Source: Mycobacterium decipiens (GTDB lineage Bacteria; Actinomycetota; Actinomycetes; Mycobacteriales; Mycobacteriaceae). Taken from it: 64,000 nt of DNA. This document shows positions 1 through 64,000 of this stretch, in pieces. The DNA lies in assembly GCF_963853665.1 (NCBI RefSeq), contig NZ_OY970459.1, positions 3,162,001 to 3,226,000 of the forward strand. Direction: 5' to 3'. The notes beneath the pieces are model-generated. The model searched no databases. It saw only the letters and a program-made list of their open reading frames with translations, and had not been told where the DNA came from. How positions within the stretch are numbered: position 1 is the first letter of the stretch; every line of letters starts with the position of its first letter. Made by a program: the position numbers and the translations under genes.

Positions 1-610
1 CCCACGGCGGCAGCAGTTCGTAGCCGTGCTCACCGGTGTACCCCGTGCGGCAGACGCGCACCGACACACCAGAGCACGAGGCATCGGCATAGCCCATGTA
101 GTCCATGTCGGTGGGCAGCCCCAATGAGGTGAGCACCTCGGTCGAACGTGGCCCCTGCACCGCCAGCACCGCATAGGAGCGATGCAAGTTGGTGATCGTC
201 AGACCGCTCGGCGCGGCTGCCTGCAGCGCGGCGACCACCGCGGCGGTGTTGGTGGCGTTGGGCACCAGAAAGATCTCGTCCTCGCCGACGTAGTAGGCGA
301 TCAGGTCATCGATGACCCCACCGGACTCGGTGCAGCACAACGTGTATTGCGCCTTGCCCGGCCCGATGCGGTTCAGGTCGTTGGTCAGTGCGGAGTTGAC
401 GAACTGGGCAGCACCCGGTCCGCGAACCAATGCTTTGCCCAGGTGGCTGACATCGAACAGACCGACTGCGTTGCGGGTGGCATTGTGCTCGCTGACGGTC
501 CCGGCATACGAAACGGGCATCAGCCAGCCACCGAACTCGGCGAAACTTGCGCCCAACTCGCGATGGCGGTCTTGTAGCGGTCCCTGAATTAGCTCTTGCA
601 CATCGCTCAC
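1..610 (-). CDS. gcvT: Aminomethyltransferase, glycine cleavage T protein (partial, cut by window start)
   Basis: The T protein transfers the methylene carbon from lipoyl-bound aminomethyl on GcvH to tetrahydrofolate and releases ammonia, in the cytosol. The minus strand reads from a GTG at 608-610 into a protein beginning [16 protein letters not shown]. It continues with the family segments [28 protein letters not shown] and [14 protein letters not shown], the usual folate-binding half, then runs off the left edge. About 203 residues of an expected ~370-380 are visible. The start is chosen because the reading frame lines up with the known N-terminus of mycobacterial GcvT. It is divergent from the adenylyl cyclase gene to the right, with only about 45 bp between them, so the two promoters must overlap or lie inside coding DNA. 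Confidence 0.9.
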
Positions 611-654
611 GGCGTCCCACCCTAACCGGCGTCTCTGCTGGCACACTTAGGCAG

Positions 655-1791
655 GTGGGCGATTCCCTGGACTTCGAAGCGCTCGAGGCCGCCGGAATCG
701 CTAACGCGCGCGAGCGGGCCGGTTTGCTCAAATACCTCGACGAGCTTGGCTTCACGGTCGACGAGATGGTTGAAGCCGAACGTCGCGGCCGGCTGTTCGG
801 GCTTGCTGGTGATGTCCTGCAATGGTCCGGGCCCCCGATCTACACCTTGCAGACCGCGGCCGAGGAGCTTGGCTTGTCAGCCGAGGAGGTCGCCCACGCG
901 TGGGCGTTGCTCGGGCTGACCGTCGCCGGTCCCGACATTCCTGCACTGAGCCGGGCCGACGTCGACGCCCTGACGACATGGGTCGCGCTGAAGACGCTGG
1001 TGGGTGAGGATGGCGCATTCGGCCTGCTGCGAGTGCTCGGCGCCGCCATGGCCCGACTCGCCGAGGCCGAGTCGACGATGATCCGCGCCTCGTCACCGAA
1101 CATCCAAATGACGCACACCCACAACGAACTCGCCACGGCACGGGCGTATCGCACCGCCGCGGAGTTCGTCCCCCGGATCGGGGCCCTGATCGACACCGTC
1201 CACCGCCACCACCTGACTAGCGCACGAACGTACTTCGAGGGCGTCATTCGCGACACGTCGGCAAGCGTGACGTGCGGCATCGGCTTTGCGGACCTGTCCA
1301 GCTTCACGGTATTGACCCAGGCGCTCACCCCAGCGCAGTTGCAGGACCTGCTCAACGAATTCGGCGCCGCCGTCGCGGACGTGGTGCATGCCGACGGCGG
1401 CCGGGTGGTGAAATTCATCGGCGACGCCGTGATGTGGGTGAGTTCGTCACCCGAGCGGCTGGTGCGGGTCGCGGTGGATCTCGTCAATCATCCGAGCGCG
1501 CACGAGGCCCAAATGCAGGTCCGTGCCGGTCTCGCGTATGGCACGGTGCTGGCCATCAACGGGGACTACTTCGGCAACCCGGTCAACCTGGCCGCGCGAC
1601 TCGTGGCGGCCGCAGCACCGGGGCAGATCCTTGCCGCAGCCGAACTCCGCGGCAAACTGCCAGACTGGCCCGCGACCGCCCATGGCCCGTTGCCGCTGAA
1701 GGGCTTTAATGCCCCAGTGCCGGCCTTTGAGCTGCACCACAACCCGCATTCGAAGGACACTGACGAGCCAGCCACCACCCGCAGTGATTAG
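655..1791 (+). CDS. Class III adenylyl cyclase (Rv2212-like)
   Basis: Makes cAMP from ATP. The C-terminal half carries a class III cyclase homology domain, recognisable from GFADLSSFT (metal-binding Asp in the first strand) and [11 protein letters not shown] (second catalytic segment), followed by [14 protein letters not shown]. The N-terminal ~170 residues are a helical regulatory region with a short MerR-like stretch ([17 protein letters not shown]). In M. tuberculosis the equivalent protein is described as a pH- and fatty-acid-sensitive cyclase; that is family knowledge. A GTG start at 655 gives 378 residues, the length I recall for the M. tuberculosis protein. An upstream ATG in the same frame would run into gcvT and add a non-conserved leader. 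No membrane segment is apparent. Confidence 0.88.
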
Positions 1792-1802
1792 GGTGGTTGC
1801 CC

Positions 1803-3356
1803 GTGACCACCGAACCGGGTTACCTATCCCCCTCCATTCACGTCGCCACATCGATACCCAAACGCGGGGTGGATTCTGCGGTGCTGATCGTGCCGGTCTT
1901 TTCGACCGGCGACGACGATCGGCCCGGCGCGGTCCTCGCCTCGGCCGAACCCTTCTTGCCCGCCGATGCGGTCGCTGAAATCGAGGCCGGCCTGCGGGCG
2001 CTGGACGCCACCGGCGCCAGTGAACAGGTGCACCGGCTGGCGGTGCCGTCGTTGCCGGTGGGCAGCGTGCTGACGGTCGGCCTGGGCAAACCCCGGTACG
2101 AGTGGCCGGCCGATACCATCCGTCGCGCCGCCGGTGTGGCCGCGCGGGCACTCGGCAGTTCGGAGGCGGTGCTCACCACGCTGACCGGATTGCCTGGTGA
2201 CGGTGTCTGCTCGGCCACCGTTGAGGGCCTGATCCTGGGCAGCTACCGGTTCAGCGCCTTCCGCAGTGACAAGACGGCGCCGAAAGACGCTGGACTGCGC
2301 AAGATCACCGTGCTCTGCAGTGCCAAAGACGCCAAGAAGCAGAGCGCGCACGGTGCGGCCGTCGCGGCCGCGGTCGCCACCGCACGCGACTTCGTCAACA
2401 CTCCCCCAAGCCACCTGTTCCCCGACGAGTTCGCTAAGCGTGCAAGGGCTTTAGGCGAATCAGTCGGCCTCGAAGTGGAGGTTCTCGACGACAAGGCACT
2501 GAAGAAGGCCGGTTACGGCGGCGTGATCGGTGTCGGCCAGGGCTCGTCGCGGCCGCCACGACTGGTGCGGTTGATCCATCGGGGATCACGGCTGGCCAAA
2601 GCCAAACAGGCCAAGCAGGCCAAGAAGGTGGCGCTGGTCGGCAAGGGGATAACCTTCGATACCGGCGGGATCTCGATCAAACCGGCAGCGTCAATGCACC
2701 ACATGACCTCGGATATGGGCGGTGCGGCCGCGGTCATCGCGACCGTGTCGCTGGCGGCGCGACTGGAGCTTCCGATCGACGTCATCGCCACGGTGCCGAT
2801 GGCCGAGAACATGCCGTCGGCGACGGCGCAGCGTCCGGGCGACGTGCTGACTCAGTACGGCGGTACGACGGTCGAAGTGCTCAACACCGACGCGGAGGGC
2901 CGGCTCATCCTGGCCGACGCCATCGTTCGGGCTTGCGAGGACAACCCGGACTACTTGATCGAGACGTCCACGCTGACCGGTGCTCAGACGGTGGCGCTGG
3001 GTGCCCGCATACCGGGCGTGATGGGCAGCGACGAGTTTCGCGACCGGGTGGCTGCGATCTCGCAGCGGGTGGGTGAGAACGGCTGGCCCATGCCGCTACC
3101 CGACGAACTCAAGGACGATCTGAAGTCCACGGTGGCCGACCTGGCCAACGTGAGCGGGCAGCGCTTCGCCGGCATGTTGGTGGCCGGGGTGTTCTTGCGT
3201 GAGTTCGTCGCCGACTCGGTGGATTGGGCGCACATCGATGTGGCCGGCCCGGCCTACAACACCAGCGGCGCCTGGGGCTACACGCCCAAAGGGGCTACCG
3301 GCGTGCCGACCCGCACCATGTTCGCGGTCCTCGAGGACATCGCGACGAACGGATAG
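1803..3356 (+). CDS. pepB: Leucyl aminopeptidase, peptidase family M17
   Basis: Cytosolic two-metal exopeptidase removing N-terminal residues from peptides. The M17 catalytic domain fills the C-terminal half. [15 protein letters not shown] supplies the metal-binding Lys and Asp, and the family signature NTDAEGRL is present with its catalytic Arg. The N-terminal half is the macro-like M17 regulatory domain. A GTG at 1803 gives 517 residues beginning [11 protein letters not shown], matching mycobacterial PepB. It lies only 11 bp after the cyclase stop, so the two genes are probably co-transcribed. A lysine/alanine-rich loop (about residues 258-270, AKQAKQAKK) is longer than I recall for M. tuberculosis and looks like a small local repeat expansion. 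Confidence 0.92.
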
Positions 3357-3430
3357 GCGGCTGCCACCAGGTTTAAGCCGACCGTGTCACGGCTAACCCC
3401 TTACAGATTGAAAGTACAGGGAGGCAAGTT

Positions 3431-3778
3431 GTGACTGTGCGAAGGTTGATCATCGCGATGGGGGCCTTGCTTCTGCTGGCCGGTGTGATCGGGCTATTGG
3501 TGCCGGTGTCGGTGTCCGACGGCGATCGCGGTTCGGTTTCCTGCGGAAACGGGATCGCTGTGGATCTTTCGGCGGCACGGAACGCCAACGATAAGAGCGT
3601 GGCCAACATTCCGATCCTCAACCAACTTATCCCCCATACCGACTTTGTGGCTCAGTGCCAGTCGGCGGTGACCAGCCGGCGCACGTGGACCATACCGTTG
3701 ACGGTCATCGGGGTAGTCGTGATCGGCGGGGCGCTGCTGGCTCGACGGACCGAAGGAGCGCCGGCGGGGACGGGTTAG
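3431..3778 (+). CDS. Small two-helix membrane protein of unknown function
   Basis: A 115-residue protein from a GTG start with a good ribosome site (GGGAGG, 3419-3424). Two hydrophobic segments are visible: one at the N-terminus (IIAMGALLLLAGVIGLLVP) and one near the C-terminus (WTIPLTVIGVVVIGGALLA). They are separated by a ~55-residue soluble loop with two cysteines (SVSCGNGIAV and AQCQSAV) that could form a disulfide outside the membrane. It ends in a short basic tail. I do not recognise the family. It lies about 75 bp downstream of pepB on the same strand, and its last codons overlap the end of the convergent ephD by 4 bp. Confidence 0.6.
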   Translation: MTVRRLIIAMGALLLLAGVIGLLVPVSVSDGDRGSVSCGNGIAVDLSAARNANDKSVANIPILNQLIPHTDFVAQCQSAVTSRRTWTIPLTVIGVVVIGGALLARRTEGAPAGTG

Positions 3779-5559
3779 ATCACCCGCATGCGCGCGGTGC
3801 TGCGCAGTGCCTGCGGCAGCACCCGGGAAACGCCGTAGAGCGCATATGCCTCCGGCGCGACCGGTCGGATCGGTTTGTTCTTCTTGACCGCCGACACGAT
3901 CGCGTCGGCGACCTTGTCCGGCCCGTAACGGCGCAGCGCGAACATCCTGTCGAGCTGCCCCCGCCGGCCGTCCACCTTTTCATCGTCCTTCCCGGGCGCG
4001 TGAAAGCCGGTGGTGGCGATGATGTTGGTGTTGATGACACCGGGGCAGACCGTGGTCAGTCCGACCCCCGCGGCATCGAGTTCGGCCCGCAGGCAGTCAG
4101 AGAACATGTAGGTCGCTGCCTTGGAGGTGCAGTACGCGCTGAGCGACTGCAGCGGCGCGTAAGCGGCCATCGACGACACATTGACGATGTGCCCGCCGGT
4201 CCCGCGCTCCACCAAACGCCGGCCAAAAGCCCGGCAGCCATTTACCACGCCGCCAAGGTTGACATCCAACACCCGGTTGAACTGTTCGGCCGGGGTGTCC
4301 AGGAACCGCCCGGCCTGCCCGATGCCGGCGTTGTTGACCACGATGTCCGGGATGCCGTGTTCGGCGCTGACCCGCTCGGCGAAGGCCTCGACCGCGTCGG
4401 GGTCGGACACGTCGAGCACATAGGCGTGCGCGACGCCGCCGCGGGCGGCAATTTCGGCCGCGGTGTCCTTGACGGTGGCCTCGTCGATGTCGCTGATCAC
4501 GACCTCCGCGCCGTCGGCCGCGAAGGCAATCGCGGTCTCTCGGCCGATGCCGCTGCCCGCCCCGGTAACCGCCACGAGGGTGTCGCCGAAGTACCCGCGG
4601 GGCCGGCCGATCTGCGCGCGCAGCAGTGCGCGGCTCGGCGGGCGGCCTTCGGCCAGGTCGGCGAAGTCGTGCACCGCGGCCGCCATCACCTGCGGGTGTG
4701 ACATCGGCGAAAAGTGGCCAGCTCTGATGTCACGCCGCCACAGCCGTGGCACCCAGCGCGCCGTCTCGTCGTATCCGTAGGGCCGAACGTAGGGATCGTT
4801 GGTGTTGACGATGAGCTGCACCGGCACGTCGACAATCTGAATAGCGCCGCTACGGCGTCGTTTACCGGAGAATGCACGAAAGTAGTTGGCGGGGTAAGTC
4901 TTCACCGCGTGGGCGGCGTCGCTGGCCAGCTTGTTCGAGTGATGGATCTGGTGGGCGGGGATGTTGTCGACCATGTTGCGCCGGACGGCCGCGCTCGACA
5001 GCGCCACCCGAAGCAGCAGCGGCGTCAGCACGGGTATCGAGAACAATGCCATGTAGCTCAACCGCAGTGCCTGGCTGATCGACCGCACAAAGGTTCGCGG
5101 ACGCCAGGGCCGCCGCAGACCGCCGTACACGTAGTTGACCAAGTGGTCCTGACTGGGCCCCGACACCGACGTGAACGAGGCGACCCGATCGCTGGCACCG
5201 GGCCGGGTCAGGTACTCCCACACCCCCACCGAACCCCAATCGTGGGCCAGCACATGCACCGGCTCACCGGGACTCAGCTCGCCGATGATCGCGGCGAAGT
5301 CGTCGGCGAAATGGGCCATGGTGTAGGCCGACACGGGTTTGGGCACCGACGAGCCGCCGACACCACGGTTGTCGTAGCGAACGATCCGGAACCGGTCGGC
5401 CAGCCGCGGAACGACACCGTCCCACAGCACATGCGAGTCCGGAAACCCATGCACCAGCACGACGGTCGGGCCCTCGGGGTTGCCTTCTTCGTACACCGCG
5501 AGGCGAACGCCATCCGGGCTGTCGACGAACCCCTGGGATATCTGTTGTGTTGCCGGCAT
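3775..5559 (-). CDS. ephD: EphD: alpha/beta-hydrolase (epoxide hydrolase) fused to short-chain dehydrogenase
   Basis: Two-domain protein of 594 residues. Residues ~1-300 form an alpha/beta hydrolase: VVLVHGFPDSHVLWDG oxyanion motif, AHDWGSVGVWEY with the nucleophilic Asp, and a C-terminal catalytic His in RAGHFSPMSHP. Residues ~320-594 form a classical SDR: VTGAGSGIGRETA cofactor motif, NNAGIGQAG, and the catalytic Ser/Tyr/Lys in VSSMAAY...YCTSKAA. In M. tuberculosis EphD has been linked to epoxy/oxidised mycolic acid metabolism; that role is by homology. The start MPATQQ at 5559 is preferred because the ~59 residues the longer frame would add upstream are low-complexity and unlike the family. 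Confidence 0.9.
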   Translation of the reverse strand: MPATQQISQGFVDSPDGVRLAVYEEGNPEGPTVVLVHGFPDSHVLWDGVVPRLADRFRIVRYDNRGVGGSSVPKPVSAYTMAHFADDFAAIIGELSPGEPVHVLAHDWGSVGVWEYLTRPGASDRVASFTSVSGPSQDHLVNYVYGGLRRPWRPRTFVRSISQALRLSYMALFSIPVLTPLLLRVALSSAAVRRNMVDNIPAHQIHHSNKLASDAAHAVKTYPANYFRAFSGKRRRSGAIQIVDVPVQLIVNTNDPYVRPYGYDETARWVPRLWRRDIRAGHFSPMSHPQVMAAAVHDFADLAEGRPPSRALLRAQIGRPRGYFGDTLVAVTGAGSGIGRETAIAFAADGAEVVISDIDEATVKDTAAEIAARGGVAHAYVLDVSDPDAVEAFAERVSAEHGIPDIVVNNAGIGQAGRFLDTPAEQFNRVLDVNLGGVVNGCRAFGRRLVERGTGGHIVNVSSMAAYAPLQSLSAYCTSKAATYMFSDCLRAELDAAGVGLTTVCPGVINTNIIATTGFHAPGKDDEKVDGRRGQLDRMFALRRYGPDKVADAIVSAVKKNKPIRPVAPEAYALYGVSRVLPQALRSTARMRVI

Positions 5560-5826
5560 CGGACCTCCGCCCACCCGCGACTTAGATGTTGCTACCAGTC
5601 GCCCAAACCGTAGCAAGGGCGGTCGACTGCCCCGATTTCCCTGCTGGGCTATCGGCGGCGGCCGCCCAGCCCCCCAACCCGCCGCGCCCTGGATGCGGGG
5701 CGCCCCGAGCGCAGTGACAGGATAGGTTTTCGACATCTAACCGGGTCCCCCGCCCGGTGTACGTGCGCGTGATAAAGCCCTAGGTCGACTTGTGCCGACC
5801 GACGACCGATCCAGGAGTCAACAGAG

Positions 5827-7602
5827 ATGGCCTTCTCAGTCCAGATGCCGGCACTCGGTGAGAGCGTCACCGAGGGAACGGTAACCCGCTGGCTCAAACA
5901 AGAAGGCGACACGGTCGAACTCGACGAGCCCCTCGTGGAGGTGTCCACCGACAAGGTCGACACCGAAATCCCGTCACCGGCCGCGGGTGTGCTGACCAAG
6001 ATCGTCGCCCAGGAGGACGACACGGTCGAGGTCGGCGGTGAACTCGCCGTCATTGGCGACACCAAGGATGGCGAGGAGGAGGCGGCCCCGGCAGCCGAGA
6101 AGGAACCTGAGGCCCGGGCTCAGCCGACGTCGCAGCCGAAGCCGGAGGCCCAGCCCGAGCCCGAACCCGAAGCAGCGCCGGCCCGAGCGGCAGCCGGAGC
6201 GCCTGCTGGTGGCGATGCGAAACCGGTGCTGATGCCAGAGCTCGGCGAGTCGGTGACCGAGGGGACGGTGACTCGGTGGCTGAAGAAGGTTGGGGATTCG
6301 GTTCAGATTGACGAGCCCCTGGTGGAGGTGTCCACCGACAAGGTGGACACGGAGATCCCGTCACCAGTTGCCGGGGTCCTGGTCAGCATTACCGCCGATG
6401 AGGACGCCACGGTCCAGGTCGGCGGCGAGTTGGCCCGGATCGGTGCCGCTGCCGACAGCAGCGCCGCGCCTGGCCCCAAGCCCAAGCCCGAGTCCCAGCC
6501 AGAGCCCGAACCGAAACACGAGCCCGCGGCCAAGGCGGCTCCCGCAGCCAAGCCCGCACCCGAGCCGGCGCCAGCCGGCAAGACCGAACCCGCACAACCC
6601 CAGCCGGCGGCCCGGCCAAGCGGTGCAGCCGAGGGCGCGCCGTACGTGACGCCGCTGGTACGAAAGCTGGCCTCCGAGAACAACATCGACCTCGCTGAGG
6701 TGACCGGCACCGGCGTGGGGGGTCGGATCCGCAAACAGGACGTGCTAGCTGCCGCGGACCGAAAGAAGCGGCAGAAAGAAGGCGTTGGGAAGGCACCCGC
6801 CGACGCACCATCTGGCGCGGCCCCCGCCGCTGCGCCGGCTCCGAAAGCGCCGCCCACCCCTGCGCCAGCGATGGCGCATCTGCGGGGAACCACGCAGAAG
6901 GCCAACCGGATCCGTCAGATCACCGCCAACAAGACCCGCGAATCTCTGCAGGCCACCGCACAGCTCACCCAGACCCACGAAGTCGACATGACCAAGATCG
7001 TGGGCCTGCGGGCCCGGGCCAAGGCGACATTCGCCGAGCGCGAGGGCGTGAACCTGACCTTCCTGCCGTTCTTCGCCAAAGCCGTGATCGACGCCCTCAA
7101 GATTCACCCGAACATCAACGCCAGCTACAACGAGGACACCAAAGAGATCACCTACTACGACGCCGAGCACCTGGGATTCGCGGTCGACACCGAGCAGGGC
7201 CTGCTCTCCCCGGTCATCCACGACGCAGGCGACCTGTCACTGGCCGGCCTGGCGCGTGCCATCGCCGATATCGCGGCCCGTGCCCGGTCGGCCAACCTGA
7301 AGCCCGACGAATTGTCGGGCGGCACCTTCACCATCACCAATATCGGCAGCCAGGGCGCGTTGTTCGACACCCCGATCCTGGTTCCGCCGCAGGCCGCGAT
7401 GCTAGGCACCGGCGCCATCGTCAAACGGCCCCGGGTGGTCGTCGATGACAGCGGCAACGAGTCGATCGGGGTGCGCTCAGTGTGCTACCTCCCGCTGACC
7501 TATGACCATCGACTCATCGACGGCGCCGATGCCGGACGTTTCCTGACCACGATTAAGCACCGCCTCGAGGAGGGAGCGTTCGAGGCCGATTTGGGACTGT
7601 GA
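5827..7602 (+). CDS. dlaT: Dihydrolipoamide acyltransferase E2 (DlaT/SucB)
   Basis: Core E2 of the pyruvate dehydrogenase complex; in mycobacteria it also serves the peroxynitrite reductase/peroxidase made with Lpd, AhpD and AhpC. The 591-residue protein has two lipoyl domains, each with the lipoylated Lys in [11 protein letters not shown] (about residues 43 and 172). They are separated by long Pro/Ala/Glu/Lys-rich linkers (about 85-135 and 215-270). A peripheral-subunit-binding domain follows ([16 protein letters not shown]...[10 protein letters not shown]), then the acyltransferase domain with catalytic [15 protein letters not shown] near residue 560. The linkers are longer than in the ~553-residue M. 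tuberculosis protein. The ribosome site is AGGAG at 5812-5816. Co-location with lipB and lipA fits its need for lipoylation. Confidence 0.94.
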
Positions 7603-8513
7603 TGGCCAAAGCCGTTGTCGCGATAGCGGGTTCGTCCGGCCTGATCGGTTCTGCTCTGACCGCGGCCCTGCGTGCGGCCGACCACACGGTACTGCGCATT
7701 GTGCGCCGGGCACCTGCGAATTCCGAAGAACTGCATTGGAATCCCGAGAGCGGCGAGTTCGATCCGCACACGCTGACCGATGTCGACGCCGTCGTCAACT
7801 TGTGCGGCGTCAACATCGCCGAGCGTCGGTGGTCGGGGGCTTTCAAGCAGAGCCTGCGAGACAGCCGGATCGGACCCACCGAGGTGCTGTCCGCCGCGGT
7901 CGCCGACGCCGGCGTCGGTACTCTGATCAACGCCAGCGCGGTGGGCTACTACGGAAACACCAAGGACCGTGTGGTCGACGAAAACGACTCGGCGGGAACA
8001 GGTTTCCTTGCCCAGCTGTGCGCGGACTGGGAAGCCGCCACGCTGCCGGCCCAATACAGCGGTACCCGCGTGGTGCTGGCCCGCATCGGGGTGGTGCTGG
8101 CCCCGGTGGGGGGTATGTTGCGGCGCATGCGGCCCCTTTTCTCGGTGGGCTTGGGCGCGCGGCTGGGCAGCGGCCGCCAATATATGTCGTGGATCAGCCT
8201 TGAGGACGAGGTGCGGGCACTACAGTTCACGATCGCGCACCCCACCCTGTCCGGCCCAGTGAACTTGACCGGGCCGGCACCCGTCACCAACGCCGAGTTC
8301 ACCACCGCCTTCGGCCGCGCCGCCAACCGCCCTACCCCGCTGATGTTGCCAAGCTTCGCGGTACGCGCGGCGTTTGGCGAGTTCGCCGACGAGGGGTTGC
8401 TCATTGGCCAGCGCGCCATCCCCTCAGCGCTGGAGCAAGCCGGATTTCAGTTCCACCACAACACCATTGGCGAAGCACTCGGCTACGCCACCACGCGGTC
8501 CGGCCACGATTGA
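7602..8513 (+). CDS. TIGR01777-type NAD(P)-binding epimerase-like protein (Rv2216-like)
   Basis: Extended-SDR-like protein of about 303 residues. It has an N-terminal Rossmann motif ([17 protein letters not shown]), the family's VVNLCGVNI and [10 protein letters not shown] segments, and the C-terminal DUF1731 region ([25 protein letters not shown]). The substrate is unknown; the family is related to the cell-division-associated SulA-like group. The ATG overlaps the dlaT stop codon by one base (TGATG), so it is translationally coupled to dlaT. That order is conserved in M. tuberculosis. Confidence 0.85.
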
Positions 8514-8559
8514 CCGAGTCTGCCGGAGCCGACTGCCGTCTCAACACAGGAGAAAACGC

Positions 8560-8820
8560 GTGGCATTCTCGATATTCCACCAGATGAAGCGGGAAGGGCC
8601 TCTGTACGCGCTCTTTCTGAACTGCACCCTGAAAAAGGGACCGGAAGTCTCGAACACCGAGGCGCTCTGCGATCTGCTTGTCGACCGGCTAAAGGCCCAT
8701 GAGCCGGACATTGAAACAGAGGTCGTCCGGGTAGTCGACTACGACGTCAAGCCTGGAATCCGAAACGATGAAGGTGATGGCGACGAATGGCCATCAATCC
8801 TAGAAAAGGTCAAGCGGTGC
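8560..8820 (+). pseudogene. Truncated flavodoxin/NADPH-dependent FMN reductase gene (5' fragment)
   Basis: A GTG start with a good ribosome site (AGGAG, 8549-8553) opens a frame whose first ~87 residues look like a flavodoxin-family oxidoreductase. ALFLNCTLKKGPEVSNTEAL is the typical FMN-phosphate-binding first loop, followed by DYDVKPGIRNDEGDGDEWPSILEKV. Similarity then stops abruptly near 8818. The frame runs on to 9066 only as an arginine-rich shadow of the next gene. The distal FMN-binding half (the segment after 'ILEKV', normally GTPIWLG-like) is missing. A deletion has probably joined the 5' part of this gene to the following RraA-type gene. Confidence 0.7.
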
Positions 8821-8824
8821 AAGG

Positions 8825-9496
8825 GTGGACGAACACATGCAACTGGTGGAGCTAGTGAATGGCCTGGGCGTCGCCGACGTCGTCGACGCCATGATGATGA
8901 CGCACGCGCATCGCGCGCACATCGTCGAACTCGACAGCCCAGACCCGAAGCGGGTACTCATCGGTCCGGCGCTGACCATTTCCTTTTTGCCAGTGCGCAA
9001 AGATCTGATGGATCCACAGAAACACAGCCTCGGTCCAGCGATTTATCGCGCCATCGACGAGCGTGACCCGAAAGGCGCCGTGCTGGTGATGGCGTCCAAC
9101 GGCTACAACCGGACCTCGCTGGGTGGCGGAACGAAGCTCAGCCGCGTCGAAAACCTTGGCATGGCAGGCATTCTCGCCGACGGCATGCTGCGCGACTACG
9201 AGGAACTGAACAGCTACGGCTTCGCAACCTACTGCCATGGGGAGACGGTGCACGGGGGCGGCAACGAGATCCAACCCTATCTGGCCGATGTTCCGGTTGC
9301 GGTCGGCGGCGTCACCGTGGTTCCGAACGATGTGATCTTCGCCAAAGGCTCGACGGCCGTTGTAATCCCGGGCGCCGAAGCCGAGGCGATCTTGACCAAG
9401 GCGCGCTACCTAATGGCGAAGATGGACCAGATCAAAGCAAGCCTGAAAACGGAAGACCCGGAGACAGTCCTTCGCCAGGGCAGCGGTGAGCTATGA
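8825..9496 (+). CDS. RraA-fold / HMG-CHA-aldolase-like protein
   Basis: About 223 residues of the RraA/demethylmenaquinone-methyltransferase-like fold. The signature GGGTKLSRVENLGMAGILADGMLRDYEE carries the glycine loop and the Arg-Asp pair. That pair binds a divalent metal and a 2-oxo-acid in the aldolase members of the family. Members act either as oxaloacetate decarboxylase/aldolases or as RNase E regulators; the C-terminal extension here favours an enzyme, but the substrate cannot be read. The GTG start at 8825 lacks a strong ribosome site and sits exactly at the junction with the truncated flavodoxin frame. The N-terminus may therefore have been trimmed, with translation depending on read-in from upstream. 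Not present at this position in M. tuberculosis as I recall it. Confidence 0.72.
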   Translation: MDEHMQLVELVNGLGVADVVDAMMMTHAHRAHIVELDSPDPKRVLIGPALTISFLPVRKDLMDPQKHSLGPAIYRAIDERDPKGAVLVMASNGYNRTSLGGGTKLSRVENLGMAGILADGMLRDYEELNSYGFATYCHGETVHGGGNEIQPYLADVPVAVGGVTVVPNDVIFAKGSTAVVIPGAEAEAILTKARYLMAKMDQIKASLKTEDPETVLRQGSGEL

Positions 9497-9645
9497 GCGC
9501 GCCGGCCGACACCAACTGCCAAGCAGGGCCATCTGATCGCTACGCTGCGCGAGATCAGGCGGCCGCGGCGGGCGCGGTGCTAGATGGGGTCGGTGGACTG
9601 CGGTCAGCTGCTGACCTCCGGTGCCCGGTAGCCTCGTCGGTATGA
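9493..9645 (+). CDS. Small ORF coupled at both ends (50 codons), unknown
   Basis: ATG at 9493 overlaps the stop of the RraA-type gene (ATGA). Its own TGA at 9643-9645 overlaps the lipB ATG at 9642 (again ATGA). The predicted product, about 50 residues beginning [12 protein letters not shown], is Ala-rich with no recognisable domain. It could be the remains of a longer gene lost in the same rearrangement, or a coupling ORF that carries ribosomes into lipB. Coding status is uncertain; the double overlap is the only evidence. Confidence 0.3.
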
Positions 9646-10418
9646 CGGGTTCTATCCGGTCAAGCCTGGCCGCGGTCGAGATTCGCCAGCTGGGGACGGT
9701 CGGCTACGGGGCCGCTTGGCAGCTGCAGCGAGAGCTCGCCGACGCCAGGGTCGCCGGCAGCACCGACACGCTGCTGCTGCTGGAACACCCCGCGGTCTAC
9801 ACCGCTGGACGGCGGACCCAACCGCATGAACGACCGACCGACGGCACCCCCGTCGTCGACACCGACCGCGGCGGCAAGATCACCTGGCATGGTCCAGGGC
9901 AACTAGTCGGCTATCCGATCATTGGGCTGGTCGAGCCCCTCGATGTGGTCAATTACGTTCGGCGTCTTGAGGAATCGCTGATCGCGGTGTGCACAGACCT
10001 GGGCCTGGACGCCGGCCGGGTCGACGGCCGGTCAGGCGTGTGGCTACCGGCCTGCGCCGGGCAGCCGGCACGCAAGGTCGCCGCCATCGGTGTGCGGGTG
10101 TCGCGGGCGACGACGCTGCACGGGTTTGCGCTCAACTGCGATTGCGATCTGAGCGCGTTCGCCGCCATCGTGCCGTGCGGCATCGCCGATGCCGGGGTGA
10201 CGTCGCTGTCCGCCGAACTCGGACGCACCGTTTCCGTCGCCGAGGTCCGCTCCGCGGTCGCCGACGCCGTCTGCGCCGCACTGGATGATGTCCTGGCAGT
10301 CCGAGACCACGTACCCGGCGCTCCCCCGCGAACGGGCGGCGCCCCCACCGTCCGCCGTTCCGGCGCACCTCGCCGCCAAACGGAGCATCCCGTCGCCCGC
10401 GTAGCATCAGCGCTGTGA
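9642..10418 (+). CDS. lipB: Octanoyl-[acyl-carrier-protein]:protein N-octanoyltransferase
   Basis: Transfers octanoate from acyl carrier protein to the lipoyl domains of E2 enzymes and GcvH, the first step of lipoate synthesis. Family motifs are present: [11 protein letters not shown], the glycine-rich [16 protein letters not shown] loop, and [23 protein letters not shown], which holds the catalytic Lys and Cys dyad. The start at 9642 ([13 protein letters not shown]) is chosen because it matches mycobacterial LipB; an in-frame ATG at 9621 would add seven residues. At 258 residues it is longer than the ~230-residue M. tuberculosis protein, the excess being a Pro/Arg-rich C-terminal tail. The stop overlaps the lipA GTG (GTGA), so the two are coupled. 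Confidence 0.93.
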
Positions 10419-11380
10419 CTGTCGCTCGGAAGCCCGATGTCGCCGGCCCTGCGGCTCCGTCAGGCCGGCGTTTGCTGCGCCTGGAGGTGCGCAATGCGCA
10501 GACCCCGATCGAGCGCAAACCGCCGTGGATCCGTACCCGAGCACGGATGGGACCGGAGTACACCGAGCTGAAGAACCTGGTCCGGCGAGAGGGCCTGCAC
10601 ACCGTCTGCGAAGCGGCCGGCTGCCCCAACATCTTCGAATGCTGGGAGGACCGCGAAGCCACCTTCCTGATCGGCGGTGACCAGTGCACCCGCCGCTGCG
10701 ACTTCTGCCAGATCGATACCGGAAAGCCCGCCGAGCTGGACCGCGACGAGCCACGCCGGGTCGCCGAGAGCGTGCGGACGATGGGCCTGCGCTATGCCAC
10801 CGTCACCGGTGTCGCCCGCGACGACCTGCCCGACGGCGGGGCCTGGCTGTACGCCGCGACCGTGCGCGCCATCAAGGAACTCAACCCCTCGACCGGCGTC
10901 GAGCTGCTGATTCCCGACTTCAACGGCGAGCCCACCCGGCTGGCCGAGGTCTTCGAGTCCCACCCGGAAGTATTGGCACACAACGTCGAAACCGTGCCCC
11001 GCATCTTCAAGCGAATCCGGCCGGCCTTCACCTACCAGCGCAGCCTGGGTGTGCTCACCGCGGCGCGCGACTTCGGCCTGGTCACCAAGAGCAACCTCAT
11101 CCTCGGCCTGGGTGAAACCCCCGACGAGGTGCGCACCGCCCTGGCCGAGCTGCATGATGCCGGCTGCGACATCATCACCATCACCCAGTACCTGCGGCCG
11201 TCGGCACGCCACCACCCCGTCGAGCGCTGGGTCAAGCCCGAGGAGTTCGTCGAGTTCGCGCAATTCGCCGAGGGGCTGGGCTTCGCCGGAGTGTTGGCCG
11301 GGCCCCTGGTTAGATCGTCATACCGCGCGGGCCGGCTCTACGAGCAGGCGCGTACCTCACGAGCCTCGGCCGCCCGCTAG
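10415..11380 (+). CDS. lipA: Lipoyl synthase (radical SAM)
   Basis: Inserts two sulfur atoms at C6 and C8 of protein-bound octanoate. Both iron-sulfur ligand sets are visible: [12 protein letters not shown] (auxiliary cluster) and CTRRCDFC (radical-SAM CxxxCxxC). The C-terminal RSSY supplies the conserved Ser that ligates the auxiliary cluster. Length is 321 residues, about normal. The GTG start overlaps the lipB stop. With lipB it completes endogenous lipoylation of DlaT and GcvH, both substrates encoded within this window or at its edge. Confidence 0.95.
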
Positions 11381-11406
11381 CCAGCGTTTACGTATTCTTG
11401 AAGATT

Positions 11407-12159
11407 ATGGCGAAACCCCGAAATTCCGCTGAAAACAAGGCCGCCAAAGCGCAGGCAAACGCCGCGCGCAGGGCTGCCGCTCGCCAACGCCGCAAACAGC
11501 TGTGGCAGGCGTTCACCTTGCAGCGCAAGGAGGACAAGCGCCTGCTGCCCTACATGATTGGTGCTTTCTTGCTGATCGTGGGCGCGTCGGTGGCGGTCGG
11601 CGTGTGGGCTGGCGGGTTCACCACATTCACGCTAATCCCGCTGGGTGTGTTGCTGGGCGCGCTGGTGGCGTTCGTCATCTTCGGCCGGCGTGCCCAGCGA
11701 ACGGTCTACCGCAAAGCCGAAGGCCAAACCGGCGCGGCCGCCTGGGCGCTGGAAAACCTGCGGGGCAAGTGGCGGGTGACGCCCGGTGTGGCCGCCACCG
11801 GCCACCTCGACGCCGTGCACCGGGTGATCGGACGGCCCGGTGTAATCTTCGTCGCCGAGGGATCGGCCGCCCGGATCAAACCCCTGCTGGCCCAGGAAAA
11901 AAAGCGCACCGCGCGACTGGTCGGGGACGTACCGATTTACGACGTAATCGTCGGCAACGGCGACGGCGAGATTCCGCTGGCCAAGTTGGAGCGCCACCTC
12001 ACCCGCCTTCCGGCCAATATAACCGCCAAGCAGATGGACGCACTGGAGTCTCGACTGGCCGCGCTGGGTTCGCGGGCCGGGGCGGGCGTCATTCCGAAGG
12101 GACCGCTCCCCACCACCGCCAAGATGCGCAGCGTTCAGCGCACGGTCCGCCGCAAGTAG
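11407..12159 (+). CDS. DUF4191 membrane protein (Rv2219-like)
   Basis: 250 residues from MAKPRNS at 11407. The N-terminus is strongly basic and Ala-rich (about residues 5-35). Two adjacent membrane helices follow (PYMIGAFLLIVGASVAVGVWAGG and FTLIPLGVLLGALVAFVIFG), then a ~160-residue cytosolic domain with RKAEGQTGAAAWALENLRGKW. DUF4191 proteins are conserved next to lipA in actinobacteria; function unknown. The gene starts 26 bp after the lipA stop and is probably in the same operon. Confidence 0.86.
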   Translation: MAKPRNSAENKAAKAQANAARRAAARQRRKQLWQAFTLQRKEDKRLLPYMIGAFLLIVGASVAVGVWAGGFTTFTLIPLGVLLGALVAFVIFGRRAQRTVYRKAEGQTGAAAWALENLRGKWRVTPGVAATGHLDAVHRVIGRPGVIFVAEGSAARIKPLLAQEKKRTARLVGDVPIYDVIVGNGDGEIPLAKLERHLTRLPANITAKQMDALESRLAALGSRAGAGVIPKGPLPTTAKMRSVQRTVRRK

Positions 12160-12171
12160 CGCCATACCGAC

Positions 12172-12360
12172 GCGCCGGCGACGATGCAGCCCGCGCAGCG
12201 GGCTGAGGAGAAGCGGCGCAAAATTGGACCGCCGGCGACGATGCAGCCCGCGCAGCGGGCTGAGGAGAAGCGGCGCAAAATTGGACCGCCGGCGACGATG
12301 CAGCCCGCGCAGCGGGCTGAGGAGAAGCGGCGCAATACCGACCCGCCGGCGACAATGCAG
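12172..12360 (+). repeat. 57-bp tandem repeat, about 3.3 copies (MIRU/VNTR-like)
   Basis: The marker ATGCAGCCCGCGCAGCGGGC begins at 12184, 12241 and 12298, and a decayed ATGCAG follows at 12355, giving an exact 57-bp period. Copies 1 and 2 are nearly identical through GCGCAAAATTGGACC; copy 3 differs at its end. Each unit contains the inverted repeat GCCCGC-GCA-GCGGGC. The 57-bp period keeps one plus-strand frame open (19 residues per unit). The array fills the gap between the convergent DUF4191 and RDD genes, ending just before the RDD stop. Its size, GC-rich core and position resemble mycobacterial interspersed repetitive units. Confidence 0.9.
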
Positions 12361-12363
12361 ACG

Positions 12364-12786
12364 TCAGCGTCGCACCACCGCCGTGCCGGTAAGCCGATCG
12401 TGCAAACCGCGCCCGTCCGAGTCGGTGAACAGCGGCGGGACCACCAGCCCGATCAGCAGGCCCCGCGCCACCAAGCGGCCGATCCCCACCGGCAGCCGGC
12501 CGTCCACCGGCACCACCACGAGACCCAGCACCAACTGGCCGGGTGTGAATCCGAACAGGCGCACCGCCGCCACCCCGAGCACCAGCCAAATCACCAGGAT
12601 GACCGTCGACAGCATGGCCGCCGACAAGACGCCGAATTTCACGCCCAGCAACGCCAGACCGTAGGCGATCAGCCAGTCGATCAACAATGCTGCCAGCCGG
12701 CGCCCCATTGCAGCCAGCGAACCCGGCCCCTGGTGCGGTAGGCCAAGCTCCTTGCCGGGATACCCGGTAGGTGATTGCGCGGTCAT
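12364..12786 (-). CDS. RDD-family membrane protein (Rv2219A-like)
   Basis: 140 residues starting at MTAQSPTGYPG. The RDD signature appears as MGRRLAALLIDWLIAYG, followed by hydrophobic helices (AMLSTVILVIWLVLGVAAVRLFG; RLVARGLLIGLVVPPLF) and HDRLTGTAVVRR, the usual end of the domain. RDD proteins are small polytopic membrane proteins, some implicated in ion or compatible-solute transport; the function here is unknown. The start at 12786 is preferred over the longer frame because the 13 extra residues are Arg-rich and not family-like. It faces away from glnA1. Confidence 0.82.
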   Translation of the reverse strand: MTAQSPTGYPGKELGLPHQGPGSLAAMGRRLAALLIDWLIAYGLALLGVKFGVLSAAMLSTVILVIWLVLGVAAVRLFGFTPGQLVLGLVVVPVDGRLPVGIGRLVARGLLIGLVVPPLFTDSDGRGLHDRLTGTAVVRR

Positions 12787-13036
12787 CGTCCTGGTCCGAC
12801 GGCCCGGCTCGGCTTGCCGTCCCACGATCTACGGGACGGCCTACGGGACGGCCCCCAGGGCCCCAATCGCCCACCAGTTACGATTTTGCCGACCATGGCC
12901 CCACAATAGGCCCGGGGGTGACCCGGCGACGGCCGTGGGCGGCATGGTCAGTAACGTCTGCGCAACACGGGGTTGACTGACGGGCAATATCGGCTCCATA
13001 GCGTCGGCCGCGGATCACCAAGTAAAGGAGCATTCT
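12787..13036. promoter_or_regulatory. Divergent regulatory region of glnA1 and the RDD gene
   Basis: This 250-bp gap has no convincing gene. It holds a short direct repeat (TACGGGACGGCC at about 12831-12840 and again at 12842-12852) and the leader of glnA1 with a ribosome site AAAGGAG (13024-13030). In M. tuberculosis glnA1 is driven by more than one promoter, including a nitrogen-responsive one; that is literature knowledge. I could not identify a specific GlnR box by eye. Confidence 0.45.
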
Positions 13037-14473
13037 GTGACGGAAAAGACGCCCGACGACGTCTTCAGGCTCGCCAAGGACGAGAAGGTCGAATACATCG
13101 ACGTCCGGTTCTGTGACCTGCCCGGCATCATGCAGCACTTCACGATTCCGGCCTCGGCGTTTGACCAGAGCGTGTTCGACGACGGCTTGGCCTTTGACGG
13201 CTCGTCGATTCGCGGGTTCCAATCGATCCACGAGTCCGACATGCTGCTGCTTCCCGATCCCGCCACCGCGCGCATCGACCCGTTCCGTGAGGCGAAGACG
13301 CTGAACATCAACTTCTTCGTGCACGACCCGTTCACCCTAGAGCCGTACTCCCGCGATCCGCGCAACATCGCCCGCAAGGCCGAGAACTACCTGATCAGTA
13401 CCGGCATCGCCGACACCGCATACTTCGGCGCCGAGGCCGAGTTCTACATCTTCGACTCGGTGACCTTCGACTCGAGTGCCAACAGCTCGTTCTACGAGGT
13501 GGACGCGATCTCGGGGTGGTGGAACACTGGCTCGCCGACTGAGGCCGACGGTAGCCCGAACCGGGGCTACAAGGTCCGCCACAAGGGCGGGTACTTCCCG
13601 GTGGCCCCCAACGACCAGTACGTTGATCTGCGCGACAAGATGCTCACCCACCTGATCAACGCCGGCTTCATCTTGGAGAAGGGCCACCATGAGGTGGGCA
13701 GCGGCGGGCAGGCCGAGATCAACTACAAGTTCAACTCGCTGCTACATGCGGCCGACGATATGCAGCTGTACAAATACATCGTCAAGAACACCGCGTGGCA
13801 GAACGGCAAGACCGTCACGTTCATGCCCAAGCCGCTCTTCGGCGACAACGGGTCTGGGATGCACTGCCACCAGTCGCTGTGGAAGGACGGCAGTCCGCTG
13901 ATGTACGACGAGACAGGCTATGCCGGTCTGTCGGATACGGCCCGCCACTATATCGGCGGCCTGCTGCACCACGCGCCGTCGCTGCTGGCCTTCACCAACC
14001 CGACGGTGAACTCCTACAAGCGGCTGGTTCCCGGCTACGAGGCCCCGATCAACCTGGTCTACAGCCAGCGCAACCGGTCGGCGTGTGTGCGCATCCCGAT
14101 CACCGGCAGCAATCCGAAGGCCAAGCGGCTCGAGTTCCGCTGCCCGGACGCCTCGGGCAACCCGTACCTGGCCTTCTCCGCCATGCTGATGGCGGGCCTG
14201 GACGGCATCAAGAACAAGATCGAGCCGCAGGCGCCGGTCGACAAGGACCTCTACGAGCTGCCGCCGGAAGAGGCCGCGAACATCCCGCAGGCCCCGACCT
14301 CGCTGACCGCGGTGATCGACCGGCTGGAGGCGGACCACGAATACCTCACCGAGGGAGGCGTGTTCACCAACGACCTGATCGAGACGTGGATCAGTTTCAA
14401 GCGCGAGAACGAGATCGAGCCGGTCAACATCCGGCCGCACCCGTACGAGTTCGCGCTCTACTACGATGTTTAA
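13037..14473 (+). CDS. glnA1: Glutamine synthetase type I
   Basis: Cytosolic dodecameric enzyme making glutamine from glutamate, ammonia and ATP. Length is 478 residues, as in M. tuberculosis. Class signatures are [10 protein letters not shown], the glutamate/ammonia site residues in [12 protein letters not shown], and [14 protein letters not shown]. The adenylylation loop [10 protein letters not shown] puts the modified Tyr at residue 406, so it is a GSI-beta enzyme controlled by GlnE, encoded nearby. In pathogenic mycobacteria GlnA1 is also released and linked to poly-L-glutamate/glutamine in the wall (literature). The GTG start at 13037 sits 6 bp after AAAGGAG. Confidence 0.97.
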
Positions 14474-14503
14474 TGACGTTTAGGAACGTCTAGACCGGGT
14501 GCA

Positions 14504-14550
14504 GCAACCCGCTTGGCGATCATTTCACCGATCACCGAGCGGGTTGTCTG
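14504..14550 (+). terminator. Rho-independent-like terminator after glnA1
   Basis: CAACCCGCTTGG (14505-14516) pairs with CCGAGCGGGTTG (14534-14545), a 12-bp stem with one G-T wobble and a ~17-nt loop. It is followed by TCTGTTTC rather than a full U-tract, typical of mycobacterial intrinsic terminators. It lies 30 bp after the glnA1 stop, and the convergent oxidoreductase gene ends about 50 bp farther on. Confidence 0.75.
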
Positions 14551-14602
14551 TTTCATGCGCCGTTCTGCTTTTCGGCGTGTTATCGCCGACGTGCGCCATC
14601 GG

Positions 14603-15463
14603 CTAGCCGTCCGGCGCGAGGTTCTTGCGAAAGCGCCGCATGCCGTCGATCTTTTCGGCCAAGGTAGCCCCCGGCCCGGCATAGAACATCCATGGCATGG
14701 TGAGGACGCCGGTGATACCCGCCTTTTCGGCGCGCCGATAGTCGGCGACGTTGAAGGCGTCGGTGAGCGGCACCAGAATGGTGAAACCTTCTAGTGGCAA
14801 ACCGTTTTCCAGGCGCAACTCACGGAGCCGGCCGGCCGCCGCGATGGCGCGATCGGTCTTGATCAAGTCCCCGATCCAGCCGTCATGGCGGGCAGCACGG
14901 CGCAACGCGATATCGCTGAGCCCACCGACATAGATCGGTATCGGCGGCGGGGTGGGCTGCATCTCCAGCCGCGGCGTCCGGTAGAACTCGCCGTCGAATT
15001 CCGTCCAACCCGGTTCCCACAGCGCCCGCATCAACTCGACAATCTCGTCCGTGCGTTTCCCGCGGGCCGTGAACTGCTCGCCCATCAAGGCGAACTCCTC
15101 CTGGCACCAGCCGACGCCGATACCGAGCTCCACCCGGCCATGGGCCAAGACTGCCGCGGTACCAATCGCTTTCGCGGCCGAGTATGGGTTGCGCATCGCG
15201 GGAATGTAGACGGTGGTAACGAACCGCAGCCGCGTGGTGAGCTGGGCAAGCGCGCCGACCATCACCCAAGGATCGGGCCAGTCGGTGAAGGGCTGCCACC
15301 GTCGTTGCCCGTCCTTGGTGTAGGGATACGGGGTGGTTAGGGTCTCCAGATTGACGACGTGGTCGGGTATCCCGATGCCGTCGTAACCGAGATCGTCGGC
15401 GGCCTTGGCGATCTCGATGATCTCGGAGGTGTTCAGGAAGGCGCTGCTGATGTAGAACTTCAT
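14603..15463 (-). CDS. LLM-class (probably F420-dependent) oxidoreductase
   Basis: 286 residues of the luciferase-like monooxygenase fold. Evidence includes DLGYDGIGIPDHVVNLETL near the N-terminus, VELGIGVGWCQEEF, the TDEIVELMRALW helix and PIYVGGLSDIALRRAARHDGW. The last resembles mycobacterial F420-dependent members, but the cofactor (F420 or FMN) cannot be proved from the primary sequence. The substrate is unknown. The ATG at 15463 overlaps the stop of the upstream thioesterase gene (ATGA), so the pair forms an operon. I recall glnA1 and glnE as neighbours in M. tuberculosis; here this pair separates them. Confidence 0.85.
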   Translation of the reverse strand: MKFYISSAFLNTSEIIEIAKAADDLGYDGIGIPDHVVNLETLTTPYPYTKDGQRRWQPFTDWPDPWVMVGALAQLTTRLRFVTTVYIPAMRNPYSAAKAIGTAAVLAHGRVELGIGVGWCQEEFALMGEQFTARGKRTDEIVELMRALWEPGWTEFDGEFYRTPRLEMQPTPPPIPIYVGGLSDIALRRAARHDGWIGDLIKTDRAIAAAGRLRELRLENGLPLEGFTILVPLTDAFNVADYRRAEKAGITGVLTMPWMFYAGPGATLAEKIDGMRRFRKNLAPDG

Positions 15464-16086
15464 TCGACATTCCGTGCCCACGCCGGCTTGATGAAGACCC
15501 CCTCCGCTTCGACGGTGACCCCCGCTGCGTCCGAGAGATGGCCGCGCGCAAAGGCCTTGACGCCATCGATGCGTTCGACAAATGCTTCGGCGCGAATCGG
15601 TCCCAGCGGAGTGCCGCGCAGGTATCTACCCGTGAGGGTTCCGGTGAACAGCGGTTTGGTCAGGCCCTGACTGGCCGCCTCGCCCAGCATGTGGTCAAGC
15701 ACCAGAGCACACACACCGCCGTGCACCAGGCCAGGCGGACCTTCGTAGGGCACGCCCAGGGTGAACTCGCTCCAGCACCGCCCGTCCTCTTCGTGATGGA
15801 CAACCAACGGTGGGGCTATCGGGTTGCATTGGCCAGCCGCGGCGTTGCCCAATGGCAACGGACGGCCGTCAACGTGATAGCTCACGCCGAGGGGCCGAAC
15901 CCGTTGACTGCGCAGTGATCGGGTCACCGCTTCGATCGCGGTCGTCGCGTCCCGGACGACATCATCGTCAGCCTGCGTCCTGATGGTGGCTTCAATGAGG
16001 TCCCGAACTGCCTCGGTCAACGGGGCATAGGACGCCATCACCCGGCCGAGCTCCGCTTCGCTTAAGGCCTCGAACGTGGCGTCCAA
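15460..16086 (-). CDS. Hotdog-fold acyl-CoA thioesterase (PaaI/DUF4442-like)
   Basis: 208 residues. The C-terminal ~130 residues are a PaaI-type hotdog domain: PPGLVHGGVCALVLDHMLGEAA contains the His-Gly-Gly loop and catalytic Asp of the family, then TGTLTGRYLRGTPLGPIRAEA. The N-terminal ~75 residues are helical (an extra domain seen in mycobacterial homologues). It probably hydrolyses an acyl- or aryl-acyl-CoA made or used by the coupled oxidoreductase. The gene ends 4 bp inside that partner and begins about 18 bp after glnE stops, so it could be read through from glnE. Confidence 0.82.
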   Translation of the reverse strand: MDATFEALSEAELGRVMASYAPLTEAVRDLIEATIRTQADDDVVRDATTAIEAVTRSLRSQRVRPLGVSYHVDGRPLPLGNAAAGQCNPIAPPLVVHHEEDGRCWSEFTLGVPYEGPPGLVHGGVCALVLDHMLGEAASQGLTKPLFTGTLTGRYLRGTPLGPIRAEAFVERIDGVKAFARGHLSDAAGVTVEAEGVFIKPAWARNVE

Positions 16087-16104
16087 GCAAACCAGCCTCC
16101 TGAC

Positions 16105-19089
16105 TCAGCTCCCGAACACTTTGCGCACGACCGCCTTTGCGCGCCGCGTCACCCGCAGATAGTTGTCCAGGAACTCCCCACCGTCGTCGCTTCGCCAGCC
16201 CGCGGCGACCGCGACCGCATTGAGCTGGCGTCCGGGTCCCGGCAGCTGGTCGGTGGCTTTGCCGCGGACCAACACCAACGCGTTGCGGGCCCGGGTGGCG
16301 GTCAGCCAGGCCTGCCGGAGCAAGTCCACGTCGGCCGCCGGAACCAGGTCGGCGGCGGCGATGGCATCCAGGGATTGCAGCGTCGAGGTGTTATGCAGCG
16401 TCGGAAGCTCATGCGCGTGCCGCAGTTGCACCAGTTGCACGGTCCATTCGATGTCGGCCAGTCCCCCGCGACCCAGTTTGGTGTGGGTGTTGGGGTCGGC
16501 GCCGCGCGGCAACCGCTCGGACTCGATGCGGGCCTTGATGCGGCGAATCTCGTGCACCGCCTCTGCGGACACGCCGTCGGGCGGATACCGCGTCTTGTCG
16601 ACCATCAGCAGGAACCGCTGGCCCAGGTCGGCATCACCGGCGACCGCGTGTGCGCGCAGCAGTGCCTGGATCTCCCATGGCTGTGCCCACTGCTGGTAGT
16701 ACGCGGCGTAGGACCCGAGCGTCCGGACCAGCGGACCGTTACGGCCCTCGGGACGCAGGTTGATGTCGAGCTCCAACGGCGGGTCAACGCTGGGTGTACC
16801 CAGCAGTGCCCGAACCTGCTCGGCGATCGATGTCGACCATTTCACCGCCTGCGCATCTTCGAAACCGCTGGCCGGCTCGCAGACGAACATCACGTCGGCA
16901 TCCGACCCGTAGCCCAACTCGGCACCACCCAGCCGGCCCATGCCGATGACCGCGATGACCGCCGGGGCGCGACCGTCGTCGGGGAGGTTGGCCCGGATCA
17001 TCGCGTCCAGCGCGGCCTGCAGCACGGCCACCCACACCGACGTCAACGCCCGGCACACCTCGGTGACCTCGAGCAAGCCGAGCAGATCCGCCGAAGCGAT
17101 ACGGGCCAGCTCGCGACGGCGCAGCGTGCGCGCGCCGGCAATAGCCCGCTTCGGGTCGGGGTAGCGGCTCGCGGAGGCGATCAGCGCCCGAGCCACCGCA
17201 GCGGGCTCGGTCTCCAGCAGCTTGGGGCCCACCGGCCCGTCCCCGTACTGCTGGATGACCCGCGGCGCGCGCATCAACAGCTCCGGCACGTACGCCGAGG
17301 TACCCAGCACGTGCATGAGGCGCTTGGCCACCGCGGGCTTGTCGCGCAGCGTGGCCAGGTACCAGCTTTCGGCGGCCAGCGCCTCGCTGAGCCGCCGGTA
17401 AGCCAGCAGACCGCCGTCGGGGTCCGGGGAATATGACATCCAGTCCAGCAGTCTCGGCAGCAGCACCGACTGCACCCGTCCGCGCCGGCCGCTTTGATTG
17501 ACCAGCGCCGACATGTGCTTCAACGCGGTCTGCGGCCCCTCGTAGCCCAGCGCGGCCAGCCGGCGCTCCGCGGCCTCCAACGTCATGCCGTGGGCGATTT
17601 CCAGCCCGGTCGGGCCGATCGACTCCAGCAACGGCTGATAGAAGAGCTTGGCGTGTAGCCGGGATACGCGCACGTTCTGCTTTTTGAGCTCGTCGCGCAA
17701 CACCCCGGCCGCATCATTTCGACCGTCGGGCCGGATATGGGCGGCGCGCGCCAGCCAGCGCACCGCCTCTTCGTCTTCGGGATCGGGAAGCAGATGGGTG
17801 CGCTTGAGGCGCTGCAACTGCAGGCGATGCTCGAGCAGCCTGAGGAACTCATAGGAAGCGGTCATGTTCGCGGCGTCCTCCCGCCCGATGTAACCGCCTT
17901 CGCCCAGCGCCGCCAACGCGTCCACCGTGGACGCCACCCGAAGCGACTCGTCGCTGCGCGCGTGGACCAGCTGCAGGAGCTGCACGGCGAACTCCACGTC
18001 CCGCAATCCGCCGCTGCCGAGTTTGAGTTCGCGGCCACGGACATCTGCGGGCACCAACCGCTCCACGCGCCGCCGCATGGCCTGCACCTCAACCACGAAG
18101 TCTTCGCGCTCGCAGGCCCTCCACACCATCGGCATCAAGGCGGCCAGGTAACGCTCGCCGAGTTCCGCGTCGCCTACAACTGGGCGTGCTTTCAGCAGTG
18201 CCTGGAACTCCCAGGTCTTGGCCCAGCGCTGGTAGTAGGCGATGTGCGACTCGAGCGTGCGGACCAGCTCGCCGTTGCGGCCCTCCGGGCGCAGGGCGGC
18301 GTCCACGTCGAAAAAGGCCGCCGAGGCCACCCGCATCATCTCGCTAGCAACGCGCGCGTTGAGGGGGTCGGCGCGCTCGGCGACGAAGATAACATCGACG
18401 TCGCTGACGTAGTTCAGTTCGCGCGCACCGCACTTGCCCATCGCGATGACCGCCAGACGCGGTGGCGGCTGGTGTCCGCACACGGTCGCCTCGGCCGCTC
18501 GCAGCGCCGCCGCCAGTGCGGCGTCCGCCGCGTCCGCCAGGCAGGCGGCCACCACGGTGAATGGCAACACCGGTTCGTCCTCGACCGTCGCGGCCAGGTC
18601 CAGGGCGGCCAGCACCAACATGTAGTTGCGGTACAGGGTGCGCAATCCGTGCACGTACGAGCCCGGCGTACCCGCCGATTCCTCGACGCACTCGACGAAC
18701 GACTGCTGCAGCTGATCATGGGAAGGCAGCGTGACCTTGCCCCGCAGCAATTTCCAAGACTGCGGATGGGCGACCAGGTGATCGCCCAACGTCAGCGACG
18801 AGCCCAGCACCGCGAACAGCCGCCCACGCAGACCACGTTCGCGCAGCAGAGCCGCGTTGAGCTCGTCCCATCCGGTGTCTGGATTCTCCGACAACCGGAC
18901 CAACGCGCGTAGCGCGGCGTCGGCGTCCGGGGCGCGCGACAACGCCCACAGCAGGTCGACATGCGCCTGATCGTCTTGCTGATCCCAACCCAGCTGAGCC
19001 AGTCGTTCACCCGCGGGGGGGTCGATCAATCCGAGCCGGCCGACGCTGGGCAACTTCGGTCGCTGCGTCGCGGGTTTGGCCACGAACAC
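16105..19089 (-). CDS. glnE: Glutamine synthetase adenylyltransferase/deadenylase
   Basis: Adenylylates and deadenylylates glutamine synthetase to match nitrogen status. Length is 994 residues, identical to the M. tuberculosis protein. Two nucleotidyltransferase domains are visible: [11 protein letters not shown] near residue 223 (deadenylylation half) and [11 protein letters not shown] near residue 722 (adenylylation half). Each is followed by [14 protein letters not shown] / [14 protein letters not shown] and a glutamine-synthetase-modifying helical region ([24 protein letters not shown]). The target Tyr in GlnA1 is encoded 4 kb away. Confidence 0.96.
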
Positions 19090-19137
19090 GACCGTAGCGC
19101 AAAGCCCGCCGAGGTCAGAGGATCCGGCAGATCTGGA

Positions 19138-20478
19138 CTAGAGCGACAGGTAGGTGCTCAGCTCGTACGGCGTGACGTGGCTACGGTAGTTCGCCCACTC
19201 TCGGCGCTTGTTTCGCAGGAAGAAGTCAAATACGTGCTCCCCCAAGGCCTCCGCGACGAGCTCGGAGGCCTCCATCGCGCGAAGCGCGCTATCCAGACTC
19301 GACGGCAGTTCGCGGTACCCCATCGCTCGGCGTTCCTCGGGTGTGAGGTCCCATACGTTGTCCTCAGCCTGCGGGCCCAGCACGTAGCCTTTCTCCACCC
19401 CCCGCAATCCGGCAGCCAACAGCACGGCGAACGTCAGGTAGGGGTTGCACGCCGAGTCGGGGCTGCGCACCTCGACCCGTCGCGATGAGGTCTTATGCGG
19501 CGTGTACATCGGCACCCGCACCAAAGCGGATCGGTTGGCAGCCCCCCACGATGCTGCGGTGGGTGCCTCGCCGCCCTGCACCAGCCGCTTGTAAGAGTTG
19601 ACCCACTGGTTGGTGACCGCGCTGATCTCAGAGGCGTGCTCAAGGATCCCCGCGATGAAGGATTTGCCCACTTCGGACAGCTGCAGCGGATCGTCATCGC
19701 TGTGGAACGCATTGACGTCACCCTCGAACAGGCTCATGTGGGTGTGCATCGCCGAGCCCGGGTGCTGGCCGAACGGCTTGGGCATGAATGACGCCCGCGC
19801 ACCCTCTTCCAGCGCGACTTCTTTGATGACGTAGCGGAAGGTCATCACGTTGTCGGCCATCGACAGCGCGTCGGCGAACCGCAGGTCGATCTCCTGCTGG
19901 CCGGGGGCACCCTCGTGATGGCTGAACTCCACCGAGATACCCATGAATTCCAGGGCATCGATCGCGTGGCGGCGAAAGTTCAAGGCGGAGTCGTGCACCG
20001 CTTGGTCGAAGTAGCCGGCGTTGTCGACCGGGACGGGCACGGACCCGTCCTCGGGTCCGGGCTTGAGCAGAAAGAACTCGATCTCGGGATGCACGTAGCA
20101 GGAGAAGCCCAGTTCGCCGGCTTTCGTCAGCTGACGCCGCAGCACGTGCCGCGGGTCCGCCCACGACGGCGAGCCGTCCGGCATGGTGATGTCGCAGAAC
20201 ATCCGGGCCGAGTGGTGGTGACCAGAGTTGGTGGCCCAGGGCAGCACCTGGAAGGTCGACGGATCCGGGTGCGCCACCGTATCGGATTCCGAGACCCGTG
20301 CGAAACCCTCGATCGAGGATCCGTCGAAGCCGATCCCTTCCTCAAAGGCGCCCTCGAGTTCGGCTGGGGCGATGGCAACCGACTTGAGGAAACCCAGCAC
20401 GTCTGTGAACCAGAGTCGAACGAAGCGGATGTCCCGTTCTTCCAGGGTGCGGAGGACGAATTCCTTCTGTCGATCCAT
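19138..20478 (-). CDS. glnA2: Glutamine synthetase-like protein GlnA2
   Basis: 446 residues from MDRQKEFVLRTLEERD, the length of mycobacterial GlnA2; the 7-codon longer frame is not family-like. It has FDGSSIEGFARV, the HHEGAPGQQEIDLRF substrate region, KPFGQHPGSAMHTHMSLF, and NRSALVRVPMY. At the position of the GlnA1 adenylylation Tyr it has DNVWDLTPEERR, so that site is not conserved. This agrees with GlnA2 not being controlled by GlnE in the same way. It is a minor GS or gamma-glutamyl ligase paralogue, non-essential in M. tuberculosis (literature). It is likely co-transcribed with glnE, 48 bp downstream. Confidence 0.93.
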   Translation of the reverse strand: MDRQKEFVLRTLEERDIRFVRLWFTDVLGFLKSVAIAPAELEGAFEEGIGFDGSSIEGFARVSESDTVAHPDPSTFQVLPWATNSGHHHSARMFCDITMPDGSPSWADPRHVLRRQLTKAGELGFSCYVHPEIEFFLLKPGPEDGSVPVPVDNAGYFDQAVHDSALNFRRHAIDALEFMGISVEFSHHEGAPGQQEIDLRFADALSMADNVMTFRYVIKEVALEEGARASFMPKPFGQHPGSAMHTHMSLFEGDVNAFHSDDDPLQLSEVGKSFIAGILEHASEISAVTNQWVNSYKRLVQGGEAPTAASWGAANRSALVRVPMYTPHKTSSRRVEVRSPDSACNPYLTFAVLLAAGLRGVEKGYVLGPQAEDNVWDLTPEERRAMGYRELPSSLDSALRAMEASELVAEALGEHVFDFFLRNKRREWANYRSHVTPYELSTYLSL

Positions 20479-20572
20479 AACTCGAACACTATGCAACACC
20501 TGTTAATTCCGTGTTACCGATGCCCGGCCGGAGCGTTGCGGCCTGCCCGAAGAAAGCAGCTGCGCGGCCGGG

Positions 20573-22141
20573 TCAGGACGCACAGCGCAGGCTCGCCGAC
20601 GGCAAGGTCCCGTCGAGGAAATAGCGCATCACCGCGGAGTCCACACACTGGTTGCCGGCGAATACGGCGGTGTGTTGGGTTCCGTCGAAGGTGATCAGCG
20701 GGGCGCCCAGCTGACGCGCCAGGCCCAGCCCGGCCTGGAAGGGAGTGGCCGGGTCGTGGGTGGTGGACACCACGACGACCTTGCCTGCCGCGGCCGGCGC
20801 GGCCGGGTGTGGCGTCGACGTTGCCGGCACCGGCCACAGCGCGCACAGATCGCGCGGGGCGGATCCGGTGAACTGTCGATAGCTCAGGAACGGAGCGACC
20901 TGACGCATCCGTTGATCGGCACGGACCCAGGCCGCCGGGTCGGCCGGCGTCGGCGCATCGACGCAGCGAATCGCGTTAAACGCGTCCTGGTCGTTGCGGT
21001 AGTGCCCGTCGCGGTTGCGGCCTTCGTAGTCGTCGGCAAGCAACAGCAGGTCACCGGCGTCGGTGCCGCGCTGCAGCCCGAGCAGGCCACTGGTCAAGTA
21101 CTTCCAGCGCTGCGGGGTGTAGAGCGCGTTGATGGTGCCCGTCGTCGCGTCGGCGTAGCTCAGGCCGCGCGGATCCGACGTGCGACCCGGCTTCTCGACC
21201 AGCGGGTCGAGAAGCGCGTGGTAGCGGTTGACCGCCTGCGCCGGGTCGGTGCCCAGCGGGCAGGCCGCCGAGCGTGCGCAGTCGGCGGCGTAGTCGTTGA
21301 AGGCGGTCTGGAATCCCGCCATTTGATTGATGTTCTCCTCGATTGGGCTGACGGTCGGATCGATGGCGCCGTCGAGCACCATCGCCCGCACGTGAGCGCC
21401 GAACCGTTCCAGGTAGGCGGTGCCCAACTCGGTGCCATAGCTGAATCCGAGGTAGTCGATCTGATCGTCACCCAGCGCCTGGCGGACCACGTCCATGTCG
21501 CGCGCAGCGGACGCGGTACCGATGTTGGCCAAGAAGCTGGAGCCCATCCGGTCAACACAGGCCTGGGCAAACCGCCGGTAGACCTGTTCGATGTGGGCGA
21601 CACCGGTCGGGGTGTAGTCGACCATCGGATCGCGGCGGTAGTCGTCAAACTCGGCATCGGTACGGCACCGCAACGTTGGGGTCGAGTGGCCGACCCCCCG
21701 TGGATCGAAGCCCACCAGATCGAAATGACGGGTGATGTCGGAGTCCTTCATCGTGGGTGCCATCGCGGCGACCGTGTCGACCGCGGACGCCCCGGGCCCG
21801 CCCGGATTGACCAGCAGCGCTCCCATCCGCTGACCGGTCGCGGGGATGCGGATCACCGCCAACTTGGCTTGTGCCCCACCGGGTTTGTCGTAGTCGACCG
21901 GGACCGACACCGTCGCACATCGTGCTGTGGGAATTCCGCTGGTGTTGTCGATGAACTCGCCGCAGCCGTTCCAGTTCTGCTGCGGTACCGCGACCGGCGC
22001 CCCCGGACCCGGGGTTTGACCGGCATCGGGTTCCGGAGTCGCGCCGGCAACCGGCGGCGTTACTGCAGGTTGCCCGCCGAGCAGCAGCCCAAACGACAGC
22101 AGCGCCGAGCTCAACGGTCTCAGACGCAACATGGCCGCCAT
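20573..22141 (-). CDS. Secreted serine protease/hydrolase, Hip1 paralogue (Rv2223c-like)
   Basis: 522 residues of the TAP-like alpha/beta-hydrolase family. The start at 22141 (MAAMLRLRPLSSALLSFGLLLGG) gives a Sec signal peptide with cleavage near residues 35-40. Motifs: LLVNPGGPGASAVDT (oxyanion), DLVGFDPRGVGHSTP, the nucleophile elbow YLGFSYGTELG, acid in STTHDPATPF and His in DGTQHTAVF. Cysteines are spread as in Hip1 and probably form disulfides. It parallels hip1 1.3 kb away (about 50% alike by eye), so the two arose by tandem duplication; the space between them now holds another gene. The role of this copy is not established. Confidence 0.87.
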   Translation of the reverse strand: MAAMLRLRPLSSALLSFGLLLGGQPAVTPPVAGATPEPDAGQTPGPGAPVAVPQQNWNGCGEFIDNTSGIPTARCATVSVPVDYDKPGGAQAKLAVIRIPATGQRMGALLVNPGGPGASAVDTVAAMAPTMKDSDITRHFDLVGFDPRGVGHSTPTLRCRTDAEFDDYRRDPMVDYTPTGVAHIEQVYRRFAQACVDRMGSSFLANIGTASAARDMDVVRQALGDDQIDYLGFSYGTELGTAYLERFGAHVRAMVLDGAIDPTVSPIEENINQMAGFQTAFNDYAADCARSAACPLGTDPAQAVNRYHALLDPLVEKPGRTSDPRGLSYADATTGTINALYTPQRWKYLTSGLLGLQRGTDAGDLLLLADDYEGRNRDGHYRNDQDAFNAIRCVDAPTPADPAAWVRADQRMRQVAPFLSYRQFTGSAPRDLCALWPVPATSTPHPAAPAAAGKVVVVSTTHDPATPFQAGLGLARQLGAPLITFDGTQHTAVFAGNQCVDSAVMRYFLDGTLPSASLRCAS

Positions 22142-22770
22142 CGTCTCACCCCCGAATACCCGTGGCGGCGCAAAATGGTCACGCCTTGATTTCGTATCGC
22201 CCTTGGCGGCCCCGGATCGACGACCGGCACCGGTCCCGCGACGCGCCAACTCGCGAACAAGTTCCACAGGAGCGCCAGCGCCAAGAAAGCACGAATGAAC
22301 ACCCCCAGCGTAAAGACACGATTGAGCGTTTGCAGCAGCGGAGGCCTGATACTCTGCACACGGCGCGACATCCGAGAATCGTCCAGCAAGCAAGGGCCCG
22401 GCCGCCGCTCGTCTAGCGGATACACGGTCCGAAAATTGGCCTCAGCCGGCCCCCGACCGCTTTTTCTTTACCCAAGACTCGCGGTTCAACTCCAATTCGG
22501 TGACTCCTTTTGCGCAGTCGGTCCAGCTTCGCCCGCTAACCGCCATTGAGCACCGATAGGATGCATCATCGATCCCGCAGTCGTGCGAGCCGACTCCAAT
22601 TTTCGCGGCGACACCGAGCAACCGGGCATACCCGGACCTCCATTGGGCCGGACCAGCACGGATTGCACATCGGATAGCATCGCCAGCACAAGCAAGCCGA
22701 ACCTGCCCCAAGCCAATGTTGCACCGCACCTGGGGCGCCACCTGTTGCGCACAGCCAGCTGCCATCACCG
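22142..22770. other. Intergenic segment between Hip1 paralogue and SRPBCC gene
   Basis: About 630 bp without a gene I can assign. On the minus strand an open frame (22442-22819) would encode 125 residues with seven cysteines (for example MAAGCAQQV, CNIGLGQVRLACAG, SHDCGIDDASYRCS). Another (22120-22425) contains a hydrophobic stretch (FLALALLWNLFAS). Neither has a clear ribosome site or known domain. Base composition falls toward the SRPBCC gene, suggesting the right part came in with it. Confidence 0.4.
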
Positions 22771-23358
22771 GTGGGCGATCCGGTCGGGAGACCAGCAGAG
22801 AATCCCGCAATAGATACATATGAAAATTGGCCGGAACGAAATCGTCCCGAAAATGTGAAGGCCTACGTCAAGGATGAAATAAATATTGACGCCCCCAAAA
22901 GCACTGTTTGGTCACGGCTCTCACGCCCAGCATTGTATCCCCACTGGTACAGAGAATGGTCCAGAGTGCGTTTTCACACCGAAAAGGGCGCTCAATTAGA
23001 GCTGGGGGATGCCTTTGTTACCTACGTTAAGGACATCAGAAGTCCGATTGAAGTAATTGATATCGAGCACGAGGACACCCTAGCATGGACCGGGAAAAGA
23101 TTTGGCGTTCGCGGAGTACACAGCTGGAGATTGATAGGAAGTGCCGGCGCGACTCTGGTTGTAACCGAAGAAACGCTTCGAGGTGTACTTCCGAACTTGT
23201 TTCCCAAGCCATTTATCAATGCGGGCCATCAGATGCATCAGCACTGGTTAAAGCAGTTGAAGACGATCTCCGAAATTACTGCCTATAATCCCGCTCTGTC
23301 GGTGGAAGATATTTATCAATTGTCCTATGTGCCGAAGCAAATGTACGGCAAGAGTTGA
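22771..23358 (+). CDS. SRPBCC / polyketide cyclase-like protein, low-GC island gene
   Basis: The frame encodes up to 195 residues. The likely domain begins near VKAYVKDEINIDAPKSTVWSRLSRPALYPHWY, typical of the START/SRPBCC helix-grip fold that binds a hydrophobic ligand. It then runs WSRVRFHTEKGAQLELGDAF and LRGVLPNLFPKPF, ending in a helix that closes the cavity. The start is ambiguous: ATG at 22771 or GTG at 22855 (167 residues); the shorter form begins right at the domain. Codon use is markedly AT-richer than its neighbours (AAA, GAA, ATA, AAT frequent), so it looks horizontally acquired. It sits between two tandem protease genes on the opposite strand. Ligand and function unknown. Confidence 0.75.
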   Translation: MGDPVGRPAENPAIDTYENWPERNRPENVKAYVKDEINIDAPKSTVWSRLSRPALYPHWYREWSRVRFHTEKGAQLELGDAFVTYVKDIRSPIEVIDIEHEDTLAWTGKRFGVRGVHSWRLIGSAGATLVVTEETLRGVLPNLFPKPFINAGHQMHQHWLKQLKTISEITAYNPALSVEDIYQLSYVPKQMYGKS

Positions 23359-23396
23359 TCAAGCCACCGGCTGGTTGCCCGGGCTCCACGCTGGCG

Positions 23397-24959
23397 CTAA
23401 CACTTGGCGCCGCTCGGCGGCGTAGTGCCGCCGATCAGATACGCCGTCACGTAATCGTCGATGCAGCTGTCGCCCTGGAAGACCACCGTGTGTTGGGTGC
23501 CGTTGAAGGTCAGCAACGAGCCGCGCAGCTGGTTGGCCAGGTCGACACCGGCCAGGTACGGCGTCGCCGGGTCATGGGTGGTGGACACCACCACCGTCGG
23601 CACCAGGCCGGGGGCCGAGACGGCGTGCGGCTTGCTGGTTGGCGGCACCGGCCAGAAGGCGCAGGTGCCCAGCGGCGCATCACCGGTGAACTTCCCGTAG
23701 CTCATGAATGGTGCGATCTCCCGCGACCGGCGGTCCTCGTCAATGATCTTTTTGCGATCTGTAATCGGGGGCTGATCAACGCAATTGATCGCCACCCGCG
23801 CATCGGTGGCATTGGTGTAGTGGCCCTTCGAGTCGCGACGCATGTACATGTCGGCCAGGGCCAGCAGGGTGTCTCCGCGATGGTTGGCGAGCTCGGACAG
23901 ACCGTCGGTCAGGTGGTGCCACAGGTTGGGTGAATACAGCGCCATGATGGTGCCCACGATCGCGTCGCTATAGCTCAGCCCGCGCGGGTCGCTGGTGTGC
24001 GCCGGCCTGCTGACCATCAGATTGGCCGGGTCGACCAGTGGGTCGACCAGGCTGTGGTAGACCTCGACGGCTTTGGCCGGGTCGGTGCCCAGCGGACAGC
24101 TCTCGTCCTCGGCGCAGTCGGCAGCATAGTCGTTGAACGCATCCTGGAATCCCTTGGCCTGGCGCAGGTCCGCCTCGATGGGATCGGCGTTGGGGTCGAC
24201 CGCGCCGTCGAGGATCATTGCCCGCACCCGCTGCGGGAAGGCCTCCGCGTAGGCGGAGCCGATCCGGGTGCCGTACGAGTAACCCAGGTACGTCAGTTTG
24301 TCGTCGCCCAGCGCCGCGCGAATGAGATCCAGATCCTTGGCCACGTTGACCGTCCCGACATTCGCCAGAAAGTTCTTGCCCATCTTGTCGACACAACGAC
24401 CAACGAATTGCTTGGTCTCGTCCTCGATGTGCGCCACACCCGCCGGGCTGTAATCAACCTGCGGCTCGGCGCGCAGCCGGTCGTTGTCGGCATCGGAGTT
24501 GCACCAGATCGCCGGCCGGGACGACGCCACCCCGCGTGGGTCGAACCCGACCAGGTCGAACCGTTCGTGCACCCGCTTCGGCAGTGTCTGAAAGACACCC
24601 AAAGCGGCCTCGATACCGGATTCGCCGGGTCCGCCGGGATTGATGACCAGCGAACCGATTTTGTCTCCGGTCGCGGGAAAGCGAATCATCGCCAGCGCGG
24701 CCACGGCACCGTCGGGGTGGTCGTAGCTGACCGGTACGGCGAGCTTGCCGCACAGCGCGCCGCCGGGGATCGTCACTTTCGGGTTTGAGGATCGGCACGG
24801 AGTCCACTCCACCGGCTGGCCCAGCTTCGGTTCAGCCATGCGAGCGCGCCCGCCGACCACGCGGATGCAGCCCGCGAGGACCAACGCCACGACGGCGAGC
24901 GCGGTCCAGATCAGCAGCAAGCGCGCGACCTTGTCGCGGCGAGACAGGCTCATGCCCAC
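23397..24959 (-). CDS. hip1: Hip1/CaeA lipoprotein serine protease
   Basis: 520 residues, equal to M. tuberculosis Rv2224c and closely similar throughout. The N-terminal helix ends in a lipobox, VLAGC with Cys31, so it is a membrane-anchored lipoprotein facing the envelope. The catalytic set is visible: nucleophile in YLGYSYGTRIG, Asp in STTHDPATPY and His in NGTQHTVVF. Hip1 cleaves GroEL2 and shapes envelope properties and host responses in M. tuberculosis (literature). It is downstream of the WS/DGAT gene with a 31-bp gap and probably shares its transcript. Confidence 0.93.
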   Translation of the reverse strand: MGMSLSRRDKVARLLLIWTALAVVALVLAGCIRVVGGRARMAEPKLGQPVEWTPCRSSNPKVTIPGGALCGKLAVPVSYDHPDGAVAALAMIRFPATGDKIGSLVINPGGPGESGIEAALGVFQTLPKRVHERFDLVGFDPRGVASSRPAIWCNSDADNDRLRAEPQVDYSPAGVAHIEDETKQFVGRCVDKMGKNFLANVGTVNVAKDLDLIRAALGDDKLTYLGYSYGTRIGSAYAEAFPQRVRAMILDGAVDPNADPIEADLRQAKGFQDAFNDYAADCAEDESCPLGTDPAKAVEVYHSLVDPLVDPANLMVSRPAHTSDPRGLSYSDAIVGTIMALYSPNLWHHLTDGLSELANHRGDTLLALADMYMRRDSKGHYTNATDARVAINCVDQPPITDRKKIIDEDRRSREIAPFMSYGKFTGDAPLGTCAFWPVPPTSKPHAVSAPGLVPTVVVSTTHDPATPYLAGVDLANQLRGSLLTFNGTQHTVVFQGDSCIDDYVTAYLIGGTTPPSGAKC

Positions 24960-24990
24960 CTATGCTGCCAGAGAGGACCCCAGGTCCTGG

Positions 24991-26403
24991 TCAGCGGCCG
25001 TCACTGGGCGACCGGCCGACCGCTGCCAGCAGTTCTTCCATCCCAATGGCGAATTCGTCGGCCATTTCCCAAAGGTCCGGTAGCAGATCCGGGCAAGAGA
25101 CCAACCCGACGTCCAGCGTGCCGTGCAGCGACATCACGGTGATGTTGAGACCCGAACCGTGAAAGATCGGCCCCAGCGGATACATGGCCTTGACCTCACA
25201 ACCAAGCATGTACAGCGGGATCTGTGGCCCCGGCACATTGGAGACCACCAGGTTGTGCACCGGCAGGCTCTCGGTCAACCGGGTTCTGGCATAGACCCGC
25301 ATCGCGACCCCGAAGACCGCCGGCGCGGCAAACTGCGACCAATCCTGCAGCAGCGTGGCACCGATGGCCGAACTATGTTGCTTGGCAACCGAATTCGCTT
25401 GCGCGATGGCTTTCAAACGCTCCACCGGATCTGCGATCTGGGTTGCCAGGCTGGAGAACATGCCCGAAACCTGGTTGCGCCCGGGTCGATCGGATTTGCC
25501 GTGCACCGACACCGGCACCATTGCCACCAGCGACGAGTCAGGCAACGAGTCGCGCTCGACCAGGTATTGGCGAAGCACCCCGGAAACCAAGGCCATCACC
25601 ACGTCGTTGACCTTGACGCCGAAGTGGTTCTTCACCGTCTTGATGTCCTCGAGATCCAGCTGTGCGTAAGCGATGTTGCGCCGACCGCTGATGTTGGCGT
25701 TGAACACGGTTCGCGGCGCGGTGAAGGGACGCGCCATGGTCAGGCCGTCGCGGGCCCGTAGCACGGTTCCGACCACCGACGACACGGTGTCCGGCAGCAC
25801 AGTGGCCAGCTGCAATGGCCGGCTGACGAACCTGACCAATCCACCCGCGGCGATCTGCCAGCTGCTGCCGCCGCCGACGCCGTCCACCGGATCCGGCGCG
25901 GGGGCGTCGGCTTCGGTAGTGCACAGCTGCGACATAAGGTTGGCGCCGGTCACCCCGTCCACGCCGGCATGATGCACCTTGGCCATCACCCCAAGGCGGC
26001 CTTTGCGATGGCAATCGGTGCCAGCCACCCCTTCGATGACCCACATCTCCCACAGCGGTCGCCTGCGGTCCAGCGGCAGCGATGCGATATGCCCGCAGAT
26101 CTCCGAGAGTTCGGCCCGCCCGCCCGGAGTCGGCAACCCAATGCGATGCAAGTGACGATCGATATGGAAGTTCTCGTCATCCACCCAGACCGGGTGGTCA
26201 AGGTTTAGCGAACTGTTGGCGAGCTTTTCACGAAACTGCGGCATCGCCTTGATCCGGAGCGAAAACGCGTCGCGCAACCGGTCAAAGGTGTAGCCGCCCG
26301 GCATCGTCGACGTGTCCAACTCCATGATCGAGCAAACATGCATGGGCTGCGAGGAGGTTTCCAGATACAGGAAACTGGCGTCGAGACCACTGAGCCGCTG
26401 CAT
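24991..26403 (-). CDS. Wax ester synthase/diacylglycerol acyltransferase (WS/DGAT)
   Basis: 470 residues from [16 protein letters not shown], the standard mycobacterial Tgs N-terminus. The active-site motif HHAGVDG (HHxxxDG) lies in [17 protein letters not shown]. The family also shows [28 protein letters not shown] and [18 protein letters not shown]. It esterifies acyl-CoA to diacylglycerol or fatty alcohol for storage lipid. A longer frame would start at 26550, overlapping the divergent panB leader, and is rejected. I recall hip1 and panB as adjacent in M. tuberculosis, so this gene is extra at this locus. Confidence 0.9.
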
Positions 26404-26536
26404 GCGCCGATGGTATGCCGATGAGGGGCCCATGGCGCATAGGAACAAAAGAAATGGCAGACTGTCAGGGTCAGACGAACCCGGGGACCCCGATGGGGCC
26501 ACGAGGATCGACCCGACCACACCACTAAGGACAGTG

Positions 26537-27382
26537 ATGTCTGCGCACAATATCTATGGGGCTACTGCCCCCAGAGTCACCGAGCAGCGCCCCCAGATCC
26601 GCACCCACCACCTGCAGAGATGGAAGGCCGAAGGCCACAAGTGGGCCATGCTCACCGCCTACGACTACTCGACCGCCCGGGTCTTCGACGAGGCCGGCAT
26701 CCCGGTACTGCTGGTCGGCGACTCGGCCGCCAACGTCGTGTACGGCTACGACACCACCGTGCCGATCTCCATCGACGAGCTGATCCCGCTGGTCCGTGGC
26801 GTCGCGCGGGGTGCCCCGCACGCACTGGTCGTCGCGGACCTGCCGTTCGGCAGCTACGAGGCGGGACCCACCGCGGCGCTGACTGCCGCGACCCGGTTCA
26901 TGAAGGAAGCCGGCGCGCACGCGGTCAAGCTCGAGGGCGGTGAGCGGGTCGCCGAGCAGATTGCGCGCCTGACCGCGGCCGGCATCCCCGTGATGGCGCA
27001 CATCGGATTCACCCCGCAAAGCGTCAACACCCTCGGCGGCTTCCGGGTGCAGGGGCGCGGCGACGCCGCCGAACAAACCATCGCCGACGCGATCGCTGTC
27101 GCCGAAGCCGGAGCGTTTTCGGTTGTCATGGAGATGGTGCCGGCCGAGTTGGCCACCCAGATCACCGGCAAGCTGACCATTCCGACCGTGGGGATCGGAG
27201 CCGGGCCCAACTGCGACGCCCAGGTCCTGGTCTGGCAGGACATGACCGGACTCAGCGGCGGCAAGGCCGCCCGCTTCGTCAAACGGTATGCCGACATCGG
27301 GAACGAATTGCGCCGGGCCGCAATGCAATACGCAGAAGAGGTAGCCAGCGGGGTGTTCCCCGCTGACGAGCACAGCTTCTGA
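26537..27382 (+). CDS. panB: 3-methyl-2-oxobutanoate hydroxymethyltransferase
   Basis: First committed step of pantothenate synthesis: adds a hydroxymethyl group from methylene-tetrahydrofolate to ketoisovalerate. The 281-residue protein equals the M. tuberculosis length. Motifs: [35 protein letters not shown] (Mg-binding Asp), [28 protein letters not shown], and the catalytic Glu in [10 protein letters not shown]. The ATG at 26537 is used although the frame is open upstream to 26312, because the upstream part is the antisense of the WS/DGAT start. Confidence 0.95.
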
Positions 27383-27564
27383 CCAAGCCGGATCAGCCGG
27401 AAGCACCGGGCTTAGGCCCGGGCGCTGCCATGAAGCCACCGCGCACACCAGAAGGCGTAGCAGTCACTGGCATTCGCTGGGAGCCGGGTAAGCATGTGGC
27501 ACTCTATGGGGGCCCGTCCACGACTAGCCACGACCGCGGCGAAGCAGTATGACCGGAGGCGAAG

Positions 27565-29133
27565 ATGCCAGTAGAGGCGCCCAGACCAGCGCGCCACCGG
27601 GAGGTCGAGCGCAAGTTCGACGTCGTCGAGTCGACGGTGTCGCCGTCTTTCGAGGGCATCGCCGCGGTGGCTCGCGTCGAGAAATCGCCGACCCAGGAGC
27701 TGGACGCGGTGTACTTCGACACGTCGGCGCACGATCTGGCGCGCAACCAGATCACCCTGCGCCGTCGCACCGGCGGCCTCGACGCCGGCTGGCATCTGAA
27801 ACTGCCGGCCGGACCCGACGAGCGCACCGAGATCCGAGCGCCGCTCGCCGCATCGGCCGGCGCAACCGGGGACGCCGTGCCAGGCGAGTTGCTGGACGTG
27901 GTGCTGGCAATCGTTCGCGACCGTCCGGTCGAGCCGGTCGCGCGAATCACCACCCACCGCGAAAGCCAGACCCTGTACGGCACCGAGGGCGACGCCCTGG
28001 CGGAGTTCTGCAACGACCACGTCACCGCCTGGTCGGCCGCGACATCCGACGCCGCCCATTCAGCGGACGGAGGCCCGGCCGAGCAACAGTGGCGCGAGTG
28101 GGAACTGGAGCTCCTCGGAACGGATGGGGAGATGCCTGAGACCGGCGATACCGAGCTACTGGACCGGCTGGCCAACCGGCTGCTCGATGCCGGCGCCGCA
28201 CCGGCCGGCCACGGCTCCAAACTGGCGCGGGTACTCGGCGCGACCTCCACTCCTAGTGGGCCACCCGATGGCGCACAACCGCCCGAGGACCCGATACACC
28301 GCGCGGTAGCCGAGCAAGTTGACCAGCTGCTGCTGTGGGATCGGGCCGTGCGCGCCGACGCCCATGATGCCGTGCACCAGATGCGCGTCACCACCCGCAA
28401 AATTCGCAGCCTGCTAAGGGATTCCCAGGAGTCGTTTGGCTCGGAGGAAAGCGGATGGGTCATCGATGAACTGCGTGAGCTCGCCAGTGTCCTGGGCGTG
28501 GCGCGTGATGCCGAGGTGCTCGGTGAGCGCTATCAGCACGAACTGGACCGGCTGGCGCCGGAGCAGGTGCGTGGGCCGGTGCGTGAGCGCCTGGTCGGCG
28601 GGGCGCGGCGGCGATACCAGACCGGGCTGCGACGGTCACTGAATGCATTGCGGTCGCAACGGTACTTCCGCCTGCTCGACGCCCTCGATGCACTGGTGTC
28701 CGAACGAGCCGGTCCCAGTTCCGGCGAGGAACCGGCGCCGGTAACCATTGACGCGGCCTACAAGCGGGTCCGGAAGGCCGCCAAGGCCGCAAAGACCGCA
28801 GGCGACCAGGAGGTCGACCACGACCGCGACGAGGCACTGCACCGGATCCGCAAGCGCGCGAAGCGATTGCGCTACACCGCGGCGGCTACCGGGGCGGACC
28901 AGGTGTCGCAGAAGGCCAAGGTCATCCAGACGTTGCTAGGCGATCATCAGGACAGCGTGGTCAGCCGGGAACACCTGCTTCAGCAGTCCATAGCCGCGCA
29001 CGCCGCCGGAGAGGACACCTTCACCTACGGTCTGCTCTACCAACAGGAATCCGATTTGGCCGACGGTTGCCGGGAGCAGGTCGACGCTGCCCTGCGCAAA
29101 CTCAACAAGGCGGTGCGCAAAGCACGACGCTAA
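27565..29133 (+). CDS. CYTH-CHAD domain protein (Rv2226-like)
   Basis: 522 residues. An N-terminal CYTH (triphosphate tunnel metalloenzyme) domain starts with the EVERKF metal/phosphate motif and runs to about residue 205. A CHAD domain follows (HQMRVTTRKIRSLLRDSQ, HRIRKRAKRLRYTAAATG), whose conserved His and Arg/Lys bind polyphosphate. Such proteins are thought to be polyphosphate-linked triphosphatases; the substrate here is unproved. The C-terminus is lysine/arginine-rich. It converges on rnpB, whose end lies about 11 bp away. Confidence 0.88.
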   Translation: MPVEAPRPARHREVERKFDVVESTVSPSFEGIAAVARVEKSPTQELDAVYFDTSAHDLARNQITLRRRTGGLDAGWHLKLPAGPDERTEIRAPLAASAGATGDAVPGELLDVVLAIVRDRPVEPVARITTHRESQTLYGTEGDALAEFCNDHVTAWSAATSDAAHSADGGPAEQQWREWELELLGTDGEMPETGDTELLDRLANRLLDAGAAPAGHGSKLARVLGATSTPSGPPDGAQPPEDPIHRAVAEQVDQLLLWDRAVRADAHDAVHQMRVTTRKIRSLLRDSQESFGSEESGWVIDELRELASVLGVARDAEVLGERYQHELDRLAPEQVRGPVRERLVGGARRRYQTGLRRSLNALRSQRYFRLLDALDALVSERAGPSSGEEPAPVTIDAAYKRVRKAAKAAKTAGDQEVDHDRDEALHRIRKRAKRLRYTAAATGADQVSQKAKVIQTLLGDHQDSVVSREHLLQQSIAAHAAGEDTFTYGLLYQQESDLADGCREQVDAALRKLNKAVRKARR

Positions 29134-29143
29134 GCCCCGCGAA

Positions 29144-29571
<428 letters not shown>

Positions 29572-29585
29572 GATCACGCTACCCG

Positions 29586-30743
29586 CTAGGCGATGTCGGG
29601 GCCACAACCGGTAATCGTTGCCTTCCGTGCAGCCCAAGCGGCTGAACTACAGGTGATTGTCTTGCCGAAACCCGGTTCGGTACGCGAACGCAACGCCGCA
29701 GCCACTGCTCGGCCGGCCGCCACCGCGGTCACGATCTTTCCTGAGAGTATCGACAACGTGGTTTCGGTGTGCCATTCAACGATGGTCGGCCGCTCATCGG
29801 TGCGATCCACGTCGGGCAGGACGGTTCGCACGCTAACCAGCGAACCGACGTATCGCGCGTGCCGCAGCCCTCTCACGAACCGCGACGCGGTGTCCAGCAT
29901 TGCCGCAACGGCGCTGTCGGGCACCGGCACCGGTGCGCCACTGGCCAATGCCGCGGAGAATTCGTTGGGCGGCTCGAACACGGTCGAGACAGCGCGGTGC
30001 CGGACGCTGTGCTCCACGTCGTAGAGCAGGAACCGCCCGGTGTTGCGACCGTAGGGCGAGAGCGAAACGAACGGACCGTCCATCACCACGATGTCGGTAT
30101 CGCCGACCTCGACGCCCTCCAGCACCGCCACCTCGCAGACCTCGAACTGCCTGCGCCGGACCGGAATTCCCAACCCGGCCAGCACCCCGTTGTTGCTGTG
30201 GTTGGCGGCCAGCACCACGAAGTCATAGCTGGCGGTCAGGCTAGCATCCGCCGGTGTGCCCGTGCGCACCCTGACTCCGGCGGCACGCAGCTTGGCGCGA
30301 GCGGTTATGGCCAGGCGCTCCGGATCGATCCGGGACTCCTTGGCCGACACCAACAATTCCACCGCGGACCGTCTGACGTTGGGATGATTCACCGTCTCCA
30401 CGGGCAGGGCTGCCGCGGCGCAGTGGGCCAGAAACTCAGCACCGCTGACCAAGCTTTGTTGTGCTGCGATCGCGTACAGATGGTGACTGTCGTCGATTAC
30501 CGCTTCGTTGTACTCGGCCCGGAAGGATCGCTCGCAGTCCCGGGATTCGACGGCGGTCGCCAGACTACGTGGATAGTGGTATCCGCGATGCAGCCGAAAG
30601 ATGTTGCAGCCGGAGGCGCCCGTCAATACGTCGGGGCTGCGTTCCACTAGGTCGACTCGCCAGCCGTCGCGGGCCAGCGCCACCGCCGCAGACACGCCGA
30701 AGATGCCGCCGCCGACGACACAAACCGTATGCCGTCGAGTCAC
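29586..30743 (-). CDS. FAD-dependent oxidoreductase (DAO superfamily), last gene of sugar operon
   Basis: 385 residues. The N-terminus has an FAD-binding Rossmann motif (VCVVGGGIFGVSAAVALARDG), then LHRGYHYPRSLATA, a middle substrate domain and a C-terminal FAD-contact segment ILSGKIVTAVAAGRAVAAAL. It resembles D-amino-acid oxidase/glycerol-3-phosphate dehydrogenase relatives acting on an amine, amino sugar or hydroxy acid; the substrate is not readable. The last ~30 residues (TEPGFGKTITCSSAAWAARK...) do not look family-like and are encoded in the stretch just upstream of rnpB. The original stop may have been lost when the operon landed there. The start overlaps the Gfo/Idh stop by 4 bp. Confidence 0.8.
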   Translation of the reverse strand: MTRRHTVCVVGGGIFGVSAAVALARDGWRVDLVERSPDVLTGASGCNIFRLHRGYHYPRSLATAVESRDCERSFRAEYNEAVIDDSHHLYAIAAQQSLVSGAEFLAHCAAAALPVETVNHPNVRRSAVELLVSAKESRIDPERLAITARAKLRAAGVRVRTGTPADASLTASYDFVVLAANHSNNGVLAGLGIPVRRRQFEVCEVAVLEGVEVGDTDIVVMDGPFVSLSPYGRNTGRFLLYDVEHSVRHRAVSTVFEPPNEFSAALASGAPVPVPDSAVAAMLDTASRFVRGLRHARYVGSLVSVRTVLPDVDRTDERPTIVEWHTETTLSILSGKIVTAVAAGRAVAAALRSRTEPGFGKTITCSSAAWAARKATITGCGPDIA

Positions 30744-31675
30744 TCGAGCTCGCTCCGACCTGGCACCGCGGCCGCTAGTGCATCATCAATCAGCGTGGTA
30801 ATCGCGACCGACCGATCGATCTCCTTCCGCACCGCCTCCGGATAGTGACGGTGGGCGAAGAACCACTCCACCTCGCGGCGCAGCGGTTCGGCCGGTCCGA
30901 ACGTCGTGCGCCGCAGCGCTGTCTCGGGCGATTTCCGGTCGTAGCGCACCAGCTCGTGGTCGGTCCACTTCCAGACCTCGCCTGCGACGGTTCGCAATGC
31001 AACCGCCTTACGTTTGCTAATTCCCGCCCGGCCGTCGAGGCTGATCTCGATCCGCGTCCCGGCGGTGGATGTCCATCGGCAGCGGCACAGCTCGCCGTCC
31101 ACATCGAGCGATACCGCCTGCGGCAACTCGCCGAGCAACACCGACGCGATGGCAAGCTCGTGCGGCAGCAGTTCCCACGCGGGCGGTCCCGCCAGTGCGG
31201 GCCGTGCCCAGGTGAACCTCACTTCGGCGAGGTTCTCCGTGGCCAGTGCGCGCCGCAATGCCACGACGGCGGGGTGATACAGATAGACGAACCCGGTGAA
31301 CAGGGCCTTGCCCCGAACGCGCGCGCTAGCCGCCAGCGCGCGCGCCTCGACGGGATCGGTGCACAGTGGCTTTTCGACGAAGACGTCACAACCCTGATGG
31401 AGCCCGAACTGCGCCAACCGGCTGTGAGTCTCCGTTGGGGTTGCAACGACGACGACGTCCGCGTGGGTCCCAGCCAGCAGCCGTTCGGCGTCGGTGTCGA
31501 CCGGAACGTGCGGATATTCGGCCGCCAGCCATTGCATCGTCGGATTCGATCGCACGACGAATCCCGCCGGGACGGCGCCATGGGCCAGGAAGGCCCGGAT
31601 CAGTTTCCTCCCCCAGCGACCGGCGCCGCAGAAGATCACCCGCTCCGGAGCTCGTCGTGGCGCGCGACGCAACAT
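30740..31675 (-). CDS. Gfo/Idh/MocA-family oxidoreductase
   Basis: 311 residues from MLRRAPRRAPERV. Rossmann domain: VIFCGAGRWGRKLIRAFLAHG. Then VVVATPTETHSRLAQFGLHQG and the family's conserved EKPLCTDPVEARAL, where Lys contacts substrate and cofactor. The C-terminal alpha/beta domain carries TGFVYLYHPAV. Family members oxidise or reduce sugar or inositol hydroxyls, often on nucleotide sugars. The ATG at 31675 overlaps the stop of the UDP-glucose dehydrogenase-like gene (ATGA), which fixes the start; the longer frame with an Arg-rich leader is rejected. Confidence 0.84.
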   Translation of the reverse strand: MLRRAPRRAPERVIFCGAGRWGRKLIRAFLAHGAVPAGFVVRSNPTMQWLAAEYPHVPVDTDAERLLAGTHADVVVVATPTETHSRLAQFGLHQGCDVFVEKPLCTDPVEARALAASARVRGKALFTGFVYLYHPAVVALRRALATENLAEVRFTWARPALAGPPAWELLPHELAIASVLLGELPQAVSLDVDGELCRCRWTSTAGTRIEISLDGRAGISKRKAVALRTVAGEVWKWTDHELVRYDRKSPETALRRTTFGPAEPLRREVEWFFAHRHYPEAVRKEIDRSVAITTLIDDALAAAVPGRSELE

Positions 31676-32997
31676 CACTTGCACGACCGTCCGAACGCGA
31701 TCCAGCGGAGACCGGCGTCGGCAAGGACATCGGGATCTAGCAAATTGCGGCTGTCGACGACGGTACGCCGTGACACCCCAGCGGCCGCCCGCGCCCACTC
31801 CAACTTCTGCAACTCCGGCCATTCGGTAAGTACCACTAACACCGCGACGTCCGCGCAGGCGTCGTAGGGAGAGTCGACGAGGGTCAGTGCGTTCACCCAG
31901 CCCGACGCCGGCGTCGAAACCGTTGGATCGTAGGCCCGCACCGGCGCTCCTTCCGCGACCAAGTGGTCGATGACGGCCAGCGCGGGTGAACAGCGAACGT
32001 CGTCGGTGCCTGCGTTGGAGGTCAGCCCAAGAACTCCGATCGCAGATCCGGTCAGGGTGTCACCGGCCGCCTCGCGCACCTTGTCCACCACCAACCGTGG
32101 TTGCCGGGCATTCGTCTCGATTGCGCCATCCGGCAGCGAGGACGCCGTCGCGACCGACCGCGCCATGCGACGCAGCGCCGCGGTGGCCTTGGGTAGGCAT
32201 GAACCGCCCCAACCCGGGCCGGGACTCAGGTAGCCAGCACCAATCCGTGGGTCGCGCGCGACTGCGTCGAGAACCGCCACGGGCTCGGCGTCTAGGAACT
32301 CGGCGAGCTCGGCCATCGCATTCGCATCGCACAGCTTCAGGGCAAGAAAACCGTTTGCCGCGTATTTGGCCAACTCCGCGGTGGGCGCGTCGGTGAACAC
32401 GACGTCACTGGCGATCCCGTCGTAGAGGGCGAGCACCCGCTGCGCCGCACGCGAATCGTCAGCACCGATCACGATCGTGGACGGGTGGAAGACGTCGAAG
32501 ACCGCGCTGTCCTCGCTCAGGAATTCCGGATTGCTCACCGCCGCGAAATACGAGCGACCGATCAGCGCCGCGATGCGCCGTGCGGTGCCGACCGGCACCG
32601 TCGATTCGGTCACGACAACGCATTCGCCGGGCAACAACGAACCAAGTTCACGCACCACGGCCCATACCGCGGCCAGATCCGCGCCACCATCCGCGCCGAT
32701 GGGCGTAGGCAGGCACAGGACGACGTCGCCCGCGTCGACGACTGCCGCTGCCAAATCGCTTCGCAATCGCAGATCCCCCAACGACATGCCTTGCTGAACC
32801 CGTTCCGGCAGCCCCTGCTCGACGATCGGCACCAATCCGGTGGTCAGCTCGGCGATTGTCACCTCGTCGATGTCGACGCAGTCGACCTTATGGCCCAACG
32901 ATGCCAGGCACGCCGCCGTGGTGAGACCCACATAGTCCGCACCGACAACTACCACCTTGTCGCGCACGGAGGCGGATCCGAAACCACTACCGGTCAT
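31675..32997 (-). CDS. UDP-glucose/GDP-mannose 6-dehydrogenase-like protein with altered active site
   Basis: 440 residues from MTGSGFGSASVRDK. The three-domain UGD layout is complete: N-terminal NAD domain, VVVTESTVPVGTAR, NPEFLSEDSAVFDVFHP (Glu158 and Glu162), KYAANGFLALKL (Lys211, Asn215), then the nucleophile loop GPGWGGSCLPKATAAL with Cys267. Two departures stand out. The dinucleotide motif reads G-A-D-Y-V-G (Asp21 in place of the second Gly). The Asp normally four residues after the catalytic Cys is Ala271. It may therefore be a neofunctionalised or impaired dehydrogenase. The usual product would be UDP-glucuronate, the substrate of the next enzyme in the operon. An alternative start at 33042 would overlap the upstream gene. 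Confidence 0.83.
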   Translation of the reverse strand: MTGSGFGSASVRDKVVVVGADYVGLTTAACLASLGHKVDCVDIDEVTIAELTTGLVPIVEQGLPERVQQGMSLGDLRLRSDLAAAVVDAGDVVLCLPTPIGADGGADLAAVWAVVRELGSLLPGECVVVTESTVPVGTARRIAALIGRSYFAAVSNPEFLSEDSAVFDVFHPSTIVIGADDSRAAQRVLALYDGIASDVVFTDAPTAELAKYAANGFLALKLCDANAMAELAEFLDAEPVAVLDAVARDPRIGAGYLSPGPGWGGSCLPKATAALRRMARSVATASSLPDGAIETNARQPRLVVDKVREAAGDTLTGSAIGVLGLTSNAGTDDVRCSPALAVIDHLVAEGAPVRAYDPTVSTPASGWVNALTLVDSPYDACADVAVLVVLTEWPELQKLEWARAAAGVSRRTVVDSRNLLDPDVLADAGLRWIAFGRSCK

Positions 32998-33004
32998 CGT
33001 GGTC

Positions 33005-33973
33005 CTATTTCGCGATTCGCAATGACGATTGGAACCAGTCAACGGTGCGGCTCAAGCCCTCGCGGAGCGCGATTTCCGGATTCCAGTTCAGCAGTTCGCG
33101 TGCGCGAGAAAGTTCCGGGCGACGCTGCGTCGGATCGTCAACCGGCAACGGCAGACACACCTTGGAGTTTCCAATGCCAGTGATGTCGCAAATCAGGATG
33201 GCAAGTTCGGCGATGGTGATCTCCTCCGGAGTGCCGAGATTGACCGGACCCAGTTCTCCAGTTAGCCGCGCGAAATCCAAGATCCCCCGAATCATGTCGT
33301 CGACATAGCAGAACGACCGGGTCTGCTTTCCGTCGCCGTAGACAGTCAGTGCGGCATCCGACAACGCCTGCCACACAAAGTTCGACACCACCCGCCCATC
33401 GCCAGGATTCAGTCTGGGGCCGTAGGTGTTGAAGATTCGCACGATGCCGCCGTCCAGCCCGTGGGCCCGGACATGGGCCGCGATCAGCGCCTCCGCGTAC
33501 CGTTTCGACTCGTCGTAGACGCTGCGTGGGCCGATCGGGTTCACATTGCCCCAGTACTCCTCCGGCTGCGGATGCACGAGTGGGTCGCCGTACACCTCGC
33601 TGGTCGAGGCGTGCACCAACCTGGCGCCCTTATCTAGCGCCAAATCGATCACATTCTGGGTACCGACCGATCCGGTATGCAGCGTCTCGATCGGCCGCTT
33701 TATGTACTGCGGGGGCGACGCCACACACGCGAAATTCAGGACGAGATCCACCGGACCGTCCACCGTCCAGTCAGAACAGATGTTGGTGACCATCAGCTCG
33801 AAATAGGAACAACCCAAATGCTGCGTGAGATTCCGCGACGAACCGGTGGATAGATCGTCTACCACCACCACATGCCAGGAGTCCGAAACCAGCGCGTCTA
33901 CCAGGTGCGAACCCAGGAATCCTGCCCCACCGGTCACTACGGCGCGTCGATTCATCGACTTAGGTTTCAGCAT
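33005..33973 (-). CDS. UDP-glucuronate decarboxylase (UDP-xylose synthase)-like SDR
   Basis: 322 residues from MLKPKSMNRRAVV, preceded by GAGAGAAG on the minus strand. Extended SDR with VVTGGAGFLGSHLVDAL. The decarboxylase-specific stretches are ACVASPPQYIKRPIETL, STSEVYGDPLVHPQPEEYWG and NPIGPRSVYDESKRYAE (catalytic Tyr and Lys). RIFNTYGPRLNPGDGRV and GDGKQTRSFCYVDDMI follow. These are the hallmarks of UXS rather than of a C4-epimerase. Predicted reaction: UDP-glucuronate to UDP-xylose plus CO2. With the adjacent UGD it would supply UDP-xylose for a glycolipid or secreted glycoside. M. kansasii lipooligosaccharide is known to contain xylose, but no glycosyltransferase is encoded here. Confidence 0.86.
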   Translation of the reverse strand: MLKPKSMNRRAVVTGGAGFLGSHLVDALVSDSWHVVVVDDLSTGSSRNLTQHLGCSYFELMVTNICSDWTVDGPVDLVLNFACVASPPQYIKRPIETLHTGSVGTQNVIDLALDKGARLVHASTSEVYGDPLVHPQPEEYWGNVNPIGPRSVYDESKRYAEALIAAHVRAHGLDGGIVRIFNTYGPRLNPGDGRVVSNFVWQALSDAALTVYGDGKQTRSFCYVDDMIRGILDFARLTGELGPVNLGTPEEITIAELAILICDITGIGNSKVCLPLPVDDPTQRRPELSRARELLNWNPEIALREGLSRTVDWFQSSLRIAK

Positions 33974-33987
33974 TCGTCTTCTCTCAA

Positions 33988-35439
33988 TCACATGCGTTGG
34001 GTAGTGAGCGGGGGTGTCGACAACAGCGCCGAAAGGACCAACGGTGCGCCAGGTCTTGGACCCCGAGCAGATCCGTTGCGATCTGTGGATCGATTACCCC
34101 GACGCTGAGTCGATGAGCCTCGGGACCGTTCGAGCATTCCCATACTTGCCTTCAGCCTGATCATCGCCGCCGCCATCCGTCGGATGCAGGCGCTGGACGG
34201 GCGCGGCGATCCAGGGACGCGGTGTTCCAACCAATACAACCCTGCCGCTGCGACCAAACCCACGAGAATCAGTGCACCCCAGACGATTTCATCGGAATCG
34301 AAGCGGTGCGCGACGCTCATCAGCGATCCGACTCCAAGGTTTCCGACGAGCACTCCGATTCCCATGATGGTGCTGTAAAACCCTTGATGAGTCGCCACCA
34401 GCCGCTCATCCGACAGTGCGACGACGGTGCGCATCTCGAAAGGAAACATCACCGCCGAAGCGGCGGTAAGCAAAACCGCGGAGACTAACAATGCGGTTAT
34501 GGCGGCCGCGGCGCCGAACCTCTCGCAGTTCGGCGCAAGCTCAAGTGGCACAAACGATCCAGCCATGACCATCGCTCCGACAACCAGGCTGCGGGTAGGC
34601 CCCCAGCGCGAGGCGAACCAGCGGGTGACGCGCAGCTGGGCGGTGACGGCCACCAGACCCGATAGCGCGAACATTCCTGCCACCAAGAAAGACTGGCGAT
34701 CTGGCGCCAAGACCGACGCCTGGATCGGAAGTGCCATATAGACCTGGAACGACAGCACATAGCGCCCAGTCATCGCGGCGGCAAACCAAAGAAGAGATCG
34801 GTTGCCAACTACTATCCGCCAATCCTTCAGGACGGAGCGCCTTTTCGTGCTTACCGGATGCGGATCGGCTACGTGCTGGGGCAGCGCCAGCAGCTGCGCG
34901 ACGGTCAATGCCGCGAAGACACCCGCGGCCCCCACGATGGCAATCCTGAAATTCAAGGCCAACAGCACCGATCCAACCAGCGGGCCGACCAGGATTCCCG
35001 CCTGGTAGAAGACGTTGAACACCGCGAACGCTTCGATCTTCCGGTCACCGGAATCAGCCGCAAGATAGGCGCGGACCGCGGGGCTGAACAGAGCCGAAGC
35101 CAATCCTGTTGCAGCCGCGGCGATCAACAAGCTGGGTAGCGAATGTGCGACTGTCAACAACGCGAAGCCGCCAGTTTGTATCAGACATCCGGCCACGATG
35201 GGTGGCTTATAGCCAAATCGATCGGCAATCGTGCCACCCACGAAGAACATGCCCTGTTGGGAAAAGTTGCGCACGCCCGTGACCAGACCCACCGCCCACA
35301 CGGCCAACCCAAGTGGACCGTTCAGGTAGTCCGCCAGGTACGGCATCAGCATGAAGAAGCCGACGTTGATGCAGAAATGGTTGATCATCAGGACGCGACT
35401 CGGATAGTTGAAGCTGCGGAACTGAGCCAGTAGCGCCAT
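33988..35439 (-). CDS. MFS transporter, first gene of the sugar operon
   Basis: About 483 residues from MALLAQFRSFNYPSRVLMIN. About 11-12 hydrophobic helices are visible (for example INHFCINVGFFMLMPYLADYL; GLVTGVRNFSQQGMFFVGGTIADRFGYKPP, the MFS loop 2-3 motif; VGAMVMAGSFVPLELA). It is most like drug/metabolite exporters of the MFS_1 group. The C-terminal ~65 residues after YWLEHRVPGSP are basic and low-complexity (RGSSTQRRGNRSTDRNG), unlike a normal MFS tail. The original stop may have been lost, or a frameshift may lie near 34180. The gene stops 15 bp before the decarboxylase start, so it shares that transcript. It probably exports the pathway product. Confidence 0.8.
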   Translation of the reverse strand: MALLAQFRSFNYPSRVLMINHFCINVGFFMLMPYLADYLNGPLGLAVWAVGLVTGVRNFSQQGMFFVGGTIADRFGYKPPIVAGCLIQTGGFALLTVAHSLPSLLIAAAATGLASALFSPAVRAYLAADSGDRKIEAFAVFNVFYQAGILVGPLVGSVLLALNFRIAIVGAAGVFAALTVAQLLALPQHVADPHPVSTKRRSVLKDWRIVVGNRSLLWFAAAMTGRYVLSFQVYMALPIQASVLAPDRQSFLVAGMFALSGLVAVTAQLRVTRWFASRWGPTRSLVVGAMVMAGSFVPLELAPNCERFGAAAAITALLVSAVLLTAASAVMFPFEMRTVVALSDERLVATHQGFYSTIMGIGVLVGNLGVGSLMSVAHRFDSDEIVWGALILVGLVAAAGLYWLEHRVPGSPRPSSACIRRMAAAMIRLKASMGMLERSRGSSTQRRGNRSTDRNGSARGPRPGAPLVLSALLSTPPLTTQRM

Positions 35440-36269
35440 CAGCGCGCCACCTCGGTTGCGCTCGCCATTGTGGTTTCGGTCGAGGCCAGCAACCAAATGC
35501 GTTTCACAACGCTGGCAACCGGAATCATTCTCATCCTCGCATCTCGCCAGCGGGTCACAAGATTGCCTGCTCGGCCGAGGGTTCCGACCACGGAGCTACC
35601 AGCCCCAGCGAAAAGCAATTAACCCGCAAGCGGAACCAAGCCGCCGTCGCTGGTCAGCATGCCTGCCGCAATTTTCGCTTCATGGTCGAGCATGCTTTTC
35701 CAACTGCCGTCGAAGCAAAATCCATGCCACGGCAAGTCAGCAATCAAGTTTCCGCAGAATTTTTCTCAGACTTGTGCAAATCCCCACGATGGGATCGGCA
35801 CCTATGCCCAAGGTCAAACGACCACTTCCGCGTCGGTCCGTTGACGCACACCGGAGCTCTTATATGGCGCTTCCGATGCCCGGCCCGGTCCTCGCGACTG
35901 CCGCGTCGTCGACGTGCTCATCAGCATGGCCAAGAGCTAGAAAGAGCCCTTCCATCCGGACAGCACACGATCTCATGCGGCGCGTGGCGTTCACCACCTC
36001 TTCGTTGATAGTTGGTTTACTGACGCGAAAGATATTATCGGATAATACCCCCATAGGGTAGGTGACCTCGCATACACCGAGTGAAAGGATGTTGGCGCGG
36101 TTACACCTCTGCGGATATGTGACACCACTCACAGAAGTGGGCGTCCGACGAAGAGGTCGTCCACGGCGCTGTCACGCGGGCGGTCCTATCGTGGACAGCG
36201 CAAGCCAAGAGGCTCGAGAGATCGCAGAAGGACGCCGATGACGTTCGAGTACACCGTCGAGGCCTGCTG
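35440..36269. other. Long intergenic region with a copper-type palindrome
   Basis: About 830 bp between the divergent MFS and oxygenase genes. The segment 35500-36080 is AT-richer than its surroundings, and no frame has a convincing domain. A minus-strand open frame (36132-35860) contains LFLALGHADEHVDDAAVAR. That faintly recalls the C-terminal helix of CsoR/FrmR-type repressors (LLDEHxxHCV) but lacks the cysteine; a decayed repressor is possible, not shown. Just upstream of the oxygenase, the plus frame stays open from 36123 without a standard start codon. Confidence 0.4.
36046..36060. promoter_or_regulatory. Candidate CsoR/RicR-type metal-responsive operator
   Basis: TACCC-CCATA-GGGTA is a 5-bp inverted repeat with a 5-bp spacer. 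It matches the TACCC-N5-GG(G)TA style described for copper-sensing CsoR/RicR operators in mycobacteria. It is embedded in AT-rich promoter-like DNA (GATATTATCGGATAAT just to its left). Which gene it would control is unclear: the nearest downstream plus-strand gene is the 2OG-Fe(II) oxygenase at 36270. Confidence 0.45.
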
Positions 36270-36980
36270 ATGGCCCGGTGGGACAAACGCGTCGACTCCG
36301 GCGATTGGGACGCCATCACTGCCGGAATGAACGAGTACGGCGGTGCACTGCTACCACAGTTGATTACCCCCAGCGAGGCAGCCCGGCTGCGCAAGCTGTA
36401 CGCCGACGACGGCTTGTTTCGCTCGACCGTCGACATGGCACCGAAGCGGTACGGCGCCGGGCAGTACCGATATTTCCACGCCCCCTATCCCGAGCCCATC
36501 GAACGCCTAAAGCAGGCGCTGTATCCCCGACTGCTGCCGATAGCGCGCGACTGGTGGGCCAAACTGGGCCGTGGGACGCCCTGGCCAGACAGACTTGATG
36601 ACTGGTTGGCTACCTGCCACGCCGCTGGCCAGACCCGATCCACCGCGTTGATGTTGAAGTACGGCACCAACGACTGGAACGCCCTACACCAAGATCTGTA
36701 CGGCGAGTTGGTGTTTCCGCTTCAGGTGGTGATCAACCTGAGCGATCCCGACACCGACTACACGGGCGGCGAGTTCTTGCTCGTCGAACAGCGGCCGCGT
36801 GCCCAATCCCGCGGCACCGCAACGCAACTTCCGCAGGGACATGGCTACCTGTTCACCACCCGTGATCGGCCCGTGCGGACTACCCGAGGCTGGTCCGCAT
36901 CGCCGGTGCGCCATGGTCTTTCGACTATTCGGTCCGGTGAACGCTATGCCATGGGGCTGATCTTTCACGACGCGGCGTAA
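36270..36980 (+). CDS. 2-oxoglutarate/Fe(II) oxygenase, COG3826 type (probable Rv2227 counterpart)
   Basis: 236 residues. The jelly-roll metal triad can be read: His-x-Asp in NALHQDLYGELVFPLQ and a distal His in PVRHGLSTIRSGERY, with the Arg of that segment placed to bind 2-oxoglutarate. FRSTVDMAPKRYGAGQYRYF and YTGGEFLLVEQRPRAQSR are characteristic of this DUF2086/oxygenase family. The family is predicted, from genome context with Ada/AlkA, to repair alkylated nucleic acid. The start at 36270 overlaps a preceding stop (TGATG) of a 10-codon upstream ORF beginning at 36238. From memory M. tuberculosis Rv2227 is this protein, which makes it a backbone marker within the accessory region. Confidence 0.82.
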   Translation: MARWDKRVDSGDWDAITAGMNEYGGALLPQLITPSEAARLRKLYADDGLFRSTVDMAPKRYGAGQYRYFHAPYPEPIERLKQALYPRLLPIARDWWAKLGRGTPWPDRLDDWLATCHAAGQTRSTALMLKYGTNDWNALHQDLYGELVFPLQVVINLSDPDTDYTGGEFLLVEQRPRAQSRGTATQLPQGHGYLFTTRDRPVRTTRGWSASPVRHGLSTIRSGERYAMGLIFHDAA

Positions 36981-37142
36981 TTACCGTCCCCAGCCCGGTG
37001 CGGCACGGTAAACGGGGGAAGTACAGACCGTGTCTTCTTAGCAATCGGCGAAACATCCAAACCGACACGCCGCGTGGCGTGCCGGGGTTAATCGCCTGCA
37101 CAAGCATAGCGTGAGCTGAAATGCGAGATAGGAGGCATAGCG

Positions 37143-38732
37143 GTGAGCAAAGGCCCAATCGGCGGAATGTCACGCCGAGAGTTTTTGGCCAAAGCCGCCG
37201 CAGGCGGCACCGGGGCTCTGATGTCCTTTGCTGGCCCGGTAATAGAAAAGGCCTATGGAGCGGGGCCATGTTCCGGTCATTTGACCGACATTGAGCACTT
37301 TGTATTGTTCCTGATGGAGAATCGATCATTCGATCACTACTTCGGCACACTCTCCGGCACCGATGGATTCGACACCCCGTCGCTGTTATTCCAGCAAAAG
37401 GGCTGGAACCCACAGACGCAGTCACTCGACCCCGCTGGTGTCACGATTCCCTACCGTTTCGACACCACCCGGTTCCTCCTTGACGGCCAGTGCCTCAGTG
37501 ACCCCGACCACTCCTGGAAGGCGATGCACGACTCCTGGAACGGAGGCGCCAACGACAACTGGCTTCCCGCGCAGATCGGCCACAGTCGAGTGCCGCACAA
37601 CGCCAACGTCCCCGTGACGATGGGCTATCACACCCGCAAGGACATCCCGATCCACTACCTGCTGGCGGACACGTTCACGGTGTGCGACCGATACTTCTCA
37701 TCGGTATTGGGGCCCACCCTGCCCAACCGGCTGTACTGGTTGAGCGCCAACCTCGGGGCCGATGGCACCCAGGGGGGGCCGCAGCTCACGAGCCCCCCCA
37801 CCGACCCGATTGGTCAGTTCAGCTGGACCACGATGCCGGAGAACCTAAGCGCCGCCGGCATCAGCTGGAAGCTATATCGCAACAAGACACTCGGGCCAAT
37901 CGTCAATCAGTACCTCAACTACACCTATGACGACATAGTGATGTTCTTCAAGCAAGCACAGGACCCACGCTCAGATTTGGCTCGCTTCGGCATCTCCCCG
38001 AGCTACCCCTTCGACTTTGCTGCCGACGTCAAAGCCAACAGGCTGCCGCAGGTGTCCTGGGTTGTTCCGAACACCCCCCAGTCCGAACATCCCGCATTCC
38101 CGCCGGCCGTCGGTGCCATCAGCATTGTGAACCTGCTAAGAATATTGCTTTCCAATCCGGCGGTATGGGAAAAGTCCGCGCTGATCGTCTCCTATGACGA
38201 GAATGGCGGTTTCTTCGACCACGTCACACCGCCCACCGCACCACCGGGAACCCCCGGCGAATATCTCACGGTGCCTGACATCAACTCCGTCTCGGGGTCC
38301 GCCGGCATACGCGGGCCGATCGGCTTGGGATTTCGGGTCCCGTGCATCGTCATTTCCCCATATAGCCGCGGCCCGCTGATGGTGCATGACGTGCTCGACC
38401 ACACCTCACAGCTGAAGTTGATCAGCAAGCGGTTTTCGGTGCCGGTTCCCAACCTCAGCACCTGGCGCGATGGCACGGTCGGCGACATGACATCGACGTT
38501 CAACTTCGCCGTCCCGCCCAACCCTTCGCGACCCAATTTGAGTCACCCGGTACTTGACGCCTTGCCCAAACTGCCGCAATGCGTGCCCAACGTGTACTTG
38601 GGGACTATCGGATTGGATCCGAATCCGTATACCGGGTCGCCACAGGGAATCCCTTACCGAGTGCCCTTCCCACAGACGATGCCGACTCAGGAAACCACGC
38701 CCGCACGCGGAATTCCCAGCGGTCTCTGCTAA
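37143..38732 (+). CDS. Tat-exported phospholipase C (PlcA-D family)
   Basis: 529 residues starting at GTG 37143, 8 bp after GGAGG. The N-terminus is a twin-arginine signal ([31 protein letters not shown]). The phosphoesterase domain shows [24 protein letters not shown] (metal-binding Glu/Asn) and later [16 protein letters not shown], both conserved in the Plc/acid-phosphatase AcpA superfamily. It cleaves phosphatidylcholine or sphingomyelin at the cell surface, and homologues are associated with virulence and phagosome escape (literature). Which of plcA-D it matches best cannot be decided by eye. It stands alone and converges on mmpL, with 83 bp between. Confidence 0.9.
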
Positions 38733-38815
38733 CTTCGCAACACCGCGCAAGCAGCGCCACCTGGTCCACCAAGTGGACTCCGCGGAATGGCATCATATGG
38801 CACCGAATCCGGCGG

Positions 38816-41707
38816 CTACTCCGTTGTCCGGCTAGGACGTTGGCGAGGGTCCATCAGCAATGCGCGGACCAACGGTCTAGGCCCGACCGATCGAAGCATT
38901 TGACTGGCCGGGCGGGTGCGGACGATCTTGGGCCACCAGAACCACCGTCCCAGCAACGTGGCGATCGAGGGTGTGATGAGCGAACGGACCACGAGCGTGT
39001 CGAACAGCAAACCGATACCGATCGTCGTGCCGAACTGACCGACTGAGCGCAGGTCGCTGGTGATCATCGATCCCATCGTGAACGCGAACACCAAACCTGC
39101 GGCCGTCACCACCGGGCCGGTGCTAGCCATTCCTCGGATGATCCCGGTCTTGAGCCCGGCGCCGATTTCTTCCTCGAAACGAGAAACGAGCATCAAGTTG
39201 TAGTCGGAGCCGACTGCCAACAGCACAATCAACGCGAATACCAAAGCAACCCAGTGTATTTGGAAGTGAAAAACGTGCTGCCATAACAGGGTCGAGAAGC
39301 CGAAGGCGGCACCCAGCGACATCACAATGGTCCCGACAATGACAAGCGCCGCGACCAGAGCTCGTGTGATAAGAATCATGATGATGAAGATCAACGTGAT
39401 CGCGGCAACCGCGGCAATCATGAAGTCGAATTTCGCCGCGTCCCTGATGTCCTTGAAAGTTGCTGCTGTGCCGCCAAGTACGATGTCGGCGTCCGACAGC
39501 GAGGTCAACTTCAATGCCTGCCGCGCCGCCTCGCGCTCGGCTTCGACGGTCGCGATACCCGCGCTGGTCGCGGGGTCGCCGTCATGCGTGATGATGAACC
39601 GGGCCGCTTTCCCGTCCGGCGAAACCATCAGGTTCAGACCGATCTGAAAGTCTGGATTGTTGAAGACCTCCGGAGGCAGGTAGAACGAGTCGTCGACTTT
39701 TGAATCGTCGAACGCTTGTCCGATGACGTAGTTGGTGTCCGTCATGCGATCCAACTGTTTGACCATGCTGTCGAAAGTGCTGTACATCGTCATCGTCGTG
39801 TTCCGTATCGACTTGGATGTGGCGATCATCGGCGGGATCAATGTGAGCATCTGGTGCGTGGCTAAAGCCGTGTGAGTGAGGTCCTCGGTGAGGTTGTGGA
39901 ACTGCTCGGAGAGCTGGTCGAATCCGTCCAAGCCGTCGAACAGCGACCGGAATGACCAGCAGATCGGGATATCGAAGCAGTGCTTCTCCCAGTAGAAGAA
40001 ACTGCGCATCGGTCTCCAGAAGTCATCGAAATCAGCTAGGTGATTCCGCAATTCGTCGGTGATGGCCGCCGTGGACGCCACCGTGTTGGCGCTGTCGTCA
40101 GCGGCATCGGCCAGGTGCTGAGTCACCGTGTACATGCGCTCCATGATGGAAATCAGGGTGTTGAGGTCATGAATGGTCTTCAGCATGTCAGCCATCCGAT
40201 CATTGAGATACTGCAGGTTGTCTCTGATCGGGACGCTTTGCACGCTGAGCTGAAATGCCACCGACCCATGTTCGATGGGCGGACCGAGCGGTCTGGTGAT
40301 GCTTTGCACGCGTTCGATGCCGGGCAACCGAAAGATGTTCTTGGCCACCCTGTCCAACACAAGTAGATCGGTCGGATTACGCAGATCGTGATCGGTCTCG
40401 ATCATCAGCACATCCGGGTTCAGTCGGGCCTCGGCGAAATGGGCGCCGGCCGCGTCGTACGCCTTTTTCGATGAAACCCGACTCGGGAGGTAGTAGCGCT
40501 CGTTGTAGAGCGGCTGGAAACCCTCCAGCCCCAACGCGCCGACAATGGTGAGCGTGAGCGCGGTCGCCAAAATTGGGCCAGGCCAACGGACGATAGCGGT
40601 CCCGATACGGCGCCATCGCCGATAGTTGGACTCGCGCTTGGGATCAAGCAGACCGAAACGGCTCGCCACGGTGAGAACGGCTGGCCCCAGCGTAAGTGCG
40701 GCACCAACCAGCACGAGCAACCCGATCGAACACGGAACACCCAGCGAATTGAAGTAGGGCAACCTGGTGAAGCGCAGACAATATGTTGCGCCGACAATGG
40801 TCAACCCGGAACCCAAGATGACCTTTGAAACGCCGCTGAAAGTGTCGAAGTACGCGGCTTCGCGATCCATGCCGGTGCTTCGGCCTTCGTGGTACCGGCC
40901 AATGACAAATATTGCGTAGTCCGTCCCCGCCGCGATAGACAACGCCGTAAGCAGATTTACGGCAAATGTCGACAGTCCTATCAGGCCATGAAGTCCAAGG
41001 AACGCGATTACCCCTCGGCTGACGAAAAGCTCGACAAAGACAATGAACAACATGAGCAGCACGGTGACAATCGACCGATAGAAGAAAAGCAGCATGATCG
41101 TGATGACGATGATCGCGATCACCGTCATTCTGGCCATACTCTCGTCGCCGGCCTCGATCGTGTCGGCGGTCAGAGCGCCCTCGCCGGCTACATATGCCTT
41201 GACGCCCTTCGGCGGTTGTGAACGCTCGACGATCTTTCGGACTCCGTGTACGGACTTGTTACCCCGCGCCCCGCCCTGATTACCGACCAAGTTGACCTGA
41301 ACATATGCGGCCTTGTGGTCAAAGCTCTCGACGCCGGACGCCGTGAAACGATGGCCCCAAAAGTCCAGCACGTGTTCAACGTCTTCTTTGTCTTGCCGCA
41401 GCTGACGAACCAAGCCGTCGTAGTACCGGTGAGCATCATCGCCCAGCTTGTTGTCACCGACAATAGTGACCAGGACGAGGTTGTCGGAATCATATTCTTT
41501 GAATTTTTCGCCGATTTTCTTCATTCCGGAAACCGACGGCGCCTCGACGGGCGCCAATGGAACCGCGTGCGCCGCCGCAATCTTTTCTAACTGCGGTACG
41601 AAAACGTTAAGAACGACGGCAAGCGCCAGCCAGATGAGAATGATTGGTATCGAAAACTGGCGGATCCTACGGGCTATGGACACCGACATCTCCTTGGTGT
41701 CGCTCAC
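38816..41707 (-). CDS. MmpL-family RND lipid transporter
   Basis: 963 residues. Two homologous halves each contain a transmembrane bundle. The essential proton-relay Asp-Tyr pairs are GTDYAIFVIGRYHEG in the first half and GSDYNLMLVSRFEEE in the second. Two large periplasmic porter domains lie after helix 1 and helix 7; the second is long and helical (about residues 480-650, with a Cys pair CFDIPIC). This architecture, together with an upstream mmpS, places it in the MmpL4/MmpL5-type group that exports siderophores or glycopeptidolipid/acylated glycolipids. The cargo is not determined. The ATG overlaps the mmpS stop by 4 bp. Confidence 0.92.
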   Translation of the reverse strand: MSDTKEMSVSIARRIRQFSIPIILIWLALAVVLNVFVPQLEKIAAAHAVPLAPVEAPSVSGMKKIGEKFKEYDSDNLVLVTIVGDNKLGDDAHRYYDGLVRQLRQDKEDVEHVLDFWGHRFTASGVESFDHKAAYVQVNLVGNQGGARGNKSVHGVRKIVERSQPPKGVKAYVAGEGALTADTIEAGDESMARMTVIAIIVITIMLLFFYRSIVTVLLMLFIVFVELFVSRGVIAFLGLHGLIGLSTFAVNLLTALSIAAGTDYAIFVIGRYHEGRSTGMDREAAYFDTFSGVSKVILGSGLTIVGATYCLRFTRLPYFNSLGVPCSIGLLVLVGAALTLGPAVLTVASRFGLLDPKRESNYRRWRRIGTAIVRWPGPILATALTLTIVGALGLEGFQPLYNERYYLPSRVSSKKAYDAAGAHFAEARLNPDVLMIETDHDLRNPTDLLVLDRVAKNIFRLPGIERVQSITRPLGPPIEHGSVAFQLSVQSVPIRDNLQYLNDRMADMLKTIHDLNTLISIMERMYTVTQHLADAADDSANTVASTAAITDELRNHLADFDDFWRPMRSFFYWEKHCFDIPICWSFRSLFDGLDGFDQLSEQFHNLTEDLTHTALATHQMLTLIPPMIATSKSIRNTTMTMYSTFDSMVKQLDRMTDTNYVIGQAFDDSKVDDSFYLPPEVFNNPDFQIGLNLMVSPDGKAARFIITHDGDPATSAGIATVEAEREAARQALKLTSLSDADIVLGGTAATFKDIRDAAKFDFMIAAVAAITLIFIIMILITRALVAALVIVGTIVMSLGAAFGFSTLLWQHVFHFQIHWVALVFALIVLLAVGSDYNLMLVSRFEEEIGAGLKTGIIRGMASTGPVVTAAGLVFAFTMGSMITSDLRSVGQFGTTIGIGLLFDTLVVRSLITPSIATLLGRWFWWPKIVRTRPASQMLRSVGPRPLVRALLMDPRQRPSRTTE

Positions 41708-42126
41708 GCGGATTTATCTAAGCAGGAGGTCTGAGCGTTGTGATAATCGGCGCGCTGTTCGTCTACCAATTTGCCGTCGACGGTTATCCGACAACCGATG
41801 TAGTTGCTATTACCCTGCGCGACAACGTAAGCAAAGATTCCGGGCAGCCTGGCGGTGATCGTGCGCGACCAGGGCAGCGTTGAAAAATTCGCTTGCTGAG
41901 GTTTCGCGTTTTCGTCCATCCAGTTGACGACTCCGACCGTCCCGGGGGGCCCAAAGACCTCGTAGGTAGCGCTCTTGGCGGCGTAAGGCGGGGTCTGCGC
42001 CCGCGGATCAAGCTTTGACGGACTGGTGAGCGGAAAGAATCCATGAAGCCGCTCAACGGCAAATCCACCGACGCCGAGCGCCACAACAACAACCAATGGT
42101 ATCCATGCCCGCCTGAGGATGTTCAA
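41704..42126 (-). CDS. MmpS-family accessory protein
   Basis: 140 residues. A single N-terminal membrane anchor (WIPLVVVVALGVGGFAVERLHGFF) is followed by a periplasmic beta-sandwich. The family features are KSATYEVFGPPGTVGVVNWMDENAKPQQ, LPWSRTITARLPGIFAYVVAQGNSNYIGCRITVDGKLVDEQRADYHNAQTSCLDKSA, with the conserved Cys pair near the C-terminus. It is the first gene of an mmpS-mmpL operon, coupled by ATGA. MmpS proteins assist assembly or export by their partner MmpL. Confidence 0.9.
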   Translation of the reverse strand: MNILRRAWIPLVVVVALGVGGFAVERLHGFFPLTSPSKLDPRAQTPPYAAKSATYEVFGPPGTVGVVNWMDENAKPQQANFSTLPWSRTITARLPGIFAYVVAQGNSNYIGCRITVDGKLVDEQRADYHNAQTSCLDKSA

Positions 42127-42535
42127 TCGTTGACTCCCTCCTGGCCGCGCGCTACAGCCTGCACAACACCACCCCGTCGTGGGTGCCTTGCACGGTCACA
42201 TCAGAATGTGATCTCCGGCGGATAAAGATCCACACCGACATGTACAGTACCTGGCATTTTCCCCGTGATTAAGACCGAAGAGATTTTAGAGTCCGGTGGC
42301 CCGATGTTGAGCTTGGCAGGGAGGATCAAACACATGGCTGCTCGCAACCACCGTTCCGCGGAGAACGTCGTGCGCAAGCGCCGCACGGATGTACCGGCTG
42401 CTGGAGAAGAAATTGGTGAAGAGATCGCCGTCGAGCTGGGGTCGCAGCAGCCACGGCGCACAACTGGCGGCGATGGCGTCCCGCGAAGCGGTGAACTGCG
42501 GACCTAGACGCGGTTCGCGCGCGCTGATCAACGAG
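42127..42535. other. Intergenic region upstream of mmpS
   Basis: About 410 bp. A plus-strand frame (42304-42507 or longer) would give a charged, low-complexity peptide without a known domain. The minus strand has similar unsupported frames. The mmpS promoter should be here. I see no regulator gene, although mmpS/mmpL pairs often have a nearby TetR or MarR gene. Confidence 0.4.
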
Positions 42536-43161
42536 TCATGTTGAATGACTAGGTGACTTGGTGTTGTTTGGCAAGCGCCGCTTGGGCGCCCTCGAGCCAC
42601 GCCCCTTCCTCACTCTGGTTCTGGCCCAGCCCAACACTGGAGCAATAGTCAGCGCGCCGTCTCCAACGGCCAGTACCGAGGCGGTCATGCCGCGGCGGCG
42701 GCAGTCGCGCAGCAGGTCAGCCCACGACTCGGTTGACTCACGGTAGCCGTCGGTGATCGCGACCAGTTCCTTGCATCCGTCGGCCCGCACGCCCAGCATC
42801 ACCAGCACGCACAGTTTCTGCTGATCCAGCCGGACCTTGAGATGGATCCCGTCGACTCACAGGTACAGGTGGTCGGTGCCCGACATATCACGCGCGGCTA
42901 ACCTTGGCTTCGTGGTGCCACTGGCCGGTGTGCCGAGTAATCGTGGTCGCTGACAACCGGCCCCGAACCCAGGAACTGCTCCAAGACTGACCCAAAATCC
43001 CCGCTGGACAGCCCGGACAGGGTACAGCAACGGCAACATCTCGGCCATCTGCGCGACTTGCGCGCCCAGGCGGGCGCGATCGCCGAGGAGAACCGCTGCC
43101 GCTCACCGGAATCCGGGTCGACGTGTTTGTCGTTGACCCGCGGCGCAGTGCCCACATTCAC
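42536..43161 (-). pseudogene. Decayed IS256/mutator-type transposase
   Basis: Minus-strand fragments in several frames together recover the middle of an IS256-family transposase. Near 43140-42950 come RVNDKHVDPDSGERQRFSSAI and SGLSSGDFGSVLEQFLG. A shifted frame gives TGQWHHEAKVSRA and ARDMSGTDHLYL. Then 42808-42650 gives VMLGVRADGCKELVAITDGYRESTESWADLLRDC, the most conserved region, and VLAVGDGALT. At least two frameshifts and a stop (near 42857) separate them. The C-terminal third with the catalytic Glu is missing, replaced after 42650 by unrelated sequence. I could not find terminal inverted repeats. Confidence 0.82.
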
Positions 43162-43733
43162 GCCACCTCATCGAAGCTCATCCACAGGTTTCGATCATTC
43201 CTACCAACACTGTCAACAACACCCCAGGCCCCTTGAGCCGGTCGGCATCGCCCCGAAATCCCGATCACCACAGGGGGACATATTCCTGGCACTGTGGTCG
43301 CTCAGCCACCGGGCGGGCATCCGGTATACCGGCCACCCTTCCGCCGCGTGCAGTCCAATCACCGCCTGCCCGTGTGCAACCCCACTTCCGCTCGGACAAA
43401 CGTCGCTAGGTGATCTTGAACACGTTTACTCATCAAGCAGTACACAATCCGTTCATCGCTCAGTGCACACTGCAGCACCGATCGCCATCGAGGTGTTCGC
43501 GGACAACACCGCCGGCGGCCGAGCACAGCATCCCAACCCGAAAGCCCGGGCCGCCCAAATCGCCACGCTCACAAACCGGTTCCCGTGGTCGATCAGCTCG
43601 GGTATGCCCAGCGCGGGGGCTATTCGATGACTCTCGGATGCGCGGCCGCGCCACACTGCGGACCGGGACAGGGACCAGTCCCGCCAGCTGCCCAAGTGAA
43701 CGAGATGACCGAAACCTACGTGACCGTTACCTA
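43162..43733. other. Region without recognisable genes
   Basis: About 570 bp between the transposase remnant and the palindrome. A minus-strand frame (44136-43453) and overlapping plus frames are open, but their products show no domain, ribosome site or codon bias. It is probably eroded accessory DNA. Confidence 0.45.
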
Positions 43734-43753
43734 TACCTACGTAACCGTAGGTA
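43734..43753. promoter_or_regulatory. Perfect 8-bp-arm palindrome, candidate repressor operator
   Basis: TACCTACG-TAAC-CGTAGGTA is a perfect inverted repeat with a 4-bp spacer. A second, imperfect copy starting ACCTACG-TGAC-CGT begins at 43714, exactly 21 bp (two helical turns) upstream of the main left arm. Just downstream is TTGACA (43771-43776) and then TGTATGGT near 43796-43803, a plausible promoter reading toward the 44-49 kb operon. The pattern is typical of TetR/GntR-type dimer sites; no regulator gene is adjacent. Confidence 0.55.
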
Positions 43754-43894
43754 TTAGCAATTGCCAACAGTTGACAAATGCAACAGTCCATGACATGTAT
43801 GGTTTGGAGCGCTTTGTGTTGCGCTGCTTCATGATTCGACACGAGCGTTGGGCCGAGCAGGTCGGCGCAACACCTGGGAGGGATATCAGTAGTG

Positions 43895-43951
43895 ATGTTG
43901 CGCGTGGTGTCTGAAGGCTTGGCGGCGGCCAATGCGGCGGTGGAGCGCTGA
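43895..43951 (+). pseudogene. PE-family gene remnant (frameshifted 5' end)
   Basis: ATG with GGGAGGG upstream opens MLRVVSEGLAAANAAVER then TGA. Restoring one G after codon GAG changes this to ...AAVEALTARFA, the consensus N-terminus of the PE15/PE20-like group (LRVVPEGLAAASAAVEALTARLA). Similarity ends after about 25 residues, so the rest of the gene is gone. A single-base deletion plus truncation explains it. Confidence 0.65.
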
Positions 43952-44073
43952 CCGCTCGGTTCGCTAACCGGGTGGACCATTTCTGGTGGTGATACCTGAC
44001 CTGCTTGCGTCGCTGTTAGCAGCAAGTTCGACTCATTTGCCATTGTCAATCCCCAACAAGGAGTTTGGAAGTT

Positions 44074-45213
44074 ATGATCGCTTGCACGCAGATGCCCCTT
44101 GTCCGACCGGATATCACCACGCAGCATGGTGTGCAAGGAGATGTACCGGTCGCGGTCCGGTCGGTGCTCGTGAAACTAGCCCTGCGCGAACGTATCCCGT
44201 CAACAGAGCTCGGCGAGGCATTCGCCGCGTGCCTCGAATTGCCGGTGCCTGTACGCGACGTTGTGATGGGTTCTGTCATGACGGCGGTCATGTTGACTGG
44301 TCCGGACGTGGATGCCGTCGAGACCCTGCTCCGCATCGCCCTGTCTCTAGATGGGCTTGCGGCAGAGCAGATTCCGCACGAGGGGATCAACCGTCCCATT
44401 ATTGTCCTGGCAGGCAGCGGCAAAAAGGGCGAGCGCACCCTGAACGTATCGACGCCGGCGGCGCTGTTGGCCGCGGCTGCGGGAGCTGCCGTCGTCAAAG
44501 TGGGCTCGACCGCGACATCTTCGGCGCTGGGGTCACGGGATCTGATGCGATCGCTAGGGATCATCGAGGACGAGTCCACGACGGAGGTTCAGCGGAGCCT
44601 GCAAACGTGCGGGTTTTCCTTCGTCGCGATCGAGCCACGGATACCACAACTGGACCAGGTCTACGGCAGTCGGTTCTATGCGCCCAACCCGTTCTCGTTC
44701 GGGCTGGCCGCGTTGGTGAGCCCGGTCAGGGGCGATCTCATGCTGTTCGGGCTGGCTCATCCCCGCGTTGATGTCTCGGCGCAGGTACTTTACCGCTTCG
44801 GCCTGGATAACGTCGACGTCATCTCGACCCGCACGGCCGCCGGGCGCTACATTGATGAGCTTGGACCTGCTGGGCAGGTGCTCCTGGCTCGGGTGGACCG
44901 CGGCATACTTTCTGACGCACAGGCGATGCCGGCGCTATCGTTCACACGCCGCGGATTCGACGAACATCTACTGCCGGCGCCAGAAGATGCGGATACGGCC
45001 GTTGAGCGGACGCTGGACCTGCTGGCGGGTAACGGTCTGGCCAGTCACCGCCGGGTGGTCACGCTCAACGCCGGCTATCTGCTGACGCGTTCGCGAATCA
45101 CCGCCACATTGCCCGACGGGATCGACCTTGCCGAAGAGGTGCTGCGAAGCGGAGCCGTCTCAGACCTTGTGCGACTCCTGGGAAGCGTTGACCGCCAAGA
45201 GCAGACGGCCTAG
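44074..45213 (+). CDS. TrpD-fold (anthranilate phosphoribosyltransferase-like) protein
   Basis: 379 residues from ATG 44074, with AAGGAG 11 bp upstream. The fold is glycosyltransferase family 3/TrpD. A helical N-terminal domain (residues 25-100) is followed by GSGKKGERTLNVSTPAALLAAAAGAAVVKVGSTATSSALGSRDLMRSLGI (114-163), which parallels TrpD's GTGGDG...FNIST...KHGNRAxSS..GSADVLEALG. PNPFSFGLAALVSP corresponds to TrpD's FNLLGPLxNP. The PRPP/Mg loop is altered (GSGKKG for GTGGDG) and KHGNR becomes KVGST, so the acceptor, and perhaps the donor, differ from anthranilate/PRPP. Predicted role: transfer of a phosphoribosyl group to, or its cleavage from, an aromatic or azole substrate. It is the first gene of a five-gene operon. 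Confidence 0.72.
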   Translation: MIACTQMPLVRPDITTQHGVQGDVPVAVRSVLVKLALRERIPSTELGEAFAACLELPVPVRDVVMGSVMTAVMLTGPDVDAVETLLRIALSLDGLAAEQIPHEGINRPIIVLAGSGKKGERTLNVSTPAALLAAAAGAAVVKVGSTATSSALGSRDLMRSLGIIEDESTTEVQRSLQTCGFSFVAIEPRIPQLDQVYGSRFYAPNPFSFGLAALVSPVRGDLMLFGLAHPRVDVSAQVLYRFGLDNVDVISTRTAAGRYIDELGPAGQVLLARVDRGILSDAQAMPALSFTRRGFDEHLLPAPEDADTAVERTLDLLAGNGLASHRRVVTLNAGYLLTRSRITATLPDGIDLAEEVLRSGAVSDLVRLLGSVDRQEQTA

Positions 45214-45383
45214 TCGATGACTCGGGCCCCCGACGATGCCGGTATGCGAGGCCCGTTCCGCACACCATGATCCAAAGCGGCTGGACGGCAACGAATCCAG
45301 CAAGATTCACAAAGTATCGCAAGCCCGGGCACAACGATGTGCGAGAGGCTTGCGCATGTATATAGCAGGGTGGAGGCCGGATA

Positions 45384-46439
45384 GTGACTGAGCCAGTATT
45401 GTTTTCAGAGGCGTATTACCAAAAGACGTTGGCAGAGTTTGGCTACAGCCCATTCGAACTGCGGAAATTCGACTTCCCGCTAGCCGGGATAGACACCGAT
45501 ACGCTCAATGCACGCTACCTGTGTAACTATCGCGGCGATCAGCACCTCAACTTTGCACCCGAACGCCGGATCATCACCACGGGATTCGGCATGTCTGGCG
45601 TTCCGCATCTCGCCACGGTCGCGCAGATCCTGAAAATTATTGAGCTGCAGCGCGGCGGGGAAAGGTGCCAAATCGTGCTCGGCGACCTCGACGCCTACAA
45701 CGGCAAGGTTCGGTCGTTCAGCCAGGTCCGCGCGCTTGCCGACGACTTCGAGGAGTACGTGCTGCGTCTGGGGTTTGATCCCGCCCGCGGCACGGTCCGG
45801 GCACAAGACGGACACCATGCCGCGTTGGAAGCGATGTATCTCATCGGACGCTACGTCGACCAGCGGGATTTCGACCGGGCTGAGGAGGACAACCACTCCT
45901 ACTATGCCGCCCAGGGTGTGGTCGACTCCTCGATGACGTTTCGGCGAGCGTTGTCACTTTGCCTGATGGCTGCCGATTTTATTGCGCTCGGGCAGACCCA
46001 CGACGCCGTGCTCGTCACGCTGGGGATCGATGAGCACAAATATGTCCGGTTCGCCACCGACGTATGCCGGCGGCTGGACGAAGAATCGCCGCTCCGTACG
46101 GGTTTCACGATATCGGCGGCCTATACGCGAATGGTGCGTGGCTTCGGCGGTCATCCGAAGTTCTCCAAGAGCATCCCAGGGTCGGCCATCGATATGACTT
46201 CGACGGCCGATCAGGTCCGCACACAGCTGCTCGGCGAACCGCCTCTGCCGGCCGTGTCCGCCACGTACCAGCTAATGTGCGAACTGCCGTGCTACACGGT
46301 CGAGGACCTTCGTGACCTCCACAAATGGTGCATTGAGGGTGGGCGCGCCTGGCAACTGGCGGTGCTGGACCTCGCCGACTATGTGATCGACCTCATCGGC
46401 AAGTGGCCTGCAACTGCAACAGCACGCAACGGCGAATGA
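45384..46439 (+). CDS. Tryptophanyl-tRNA synthetase-like protein (class I aaRS paralogue)
   Basis: 351 residues from a GTG preceded by GGAGG (45374-45378). The class I catalytic Rossmann fold is recognisable. RIITTGFGMSGVPHLATVAQILKI occupies the place of the HIGH region but reads H-L-A-T (residues 75-78). CQIVLGDLDAYNGK follows, then GIDEHKYVRFATDV (214-227), like the archaeal TrpRS GIDQDPHIRLTRDI. KFSKSIPGSAIDMTST (259-274) is the KMSKS loop in the form seen in archaeal/eukaryotic TrpRS. The C-terminal helical domain is short, and no tRNA-binding add-on is obvious. The housekeeping TrpRS should be elsewhere, so this is probably a specialised amino-acid- or acid-activating enzyme or an inhibitor-resistant copy. 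The stop overlaps the next gene (ATGA). Confidence 0.75.
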   Translation: MTEPVLFSEAYYQKTLAEFGYSPFELRKFDFPLAGIDTDTLNARYLCNYRGDQHLNFAPERRIITTGFGMSGVPHLATVAQILKIIELQRGGERCQIVLGDLDAYNGKVRSFSQVRALADDFEEYVLRLGFDPARGTVRAQDGHHAALEAMYLIGRYVDQRDFDRAEEDNHSYYAAQGVVDSSMTFRRALSLCLMAADFIALGQTHDAVLVTLGIDEHKYVRFATDVCRRLDEESPLRTGFTISAAYTRMVRGFGGHPKFSKSIPGSAIDMTSTADQVRTQLLGEPPLPAVSATYQLMCELPCYTVEDLRDLHKWCIEGGRAWQLAVLDLADYVIDLIGKWPATATARNGE

Positions 46440-47872
46440 TGTCGAACAAGATGGAGATATCTCCGCGAAAGGCGTGTATGAGCCGACTGGACCAATCCGT
46501 CAAGAGTGCGACGGACTTGCTGCGAGGCGCCGACCTGTCGTCGGATGAGGCCGTACGCACCTTGTTGGAAATCACGACCGCGCGTCGCCGGCTGGACCTC
46601 TCGGACCTGCCCCCACATGAGCAGGCGCAGCTGATAGCGTCCCGGTCCCAGCAGGTGCAACCCGCTAGGGAAGCTCTGGCGGAAAGGATCGCCAAGGCCA
46701 CTAACGACGGCCGTCCATTCGTGGCGAAGTTCGGCATCGATCCGACCGGCAGCGAAGTCCACCTCGGCCATGCGGTGCCCATGCTGATTCTGTCCCGCAT
46801 TCAGCGGATGGGTCACCACGTGGTGTTCATCGTCGGCGACTTGACGGCCAAGGTGGGCGATCCCACCGGCCGCTCGGACGAACGTCCGCTGCTGACCGAC
46901 GAGGATATCGCGCGCAACCTCGCCACCTACCGGCACCAGGTCGCGCCATTCTTCGACTTCGCCCACGCGGAGTTCCGGTTCAACGGCGACTGGCTCGAGC
47001 GGATCACCCTGCCGCGGCTGCTGGAGGTCGCGTCCCACATTCCGATATCGATGCCGCTTCAGCGCGAGGACTTCCGCAACCGCCTTGAGGCCGGGCATGG
47101 GCTGTCACTGGCCGAGCTGCTGTATTCGGTGACGATGGCACTCGATTCAGTTGAGATCAACTGCGACCTTGAAGTGGGTGGCATCGACCAGTACCTCAAT
47201 ATGCAGATGTGCCGCAAGGTCATGGACATCTGCGGTCAAGTCCCAGAGTTGGTCGTTGCCACCAAACTGATCGAAGGTACAGACGGCACCGGCGCGAAGA
47301 TGTCCAAGTCCAAGGGGAACTACGTCGCGATCGCTGCACCCGCGGGCGAGATCTACGGCAAGCTGATGTCGGTGGCCGATCAAGCCGTCGACTCGTACTA
47401 CCTCGCCTTGACCGAATGGCTCGACAGCGAGGTGTCGATAGCCCAGACGCGACGCGCGGACGGCACGCTTCACCCACTGGACCTCAAGAAAATCCTGGCA
47501 GGCGAGATGACCGCTGCGATCTACGGCGTCGACACGGCGATGAAGGCGCGCGAGGAGTTCGCCGCGCAATTTGCGACGCGTCGTTTCGGCAATCTAGCAG
47601 ATCTACCAATAATCACCGATCCGAGCAGAGTCGTGTTTGACGTGGTTAGGGAGCTGGGGTTTGCAAAAAGCAACAGCGACGTCCGCCGTTTGGCCGCACA
47701 ACGGGCGCTTCGGTTGGTCGTTGAATGCGCCGAAGGCCAGCAGCAAGTCGTGCTCGCCGTTGACGACGTCTTCATGCCGCTTAATGCCGTCGCCGAGGTG
47801 AGTGGTCCGGACAGCTACTTCCTTAAGGCGGGACGAAAGCTCGCGCGGATCAAGCCACCGTCGTCTCGCTGA
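46436..47872 (+). CDS. Tyrosyl-tRNA synthetase-like protein (class I aaRS paralogue)
   Basis: 478 residues from ATG 46436 (ATGATG; 46439 is an equal candidate). Residues 1-95 form a basic/helical extension before the catalytic domain, longer than usual for TyrRS. Catalytic motifs are intact: FGIDPTGSEVHLGH (HIGH at 109-112), FIVGDLTAKVGDPTGRS, EGTDGTGAKMSKSKGN (KMSKS at 288-292). An S4-like C-terminal part follows (about 400-475). The substrate pocket reads LLYSVTMALDSV (228-239) where TyrRS normally has LLYPLLQGYDSV. Asp237 is kept, but the pocket Gln is Met234. GGTDQ becomes GGIDQ (248-252). This suggests ATP activation of a tyrosine-like substrate with a changed alpha-amino environment. 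Confidence 0.82.
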   Translation: MMSNKMEISPRKACMSRLDQSVKSATDLLRGADLSSDEAVRTLLEITTARRRLDLSDLPPHEQAQLIASRSQQVQPAREALAERIAKATNDGRPFVAKFGIDPTGSEVHLGHAVPMLILSRIQRMGHHVVFIVGDLTAKVGDPTGRSDERPLLTDEDIARNLATYRHQVAPFFDFAHAEFRFNGDWLERITLPRLLEVASHIPISMPLQREDFRNRLEAGHGLSLAELLYSVTMALDSVEINCDLEVGGIDQYLNMQMCRKVMDICGQVPELVVATKLIEGTDGTGAKMSKSKGNYVAIAAPAGEIYGKLMSVADQAVDSYYLALTEWLDSEVSIAQTRRADGTLHPLDLKKILAGEMTAAIYGVDTAMKAREEFAAQFATRRFGNLADLPIITDPSRVVFDVVRELGFAKSNSDVRRLAAQRALRLVVECAEGQQQVVLAVDDVFMPLNAVAEVSGPDSYFLKAGRKLARIKPPSSR

Positions 47873-47875
47873 CTC

Positions 47876-48568
47876 GTGAAGGCCATACCGAACGCGGTGG
47901 TTCTAGATTTGTTCGGGACCCTGGTCGGCGCGCCCGCGGCTGCCGATCGGCGTCGCGCGTCGACTCGACTGGCCCACCGTATCGGCTCGAGCCCGGGCCA
48001 GGTCGAGGATTATTTTCTGTCAACCTGGACGACGCGGCATGACGGCACGCTGCCGACGGTGTCCGCGCTTGCCGAACACCTTGTCCGATGGGTTGGCGCG
48101 TCGGCTGTTGACGCAGATCTCGTCGCCGACGAACTTCGGGCCATTGGCAGCGATCGGCTGGTTGCTGACGAATCCGTAGTCCAGACATTGGTATTGCTGC
48201 GGCAGATGGGCTTGAAAGTGGGTGTGCTCAGCGACGCGACCGCTGAGATCTCGGAATGCTGGGAAACCAGTTGCCTGGCACCGCTTGTCGACGCAGCGGT
48301 CTTCAGTTGCACAGCCGGAGCGACGAAGCCGGATCGACGGCTGTACCAAGCGATCTGCGAGCGACTTGGCGCAACCGCAAACTCCATCGTCTACTGCGGC
48401 GATGGGGGCGGCAATGAACTGTGCGGCGCGCACGACGCAGGCATGCAAGCACTCGGCGTCGTTCGCCGGGGCGGTCCGGATGCTCTCGTGTTCGGCGAAA
48501 AAGAGTGGAATGGTGCGCGGATCTCACGCATTGAGCGTCTTCCGACCTATGTGGCGTCCCTGGTATGA
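47876..48568 (+). CDS. HAD-superfamily hydrolase
   Basis: 230 residues from a GTG 3 bp after the TyrRS-like stop. Motif I is VVLDLFGTLVG: the nucleophilic Asp is present and the second Asp is Gly (DLFGT), a form shared by haloacid-dehalogenase-type members and some phosphatases. Motif II is VGVLSDAT, motif III Lys lies in AGATKPDRRLY, and motif IV is VYCGDGGGNELCGA, with metal-binding Asp followed by a Gly-rich loop. An alpha-helical C1 cap lies at about residues 15-85. In context it may remove the 5'-phosphate from a ribosylated intermediate or dehalogenate a substrate. It overlaps the next gene by 4 bp. Confidence 0.82.
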   Translation: MKAIPNAVVLDLFGTLVGAPAAADRRRASTRLAHRIGSSPGQVEDYFLSTWTTRHDGTLPTVSALAEHLVRWVGASAVDADLVADELRAIGSDRLVADESVVQTLVLLRQMGLKVGVLSDATAEISECWETSCLAPLVDAAVFSCTAGATKPDRRLYQAICERLGATANSIVYCGDGGGNELCGAHDAGMQALGVVRRGGPDALVFGEKEWNGARISRIERLPTYVASLV

Positions 48569-49542
48569 GGGCCTGGGAGTACTGCGACGGCGAGCTGCGA
48601 CTGCGAACGGTCGATCCCCCTGAACCAGTCGACGACGAAATCGTCGTCGATGTACGTTACAGCGGCATCTGTGGCAGTGACATAGCTAAAATCCTTAATC
48701 CACAGCACTTTTCGCTTCCCACCCGGTGGCGCCCGGGCCACGAGGTGGTCGGCACAGACCAGACGGGGCAATGGGTTGCGATCGACCCACTCGTCGCGTG
48801 CGGTCACTGCGCGGACTGCGCCGCACGCAGCAACCACCTTTGTCGGGACCTGAAACGCCTGGGATGGGACATGCCGGGCGGGTTTGCTGAGCAGGTGAGC
48901 GTCCCGCTTGGGCAGATTCACCCGCTGCCTAGCGACCTCGATCCGCGAGTCGCTACCCTGGCCGACCCGGCCGCCGTGGCCATCCACGGCCTGCGCTGCA
49001 CACCGCTCCACGCCTCCGGGCGGCTGGCGGTAATCGGTGCTGGGACGGTAGGGCTACTTACCGGGCTCTACGCGGCATCCGCGGGCTGGGATGTCACGGT
49101 GATTCACCGAAACGGAAAGCGCCCTGCGGCGGCCGCCTTCGCCGACATGCTCACCTTCCAGCCAGAAGCAACCGCCAGCGGGCCGGACCACTTCCAGGTC
49201 GTGGTCGACGCGGCGAGCGGGGCCACCTCAACGCCGCTAGAACAGGCGCTGCGACTCGTCGCCGATGGTGGATCGGTCGTCGTGGTCAATGCATACGCCC
49301 CTGCGGTCACGCTGCGAACCCCGTTACGCGACATCTTTCGACGCTCGATCCAGCTGATCGGGTCGTTCTCGTACTGCCGACGCAGCGAATACGGCGACTT
49401 CGTGGCGGCTCTTGGGCTGCTGCGCGCACATCATCATCGGCTTGAACTGCTGGTCGGCGAGGTTGGCGGCCTGGCGGACCTTCCGGCCGCGATTTCCGGC
49501 AACGCCATGTCGGGCACCCGACGGGTGATGCGGTGCGGCTGA
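48565..49542 (+). CDS. Zinc-dependent medium-chain dehydrogenase
   Basis: 325 residues from ATG 48565 (ATGA overlap). GroES-like domain: catalytic zinc ligands in YSGICGSDIAK (Cys) and RPGHEVVGTD (His, Glu). The structural zinc set CGHCADCAARSNHLC is complete. Rossmann domain: LAVIGAGTVGLLTGLYAASAG, then FQVVVDAASG and GGSVVVVNAY. It is slightly shorter than the usual 340-350 residues. It resembles sorbitol/threonine dehydrogenase-type enzymes and would oxidise or reduce a secondary alcohol, for example a sugar hydroxyl of the operon's intermediate. It is the last gene of the operon and ends about 85 bp before the convergent MFS gene. Confidence 0.84.
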   Translation: MRAWEYCDGELRLRTVDPPEPVDDEIVVDVRYSGICGSDIAKILNPQHFSLPTRWRPGHEVVGTDQTGQWVAIDPLVACGHCADCAARSNHLCRDLKRLGWDMPGGFAEQVSVPLGQIHPLPSDLDPRVATLADPAAVAIHGLRCTPLHASGRLAVIGAGTVGLLTGLYAASAGWDVTVIHRNGKRPAAAAFADMLTFQPEATASGPDHFQVVVDAASGATSTPLEQALRLVADGGSVVVVNAYAPAVTLRTPLRDIFRRSIQLIGSFSYCRRSEYGDFVAALGLLRAHHHRLELLVGEVGGLADLPAAISGNAMSGTRRVMRCG

Positions 49543-49626
49543 AGCCCCGACGACAATTCGGTGTTCGTGTAGTCGTTATCGCGACGGAGCGCCTGCCCGG
49601 GGTCGGGTCTGCGGATCCCTCGGCGA

Positions 49627-50949
49627 TCAGGTAGGCGCCGATCCGTCGTCGCGCACAGTGGCACTCGGCACCCGGTAGCGGATGAACGCCGGCGCAGCCA
49701 GCGAGACGGCCAACATCCCGACCACGACGAGCACCCCGCCGCCGGCCACGGCCGCGGACGTGCCGATCACGGCCCCCGCAGCGCCGTGTAGTGCGTCGGC
49801 CAGCCGGGGCCCGCCGGCGATCACCACGACCAGCACGCCCTGCAGCCGCCCAACCAATTCGGCGGAGGCCGCTTGCTGGCGGATGGTCTGCTTGAGCGCG
49901 ACCGCCACCATGGTCGCCGCACCCCCGACAGCCAAGAAGGCCAGTGCCGCCCACAGCATCGGGCCCGCCCGCCCGTGGGCCTGCCCGCTGACCAATCCGA
50001 AGCCCACGATTGCCAAACCCCACGCGGTGATCGACGCGACGATCGCCAGTCCTTGACGCCGGATCCGCGGCAACCAGCCCGAGAACACGCCACCGATCAT
50101 TGACCCGACCGCCATCGCAGCCGATAGCAACGCCATCGCGGTACCGCCGCCGAGCGGGCCGCCGAAACTGTCGTGCGCAATCTGCGGGAACAGCGCTCGC
50201 GGCAGGCCCAGGACCATGGCAATCAAGTCGACCACAAATGACATCAGCACGACGGTGTTGCCGGCCAGATAGCGGAACCCGTCCAGCACCGCGCGCACTC
50301 CCCAGCGCGACGTCCCGTCGGCGTCGGCAATATCGACGGCTGGGATGGGCGCCAGCCGAAACGTCGCCCAGATCGGCACCAGGCAGGTCAGGGTGTCGAC
50401 CAGATACAGCGCCGACAGGTCAAGCCAGCGCAGCAGCACCCCACCGGCCAGTGCCGGCCCGAAAATCGCGCCGAACTGAACCAGAGTCATGTTCAGCGAG
50501 TTGGCGGCGGGCAACTGATCGCCGCTCAGAATCCGGGGAAACGCGGCTGACCGCGCTGGCGAGTTCACCGCGTAGCAGGCTTGCTGCAGCGACAGCAGGC
50601 ACAGCACGACCCAGGCGTTGTTGAGTGCCAGCGCAGCCTGCAGCCAGAGCAACAGTGACGCCGCCACCAGGCCCCATGAGGTGACGATCAGGAGCGTGCG
50701 CCGGTCCATCGCATCGGCCCAGGCCCCGCCCCAAAGTCCGAAAACAACCACCGGTACCAGCGCAAACAAGCCGCTGAGGCCTATGTATGCAGAATTTTGG
50801 GTCAGCTCAAACAGCTGCACGGGAACCGCGAACACGGTCAGGTTGGCACCGATGACCGTGGGTATGCCAGCAAGCCAGAGCCTGCGGAAGTCTGGGGTCC
50901 GCAGCGGAGTGGTGTCGGCGAGAAGCCGCAAAGCCAAAGATCTACGCAT
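49627..50949 (-). CDS. MFS exporter (EntS/MFS_3-like)
   Basis: 440 residues from MRRSLALRLLADTTPLRTPDFRRLWLAG. About 12 membrane helices with typical MFS_3 features: FALVPVVVFGLWGGAWADAMDRRTLL (loop 2-3 motif), QQACYAVNSPARSAAFPRIL, and GGAATMVAVALKQTIRQQAASAELVGRLQGV. This group contains enterobactin-type and macrolide-like exporters. It converges on the five-gene aaRS-like operon and could export that product. It could equally be an independent gene linked to the downstream RNase H operon, from which it is separated by 53 bp on the same strand. Confidence 0.85.
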   Translation of the reverse strand: MRRSLALRLLADTTPLRTPDFRRLWLAGIPTVIGANLTVFAVPVQLFELTQNSAYIGLSGLFALVPVVVFGLWGGAWADAMDRRTLLIVTSWGLVAASLLLWLQAALALNNAWVVLCLLSLQQACYAVNSPARSAAFPRILSGDQLPAANSLNMTLVQFGAIFGPALAGGVLLRWLDLSALYLVDTLTCLVPIWATFRLAPIPAVDIADADGTSRWGVRAVLDGFRYLAGNTVVLMSFVVDLIAMVLGLPRALFPQIAHDSFGGPLGGGTAMALLSAAMAVGSMIGGVFSGWLPRIRRQGLAIVASITAWGLAIVGFGLVSGQAHGRAGPMLWAALAFLAVGGAATMVAVALKQTIRQQAASAELVGRLQGVLVVVIAGGPRLADALHGAAGAVIGTSAAVAGGGVLVVVGMLAVSLAAPAFIRYRVPSATVRDDGSAPT

Positions 50950-51002
50950 TGGGGTGCTCACGAGAAAGCACCAGCTCACTGGTTGGGTGCATCGTGGCCG
51001 AG

Positions 51003-52121
51003 CTAGAGATAGCCCGTCTGGTTCACCAGCCGCACCGACGACGCTCCATCGGAATAGAACTCGGCGATGCTCAGCGATGCCAGATCAAGATGCAACCGGT
51101 ACAGCACGCCCGCCCCGGCATCCAACGCGAGCTGCAGCACCATTTTGATCGGCGTCACATGCGACACCACAAGCACCGTCGTGCCTTCGTATCCGACGAT
51201 GATCCGGTCCCGTCCCCGCCGAACCCGCTGCAGCACGTCGTCGAAGCTTTCCCCACCAGGCGGCGCGGTGCTGGTGTCGCGCAGCCACCGACGATGCAAC
51301 TCGGGGTCGCGTTCGGCGGCCTCCGCGAACGTCAGACCCTCCCAAGCACCGAAGTCCGTCTCGACCAGGTCGTCATCGACGATCACCTCCAGACCCAGGG
51401 CCCTGGCGGCGGTCACCGCGGTGTCGTAGGCGCGCTGCAACGGCGAGGAGACCACTGCGGCGATCCCGCCGCGCTGCGCCAGATACCCGGCCGCCGCACC
51501 AACCTGGCGCCACCCCACCTCACTGAGTCCCGGGTTGCCGCGCCCGGAATAACGGCGCTGCACCGACAACTCCGTCTGCCCGTGACGTAACAAGAGCAGC
51601 CGGGTCGGTGTACCGCGCGCACCGGTCCAGCCGGGAGCTGTCGGAGACTCCGTCGCAACGATTTTCGCGGGCTCGGCAGCAACCGGAACCGCGGTTTTCT
51701 CCCCTGCGCGATTGGCGCGGGCGGCGGCGTCCATCGCGTCATTGGCCAACCGGTCTGCGTGGGAGTTCCGCTCGCGCGGAACCCAGGAATAGCCGATCCG
51801 GTGAAACCGCGAAGCCAGTGCTTGAGCCTGAGCATGTAGCTTCACCAGGTCTGGGTGCTTGACTTTCCATCGCCCAGACATCTGCTCCACCACCAGCTTG
51901 GAATCCATCAGCACCGCGGCCTCGGTGGCACCCAGTTTCACGGCGTCGTCCAAACCGGCTATCAAGCCCCGATATTCAGCGACGTTGTTCGTCGCCCGGC
52001 CGATCGCCTGCTTGGATTCGGCCAGCACGGTCGAGCGATCGGCGGTCCACACCACCGCGCCATATCCGGCCGGTCCGGGGTTGCCCCGCGACCCGCCGTC
52101 CGCTTCGATGACAACTTTCAC
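51003..52121 (-). CDS. Bifunctional RNase HI / alpha-ribazole phosphatase (Rv2228c-like)
   Basis: 372 residues. Residues 1-140 are an RNase H domain: IEADGGSRGNPGPAGYGAV (first catalytic Asp), NNVAEYRGLIAGL (Glu), VLMDSKLVVEQM (Asp), HADRLANDAMD (last acidic residue). A Pro/Ala linker follows. Residues ~170-372 are a histidine phosphatase: LLLLRHGQTELSVQRRYSG, SSPLQRAYDTA, and VSHVTPIK with the second catalytic His. The M. tuberculosis protein degrades RNA-DNA hybrids and dephosphorylates alpha-ribazole phosphate for cobalamin (literature), consistent with cobC and cobD nearby. The GTG start overlaps the upstream stop by one base (TAGTG). Confidence 0.93.
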   Translation of the reverse strand: MKVVIEADGGSRGNPGPAGYGAVVWTADRSTVLAESKQAIGRATNNVAEYRGLIAGLDDAVKLGATEAAVLMDSKLVVEQMSGRWKVKHPDLVKLHAQAQALASRFHRIGYSWVPRERNSHADRLANDAMDAAARANRAGEKTAVPVAAEPAKIVATESPTAPGWTGARGTPTRLLLLRHGQTELSVQRRYSGRGNPGLSEVGWRQVGAAAGYLAQRGGIAAVVSSPLQRAYDTAVTAARALGLEVIVDDDLVETDFGAWEGLTFAEAAERDPELHRRWLRDTSTAPPGGESFDDVLQRVRRGRDRIIVGYEGTTVLVVSHVTPIKMVLQLALDAGAGVLYRLHLDLASLSIAEFYSDGASSVRLVNQTGYL

Positions 52122-52855
52122 TACTCAAATCCTTTGACCCGCAACAAGATCGCCCCGCATTCCGGGCAACGTACCACCTCATCTGCGGCGGCCGCCGAGA
52201 TCCGGGCCAGCTCGCCACGGCCAATCTCGATCCGGCAGGCACCACACCGATGTCCCTGCAACGGCCCGGCCCCCGGCCCTCCCCCGGCCCGCTGTCTTTC
52301 GTAGAGCGCCGAAAGCTCGGGATCAAGTGTCGCGGTCAGCATGTCGCGTTGCGATGAATGCTGATGTCGGGCCTGGTCGATCTCGGCGACTGCGGCGTCC
52401 AAAGCCTGCTCGGCGCTGACCAGGTCGGCCCGCAACACGTCGAGCGCCCCCGACTCGGCGGTTTGTTGAGCCTGCAGTTCTTCGCGGCGCTCCAGCACCT
52501 CCAGCAGGGCATCTTCCAGACTGGCCTGACGGCGTTGCAAGCTGTCGAGTTCGTGCTGCAGGTCAGCCAATTGTTTGGCGTCCGTTGCGCCGGAACTGAG
52601 CATTGACCGGTCCCGGTCTTCTCGCTTGCGCACCGCATCGATCTCCGATTCGTAGCGTGACACCTGGGCGTCCAAGTCCTCCAACGCGATTCGCAGGGCT
52701 GCCATCCTGTCATTGGCGTCATTGTGCTCGGCCTGCACCCGCTGGAAGGCCTCCCGCTGCGGCAAATGAGTGGCCCGATGCGCGATCCGGGACAGCTCAG
52801 CATCCAGCTTCGCTAATTCCAGTAGCGACCGTTGCTGTGCTACTTCGGCTTTCAT
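52121..52855 (-). CDS. Coiled-coil zinc-ribbon protein (Rv2229c-like)
   Basis: 244 residues. A long heptad-rich coiled coil (about 5-180; [44 protein letters not shown]) is followed by a C-terminal zinc ribbon with [13 protein letters not shown] and CPECGAILL. Homologues (CdsZ/CT398 group) bind RNA or assembly partners and are annotated as nucleic-acid-binding; the exact role is unknown. It overlaps both neighbours (ATGA with the NIF3 gene, TAGTG with Rv2228c), so it lies inside one operon. Confidence 0.88.
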
Positions 52856-53991
52856 GTCCGATCACTCCCAGTCTCGTATTCAAGATTCCACGGGTCAGTG
52901 CGGATGGTGCACACACGCACCGGCAGCGACGCGCCGAAGCGTGACCGCAGCACGTCAGCGGCTTGGCCGCACCACGGGAATTCGCTCGCCCAATGCGCGA
53001 CGTCGATCAAGGCCACTTGCGAAGCCCGGCAATGCTCGTCGGCCGGATGGTGTCGCAGATCGGCCGTGACATACGCTTGCACGTCCGCAGTGGCCGCGGT
53101 GGCGAGCAATGAGTCCCCGGCACCACCGCAGACCGCAACCCGCGACACGAGTGTGTCGGGATCCCCCGCCGCGCGCACGCCGCAGGACGTCCGCGGCAAT
53201 GCGGCCCCGACGCGGGAGACGAAGGCGCGCAGCGGCTCGGGTTGTGGCAGTGTGCCAATCCGGCCCAATCCGGTGCCGGACGGCGGTGGCACCAGCGCGA
53301 AGATGTCGAATGCCGGCTCCTCGTAAGGATGCGCGGCGCGCATCGCCGCCAACACGGCGGCGCGCGCTCGGGTGGGCGCGACGACCTCGACCCGGTCCTC
53401 GGCCACCCGTTCAACGGTCCCAACGCTTCCTATTGCGGGCGACGCGCCGCCGTGCGCCAGAAACTGTCCGGTACCCGAGACCCTCCAACTGCAGTGCGAA
53501 TAGTCGCCAATCTGTCCAGCACCGGCATTAAAGACTGCTTCTTGCACAGCTTCTGAGTTCTCGCGCGGCACGTAGATGACCCACTTGTCCAGATCGGCCA
53601 CACTTGGCAGCGGGTCGAGAACAGCGTCAACTCTCAGCCCAAGAGCGTGTGCCAGCGCGTCGGACACACCCGGCGATGCCGAATCGGCGTTGGTGTGCGC
53701 GGTGAACAGTGAACGCCCACTTCGGATCAAGCGGTGCACAAGCGCACCCTTCGGCGTGCTGGCCGCGACCGTATCGACCCCACGCAACAACAACGGATGG
53801 TGAGCCAGTAGCAAGCCGGCCCCGGGAACCTCGTCCACCACCGCCGGCGTCGCGTCCACCGCGACCGTCACCGAGTCCACCACATCGTCAGGATCGCCAC
53901 ACACCAGGCCCACCGAATCCCACGACTGGGCAAGCCGCGGCGGATACGCCTTGTCCAGCACCTCGATGATGTCGGCCAGCCGCACACTCAT
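52852..53991 (-). CDS. NIF3/GTP cyclohydrolase I type 2-like protein (Rv2230c-like)
   Basis: 379 residues from [18 protein letters not shown], matching the M. tuberculosis length; the longer frame adds an unlikely leader. The NIF3 fold binds two metals: [15 protein letters not shown] and [15 protein letters not shown] at the N-terminal half, [23 protein letters not shown] near the C-terminus. An inserted ~120-residue PII-like domain ([19 protein letters not shown]...[13 protein letters not shown]) separates them. Biochemical function is unsettled across the family. The stop overlaps the downstream coiled-coil gene and the start overlaps cobC, so all are translationally coupled. Confidence 0.9.
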
Positions 53992-55043
53992 CGGCGCCTC
54001 CCGTTCTGCACACCCGCAGTCGTCTGCGCGATGGCTTGGACTAGTTGCGGCCACTCCGGGCGCACGGCAGCCCGCAGATACCGCGCGTCCAGGCCAATGA
54101 ACGTGTCACCACGCCGTACCGCAATTCCCTTGTTCTGTAGATGATTTCGGATCAGATCGGCGCCCGGCGCACTGAACAACACGAACGGGGCCCGGCCATC
54201 GACCACTGCGACACCCACCGATTCCAGACCGGACACCATCTCGGCGCGCAACGCCACCAACCGCACGGCATCCGCTGCGGCGTCGGCCACGGCCCCCGGT
54301 GTGCAACACGCCGCGATGGCCGCCAATTGCAGCGTGCCCACCGGCCAGTGCGCTCGCTGAGCGGTCAATCGGGCGAGCACCTCTGGCGAGCCAAGGGCAT
54401 AACCCACCCGCAATCCGGCCAGCGACCACGTCTTTGTCAAACTACGTAGCACCAGAACGTCAGGCAGCGAGTCACCGGCAAGCGATTCGTTCTCGCCGGG
54501 AACCGAATCGGCAAACGCTTCGTCGACCACAAGAATCCGCCCCGGTCGGCGCAACGCGAGCAGCTGCTCACGGGTGTGCAGCACCGAGGTGGGGTTGGTC
54601 GGATTGCCCACCACGACCAAGTCGGCGTCGTCGGGCACTTGCGCGTGGTCGAGGCCAAACGGCGGCTCTAGCACGACATGGTGCACCGCGATTCCGGCCG
54701 CGCCTAACGCTGCGGCCGGCTCGGTGAACGCGGGCGCGACAATTGCGGCCCGCACCGGACGCAGATTGGACAACAACGCGAACCCTTCTGCCGCCCCGGC
54801 GAGCGGCACCACTTCGTCGCGGGTTCTGCAGTGGCGTTCGGCGACCGCGTCTTGCGCCCGCTGCACATCGTCGATGCTCGGGTACCGGGCCAGATCCGGC
54901 AGCCGTGCCGCGAGCTGCCGGACCAACCACTCGGGGGGTCGGTCATGACGGACATTGACAGCGAAGTCCAGCATGCCGGGCGCGACGTCCTGATCACCGT
55001 GGTACCGCGCCGCCGAAAGCGGGCTCGTGTTCAGACTCGCCAC
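53988..55043 (-). CDS. cobC: CobC-type PLP aminotransferase (threonine-phosphate decarboxylase-like)
   Basis: 351 residues of fold-type I PLP enzyme, like histidinol-phosphate aminotransferase and CobD/CobC of cobalamin synthesis. Evidence: [57 protein letters not shown] and [21 protein letters not shown], which contains the Schiff-base Lys. It is predicted to make aminopropanol phosphate for the corrin side chain. The first gene of the cobC-NIF3-zinc ribbon-RNase H operon, with the alpha-ribazole phosphatase at the other end. Confidence 0.88.
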
Positions 55044-55455
55044 AGCGTCAAACAGTAGTAGTCCGACGCGTTAGCCAGGAAACCAGAGCGCTATCGCATC
55101 AGCTGAGCACTCGAACGGGATGCGTTTATGGGCGGCCCACTCGCCGCGCGGCAATGTGGTGGCACATCTACCACCGCACGTGCAGCAGGCGAATCAGGGC
55201 CCGCGTGTCTGGTGCGTGCATGGCGAACCGCTGGCGATCAACAGATTTCGATCAAAGTTGGTTGGCCGAATAACCTCTGGACCTAAAATTCCGAACGTCA
55301 GATCGTCGCTGTCATACTTTCGGATTGCAGCAACGCGCCCACCCGGCATGAGCAGTTTGCACCAAATGTTCAAACGCAGCCCGCATTTTAGTTGCCAATA
55401 GCTGCAATTTCCACACGCAATGTTTTGTCCAGACGGATTTTTTGGTTGCAGAGCC
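55044..55455. other. Intergenic region upstream of the PE/PPE pair
   Basis: About 410 bp between the cobC start and the PE remnant. The middle (55250-55440) is AT-richer. No gene is supported; minus-strand frames here are antisense of the PE remnant. It should contain promoters for cobC and the PE/PPE pair. Confidence 0.45.
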
Positions 55456-55758
55456 ATGGCGGGAATGCGAATGGTGACGTTGCCGGCGGTTTCTGAGGTT
55501 TTCGTATGGACGAGTGCGGCGGCGAAAACATTGACGGCTCGACCGGCCCCGGCGCATGCTGCGACGGCGCCGGCGATCACGACGGTAGTTGTTCGGCCGG
55601 CGGCTAATCCGATGCCGTTGCGGAGCATGGCGGGGTAGCTCCCGAAAGGAGTTGAGCAATTGGGTAATTCCGAGGCTGGCGTGGGCGAGTCCGGCGACAC
55701 GTATGCCGCTGGCGATGGTGCGGCGAGGGCAACCTACACCGTCTGTGGTCTGTTATGA
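55456..55758 (+). pseudogene. PE-family gene interrupted by an in-frame stop
   Basis: One frame from ATG 55456 encodes a degenerate PE N-terminus (VTLPAVSEVFVWTSAAAKTL, then TARPAPAHAATAPAITTVV). It meets TAG at 55636-55638, then continues in the same frame as [34 protein letters not shown], the normal C-terminal half of a PE15-like ~100-residue protein. Its TGA overlaps the PPE ATG (ATGA at 55755). The PE half is thus disrupted by one nonsense codon plus a short deletion around it, while the downstream PPE frame is intact. Sequencing error is possible but several other positions are also non-consensus. Confidence 0.75.
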
Positions 55759-57164
55759 CGACGCCGGTGTGGTTTGCCTCGCCGCCGGAGGTGCATTCGG
55801 CAATGCTGAGCGCCGGTGCCGGCCCTGGCCCAATGGTGGCGGCTGCCGAATCGTGGCGATCGCTGGGTGCTGCCTATGCCGAGGAGGCCGAAGAACTCGG
55901 TGCGCTGTTGGCCGAGGTACAGGCCGGGGCGTGGCAGGGGCCCAGCGCGGCCAGTTTCGCCGCCGCATATGGGCCTTATCTGGCGTGGCTGACGCAGACC
56001 AGCGCTGATTGCATGGCGGTGGCTTCAAGGTTGGAGACCACCGCAGCGGGACACGTCAGCGCGTTGGCGGCGATGCCGACGTTGGTGGAGTTGGAAGCCA
56101 ACCACGTCATTCATGGGGCGTTGTTGGCGACCAATTTCTTTGGCATCAACACAATCCCGATCGCGCTCAACGAGGCCGATTACGTTCGGATGTGGATCGA
56201 GGCCGCGACCACGATGGGTGGCTACGACGCCGTCAGCGCCGCAGCCCTGGCCACAGCACCACACACCACGCCGGCCCCACCGATACTCAAATCCGGGGTC
56301 AGCCAGGTCAGCAGCCTTCCTCCGCCTCCGAATCCGCCTTGGTGGAGCATAATGTGGCACCTCCTCGAGGCGGTGGCGCAAGTGCTAAGCCAGGCCGTCT
56401 CCCAGCTGGTCAGCGAAGTGTTCCATTTCGCGTGGGAATTCATCTACGACTTGCTCCAGCTCGTAGTGGCATACGCGGTCCTCGTGGCCGGCTATCTGCT
56501 TCAAATGATGAAGATACTGAACCTACTGATCGCCGACCTGCTCGTTTTGCTGTTGGACCAAGTTCAACTCGTGCTTGAATTTCTGTACATCACGCTGCGT
56601 GCGACTATCGCATTGGGCACGCTGCTAGCCCAGTTCTTGGGCAAGGTGCTAGAAACGCTGAGTTGGGCGGTCGAGCAGACAATTGCGGCGATAGCTCAGG
56701 CGATACGCGAGCTGCTGGGGGGTGCGGCTATTGCTGTGGAAATGGTGGGCATTTCGCCCGTTTTGCCGCAAGCCGGTGTGGCAAGTTCTGTCCCGGTCGG
56801 CGAAATCGCCACCGCTCCAGTCGCGCTGCCGGCCGGCGTCGCCACGGCTGCCAGTCCCACCGCGAATACAGCTATTGCGGTAAACACCGTCCAGCCACAA
56901 CCCGGTGATGCTTCAGCCATGTTGCCGCAAACAAGATTGGTTTCTACCGTAGGGGCCCCCTCGGGCGGCTCGATGGCCGTAGCCCCCGAGCAAGGCGCTG
57001 ATGTGCTGGGATTTGCCGGGACCGCGCCCACTTCGGCAATCGGGTCGCCCGCCGGATTGTCGATCTCAAGTGGCAGTGACTTTGGGAGCAACCTGCAAGT
57101 GCCGATGTTGCCCGCTAGCTGGGACGCTAGTGCACACCTTGGGACGCTGAGCACGCCCAGATAG
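55755..57164 (+). CDS. PPE-family protein, PPW subgroup
   Basis: 469 residues. Canonical PPE domain: [18 protein letters not shown] with the PPE tripeptide, WxG-type turn in [22 protein letters not shown], and [23 protein letters not shown]. The last is close to the M. tuberculosis PPE20 region as I recall it. The middle (about residues 205-320) is strongly hydrophobic. The C-terminus has GFAGT and PMLPASW, the GFxGT and PxxPxxW signatures of the PPE-PPW group. Such proteins are secreted by ESX systems with a PE partner and some act in outer-membrane solute uptake. The partner here is a pseudogene. Confidence 0.88.
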
Positions 57165-57213
57165 GTTCGTAGGTCGTAGTCGGCCAGCCTGACACGTTTC
57201 GTCTGCGAGTGCG

Positions 57214-58059
57214 CTAGCCCGAGAGGTTGAAGTTGCCGGACGCGCCGTAGACAGCGAGCGAGATGACCAGGGTTATGAGCACCACGACCACCAGCGAGGT
57301 CCGCACGGCCTGCCCGACCGCGACACCGACACCGACCGACCCGCCGCTCGCGTTGTAGCCGTAATAGGTGTGCACCAGCATCACCGCGATAGCCATCACG
57401 ATGGCCTGCAGGAACGACCACAGCAGATCGGATGGGACGAGGAAGGTGTTGAAGTAGTGGTCGTACAGGCCCGCGGACTGCCCGCTGACAAACACCGTGG
57501 TGAAGCGGGCCGCGAAGAACGCCGCGAGCACCGACAGCGAATACAGCGGAACGATCGCGACCAGGCCCGCGAGCAGCCGGGTTGACACCAAGTACGACAT
57601 CGAGTGCACCGCCATGCACTCGACGGCGTCGATCTCCTCGGAGACCCGCATGGCGCCCAGTTGCGCGGTGGCGCCGGCGCCGACGGTGGCCGCCAACGCG
57701 ATGCCAGCATTGACTGGCGCGACTACACGCACGTTGAGGAACGCCGACAGGAACCCAGTGAACGCCTGAGCACCGATATTGCCCAGCGAGGAGTAGCCCT
57801 GCACGGCGAGCACCCCGCCGCCCGCCATAGTCAGCAACGCCGCGACCCCCACCGTGCCGCCGATCATGACAAGCGCTCCCGAACCCAGTGCCATCTCGGC
57901 TACCAGCCGAATCGTCTCCTTGCGGTAGCGGGTGATGGCATTGGGGAGGTAGCGAATGGTTTCGCCGTAGAACAGCGCCTGCTCGCCGAAGCTGTCGACC
58001 GGCCCCCACAACCTCGCCATCATCCTGCGGAACTGAGTAATGATGATGTAGCTCATCAC
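57214..58059 (-). CDS. Orphan YrbE (MlaE/permease) protein
   Basis: 281 residues of the MlaE/YrbE permease family, the membrane half of Mce lipid importers. Evidence: FGEQALFYGETIRYLPNAITRYRKETIRLVAEM, VGVAALLTMAGGGVLAVQGYSSLG, GAGATAQLGAMRVSEEIDAVECMAVHSMSYLVSTR (the conserved EExD/A loop) and a C-terminal YYGYNASGGSVGVGVAVGQAVRTSLV. It is most like the YrbE-B subtype. In mce operons a YrbE-A gene and six Mce genes accompany it; here none is within 6 kb on either side. Start at 58059 or 58056 (ATGATG). Confidence 0.87.
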   Translation of the reverse strand: MMSYIIITQFRRMMARLWGPVDSFGEQALFYGETIRYLPNAITRYRKETIRLVAEMALGSGALVMIGGTVGVAALLTMAGGGVLAVQGYSSLGNIGAQAFTGFLSAFLNVRVVAPVNAGIALAATVGAGATAQLGAMRVSEEIDAVECMAVHSMSYLVSTRLLAGLVAIVPLYSLSVLAAFFAARFTTVFVSGQSAGLYDHYFNTFLVPSDLLWSFLQAIVMAIAVMLVHTYYGYNASGGSVGVGVAVGQAVRTSLVVVVLITLVISLAVYGASGNFNLSG

Positions 58060-58440
58060 ACACTCACCATCGCTCGCTCACTAACACTCATTTTCGTTCT
58101 GAGCGGCTTCTGGCAAACTAGCCGTGCGCATCATGGAACGATTGATATGTCTGGCCCGATCGCCTTCATGGCTAAGTTCCTCCCATCCAGTCCCGCATCG
58201 TCAAGCGCCCCGAGTCACTCCCGAGAAGCCTAGCCCCACGACACTGAAAGTAGCTACTAGCCAAGTTTGCGGCACCAGTCCAGGCTGGCACATTAAAGTC
58301 ATTTGACCACAGTTCGCCTTGAAGCACCCACAAGCGAGTTGGGAGATTGCTGAACGTGGTTTGTAAATATTTTTGACAAAGCAGGTGAACGATTGCACCG
58401 GCGTTACCGTGGCAAAAATCACCCACACAATTGCGATTAG
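58060..58440. other. Divergent intergenic region (yrbE / ptkA)
   Basis: About 380 bp, AT-richer than the genome average (for example GTTTGTAAATATTTTTGACAAAG near 58357-58380). No gene is supported. It must carry the promoters for yrbE and for the ptkA-ptpA operon. Confidence 0.45.
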
Positions 58441-59286
58441 ATGAAACAAAATGCCCGCAGTATCGATCGCCTATGCGAAATTGCCGCCACCAGCCGATGT
58501 GAGGCGGTACCCGATGGCATCAATGAGGTTGCCCGGCGCAAACCCGCGCTCGGACAGACCGGCGCTGAGATGCCTCACAGTTTGTCCAACCGCTCCATCA
58601 ACGACAATGGAATCGTGACCGATACGACCGCGAGCCGGACCGACCGCCCCCAGCTGGTGATCTTCGATCTGGATGGCACGCTGACCGACTCGGCCCGCGG
58701 GATCGTGTCCAGCTTCCGCCATGCGCTCGACCACATCGGTGCCGCCGTACCCGAGGGTGATCTGACCGCCCATATCGTCGGACCGCCCATGCACGACACG
58801 CTGCGCGGCATGGAACTCGGCGAATTCGCCGAGGAGGCCATCGCGGCATACCGAGCTCACTACAGCGCCCACGGCTGGGCGATGAACAATTTGTTCGACG
58901 GGATCGAGCCACTACTGGCCGACCTGCACGCCGCCCGAGTCCGGCTGGCCGTCGCCACCTCCAAGGCAGAGCCGACCGCACGGCGCATCCTCAATCACTT
59001 CGGAATCGAGCAGTACTTCGAGGTCATCGCGGGCGCCAGCACCGACGGCACGCGCAGCAGCAAGGTCGACGTGCTGGCCCACGCACTCACGCAGCTGCAA
59101 CCGCTACCCGATCGTGTGCTCATGGTCGGCGACCGCAGCCATGACGTCGACGGCGCGGCCGCGCACGGCATCGACACGGTGGTGGTCGGCTGGGGATACG
59201 GGCGGGCCGATTTCACCGACAAGACCCCCTTCACCGTCACGCATACCGCGACTATCGACGAGCTGCGCGAGGCGCTCGGTGTCTGA
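58441..59286 (+). CDS. ptkA: HAD-fold protein tyrosine kinase PtkA
   Basis: 281 residues. A poorly conserved, probably disordered N-terminal tail of ~70 residues precedes a HAD phosphotransferase domain: LVIFDLDGTLTDSARGIVSSF (DxDGT), a C1 cap, VATSKAEPTARR and LMVGDRSHDVDGAAAHGI. The M. tuberculosis protein phosphorylates itself and PtpA on tyrosine (literature). Homologues of this domain are otherwise phosphoglycolate-phosphatase-like, so kinase function rests on that work. Its stop lies within the start of ptpA (8-bp overlap). Confidence 0.87.
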   Translation: MKQNARSIDRLCEIAATSRCEAVPDGINEVARRKPALGQTGAEMPHSLSNRSINDNGIVTDTTASRTDRPQLVIFDLDGTLTDSARGIVSSFRHALDHIGAAVPEGDLTAHIVGPPMHDTLRGMELGEFAEEAIAAYRAHYSAHGWAMNNLFDGIEPLLADLHAARVRLAVATSKAEPTARRILNHFGIEQYFEVIAGASTDGTRSSKVDVLAHALTQLQPLPDRVLMVGDRSHDVDGAAAHGIDTVVVGWGYGRADFTDKTPFTVTHTATIDELREALGV

Positions 59287-59809
59287 TCCGCTGGCCTCCT
59301 CGAATCGTCACGAGAGCGAGAATGCGCTGCACGTCACATTCGTCTGTTCGGGCAACATCTGCCGTTCGCCGATGGCCGAGAAGATGTTCGCCCAACAGCT
59401 CCGCCGGCGCGGCCTGAGCGACGCGGTGGTGCGGGTGACCAGTGCGGGCACCGGCAACTGGCATGTAGGCGATTGCGCCGACGAGCGGGCGGCACGGGTG
59501 TTGCGGGCCCACGGTTACCCTACCGACCACCGGGCCGCACAGGTCGGCACCGAACACCTGGCGGCAGACCTGTTGGTGGCGTTGGGCCGCAATCATGCTC
59601 GGCTGTTGCGGCAGCTGGGCGTCGAAGCCGCCCGGATACGGATACTGCGATCATTCGATCCTCGCTCGGGGGCCTATGCGCTCGACGTCGAGGATCCCTA
59701 CTACGGCGATCACGATGACTTCGAGGCGGCCTTCGCCGTGATCGATTCCGCCCTCCCCGGCCTGCACGACTGGGTGGACGAACAACTCGCGCGGAACGGA
59801 CCCGGCTGA
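59279..59809 (+). CDS. ptpA: Low-molecular-weight protein tyrosine phosphatase PtpA
   Basis: 176 residues from GTG 59279. The catalytic P-loop is VTFVCSGNICRSPMAEKMF (CxxNxCRSP), and the general-acid Asp lies in VEDPYYGDHDDF. In M. tuberculosis PtpA is secreted into the macrophage and blocks phagosome maturation (literature). Compared with the M. tuberculosis N-terminus (MSDPLHVTF), this one has a 12-residue insertion (ASSNRHESENAL) between SDPL and HVTF, and Ser replaces Thr after the nucleophilic Cys. No alternative in-frame start removes the insertion. Coupled to ptkA upstream and to the SURF1 gene downstream by a 1-bp overlap. Confidence 0.93.
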   Translation: MSDPLASSNRHESENALHVTFVCSGNICRSPMAEKMFAQQLRRRGLSDAVVRVTSAGTGNWHVGDCADERAARVLRAHGYPTDHRAAQVGTEHLAADLLVALGRNHARLLRQLGVEAARIRILRSFDPRSGAYALDVEDPYYGDHDDFEAAFAVIDSALPGLHDWVDEQLARNGPG

Positions 59810-60636
59810 TGCCCCGGCTCCTGCCCCGCTTGGCGTTCCTGCTGCGGCCGGGCTGGCTGGCGTTAGCCCTGGTCGTCATCGCGTTCACCTACCTATGCTT
59901 TACCGTGCTCGCACCATGGCAGCTGGGCAAGAATACAAAAACGTCGCGAGAAAACCACCAGATCGAGTATTCCCTCAACACCCCACCGGTTCCGTTGAAA
60001 ACCGTGCTACCGCAGCAGGATTCGTCGGCTCCTGAGGCACAGTGGCGCCGGGTGACGGCAACCGGGCGGTACCTTCCGGACCTGCAGGTGCTGGCTCGAC
60101 TGCGGGTGGTCGAGGGCGACCAGGCGTTTGAGGTGCTGGTTCCATTCGTCGTCGACGGCGGACCAACCGTGCTGGTCGACCGAGGCTACGTGCGGCCGGA
60201 GCCGGGCTCTCACGTACCGCCGATCCCCCACCCGCCGGTGCAGACGGTCACCATCACCGCGCGGCTCCGCGACTCCGAACCGACCATGGCGGGCAAAGAT
60301 CCGTTCTCCAGAGACGGTTTCCAGCAGGTGTATTCGATCAATACCGCACAGGTCGCCGCACTGACCAGAGTCCCGCTGACCGGGTCCTATCTGCAATTGA
60401 TCGAAGACCAACCCGGCGGGCTCGGCGTGCTCGGCATTCCGCACCTGGATCCCGGGCCGTTCCTGTCCTACGGCATCCAGTGGATCTCGTTCGGCATTCT
60501 GGCACCGATCGGACTGGGCTATTTCGCCTACGCCGAGATCCGTGCCCGCCGCCGAGAAAAGCCGGGGTCACCACGGCCGGACAGGCCGATGACGGTCGAG
60601 GAGAAACTGGCCGACCGCTATGGGCGCCAGCGGTAG
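59809..60636 (+). CDS. SURF1-family membrane protein (Rv2235-like)
   Basis: 275 residues with two membrane helices: one near the N-terminus (GWLALALVVIAFTYLCFTVLAPWQLGKN) and one near the C-terminus (GIQWISFGILAPIGLGYFAYAEIRARR). Between them is the SURF1 periplasmic domain with WRRVTATGRYLP, VDRGYVRPEPGS and FLSYGIQWISFG. SURF1 proteins assist heme-a insertion and assembly of cytochrome c oxidase. The basic C-terminal tail is in the cytosol. The ATG overlaps the ptpA stop. Its last 19 bases overlap convergent cobD. Confidence 0.88.
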   Translation: MPRLLPRLAFLLRPGWLALALVVIAFTYLCFTVLAPWQLGKNTKTSRENHQIEYSLNTPPVPLKTVLPQQDSSAPEAQWRRVTATGRYLPDLQVLARLRVVEGDQAFEVLVPFVVDGGPTVLVDRGYVRPEPGSHVPPIPHPPVQTVTITARLRDSEPTMAGKDPFSRDGFQQVYSINTAQVAALTRVPLTGSYLQLIEDQPGGLGVLGIPHLDPGPFLSYGIQWISFGILAPIGLGYFAYAEIRARRREKPGSPRPDRPMTVEEKLADRYGRQR

Positions 60637-61571
60637 ACAAGCATCCCAGCCAATACCGCGGCCCCCGTCTGCACCACCCGCGATAGCGCTACAGCGCGGC
60701 GTAGATCGGCCACCGTGGGCTGGCGACCGTCGCCCAAACTGGGCCGGATCTGCAACTCATGCTGGTACCGGGTCGGCCCGCCCAGCCGCACGTCGAGTGC
60801 CCCGGCAAAGGCCGCCTCCACGACACCGGCATTGGGGCTGGGATGCCGGTTCGCGTCGCGGCGCCACGCCCGTAACGCACCGCCCGGAGAGCCACCGATG
60901 ATCGGTGCGCAGATCACCACCAGCGCCGCCGTCACCCGCGCGCCAATGTAGTTGGCCAGGTCATCCAATCGTGCCGCTGCCCAGCCGAAACGGTGATAAC
61001 GCGGCGAGCGGTATCCGATCATCGAGTCCAAGGTGTTGATGGCGCGATATCCCAGCACCGCGGGTACGCCGCCCGTCGCCGCCCAGAGCAGCGGCACCAC
61101 CTGGGCGTCGGAGGTGTTTTCGGCCACCGACTCCAGCGCGGCACGCGTCAGGCCCGGCCGGTCGAGCTTGGCCGGATCGCGCCCGCACAGCGACGGCAGC
61201 AGCCGTCGCGCCGCCTCGACGTCGTCACGCTCCAACAGTTCCGACATCTGTAGGCCGGTGCGCGCCAGTGAAGTTCCGCCAAGTGATATCCAGGTGGCCG
61301 TTGCGATGGCCGCGACAGACCCACGCCTGCCGGCCAGCAGCTGCAAAACCGCGCCCAGTAGGCCCACCGCCCCGACGAGCAGGCTCACGTGTACCGCTCC
61401 GGCCACCCTGGTATCGCGGTACGTCATCTGCTCCAAGTTGGCTGCCGCTCGGCCGAACACCGCCACGGGATGACGTCGTTTGGGATCGCCCAACACGACG
61501 TCGACCAGGTAGCCGGCCACCGCGCCGACGATCCGGGTCCGCCGAGTCCGCGTAGAGAACCCCGCAAACAC
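60618..61571 (-). CDS. cobD: Cobalamin biosynthesis protein CobD/CbiB
   Basis: 317 residues, inner-membrane enzyme joining aminopropanol (phosphate) to adenosylcobyric acid to make adenosylcobinamide. Features: [23 protein letters not shown] at the start, [35 protein letters not shown], the [38 protein letters not shown] block and [20 protein letters not shown]. Several hydrophobic segments span the membrane. It cooperates with the CobC-type enzyme encoded 6 kb away. The gene converges on, and overlaps, the SURF1 gene. Confidence 0.92.
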
Positions 61572-61620
61572 CCCGGCAGCGTCTCACACGTGGTTCACTC
61601 GATCCCATGGGGCAGGATCC

Positions 61621-62436
61621 ATGAAGCGGCCCGCGACCCGGGTCGCCGACCTGTTGAACCCGGCGGCGATGTTGTTGCCGGCCGCGAACGTCATCATGCA
61701 GCTGTCGTTGCCGGGCGTCGGGTATGGCGTGCTGGAAAGTCCGGTGGACAGCGGCAATGTCTATAAGCATCCGTTCAAGCGGGCCCGCACCACCGGTACC
61801 TACCTGGCGGTGGCGACCATTGGGACCCAGTCCGACCGCGCGCTGATCCGGGGTGCCGTGGATGGCGCCCACCGGCAGGTGCGGTCGACGTCGTCGAGCC
61901 CGGTGTCCTACAACGCCTTCGATCCGAAGCTGCAGCTGTGGGTAGCCGCCTGCCTGTACCGCTATTTTGTGGACCAGCACGAATTCCTGCACGGCCCACT
62001 CGAAGACGCCGCCGCCGACGCGGTCTACCAGGACGGCAAGCGGTTGGGGACCACGCTGCAGGTGCCGGAGGGAATGTGGCCACCCGACCGGGTCGCCTTC
62101 GACGAATACTGGAAGCGCTCGCTTGATGAGCTGCAGATTGATCCGCCGGTGCGCGAGCATCTTCGGGGGGTGGCCTCGGTGGCGTTTCTACCGTTGCCGT
62201 TGCGTGCGGTGGCGGGGCCGTTCAACCTGTTCGCGACGACGGGGTTCTTGGCACCCGAGTTTCGCGCGATGATGCGGTTGGACTGGTCGCTTGGCCAGCA
62301 GCGTCGCTTCCAGTGGCTACTTTCCGCGCTGCGGCTAGCCGACCGGCTGATTCCGCATCGGGCCTGGATCTTCGTCTATCAGCTCTACCTCTGGGACATG
62401 CGGTTCCGCGCACGACGCGGGTGGCGAATCGTCTAG
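61621..62436 (+). CDS. MpaB'-type oxygenase-like protein, DUF2236 (Rv2237-like)
   Basis: 271 residues of the DUF2236/latex-clearing-oxygenase-like family. Key segments are [35 protein letters not shown] and [20 protein letters not shown], then the helical [12 protein letters not shown] and a C-terminal helical bundle. The family's conserved His residues (FKRA...; LWVAACL) suggest heme binding, as in rubber oxygenase Lcp and mycophenolic acid MpaB', but the substrate is unknown. It is divergent from cobD with a 49-bp gap. Confidence 0.82.
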
Positions 62437-62497
62437 CACTGAGGTTCTTCGGGCCGCCGCCGGGCGTGTTCGTCGAGTCGCGGCGGAGGGGGCCGCT

Positions 62498-63055
62498 TCA
62501 CTGAGTCGCGCGTAATGTTAAGTCCAATGTCGTCATGAGTTGCGCGGTACGGCTTTTGCCCGCTGGCGCTTGCGGATATCGACGCAGGACGGCGATCAAC
62601 GCCGGGGTGGCAAGCTGGCACGCCCGTTGGATCGCTGCTTGAGCCGCCGCTGCGGGCACGGACGGGGCACTGATCTCGGCTACGCGTGCCGCGTTGGCGG
62701 CGGCGCGCAAGATGTGGCCGACCTGGTGGGCTTTGGCGATGGGATGTAGATAAGCTGCGGAGGCGGCGTCGCCAGCTGCTTGCGCGGCCAGGCGAGGCGC
62801 TTCGGCGGGGGCTGCCGTCGCGGCGCGGTGTGCGTCCATCGATGTGATCCGCTGAAGTCTGGTCCGGGGCGCACCGTGCACGAACTCCCATGCTGCCGCC
62901 ACGGCCGTTCTCGGGCGCGGATCGTCTGGGCATGCGAGTTCGAAAATTGGAAGCAGACCGTCAGCCAGCTCGGCTCCATATCGGGCGACAATGCGTAGTT
63001 CGTCCATGTCCAATACGAAGTCGGCGGTCACCGCCGCTGTGTGGTCAGAACTCAC
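62498..63055 (-). CDS. Imm5-like putative immunity protein
   Basis: 185 residues, almost all helix. The N-terminus LDMDELRIVARYGAELADGLLPIFELACPDDPRPRTAVAAAWEF matches the start of the Imm5 family: acidic DEL, then FE..xPDD.RPR.A...A. A repeat-like AHRAATAAPAEAPRLAAQAAGDAASAAYLHPIAKAHQVGHILRAAANAARVA region is typical of the family's Ala-rich helices. Mycobacterial relatives are often mislabelled 'exonuclease SbcC'. Imm5 proteins neutralise polymorphic toxins, yet no toxin gene is next to it here, so the partner (if any) is missing or distant. Confidence 0.72.
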   Translation of the reverse strand: MSSDHTAAVTADFVLDMDELRIVARYGAELADGLLPIFELACPDDPRPRTAVAAAWEFVHGAPRTRLQRITSMDAHRAATAAPAEAPRLAAQAAGDAASAAYLHPIAKAHQVGHILRAAANAARVAEISAPSVPAAAAQAAIQRACQLATPALIAVLRRYPQAPAGKSRTAQLMTTLDLTLRATQ

Positions 63056-63184
63056 CGAACGCCTCGCTGTCCACGAATCTTATAGGGCAATCGCCATTTG
63101 GGAGATCGAGCGGTTCAGACCGGCCGATACCACCGATGAGTTCGTGCAGTGGAGCATAGGTCCACTTAAGCAGACAAGCAGTAC

Positions 63185-63651
63185 ATGTGTTCGATTACCG
63201 CTCCGGTGGAGGTGGCCGCCGCGTTCGACGCGCTGGATGCCGCGGTGACAGCCATCGGCGAGCTGAACTTCCAGCGCCTGGAGCCGGCCGTGCGACTGCG
63301 CACGCTGCAGCGCCTAGAAACCGCACGCCGACGCCAAATCGCAGTCGGCCACGACGTGATCGCCGGGCTGGGGTGCGAGGATCCCGCCCGCGATCGGCGG
63401 GCCGGCCCACAGGTGATCGCCGATTGGCTACCGATCAGCTGTGGCCAGCGGCCGGCAAACCAACATCGACAAACTCACCTTCCCCTGCACACCCAACCAC
63501 CAACTCGCCGCAAAAGGCTGGCACACAAGCAAACTCCCCAACAGCCAAACGCATGGATCCCCCACCACACCTCGACCACGGCCAACCCCGCACCGACAGC
63601 TACCACCACCCCGAACGCCTCTTCCACAACAACGAACGAGCCGGACCCTAG
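63185..63651 (+). pseudogene. 13E12-type DUF222/HNH gene with internal deletion
   Basis: The first part encodes the normal N-terminus of a 13E12 repeat-family protein (MCSITAPVEVAAAFDALDAAVTAIGELNFQRLEPAVRLRTLQRLETARRR) up to about 63440. The DUF222 core and HNH motif are absent. From about 63450 a different frame gives the family's C-terminus (TNIDKLTFPCTPNHQLAAKGW), then another shift gives PPPHLDHGQPRTDSYHHPERLF. A large internal deletion plus one frameshift explains it. The full-length family is ~450-500 residues and is associated with mobile repeats in mycobacteria. Confidence 0.8.
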
Positions 63652-63658
63652 CTCGCGC

Positions 63659-64000
63659 CTAACGCGCTCCCCGCACTGTCGCAAAGAACTCACGTACGTC
63701 CTCGACGAACAGCTCCGGTTGTTCGAATGCGGCAAAGTGCCCACCGCGCGGCATGGTCGTCCAGTGGGTGATGTTGTAGTTCGGCTCGCACCACGTCCGC
63801 GAGGCGCGCAGGATCTCCTTGGGGAAGGACGCGACCCCGGTCGGCACTTCGACACGGCCCGTCGGCTCAAAGCTCTTCATGCTTTCCCAGTACAACCGGG
63901 CTGAGGAAGCGGCGGTGCCGGTCACCCAATACATCATCACGTTGTCCAGCAGCTCGTCCCGGCTGAGCACATTCTCGGGGTATCCGTCGCAGTCCATCCA
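63659..64000 (-). CDS. Epoxide hydrolase, C-terminal part (cut by window end)
   Basis: About 113 C-terminal residues are visible, with an alpha/beta-hydrolase epoxide hydrolase ending. LLDNVMMYWVTGTAASSARLYWESM is the cap region, EPTGRVEVPTGVASFPKEIL follows, and TMPRGGHFAAFEQPELFVEDVREFF carries the catalytic His. It resembles microsomal-type epoxide hydrolases (EPHX1/EphA-like), which convert epoxides to diols. The N-terminal nucleophile and oxyanion parts lie beyond the right edge, so completeness cannot be judged. Confidence 0.85.
   Translation of the reverse strand, partial: WMDCDGYPENVLSRDELLDNVMMYWVTGTAASSARLYWESMKSFEPTGRVEVPTGVASFPKEILRASRTWCEPNYNITHWTTMPRGGHFAAFEQPELFVEDVREFFATVRGAR

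Follow-up and report, generated by a model that had tools for sequence, protein, structure and literature searches.

The operon at positions 44074 to 49542 of the window, by which we mean the whole 64,000-nt stretch of Mycobacterium decipiens DNA that was analysed, belongs to a conserved type of gene cluster, of which it is a pared-down copy. With moderate confidence, we interpret it as a reduced pathway to a nucleoside-like compound, an aminoacylated ribosyl unit that would inhibit tyrosyl-tRNA synthetase (TyrRS), in which a divergent TrpRS-like protein (TrpRSL) would load the amino acid and a TyrRS of a distinct lineage (TyrRSL) would provide self-resistance. The features of the locus are as follows:

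42536..42808, minus strand: piece of a Mutator-family transposase lying upstream of the operon (positions 184-234 of the 379-position PF00872 profile, 26.6 bits)
44074..45213, plus strand: TrpD-like phosphoribosyltransferase (PF00591) of a subfamily in which GSGKK replaces the usual glycine-rich loop
45261..45350, plus strand: remnant of a GT4 glycosyltransferase, C-terminal end, located by tblastn
45384..46439, plus strand: TrpRSL, divergent synthetase-fold enzyme with a GTG start (PF00579, 64.6 bits)
46478..47872, plus strand: TyrRSL, TyrRS of a distinct lineage and probable self-resistance copy (PF00579, 178.5 bits; HLGH and KMSKS intact)
47876..48568, plus strand: HAD-superfamily protein with a DLFGT motif (PF00702, 45.7 bits)
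48565..49542, plus strand: zinc-dependent medium-chain dehydrogenase of the polyol/threonine dehydrogenase type (PF08240 and PF00107)
49627..50979, minus strand: EntS-like MFS transporter, a neighbour judged to lie outside the cluster

The five plus-strand reading frames reported in a first-pass annotation of this DNA lie where it placed them and are all intact. The TrpD-like and TrpRSL genes are 170 bp apart; further on, 4-bp overlaps join TrpRSL to TyrRSL and the HAD gene to the dehydrogenase gene, and 3 bp separate TyrRSL from the HAD gene. The longest TyrRSL frame begins at 46403 and the ATG at 46436 yields the first of these overlaps, while the first residue of homologues aligns with the ATG at 46478; for the TrpD-like gene, a TTG at 44065 offers a slightly longer frame. 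There were no Rfam matches in the 40000-52000 region of the window and no tRNA genes within its 64,000 nt. Since the same families recur together in unrelated genomes and the five frames are under constraint in comparison with their orthologues (dN/dS 0.17-0.28, setting aside two comparisons with locus L012 in which dS was infinite or 3.9), the gene grouping is real and represents more than chance.

The operon is not, however, the complete five-gene unit that had been described; it is what is left of a cluster of eight genes, such as those at L007 and L012. In Actinobacteria this cluster usually has, in addition, a methyltransferase and two glycosyltransferases, GT4 and GT2. The window lacks the methyltransferase, GT2 and most of GT4, the remnant of which sits in the 170-bp gap: when six GT4 homologues were compared with 270 bp by tblastn, four matched the same place and strand with their C-terminal residues (E 4e-6 to 3e-5) and two gave no match. 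Having lost three genes, the window copy may yield a less elaborate product, or no product at all.

To examine the cluster in other genomes we used TrpRSL as the locating gene. Among 20 TrpRSL loci, seven of them non-actinobacterial, the TrpD-like gene was present in 16, the zinc dehydrogenase in 17 (one a fragment) and a second synthetase in 17, and at least one other cluster family lay near TrpRSL in all 20. The shared core is TrpRSL, the TrpD-like enzyme and the zinc dehydrogenase, usually accompanied by a complete TyrRS. Linked loci include those of CPR bacteria and DPANN archaea, and this co-occurrence of the TrpD-like gene with both synthetases across phyla favours the suggestion, made when the operon was first annotated, that they serve one pathway. 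Independently, 43 of 114 TrpD-like matches pair with a match among the 120 TrpRSL matches listed of 304, where pairing meant exactly equal size of the longest contig; shifted sizes gave a mean of 0.5 pairs and a maximum of 3. Exceptions occur: L009 keeps the TrpD-like and TrpRSL genes without the second synthetase, none was found in 21 kb at L018, L021 has neither the TrpD-like gene nor the dehydrogenase within the available locus DNA, and L015 has, of the cluster families, only TrpRSL and GT4, with neither the TrpD-like gene nor a second synthetase. Elsewhere, glycosyltransferases, a methyltransferase and one sulfotransferase (L022) lie beside the core. A HIT-like gene adjoins it in three of the 20 loci, all among the seven non-actinobacterial ones, the Pfam check covering L016 only; HIT hydrolases confer microcin C immunity, according to passages of PMC7157772. 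No literature on this gene combination was found, and the main text of a 2010 survey of synthetase-like proteins, as far as it was available, does not contain the words 'phosphoribosyl', 'glycosyltransferase', 'anthranilate' or 'TrpD' (PMC2922099).

Within the family, the cluster was present in one of 401 genomes, that of M. decipiens itself, and this rarity suggests horizontal transfer. The view that it occupies an accessory block near mobile-element debris holds in so far as a transposase fragment adjoins it; transfer itself is deduced from the rarity. TrpRSL relatives were not found among the viral contigs, phages and plasmids searched. The convergent MFS gene, which had been proposed to export the product, probably lies outside the cluster. 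Its relatives occur in 13 of 20 other same-genus genomes; in the six of these 13 regions that were inspected, 11 further genes of the window were looked for and all were absent. The gene was rejected as a cluster component.

The TrpD-like protein has the TrpD fold and the Mg-binding Asp-Glu pair, and scores below the trpD cut-off (TIGR01245, 110 versus 199.05). The glycine-rich loop of TrpD is GTGGD; this motif is missing, and GSGKK is invariant in 14 TrpD-like copies. A separate TrpD gene lies about 65 kb away in the M. decipiens genome. HAD phosphatases carry a DxD motif with a second catalytic Asp. In all 10 aligned actinobacterial copies of the cluster HAD protein this second Asp is replaced by Phe (DLFGT), which weakens the dephosphorylation step originally assigned to it; a different HAD protein adjoining the core at L019 does carry the second Asp. 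The closest NCBIfam models to the dehydrogenase are threonine and polyol dehydrogenases, under the cut-off.

Neither synthetase is the housekeeping enzyme of M. decipiens, as two of the genome's four PF00579 genes lie beyond the window and encode a TyrRS and a TrpRS of ordinary type. TrpRSL has a TrpRS/TyrRS-type synthetase fold, retaining the K-x-S-K-S motif along with the initial His of HIGH, and falls well below the trpS cut-offs (TIGR00233, 41.6 versus 176.75; PRK12285 models, at most 48.5 versus 320-891). In a phylogenetic tree, a branch with support of 100/97 separates the 20 cluster TrpRSL proteins and two distant forms from five archaeal-type TyrRS/TrpRS proteins, although long branches call for caution. 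Judged by sequence, TrpRSL is a divergent relative of the synthetases with a clade to itself.

TyrRSL, in contrast, exceeds the tyrS cut-off (TIGR00234, 233.3 versus 113.8). It shares 33% identity with the housekeeping TyrRS of M. decipiens over 216 BLAST-aligned residues, a level similar to that of the second synthetases in producers of albomycin, mupirocin and indolmycin, which parts of PMC9437257 give as about 30%. The lineage also occurs without other cluster genes nearby in 11 sampled Pseudonocardiaceae genomes, and these lone copies interleave with cluster copies in the tree. In eight of the 11, TyrRSL is the only TyrRS found, the remaining PF00579 genes being TrpRS except that G1204 has TyrRSL twice; G1251 has its three PF00579 genes on one contig of 7.1 Mb, the genome size being given as 7.4 Mb. 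Since no other TyrRS was found in these eight, the lineage, rather than this particular copy, is a genuine TyrRS that appears able to serve a cell alone. Bacterial TyrRS exchange is known to occur without any antibiotic, as described in sections of PMC3191353, so lone copies need not be resistance genes. At one lone locus (L103) a zinc dehydrogenase adjoins TyrRSL, without a match to the cluster dehydrogenase at E 1e-4. In a cluster-bearing genome, G787, no TyrRS was found besides the cluster copy; this genome is probably incomplete because the usual main TrpRS was also not found.

All nine second-synthetase proteins tested, from seven of the 20 loci and from a distant variant, L037, scored above the cut-off for TyrRS or for TrpRS. 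The lineages filling this slot vary: a bacterial TyrRS, an archaeal TyrRS (L017), both (L019) or, in L037, a TrpRS. Such swapping would suit a part that need only be a working, insensitive copy of the target, and would be less expected of an enzyme dedicated to the pathway. The L037-type TrpRS is the sole TrpRS found in Frankia genome G799 (80% identity), the cluster of which carries TyrRSL, and it may also be an ordinary exchanged enzyme. In TyrRS, a Gln contacts the substrate amino group. The TyrRSL proteins of Actinobacteria and of L022 have Met instead. Met is also possible at that position in bacterial TrpRS, and the TrpRS of L037 is an example. We considered the change as a mark of a non-amino-acid substrate and dropped this idea, since copies that are the sole TyrRS share the Met; it is a candidate resistance change in TyrRSL.

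In the pathway that we favour, the TrpD-like enzyme would transfer phosphoribose from PRPP to an acceptor other than anthranilate, and the HAD protein and dehydrogenase would trim or oxidise the ribosyl unit. TrpRSL would activate an aromatic amino acid (tyrosine being the likeliest) and couple it to the ribosyl unit to give a mimic of tyrosyl-adenylate, which in fuller clusters may be decorated by glycosyltransferases, the methyltransferase and a radical-SAM enzyme. An insensitive TyrRSL would keep translation running. Resistance to a synthetase inhibitor had been raised in the first-pass annotation as an alternative role for one or both synthetases; we favour it for TyrRSL, and TrpRSL is read instead as biosynthetic.

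Three other explanations deserve consideration. TyrRSL might mainly be a supplier, charging tRNA-Tyr so that TrpRSL can move tyrosine from the tRNA to the ribosyl scaffold, with a product that need not inhibit TyrRS. TyrRSL is of a working TyrRS type, and AcmD and AcmF of ascamycin split the work likewise in the account given in parts of PMC12945691. We nevertheless regard this as unlikely: the housekeeping TyrRS could provide Tyr-tRNA, TrpRSL with its conserved motifs may activate alone, and the lone TyrRSL copies outside clusters are left without explanation. A glycosylated ribosyl metabolite with a surface or signalling role, TyrRSL being present because of some other stress, such as D-tyrosine, seems to us less likely still. 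It would account for the decorating enzymes that adjoin the core, and a second TyrRS (TyrZ) can protect against D-Tyr according to passages of PMC9437257, but it gives no reason for a divergent synthetase as a core gene or for the TrpRS partner in L037.

The model originally preferred for the operon, in which the two synthetase-like proteins activate aromatic acids that are then condensed with an aromatic substrate carrying ribose, is in our judgement improbable. That the genes travel together and that Gln is replaced by Met in actinobacterial and L022 TyrRSL would suit it. However, the TyrRSL lineage is a genuine TyrRS, seemingly the sole one in some genomes, where it has the same Met, a residue compatible with tyrosine, and unrelated lineages fill the slot, once with a TrpRS.

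Returning to a TyrRS inhibitor with a resistant synthetase copy, we propose, more tentatively, that these loci constitute a family of weapon clusters crossing domains (Actinomycetota, Acidobacteria, an alphaproteobacterium, CPR and DPANN). Its members would make aminoacyl-ribosyl synthetase inhibitors using a dedicated TrpRS/TyrRS-fold ligase, the loaded amino acid setting the target and the swappable resistant copy being mostly TyrRS, and TrpRS in L037. In several Pseudonocardiaceae the resistance gene would have replaced the housekeeping TyrRS, or it may have been captured from such lineages. SB-219383, from Micromonospora, is a tyrosine-like natural TyrRS inhibitor described in portions of PMC7916415 and PMC9054317; it was the one such compound named in the literature searched, in which no gene cluster for it was found. 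The likeness to our proposal is in possible target and product type only, without a gene link to this cluster. If correct, the proposal would provide a handle on natural TyrRS inhibitors and, as far as the literature was searched, the first TyrRS-inhibitor cluster. It would also imply a dedicated TrpRS/TyrRS-type synthetase-fold ligase in small-molecule synthesis and a self-resistance type of gene with no other TyrRS found beside it in several genomes. The presence of the core in CPR and DPANN organisms, with their very small genomes, would point to synthetase-directed compounds being made there.

Among known systems, the mycothiol ligase MshC is similar, in the material available, as a synthetase relative that joins an amino acid to a sugar compound; MshC is a relative of CysRS, whereas TrpRSL belongs to PF00579. 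Producers of albomycin, mupirocin and indolmycin retain a distantly related second copy of the target synthetase, as passages of PMC9437257 describe, their targets being SerRS, IleRS and TrpRS, in comparison with TyrRS here and TrpRS in the L037 variant. The SB-203208 cluster likewise contains an extra synthetase copy within a synthetase-inhibitor cluster, but there one IleRS-like protein, SbzA, combines resistance and transferase roles that are here divided between two proteins (PMC12945691, in part). According to the same portions of that source, the ascamycin (acm) pathway has a divergent AlaRS-like protein that aminoacylates the nucleoside and an extra canonical AlaRS that is both tRNA charger and resistance copy. 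The likeness is in having two synthetase relatives per cluster (AcmD and AcmF), one an extra canonical enzyme and one from a divergent clade, beside a nucleoside scaffold pathway. The ascamycin proteins belong, however, to the AlaRS family, and ATP-binding residues have been lost from AcmF; TrpRSL retains its signature motifs and is accompanied by a TrpD-like enzyme (PMC12945691).

The window occupies positions 3162001-3226000 of a one-contig, 5.3-Mb genome, and an ORF listing recovered the five ORFs of the operon exactly where the first-pass annotation had placed them. Pfam assigns these to Glycos_transf_3, tRNA-synt_1b (twice), HAD hydrolase and zinc dehydrogenase, and their successive junctions are a spacing of 170 bp, an overlap of 4 bp (given a start for the TyrRS-like protein, TyrRSL, at 46436), a gap of 3 bp and a further 4-bp overlap; the TyrRSL start in homologues corresponds to the residue at 46478. 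All five frames are open, with dN/dS of 0.17-0.28 against orthologues, outside which range fall the comparisons with locus L012 of the divergent TrpRS-like protein, TrpRSL (infinite dS), and of the HAD protein (dS 3.9, ratio 0.11). The host genome contains four PF00579 genes, and the pair outside the window encodes a TyrRS and a TrpRS of the ordinary kind. A further TrpD is encoded at 3141279-3142097, apart from the operon. The operon TyrRSL, TrpRSL and TrpD-like proteins are therefore all additional in this genome.

A protein search returned 304 relatives of TrpRSL, and the genera and species named among the 120 matches listed include Saccharopolyspora, Amycolatopsis, Frankia, Streptomyces, Nocardiopsis and Rhizobium rhizogenes. 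A scan at one genome per species yielded 20 TrpRSL loci, hosted by actinobacteria, an alphaproteobacterium, an Acidobacteriaceae and lineages labelled Magasanikbacteria, Dojkabacteria, Moranbacteria, Woesearchaeota and Nanoarchaeota. The contig of locus L010 is labelled Melainabacteria, probably wrongly, since its genome was drawn within the family of Saccharopolyspora spinosa. At E-value limits of 1e-30 or 1e-25 the cluster is rare, being present in 1/401 genomes of the window's family and 1/396 of its phylum sample (in both cases the window's own), in 9/346 of the S. spinosa family (of the nine, two distant forms, one truncated by a contig end) and in 1/286 of the phylum of the Dojkabacteria genome, which is that genome itself.

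Gene content was counted at the 20 loci at E <= 1e-10, with losses at contig ends scored as misses (L010, for example, begins at TrpRSL). TrpRSL is present at all 20 by choice, and is accompanied by a TrpD-like gene at 16, a dehydrogenase at 17 and a second synthetase at 17. GT4, methyltransferase and GT2 genes occur at 12, 10 and 9 loci, and a HAD gene of the window type, radical SAM and HIT genes at 8, 4 and 3. Every locus has at least one family besides TrpRSL, this being GT4 alone at L015. Actinobacterial clusters usually run TrpD-like, methyltransferase, GT4, GT2, TrpRSL, TyrRSL, HAD and dehydrogenase; in L005 and L008 GT4 lies outside this series, and L013 and L014 depart from it. Co-occurrence was also apparent, independently, from exact longest-contig sizes, which for 43 of 114 TrpD-like matches equal that of a listed TrpRSL match (n=120); shifting the sizes by 1 to 30 either way gave a mean of 0.5 and a maximum of 3. 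Amycolatopsis rhizosphaerae carries two cluster copies (L006, L007), one TrpD-like copy being apparently split by a frameshift. The neighbours of TrpRSL and TyrRSL at L021:7472-13162 include an AMP-binding enzyme, an aldehyde dehydrogenase and a weak match to nucleoside deoxyribosyltransferase. Downstream of the cluster at L014:14568-16459 are an AAA ATPase and a protein with a B3/4 domain, a domain found in PheRS editing.

The second synthetase differs in lineage between loci. The TyrRSL of the window scores 233 bits against a TyrRS equivalog cut-off of 113.8, and all nine second synthetases tested exceed a TyrRS/TrpRS cut-off. The cluster partner is a bacterial TyrRS at L007, L016, L019, L020, L021 and L022, an archaeal TyrRS at L017 (and at L019, as a second one) and a TrpRS at L037. 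Actinobacterial copies and that of L022 make up a single clade of the TyrRSL tree, in which L020 groups with another TyrRS. Sequence-checked TyrRS genes lie outside the cluster in 11 cluster-bearing genomes and in G783, G785, G786 and G799, not counting the window's genome; none was found outside the cluster in G787 and G794, both of which may be incomplete. In one Streptomyces genome (L024:10064-12014) an intact TyrRSL adjoins a broken TrpRSL, as if the TyrRS had survived the pathway.

Searching the S. spinosa family (342 genomes) with a TyrRSL profile gave 20 matches at E <= 1e-90, 17 at the level of the cluster copies, and 11 of these 17 genomes had no TrpRSL in the family search. Around the 11 lone genes (Pseudonocardiaceae, L102-L112) no other cluster genes were found at E 1e-4 within 5 to 20 kb, and the neighbours checked were unremarkable: genes for acyl-CoA carboxylase and biotin ligase, for example, and at one locus a zinc dehydrogenase. 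In eight of these genomes, of unstated completeness, every other PF00579 gene is a TrpRS, save a second TyrRSL in G1204; the remaining three have an ordinary TyrRS as well. G1251 belongs to the eight, and its PF00579 genes are carried by a contig of 7.1 Mb, the genome being given as 7.4 Mb. Control genomes in this census matched in 14 of 14 cases. Since lone copies are the only TyrRS found in these eight genomes, and are intermingled with cluster copies in the tree, TyrRSL is very probably a working TyrRS lineage. A Gln-to-Met change, at the amino-group contact of TyrRS, was considered as a mark of a new substrate and ruled out because copies that are the sole TyrRS found share it. Exchange of TyrRS forms between bacteria is described in PMC3191353.

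L037 (L037:8072-14209) is a distant variant, with a 27% identical TrpRSL, GT4, and TrpRS in the second-synthetase slot. Its TrpD-like gene is broken by an insertion with a transposase-like ORF, and an epimerase-like gene follows TrpRSL. L038:594-2509 is likewise a distant form. In G1140, an L037-type TrpRSL lies at the start of a contig, and near the end of a different contig is a TrpRS 82% identical to that of L037, positions that make linkage likely there. The sole TrpRS found in Frankia G799 (L142) is 80% identical to that of L037, so this type can probably serve translation; the TyrRS outside the cluster in G799 is related to TyrRSL.

The window copy appears reduced. Between the TrpD-like and TrpRSL genes, a stretch on the right strand resembles GT4 residues ~316-345 and was matched by four of six GT4 homologues (E 4e-6 to 3e-5, 270 bp searched; E 0.027 at the same place in an earlier whole-window search), and the whole-window search gave no convincing match to methyltransferase or GT2. 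Methyltransferase, GT2 and most of GT4 have therefore probably been lost, and what remains in the window may yield a simpler compound, yield none, or give resistance only. A Mutator transposase fragment lies upstream of the cluster; upstream of this, window 37143-42126 holds a phosphoesterase-family gene and an MmpS/MmpL-type pair. The convergent MFS gene, proposed earlier as exporter of the product, seems unlinked to the cluster: relatives occur in 13 of 20 other genomes of the genus, and the six regions inspected around them contained none of the other window genes tested.

The TrpD-like protein would supply a ribosyl unit from PRPP, the HAD protein and dehydrogenase would modify it, and TrpRSL would aminoacylate the modified unit to give a putative product that TyrRSL would allow the host to tolerate. 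The TrpD-like protein keeps Lys142 and Asp261-Glu262, and its loop, in 14 aligned copies, reads GSGKK where TrpD has GTGGD, from which the acceptor is probably other than anthranilate. The HAD protein may not be a phosphatase. HIT-like proteins adjoin the core at L016, L018 and L020; the loci are few, but such proteins would be compatible with immunity to a compound of the phosphoramidate type, by comparison with the HIT-type immunity in PMC7157772. We found no description of the cluster in the open literature, where most subscription papers are absent. According to PMC9437257, second, distantly related synthetases are retained by the organisms that make albomycin, mupirocin and indolmycin. 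The ascamycin system has the same arrangement, in which a functional, swappable target enzyme is accompanied by a divergent one of its kind: in PMC12945691, AcmF puts alanine on the nucleoside and AcmD charges tRNA and resists, and for SB-203208 both roles reside in one IleRS-like protein.
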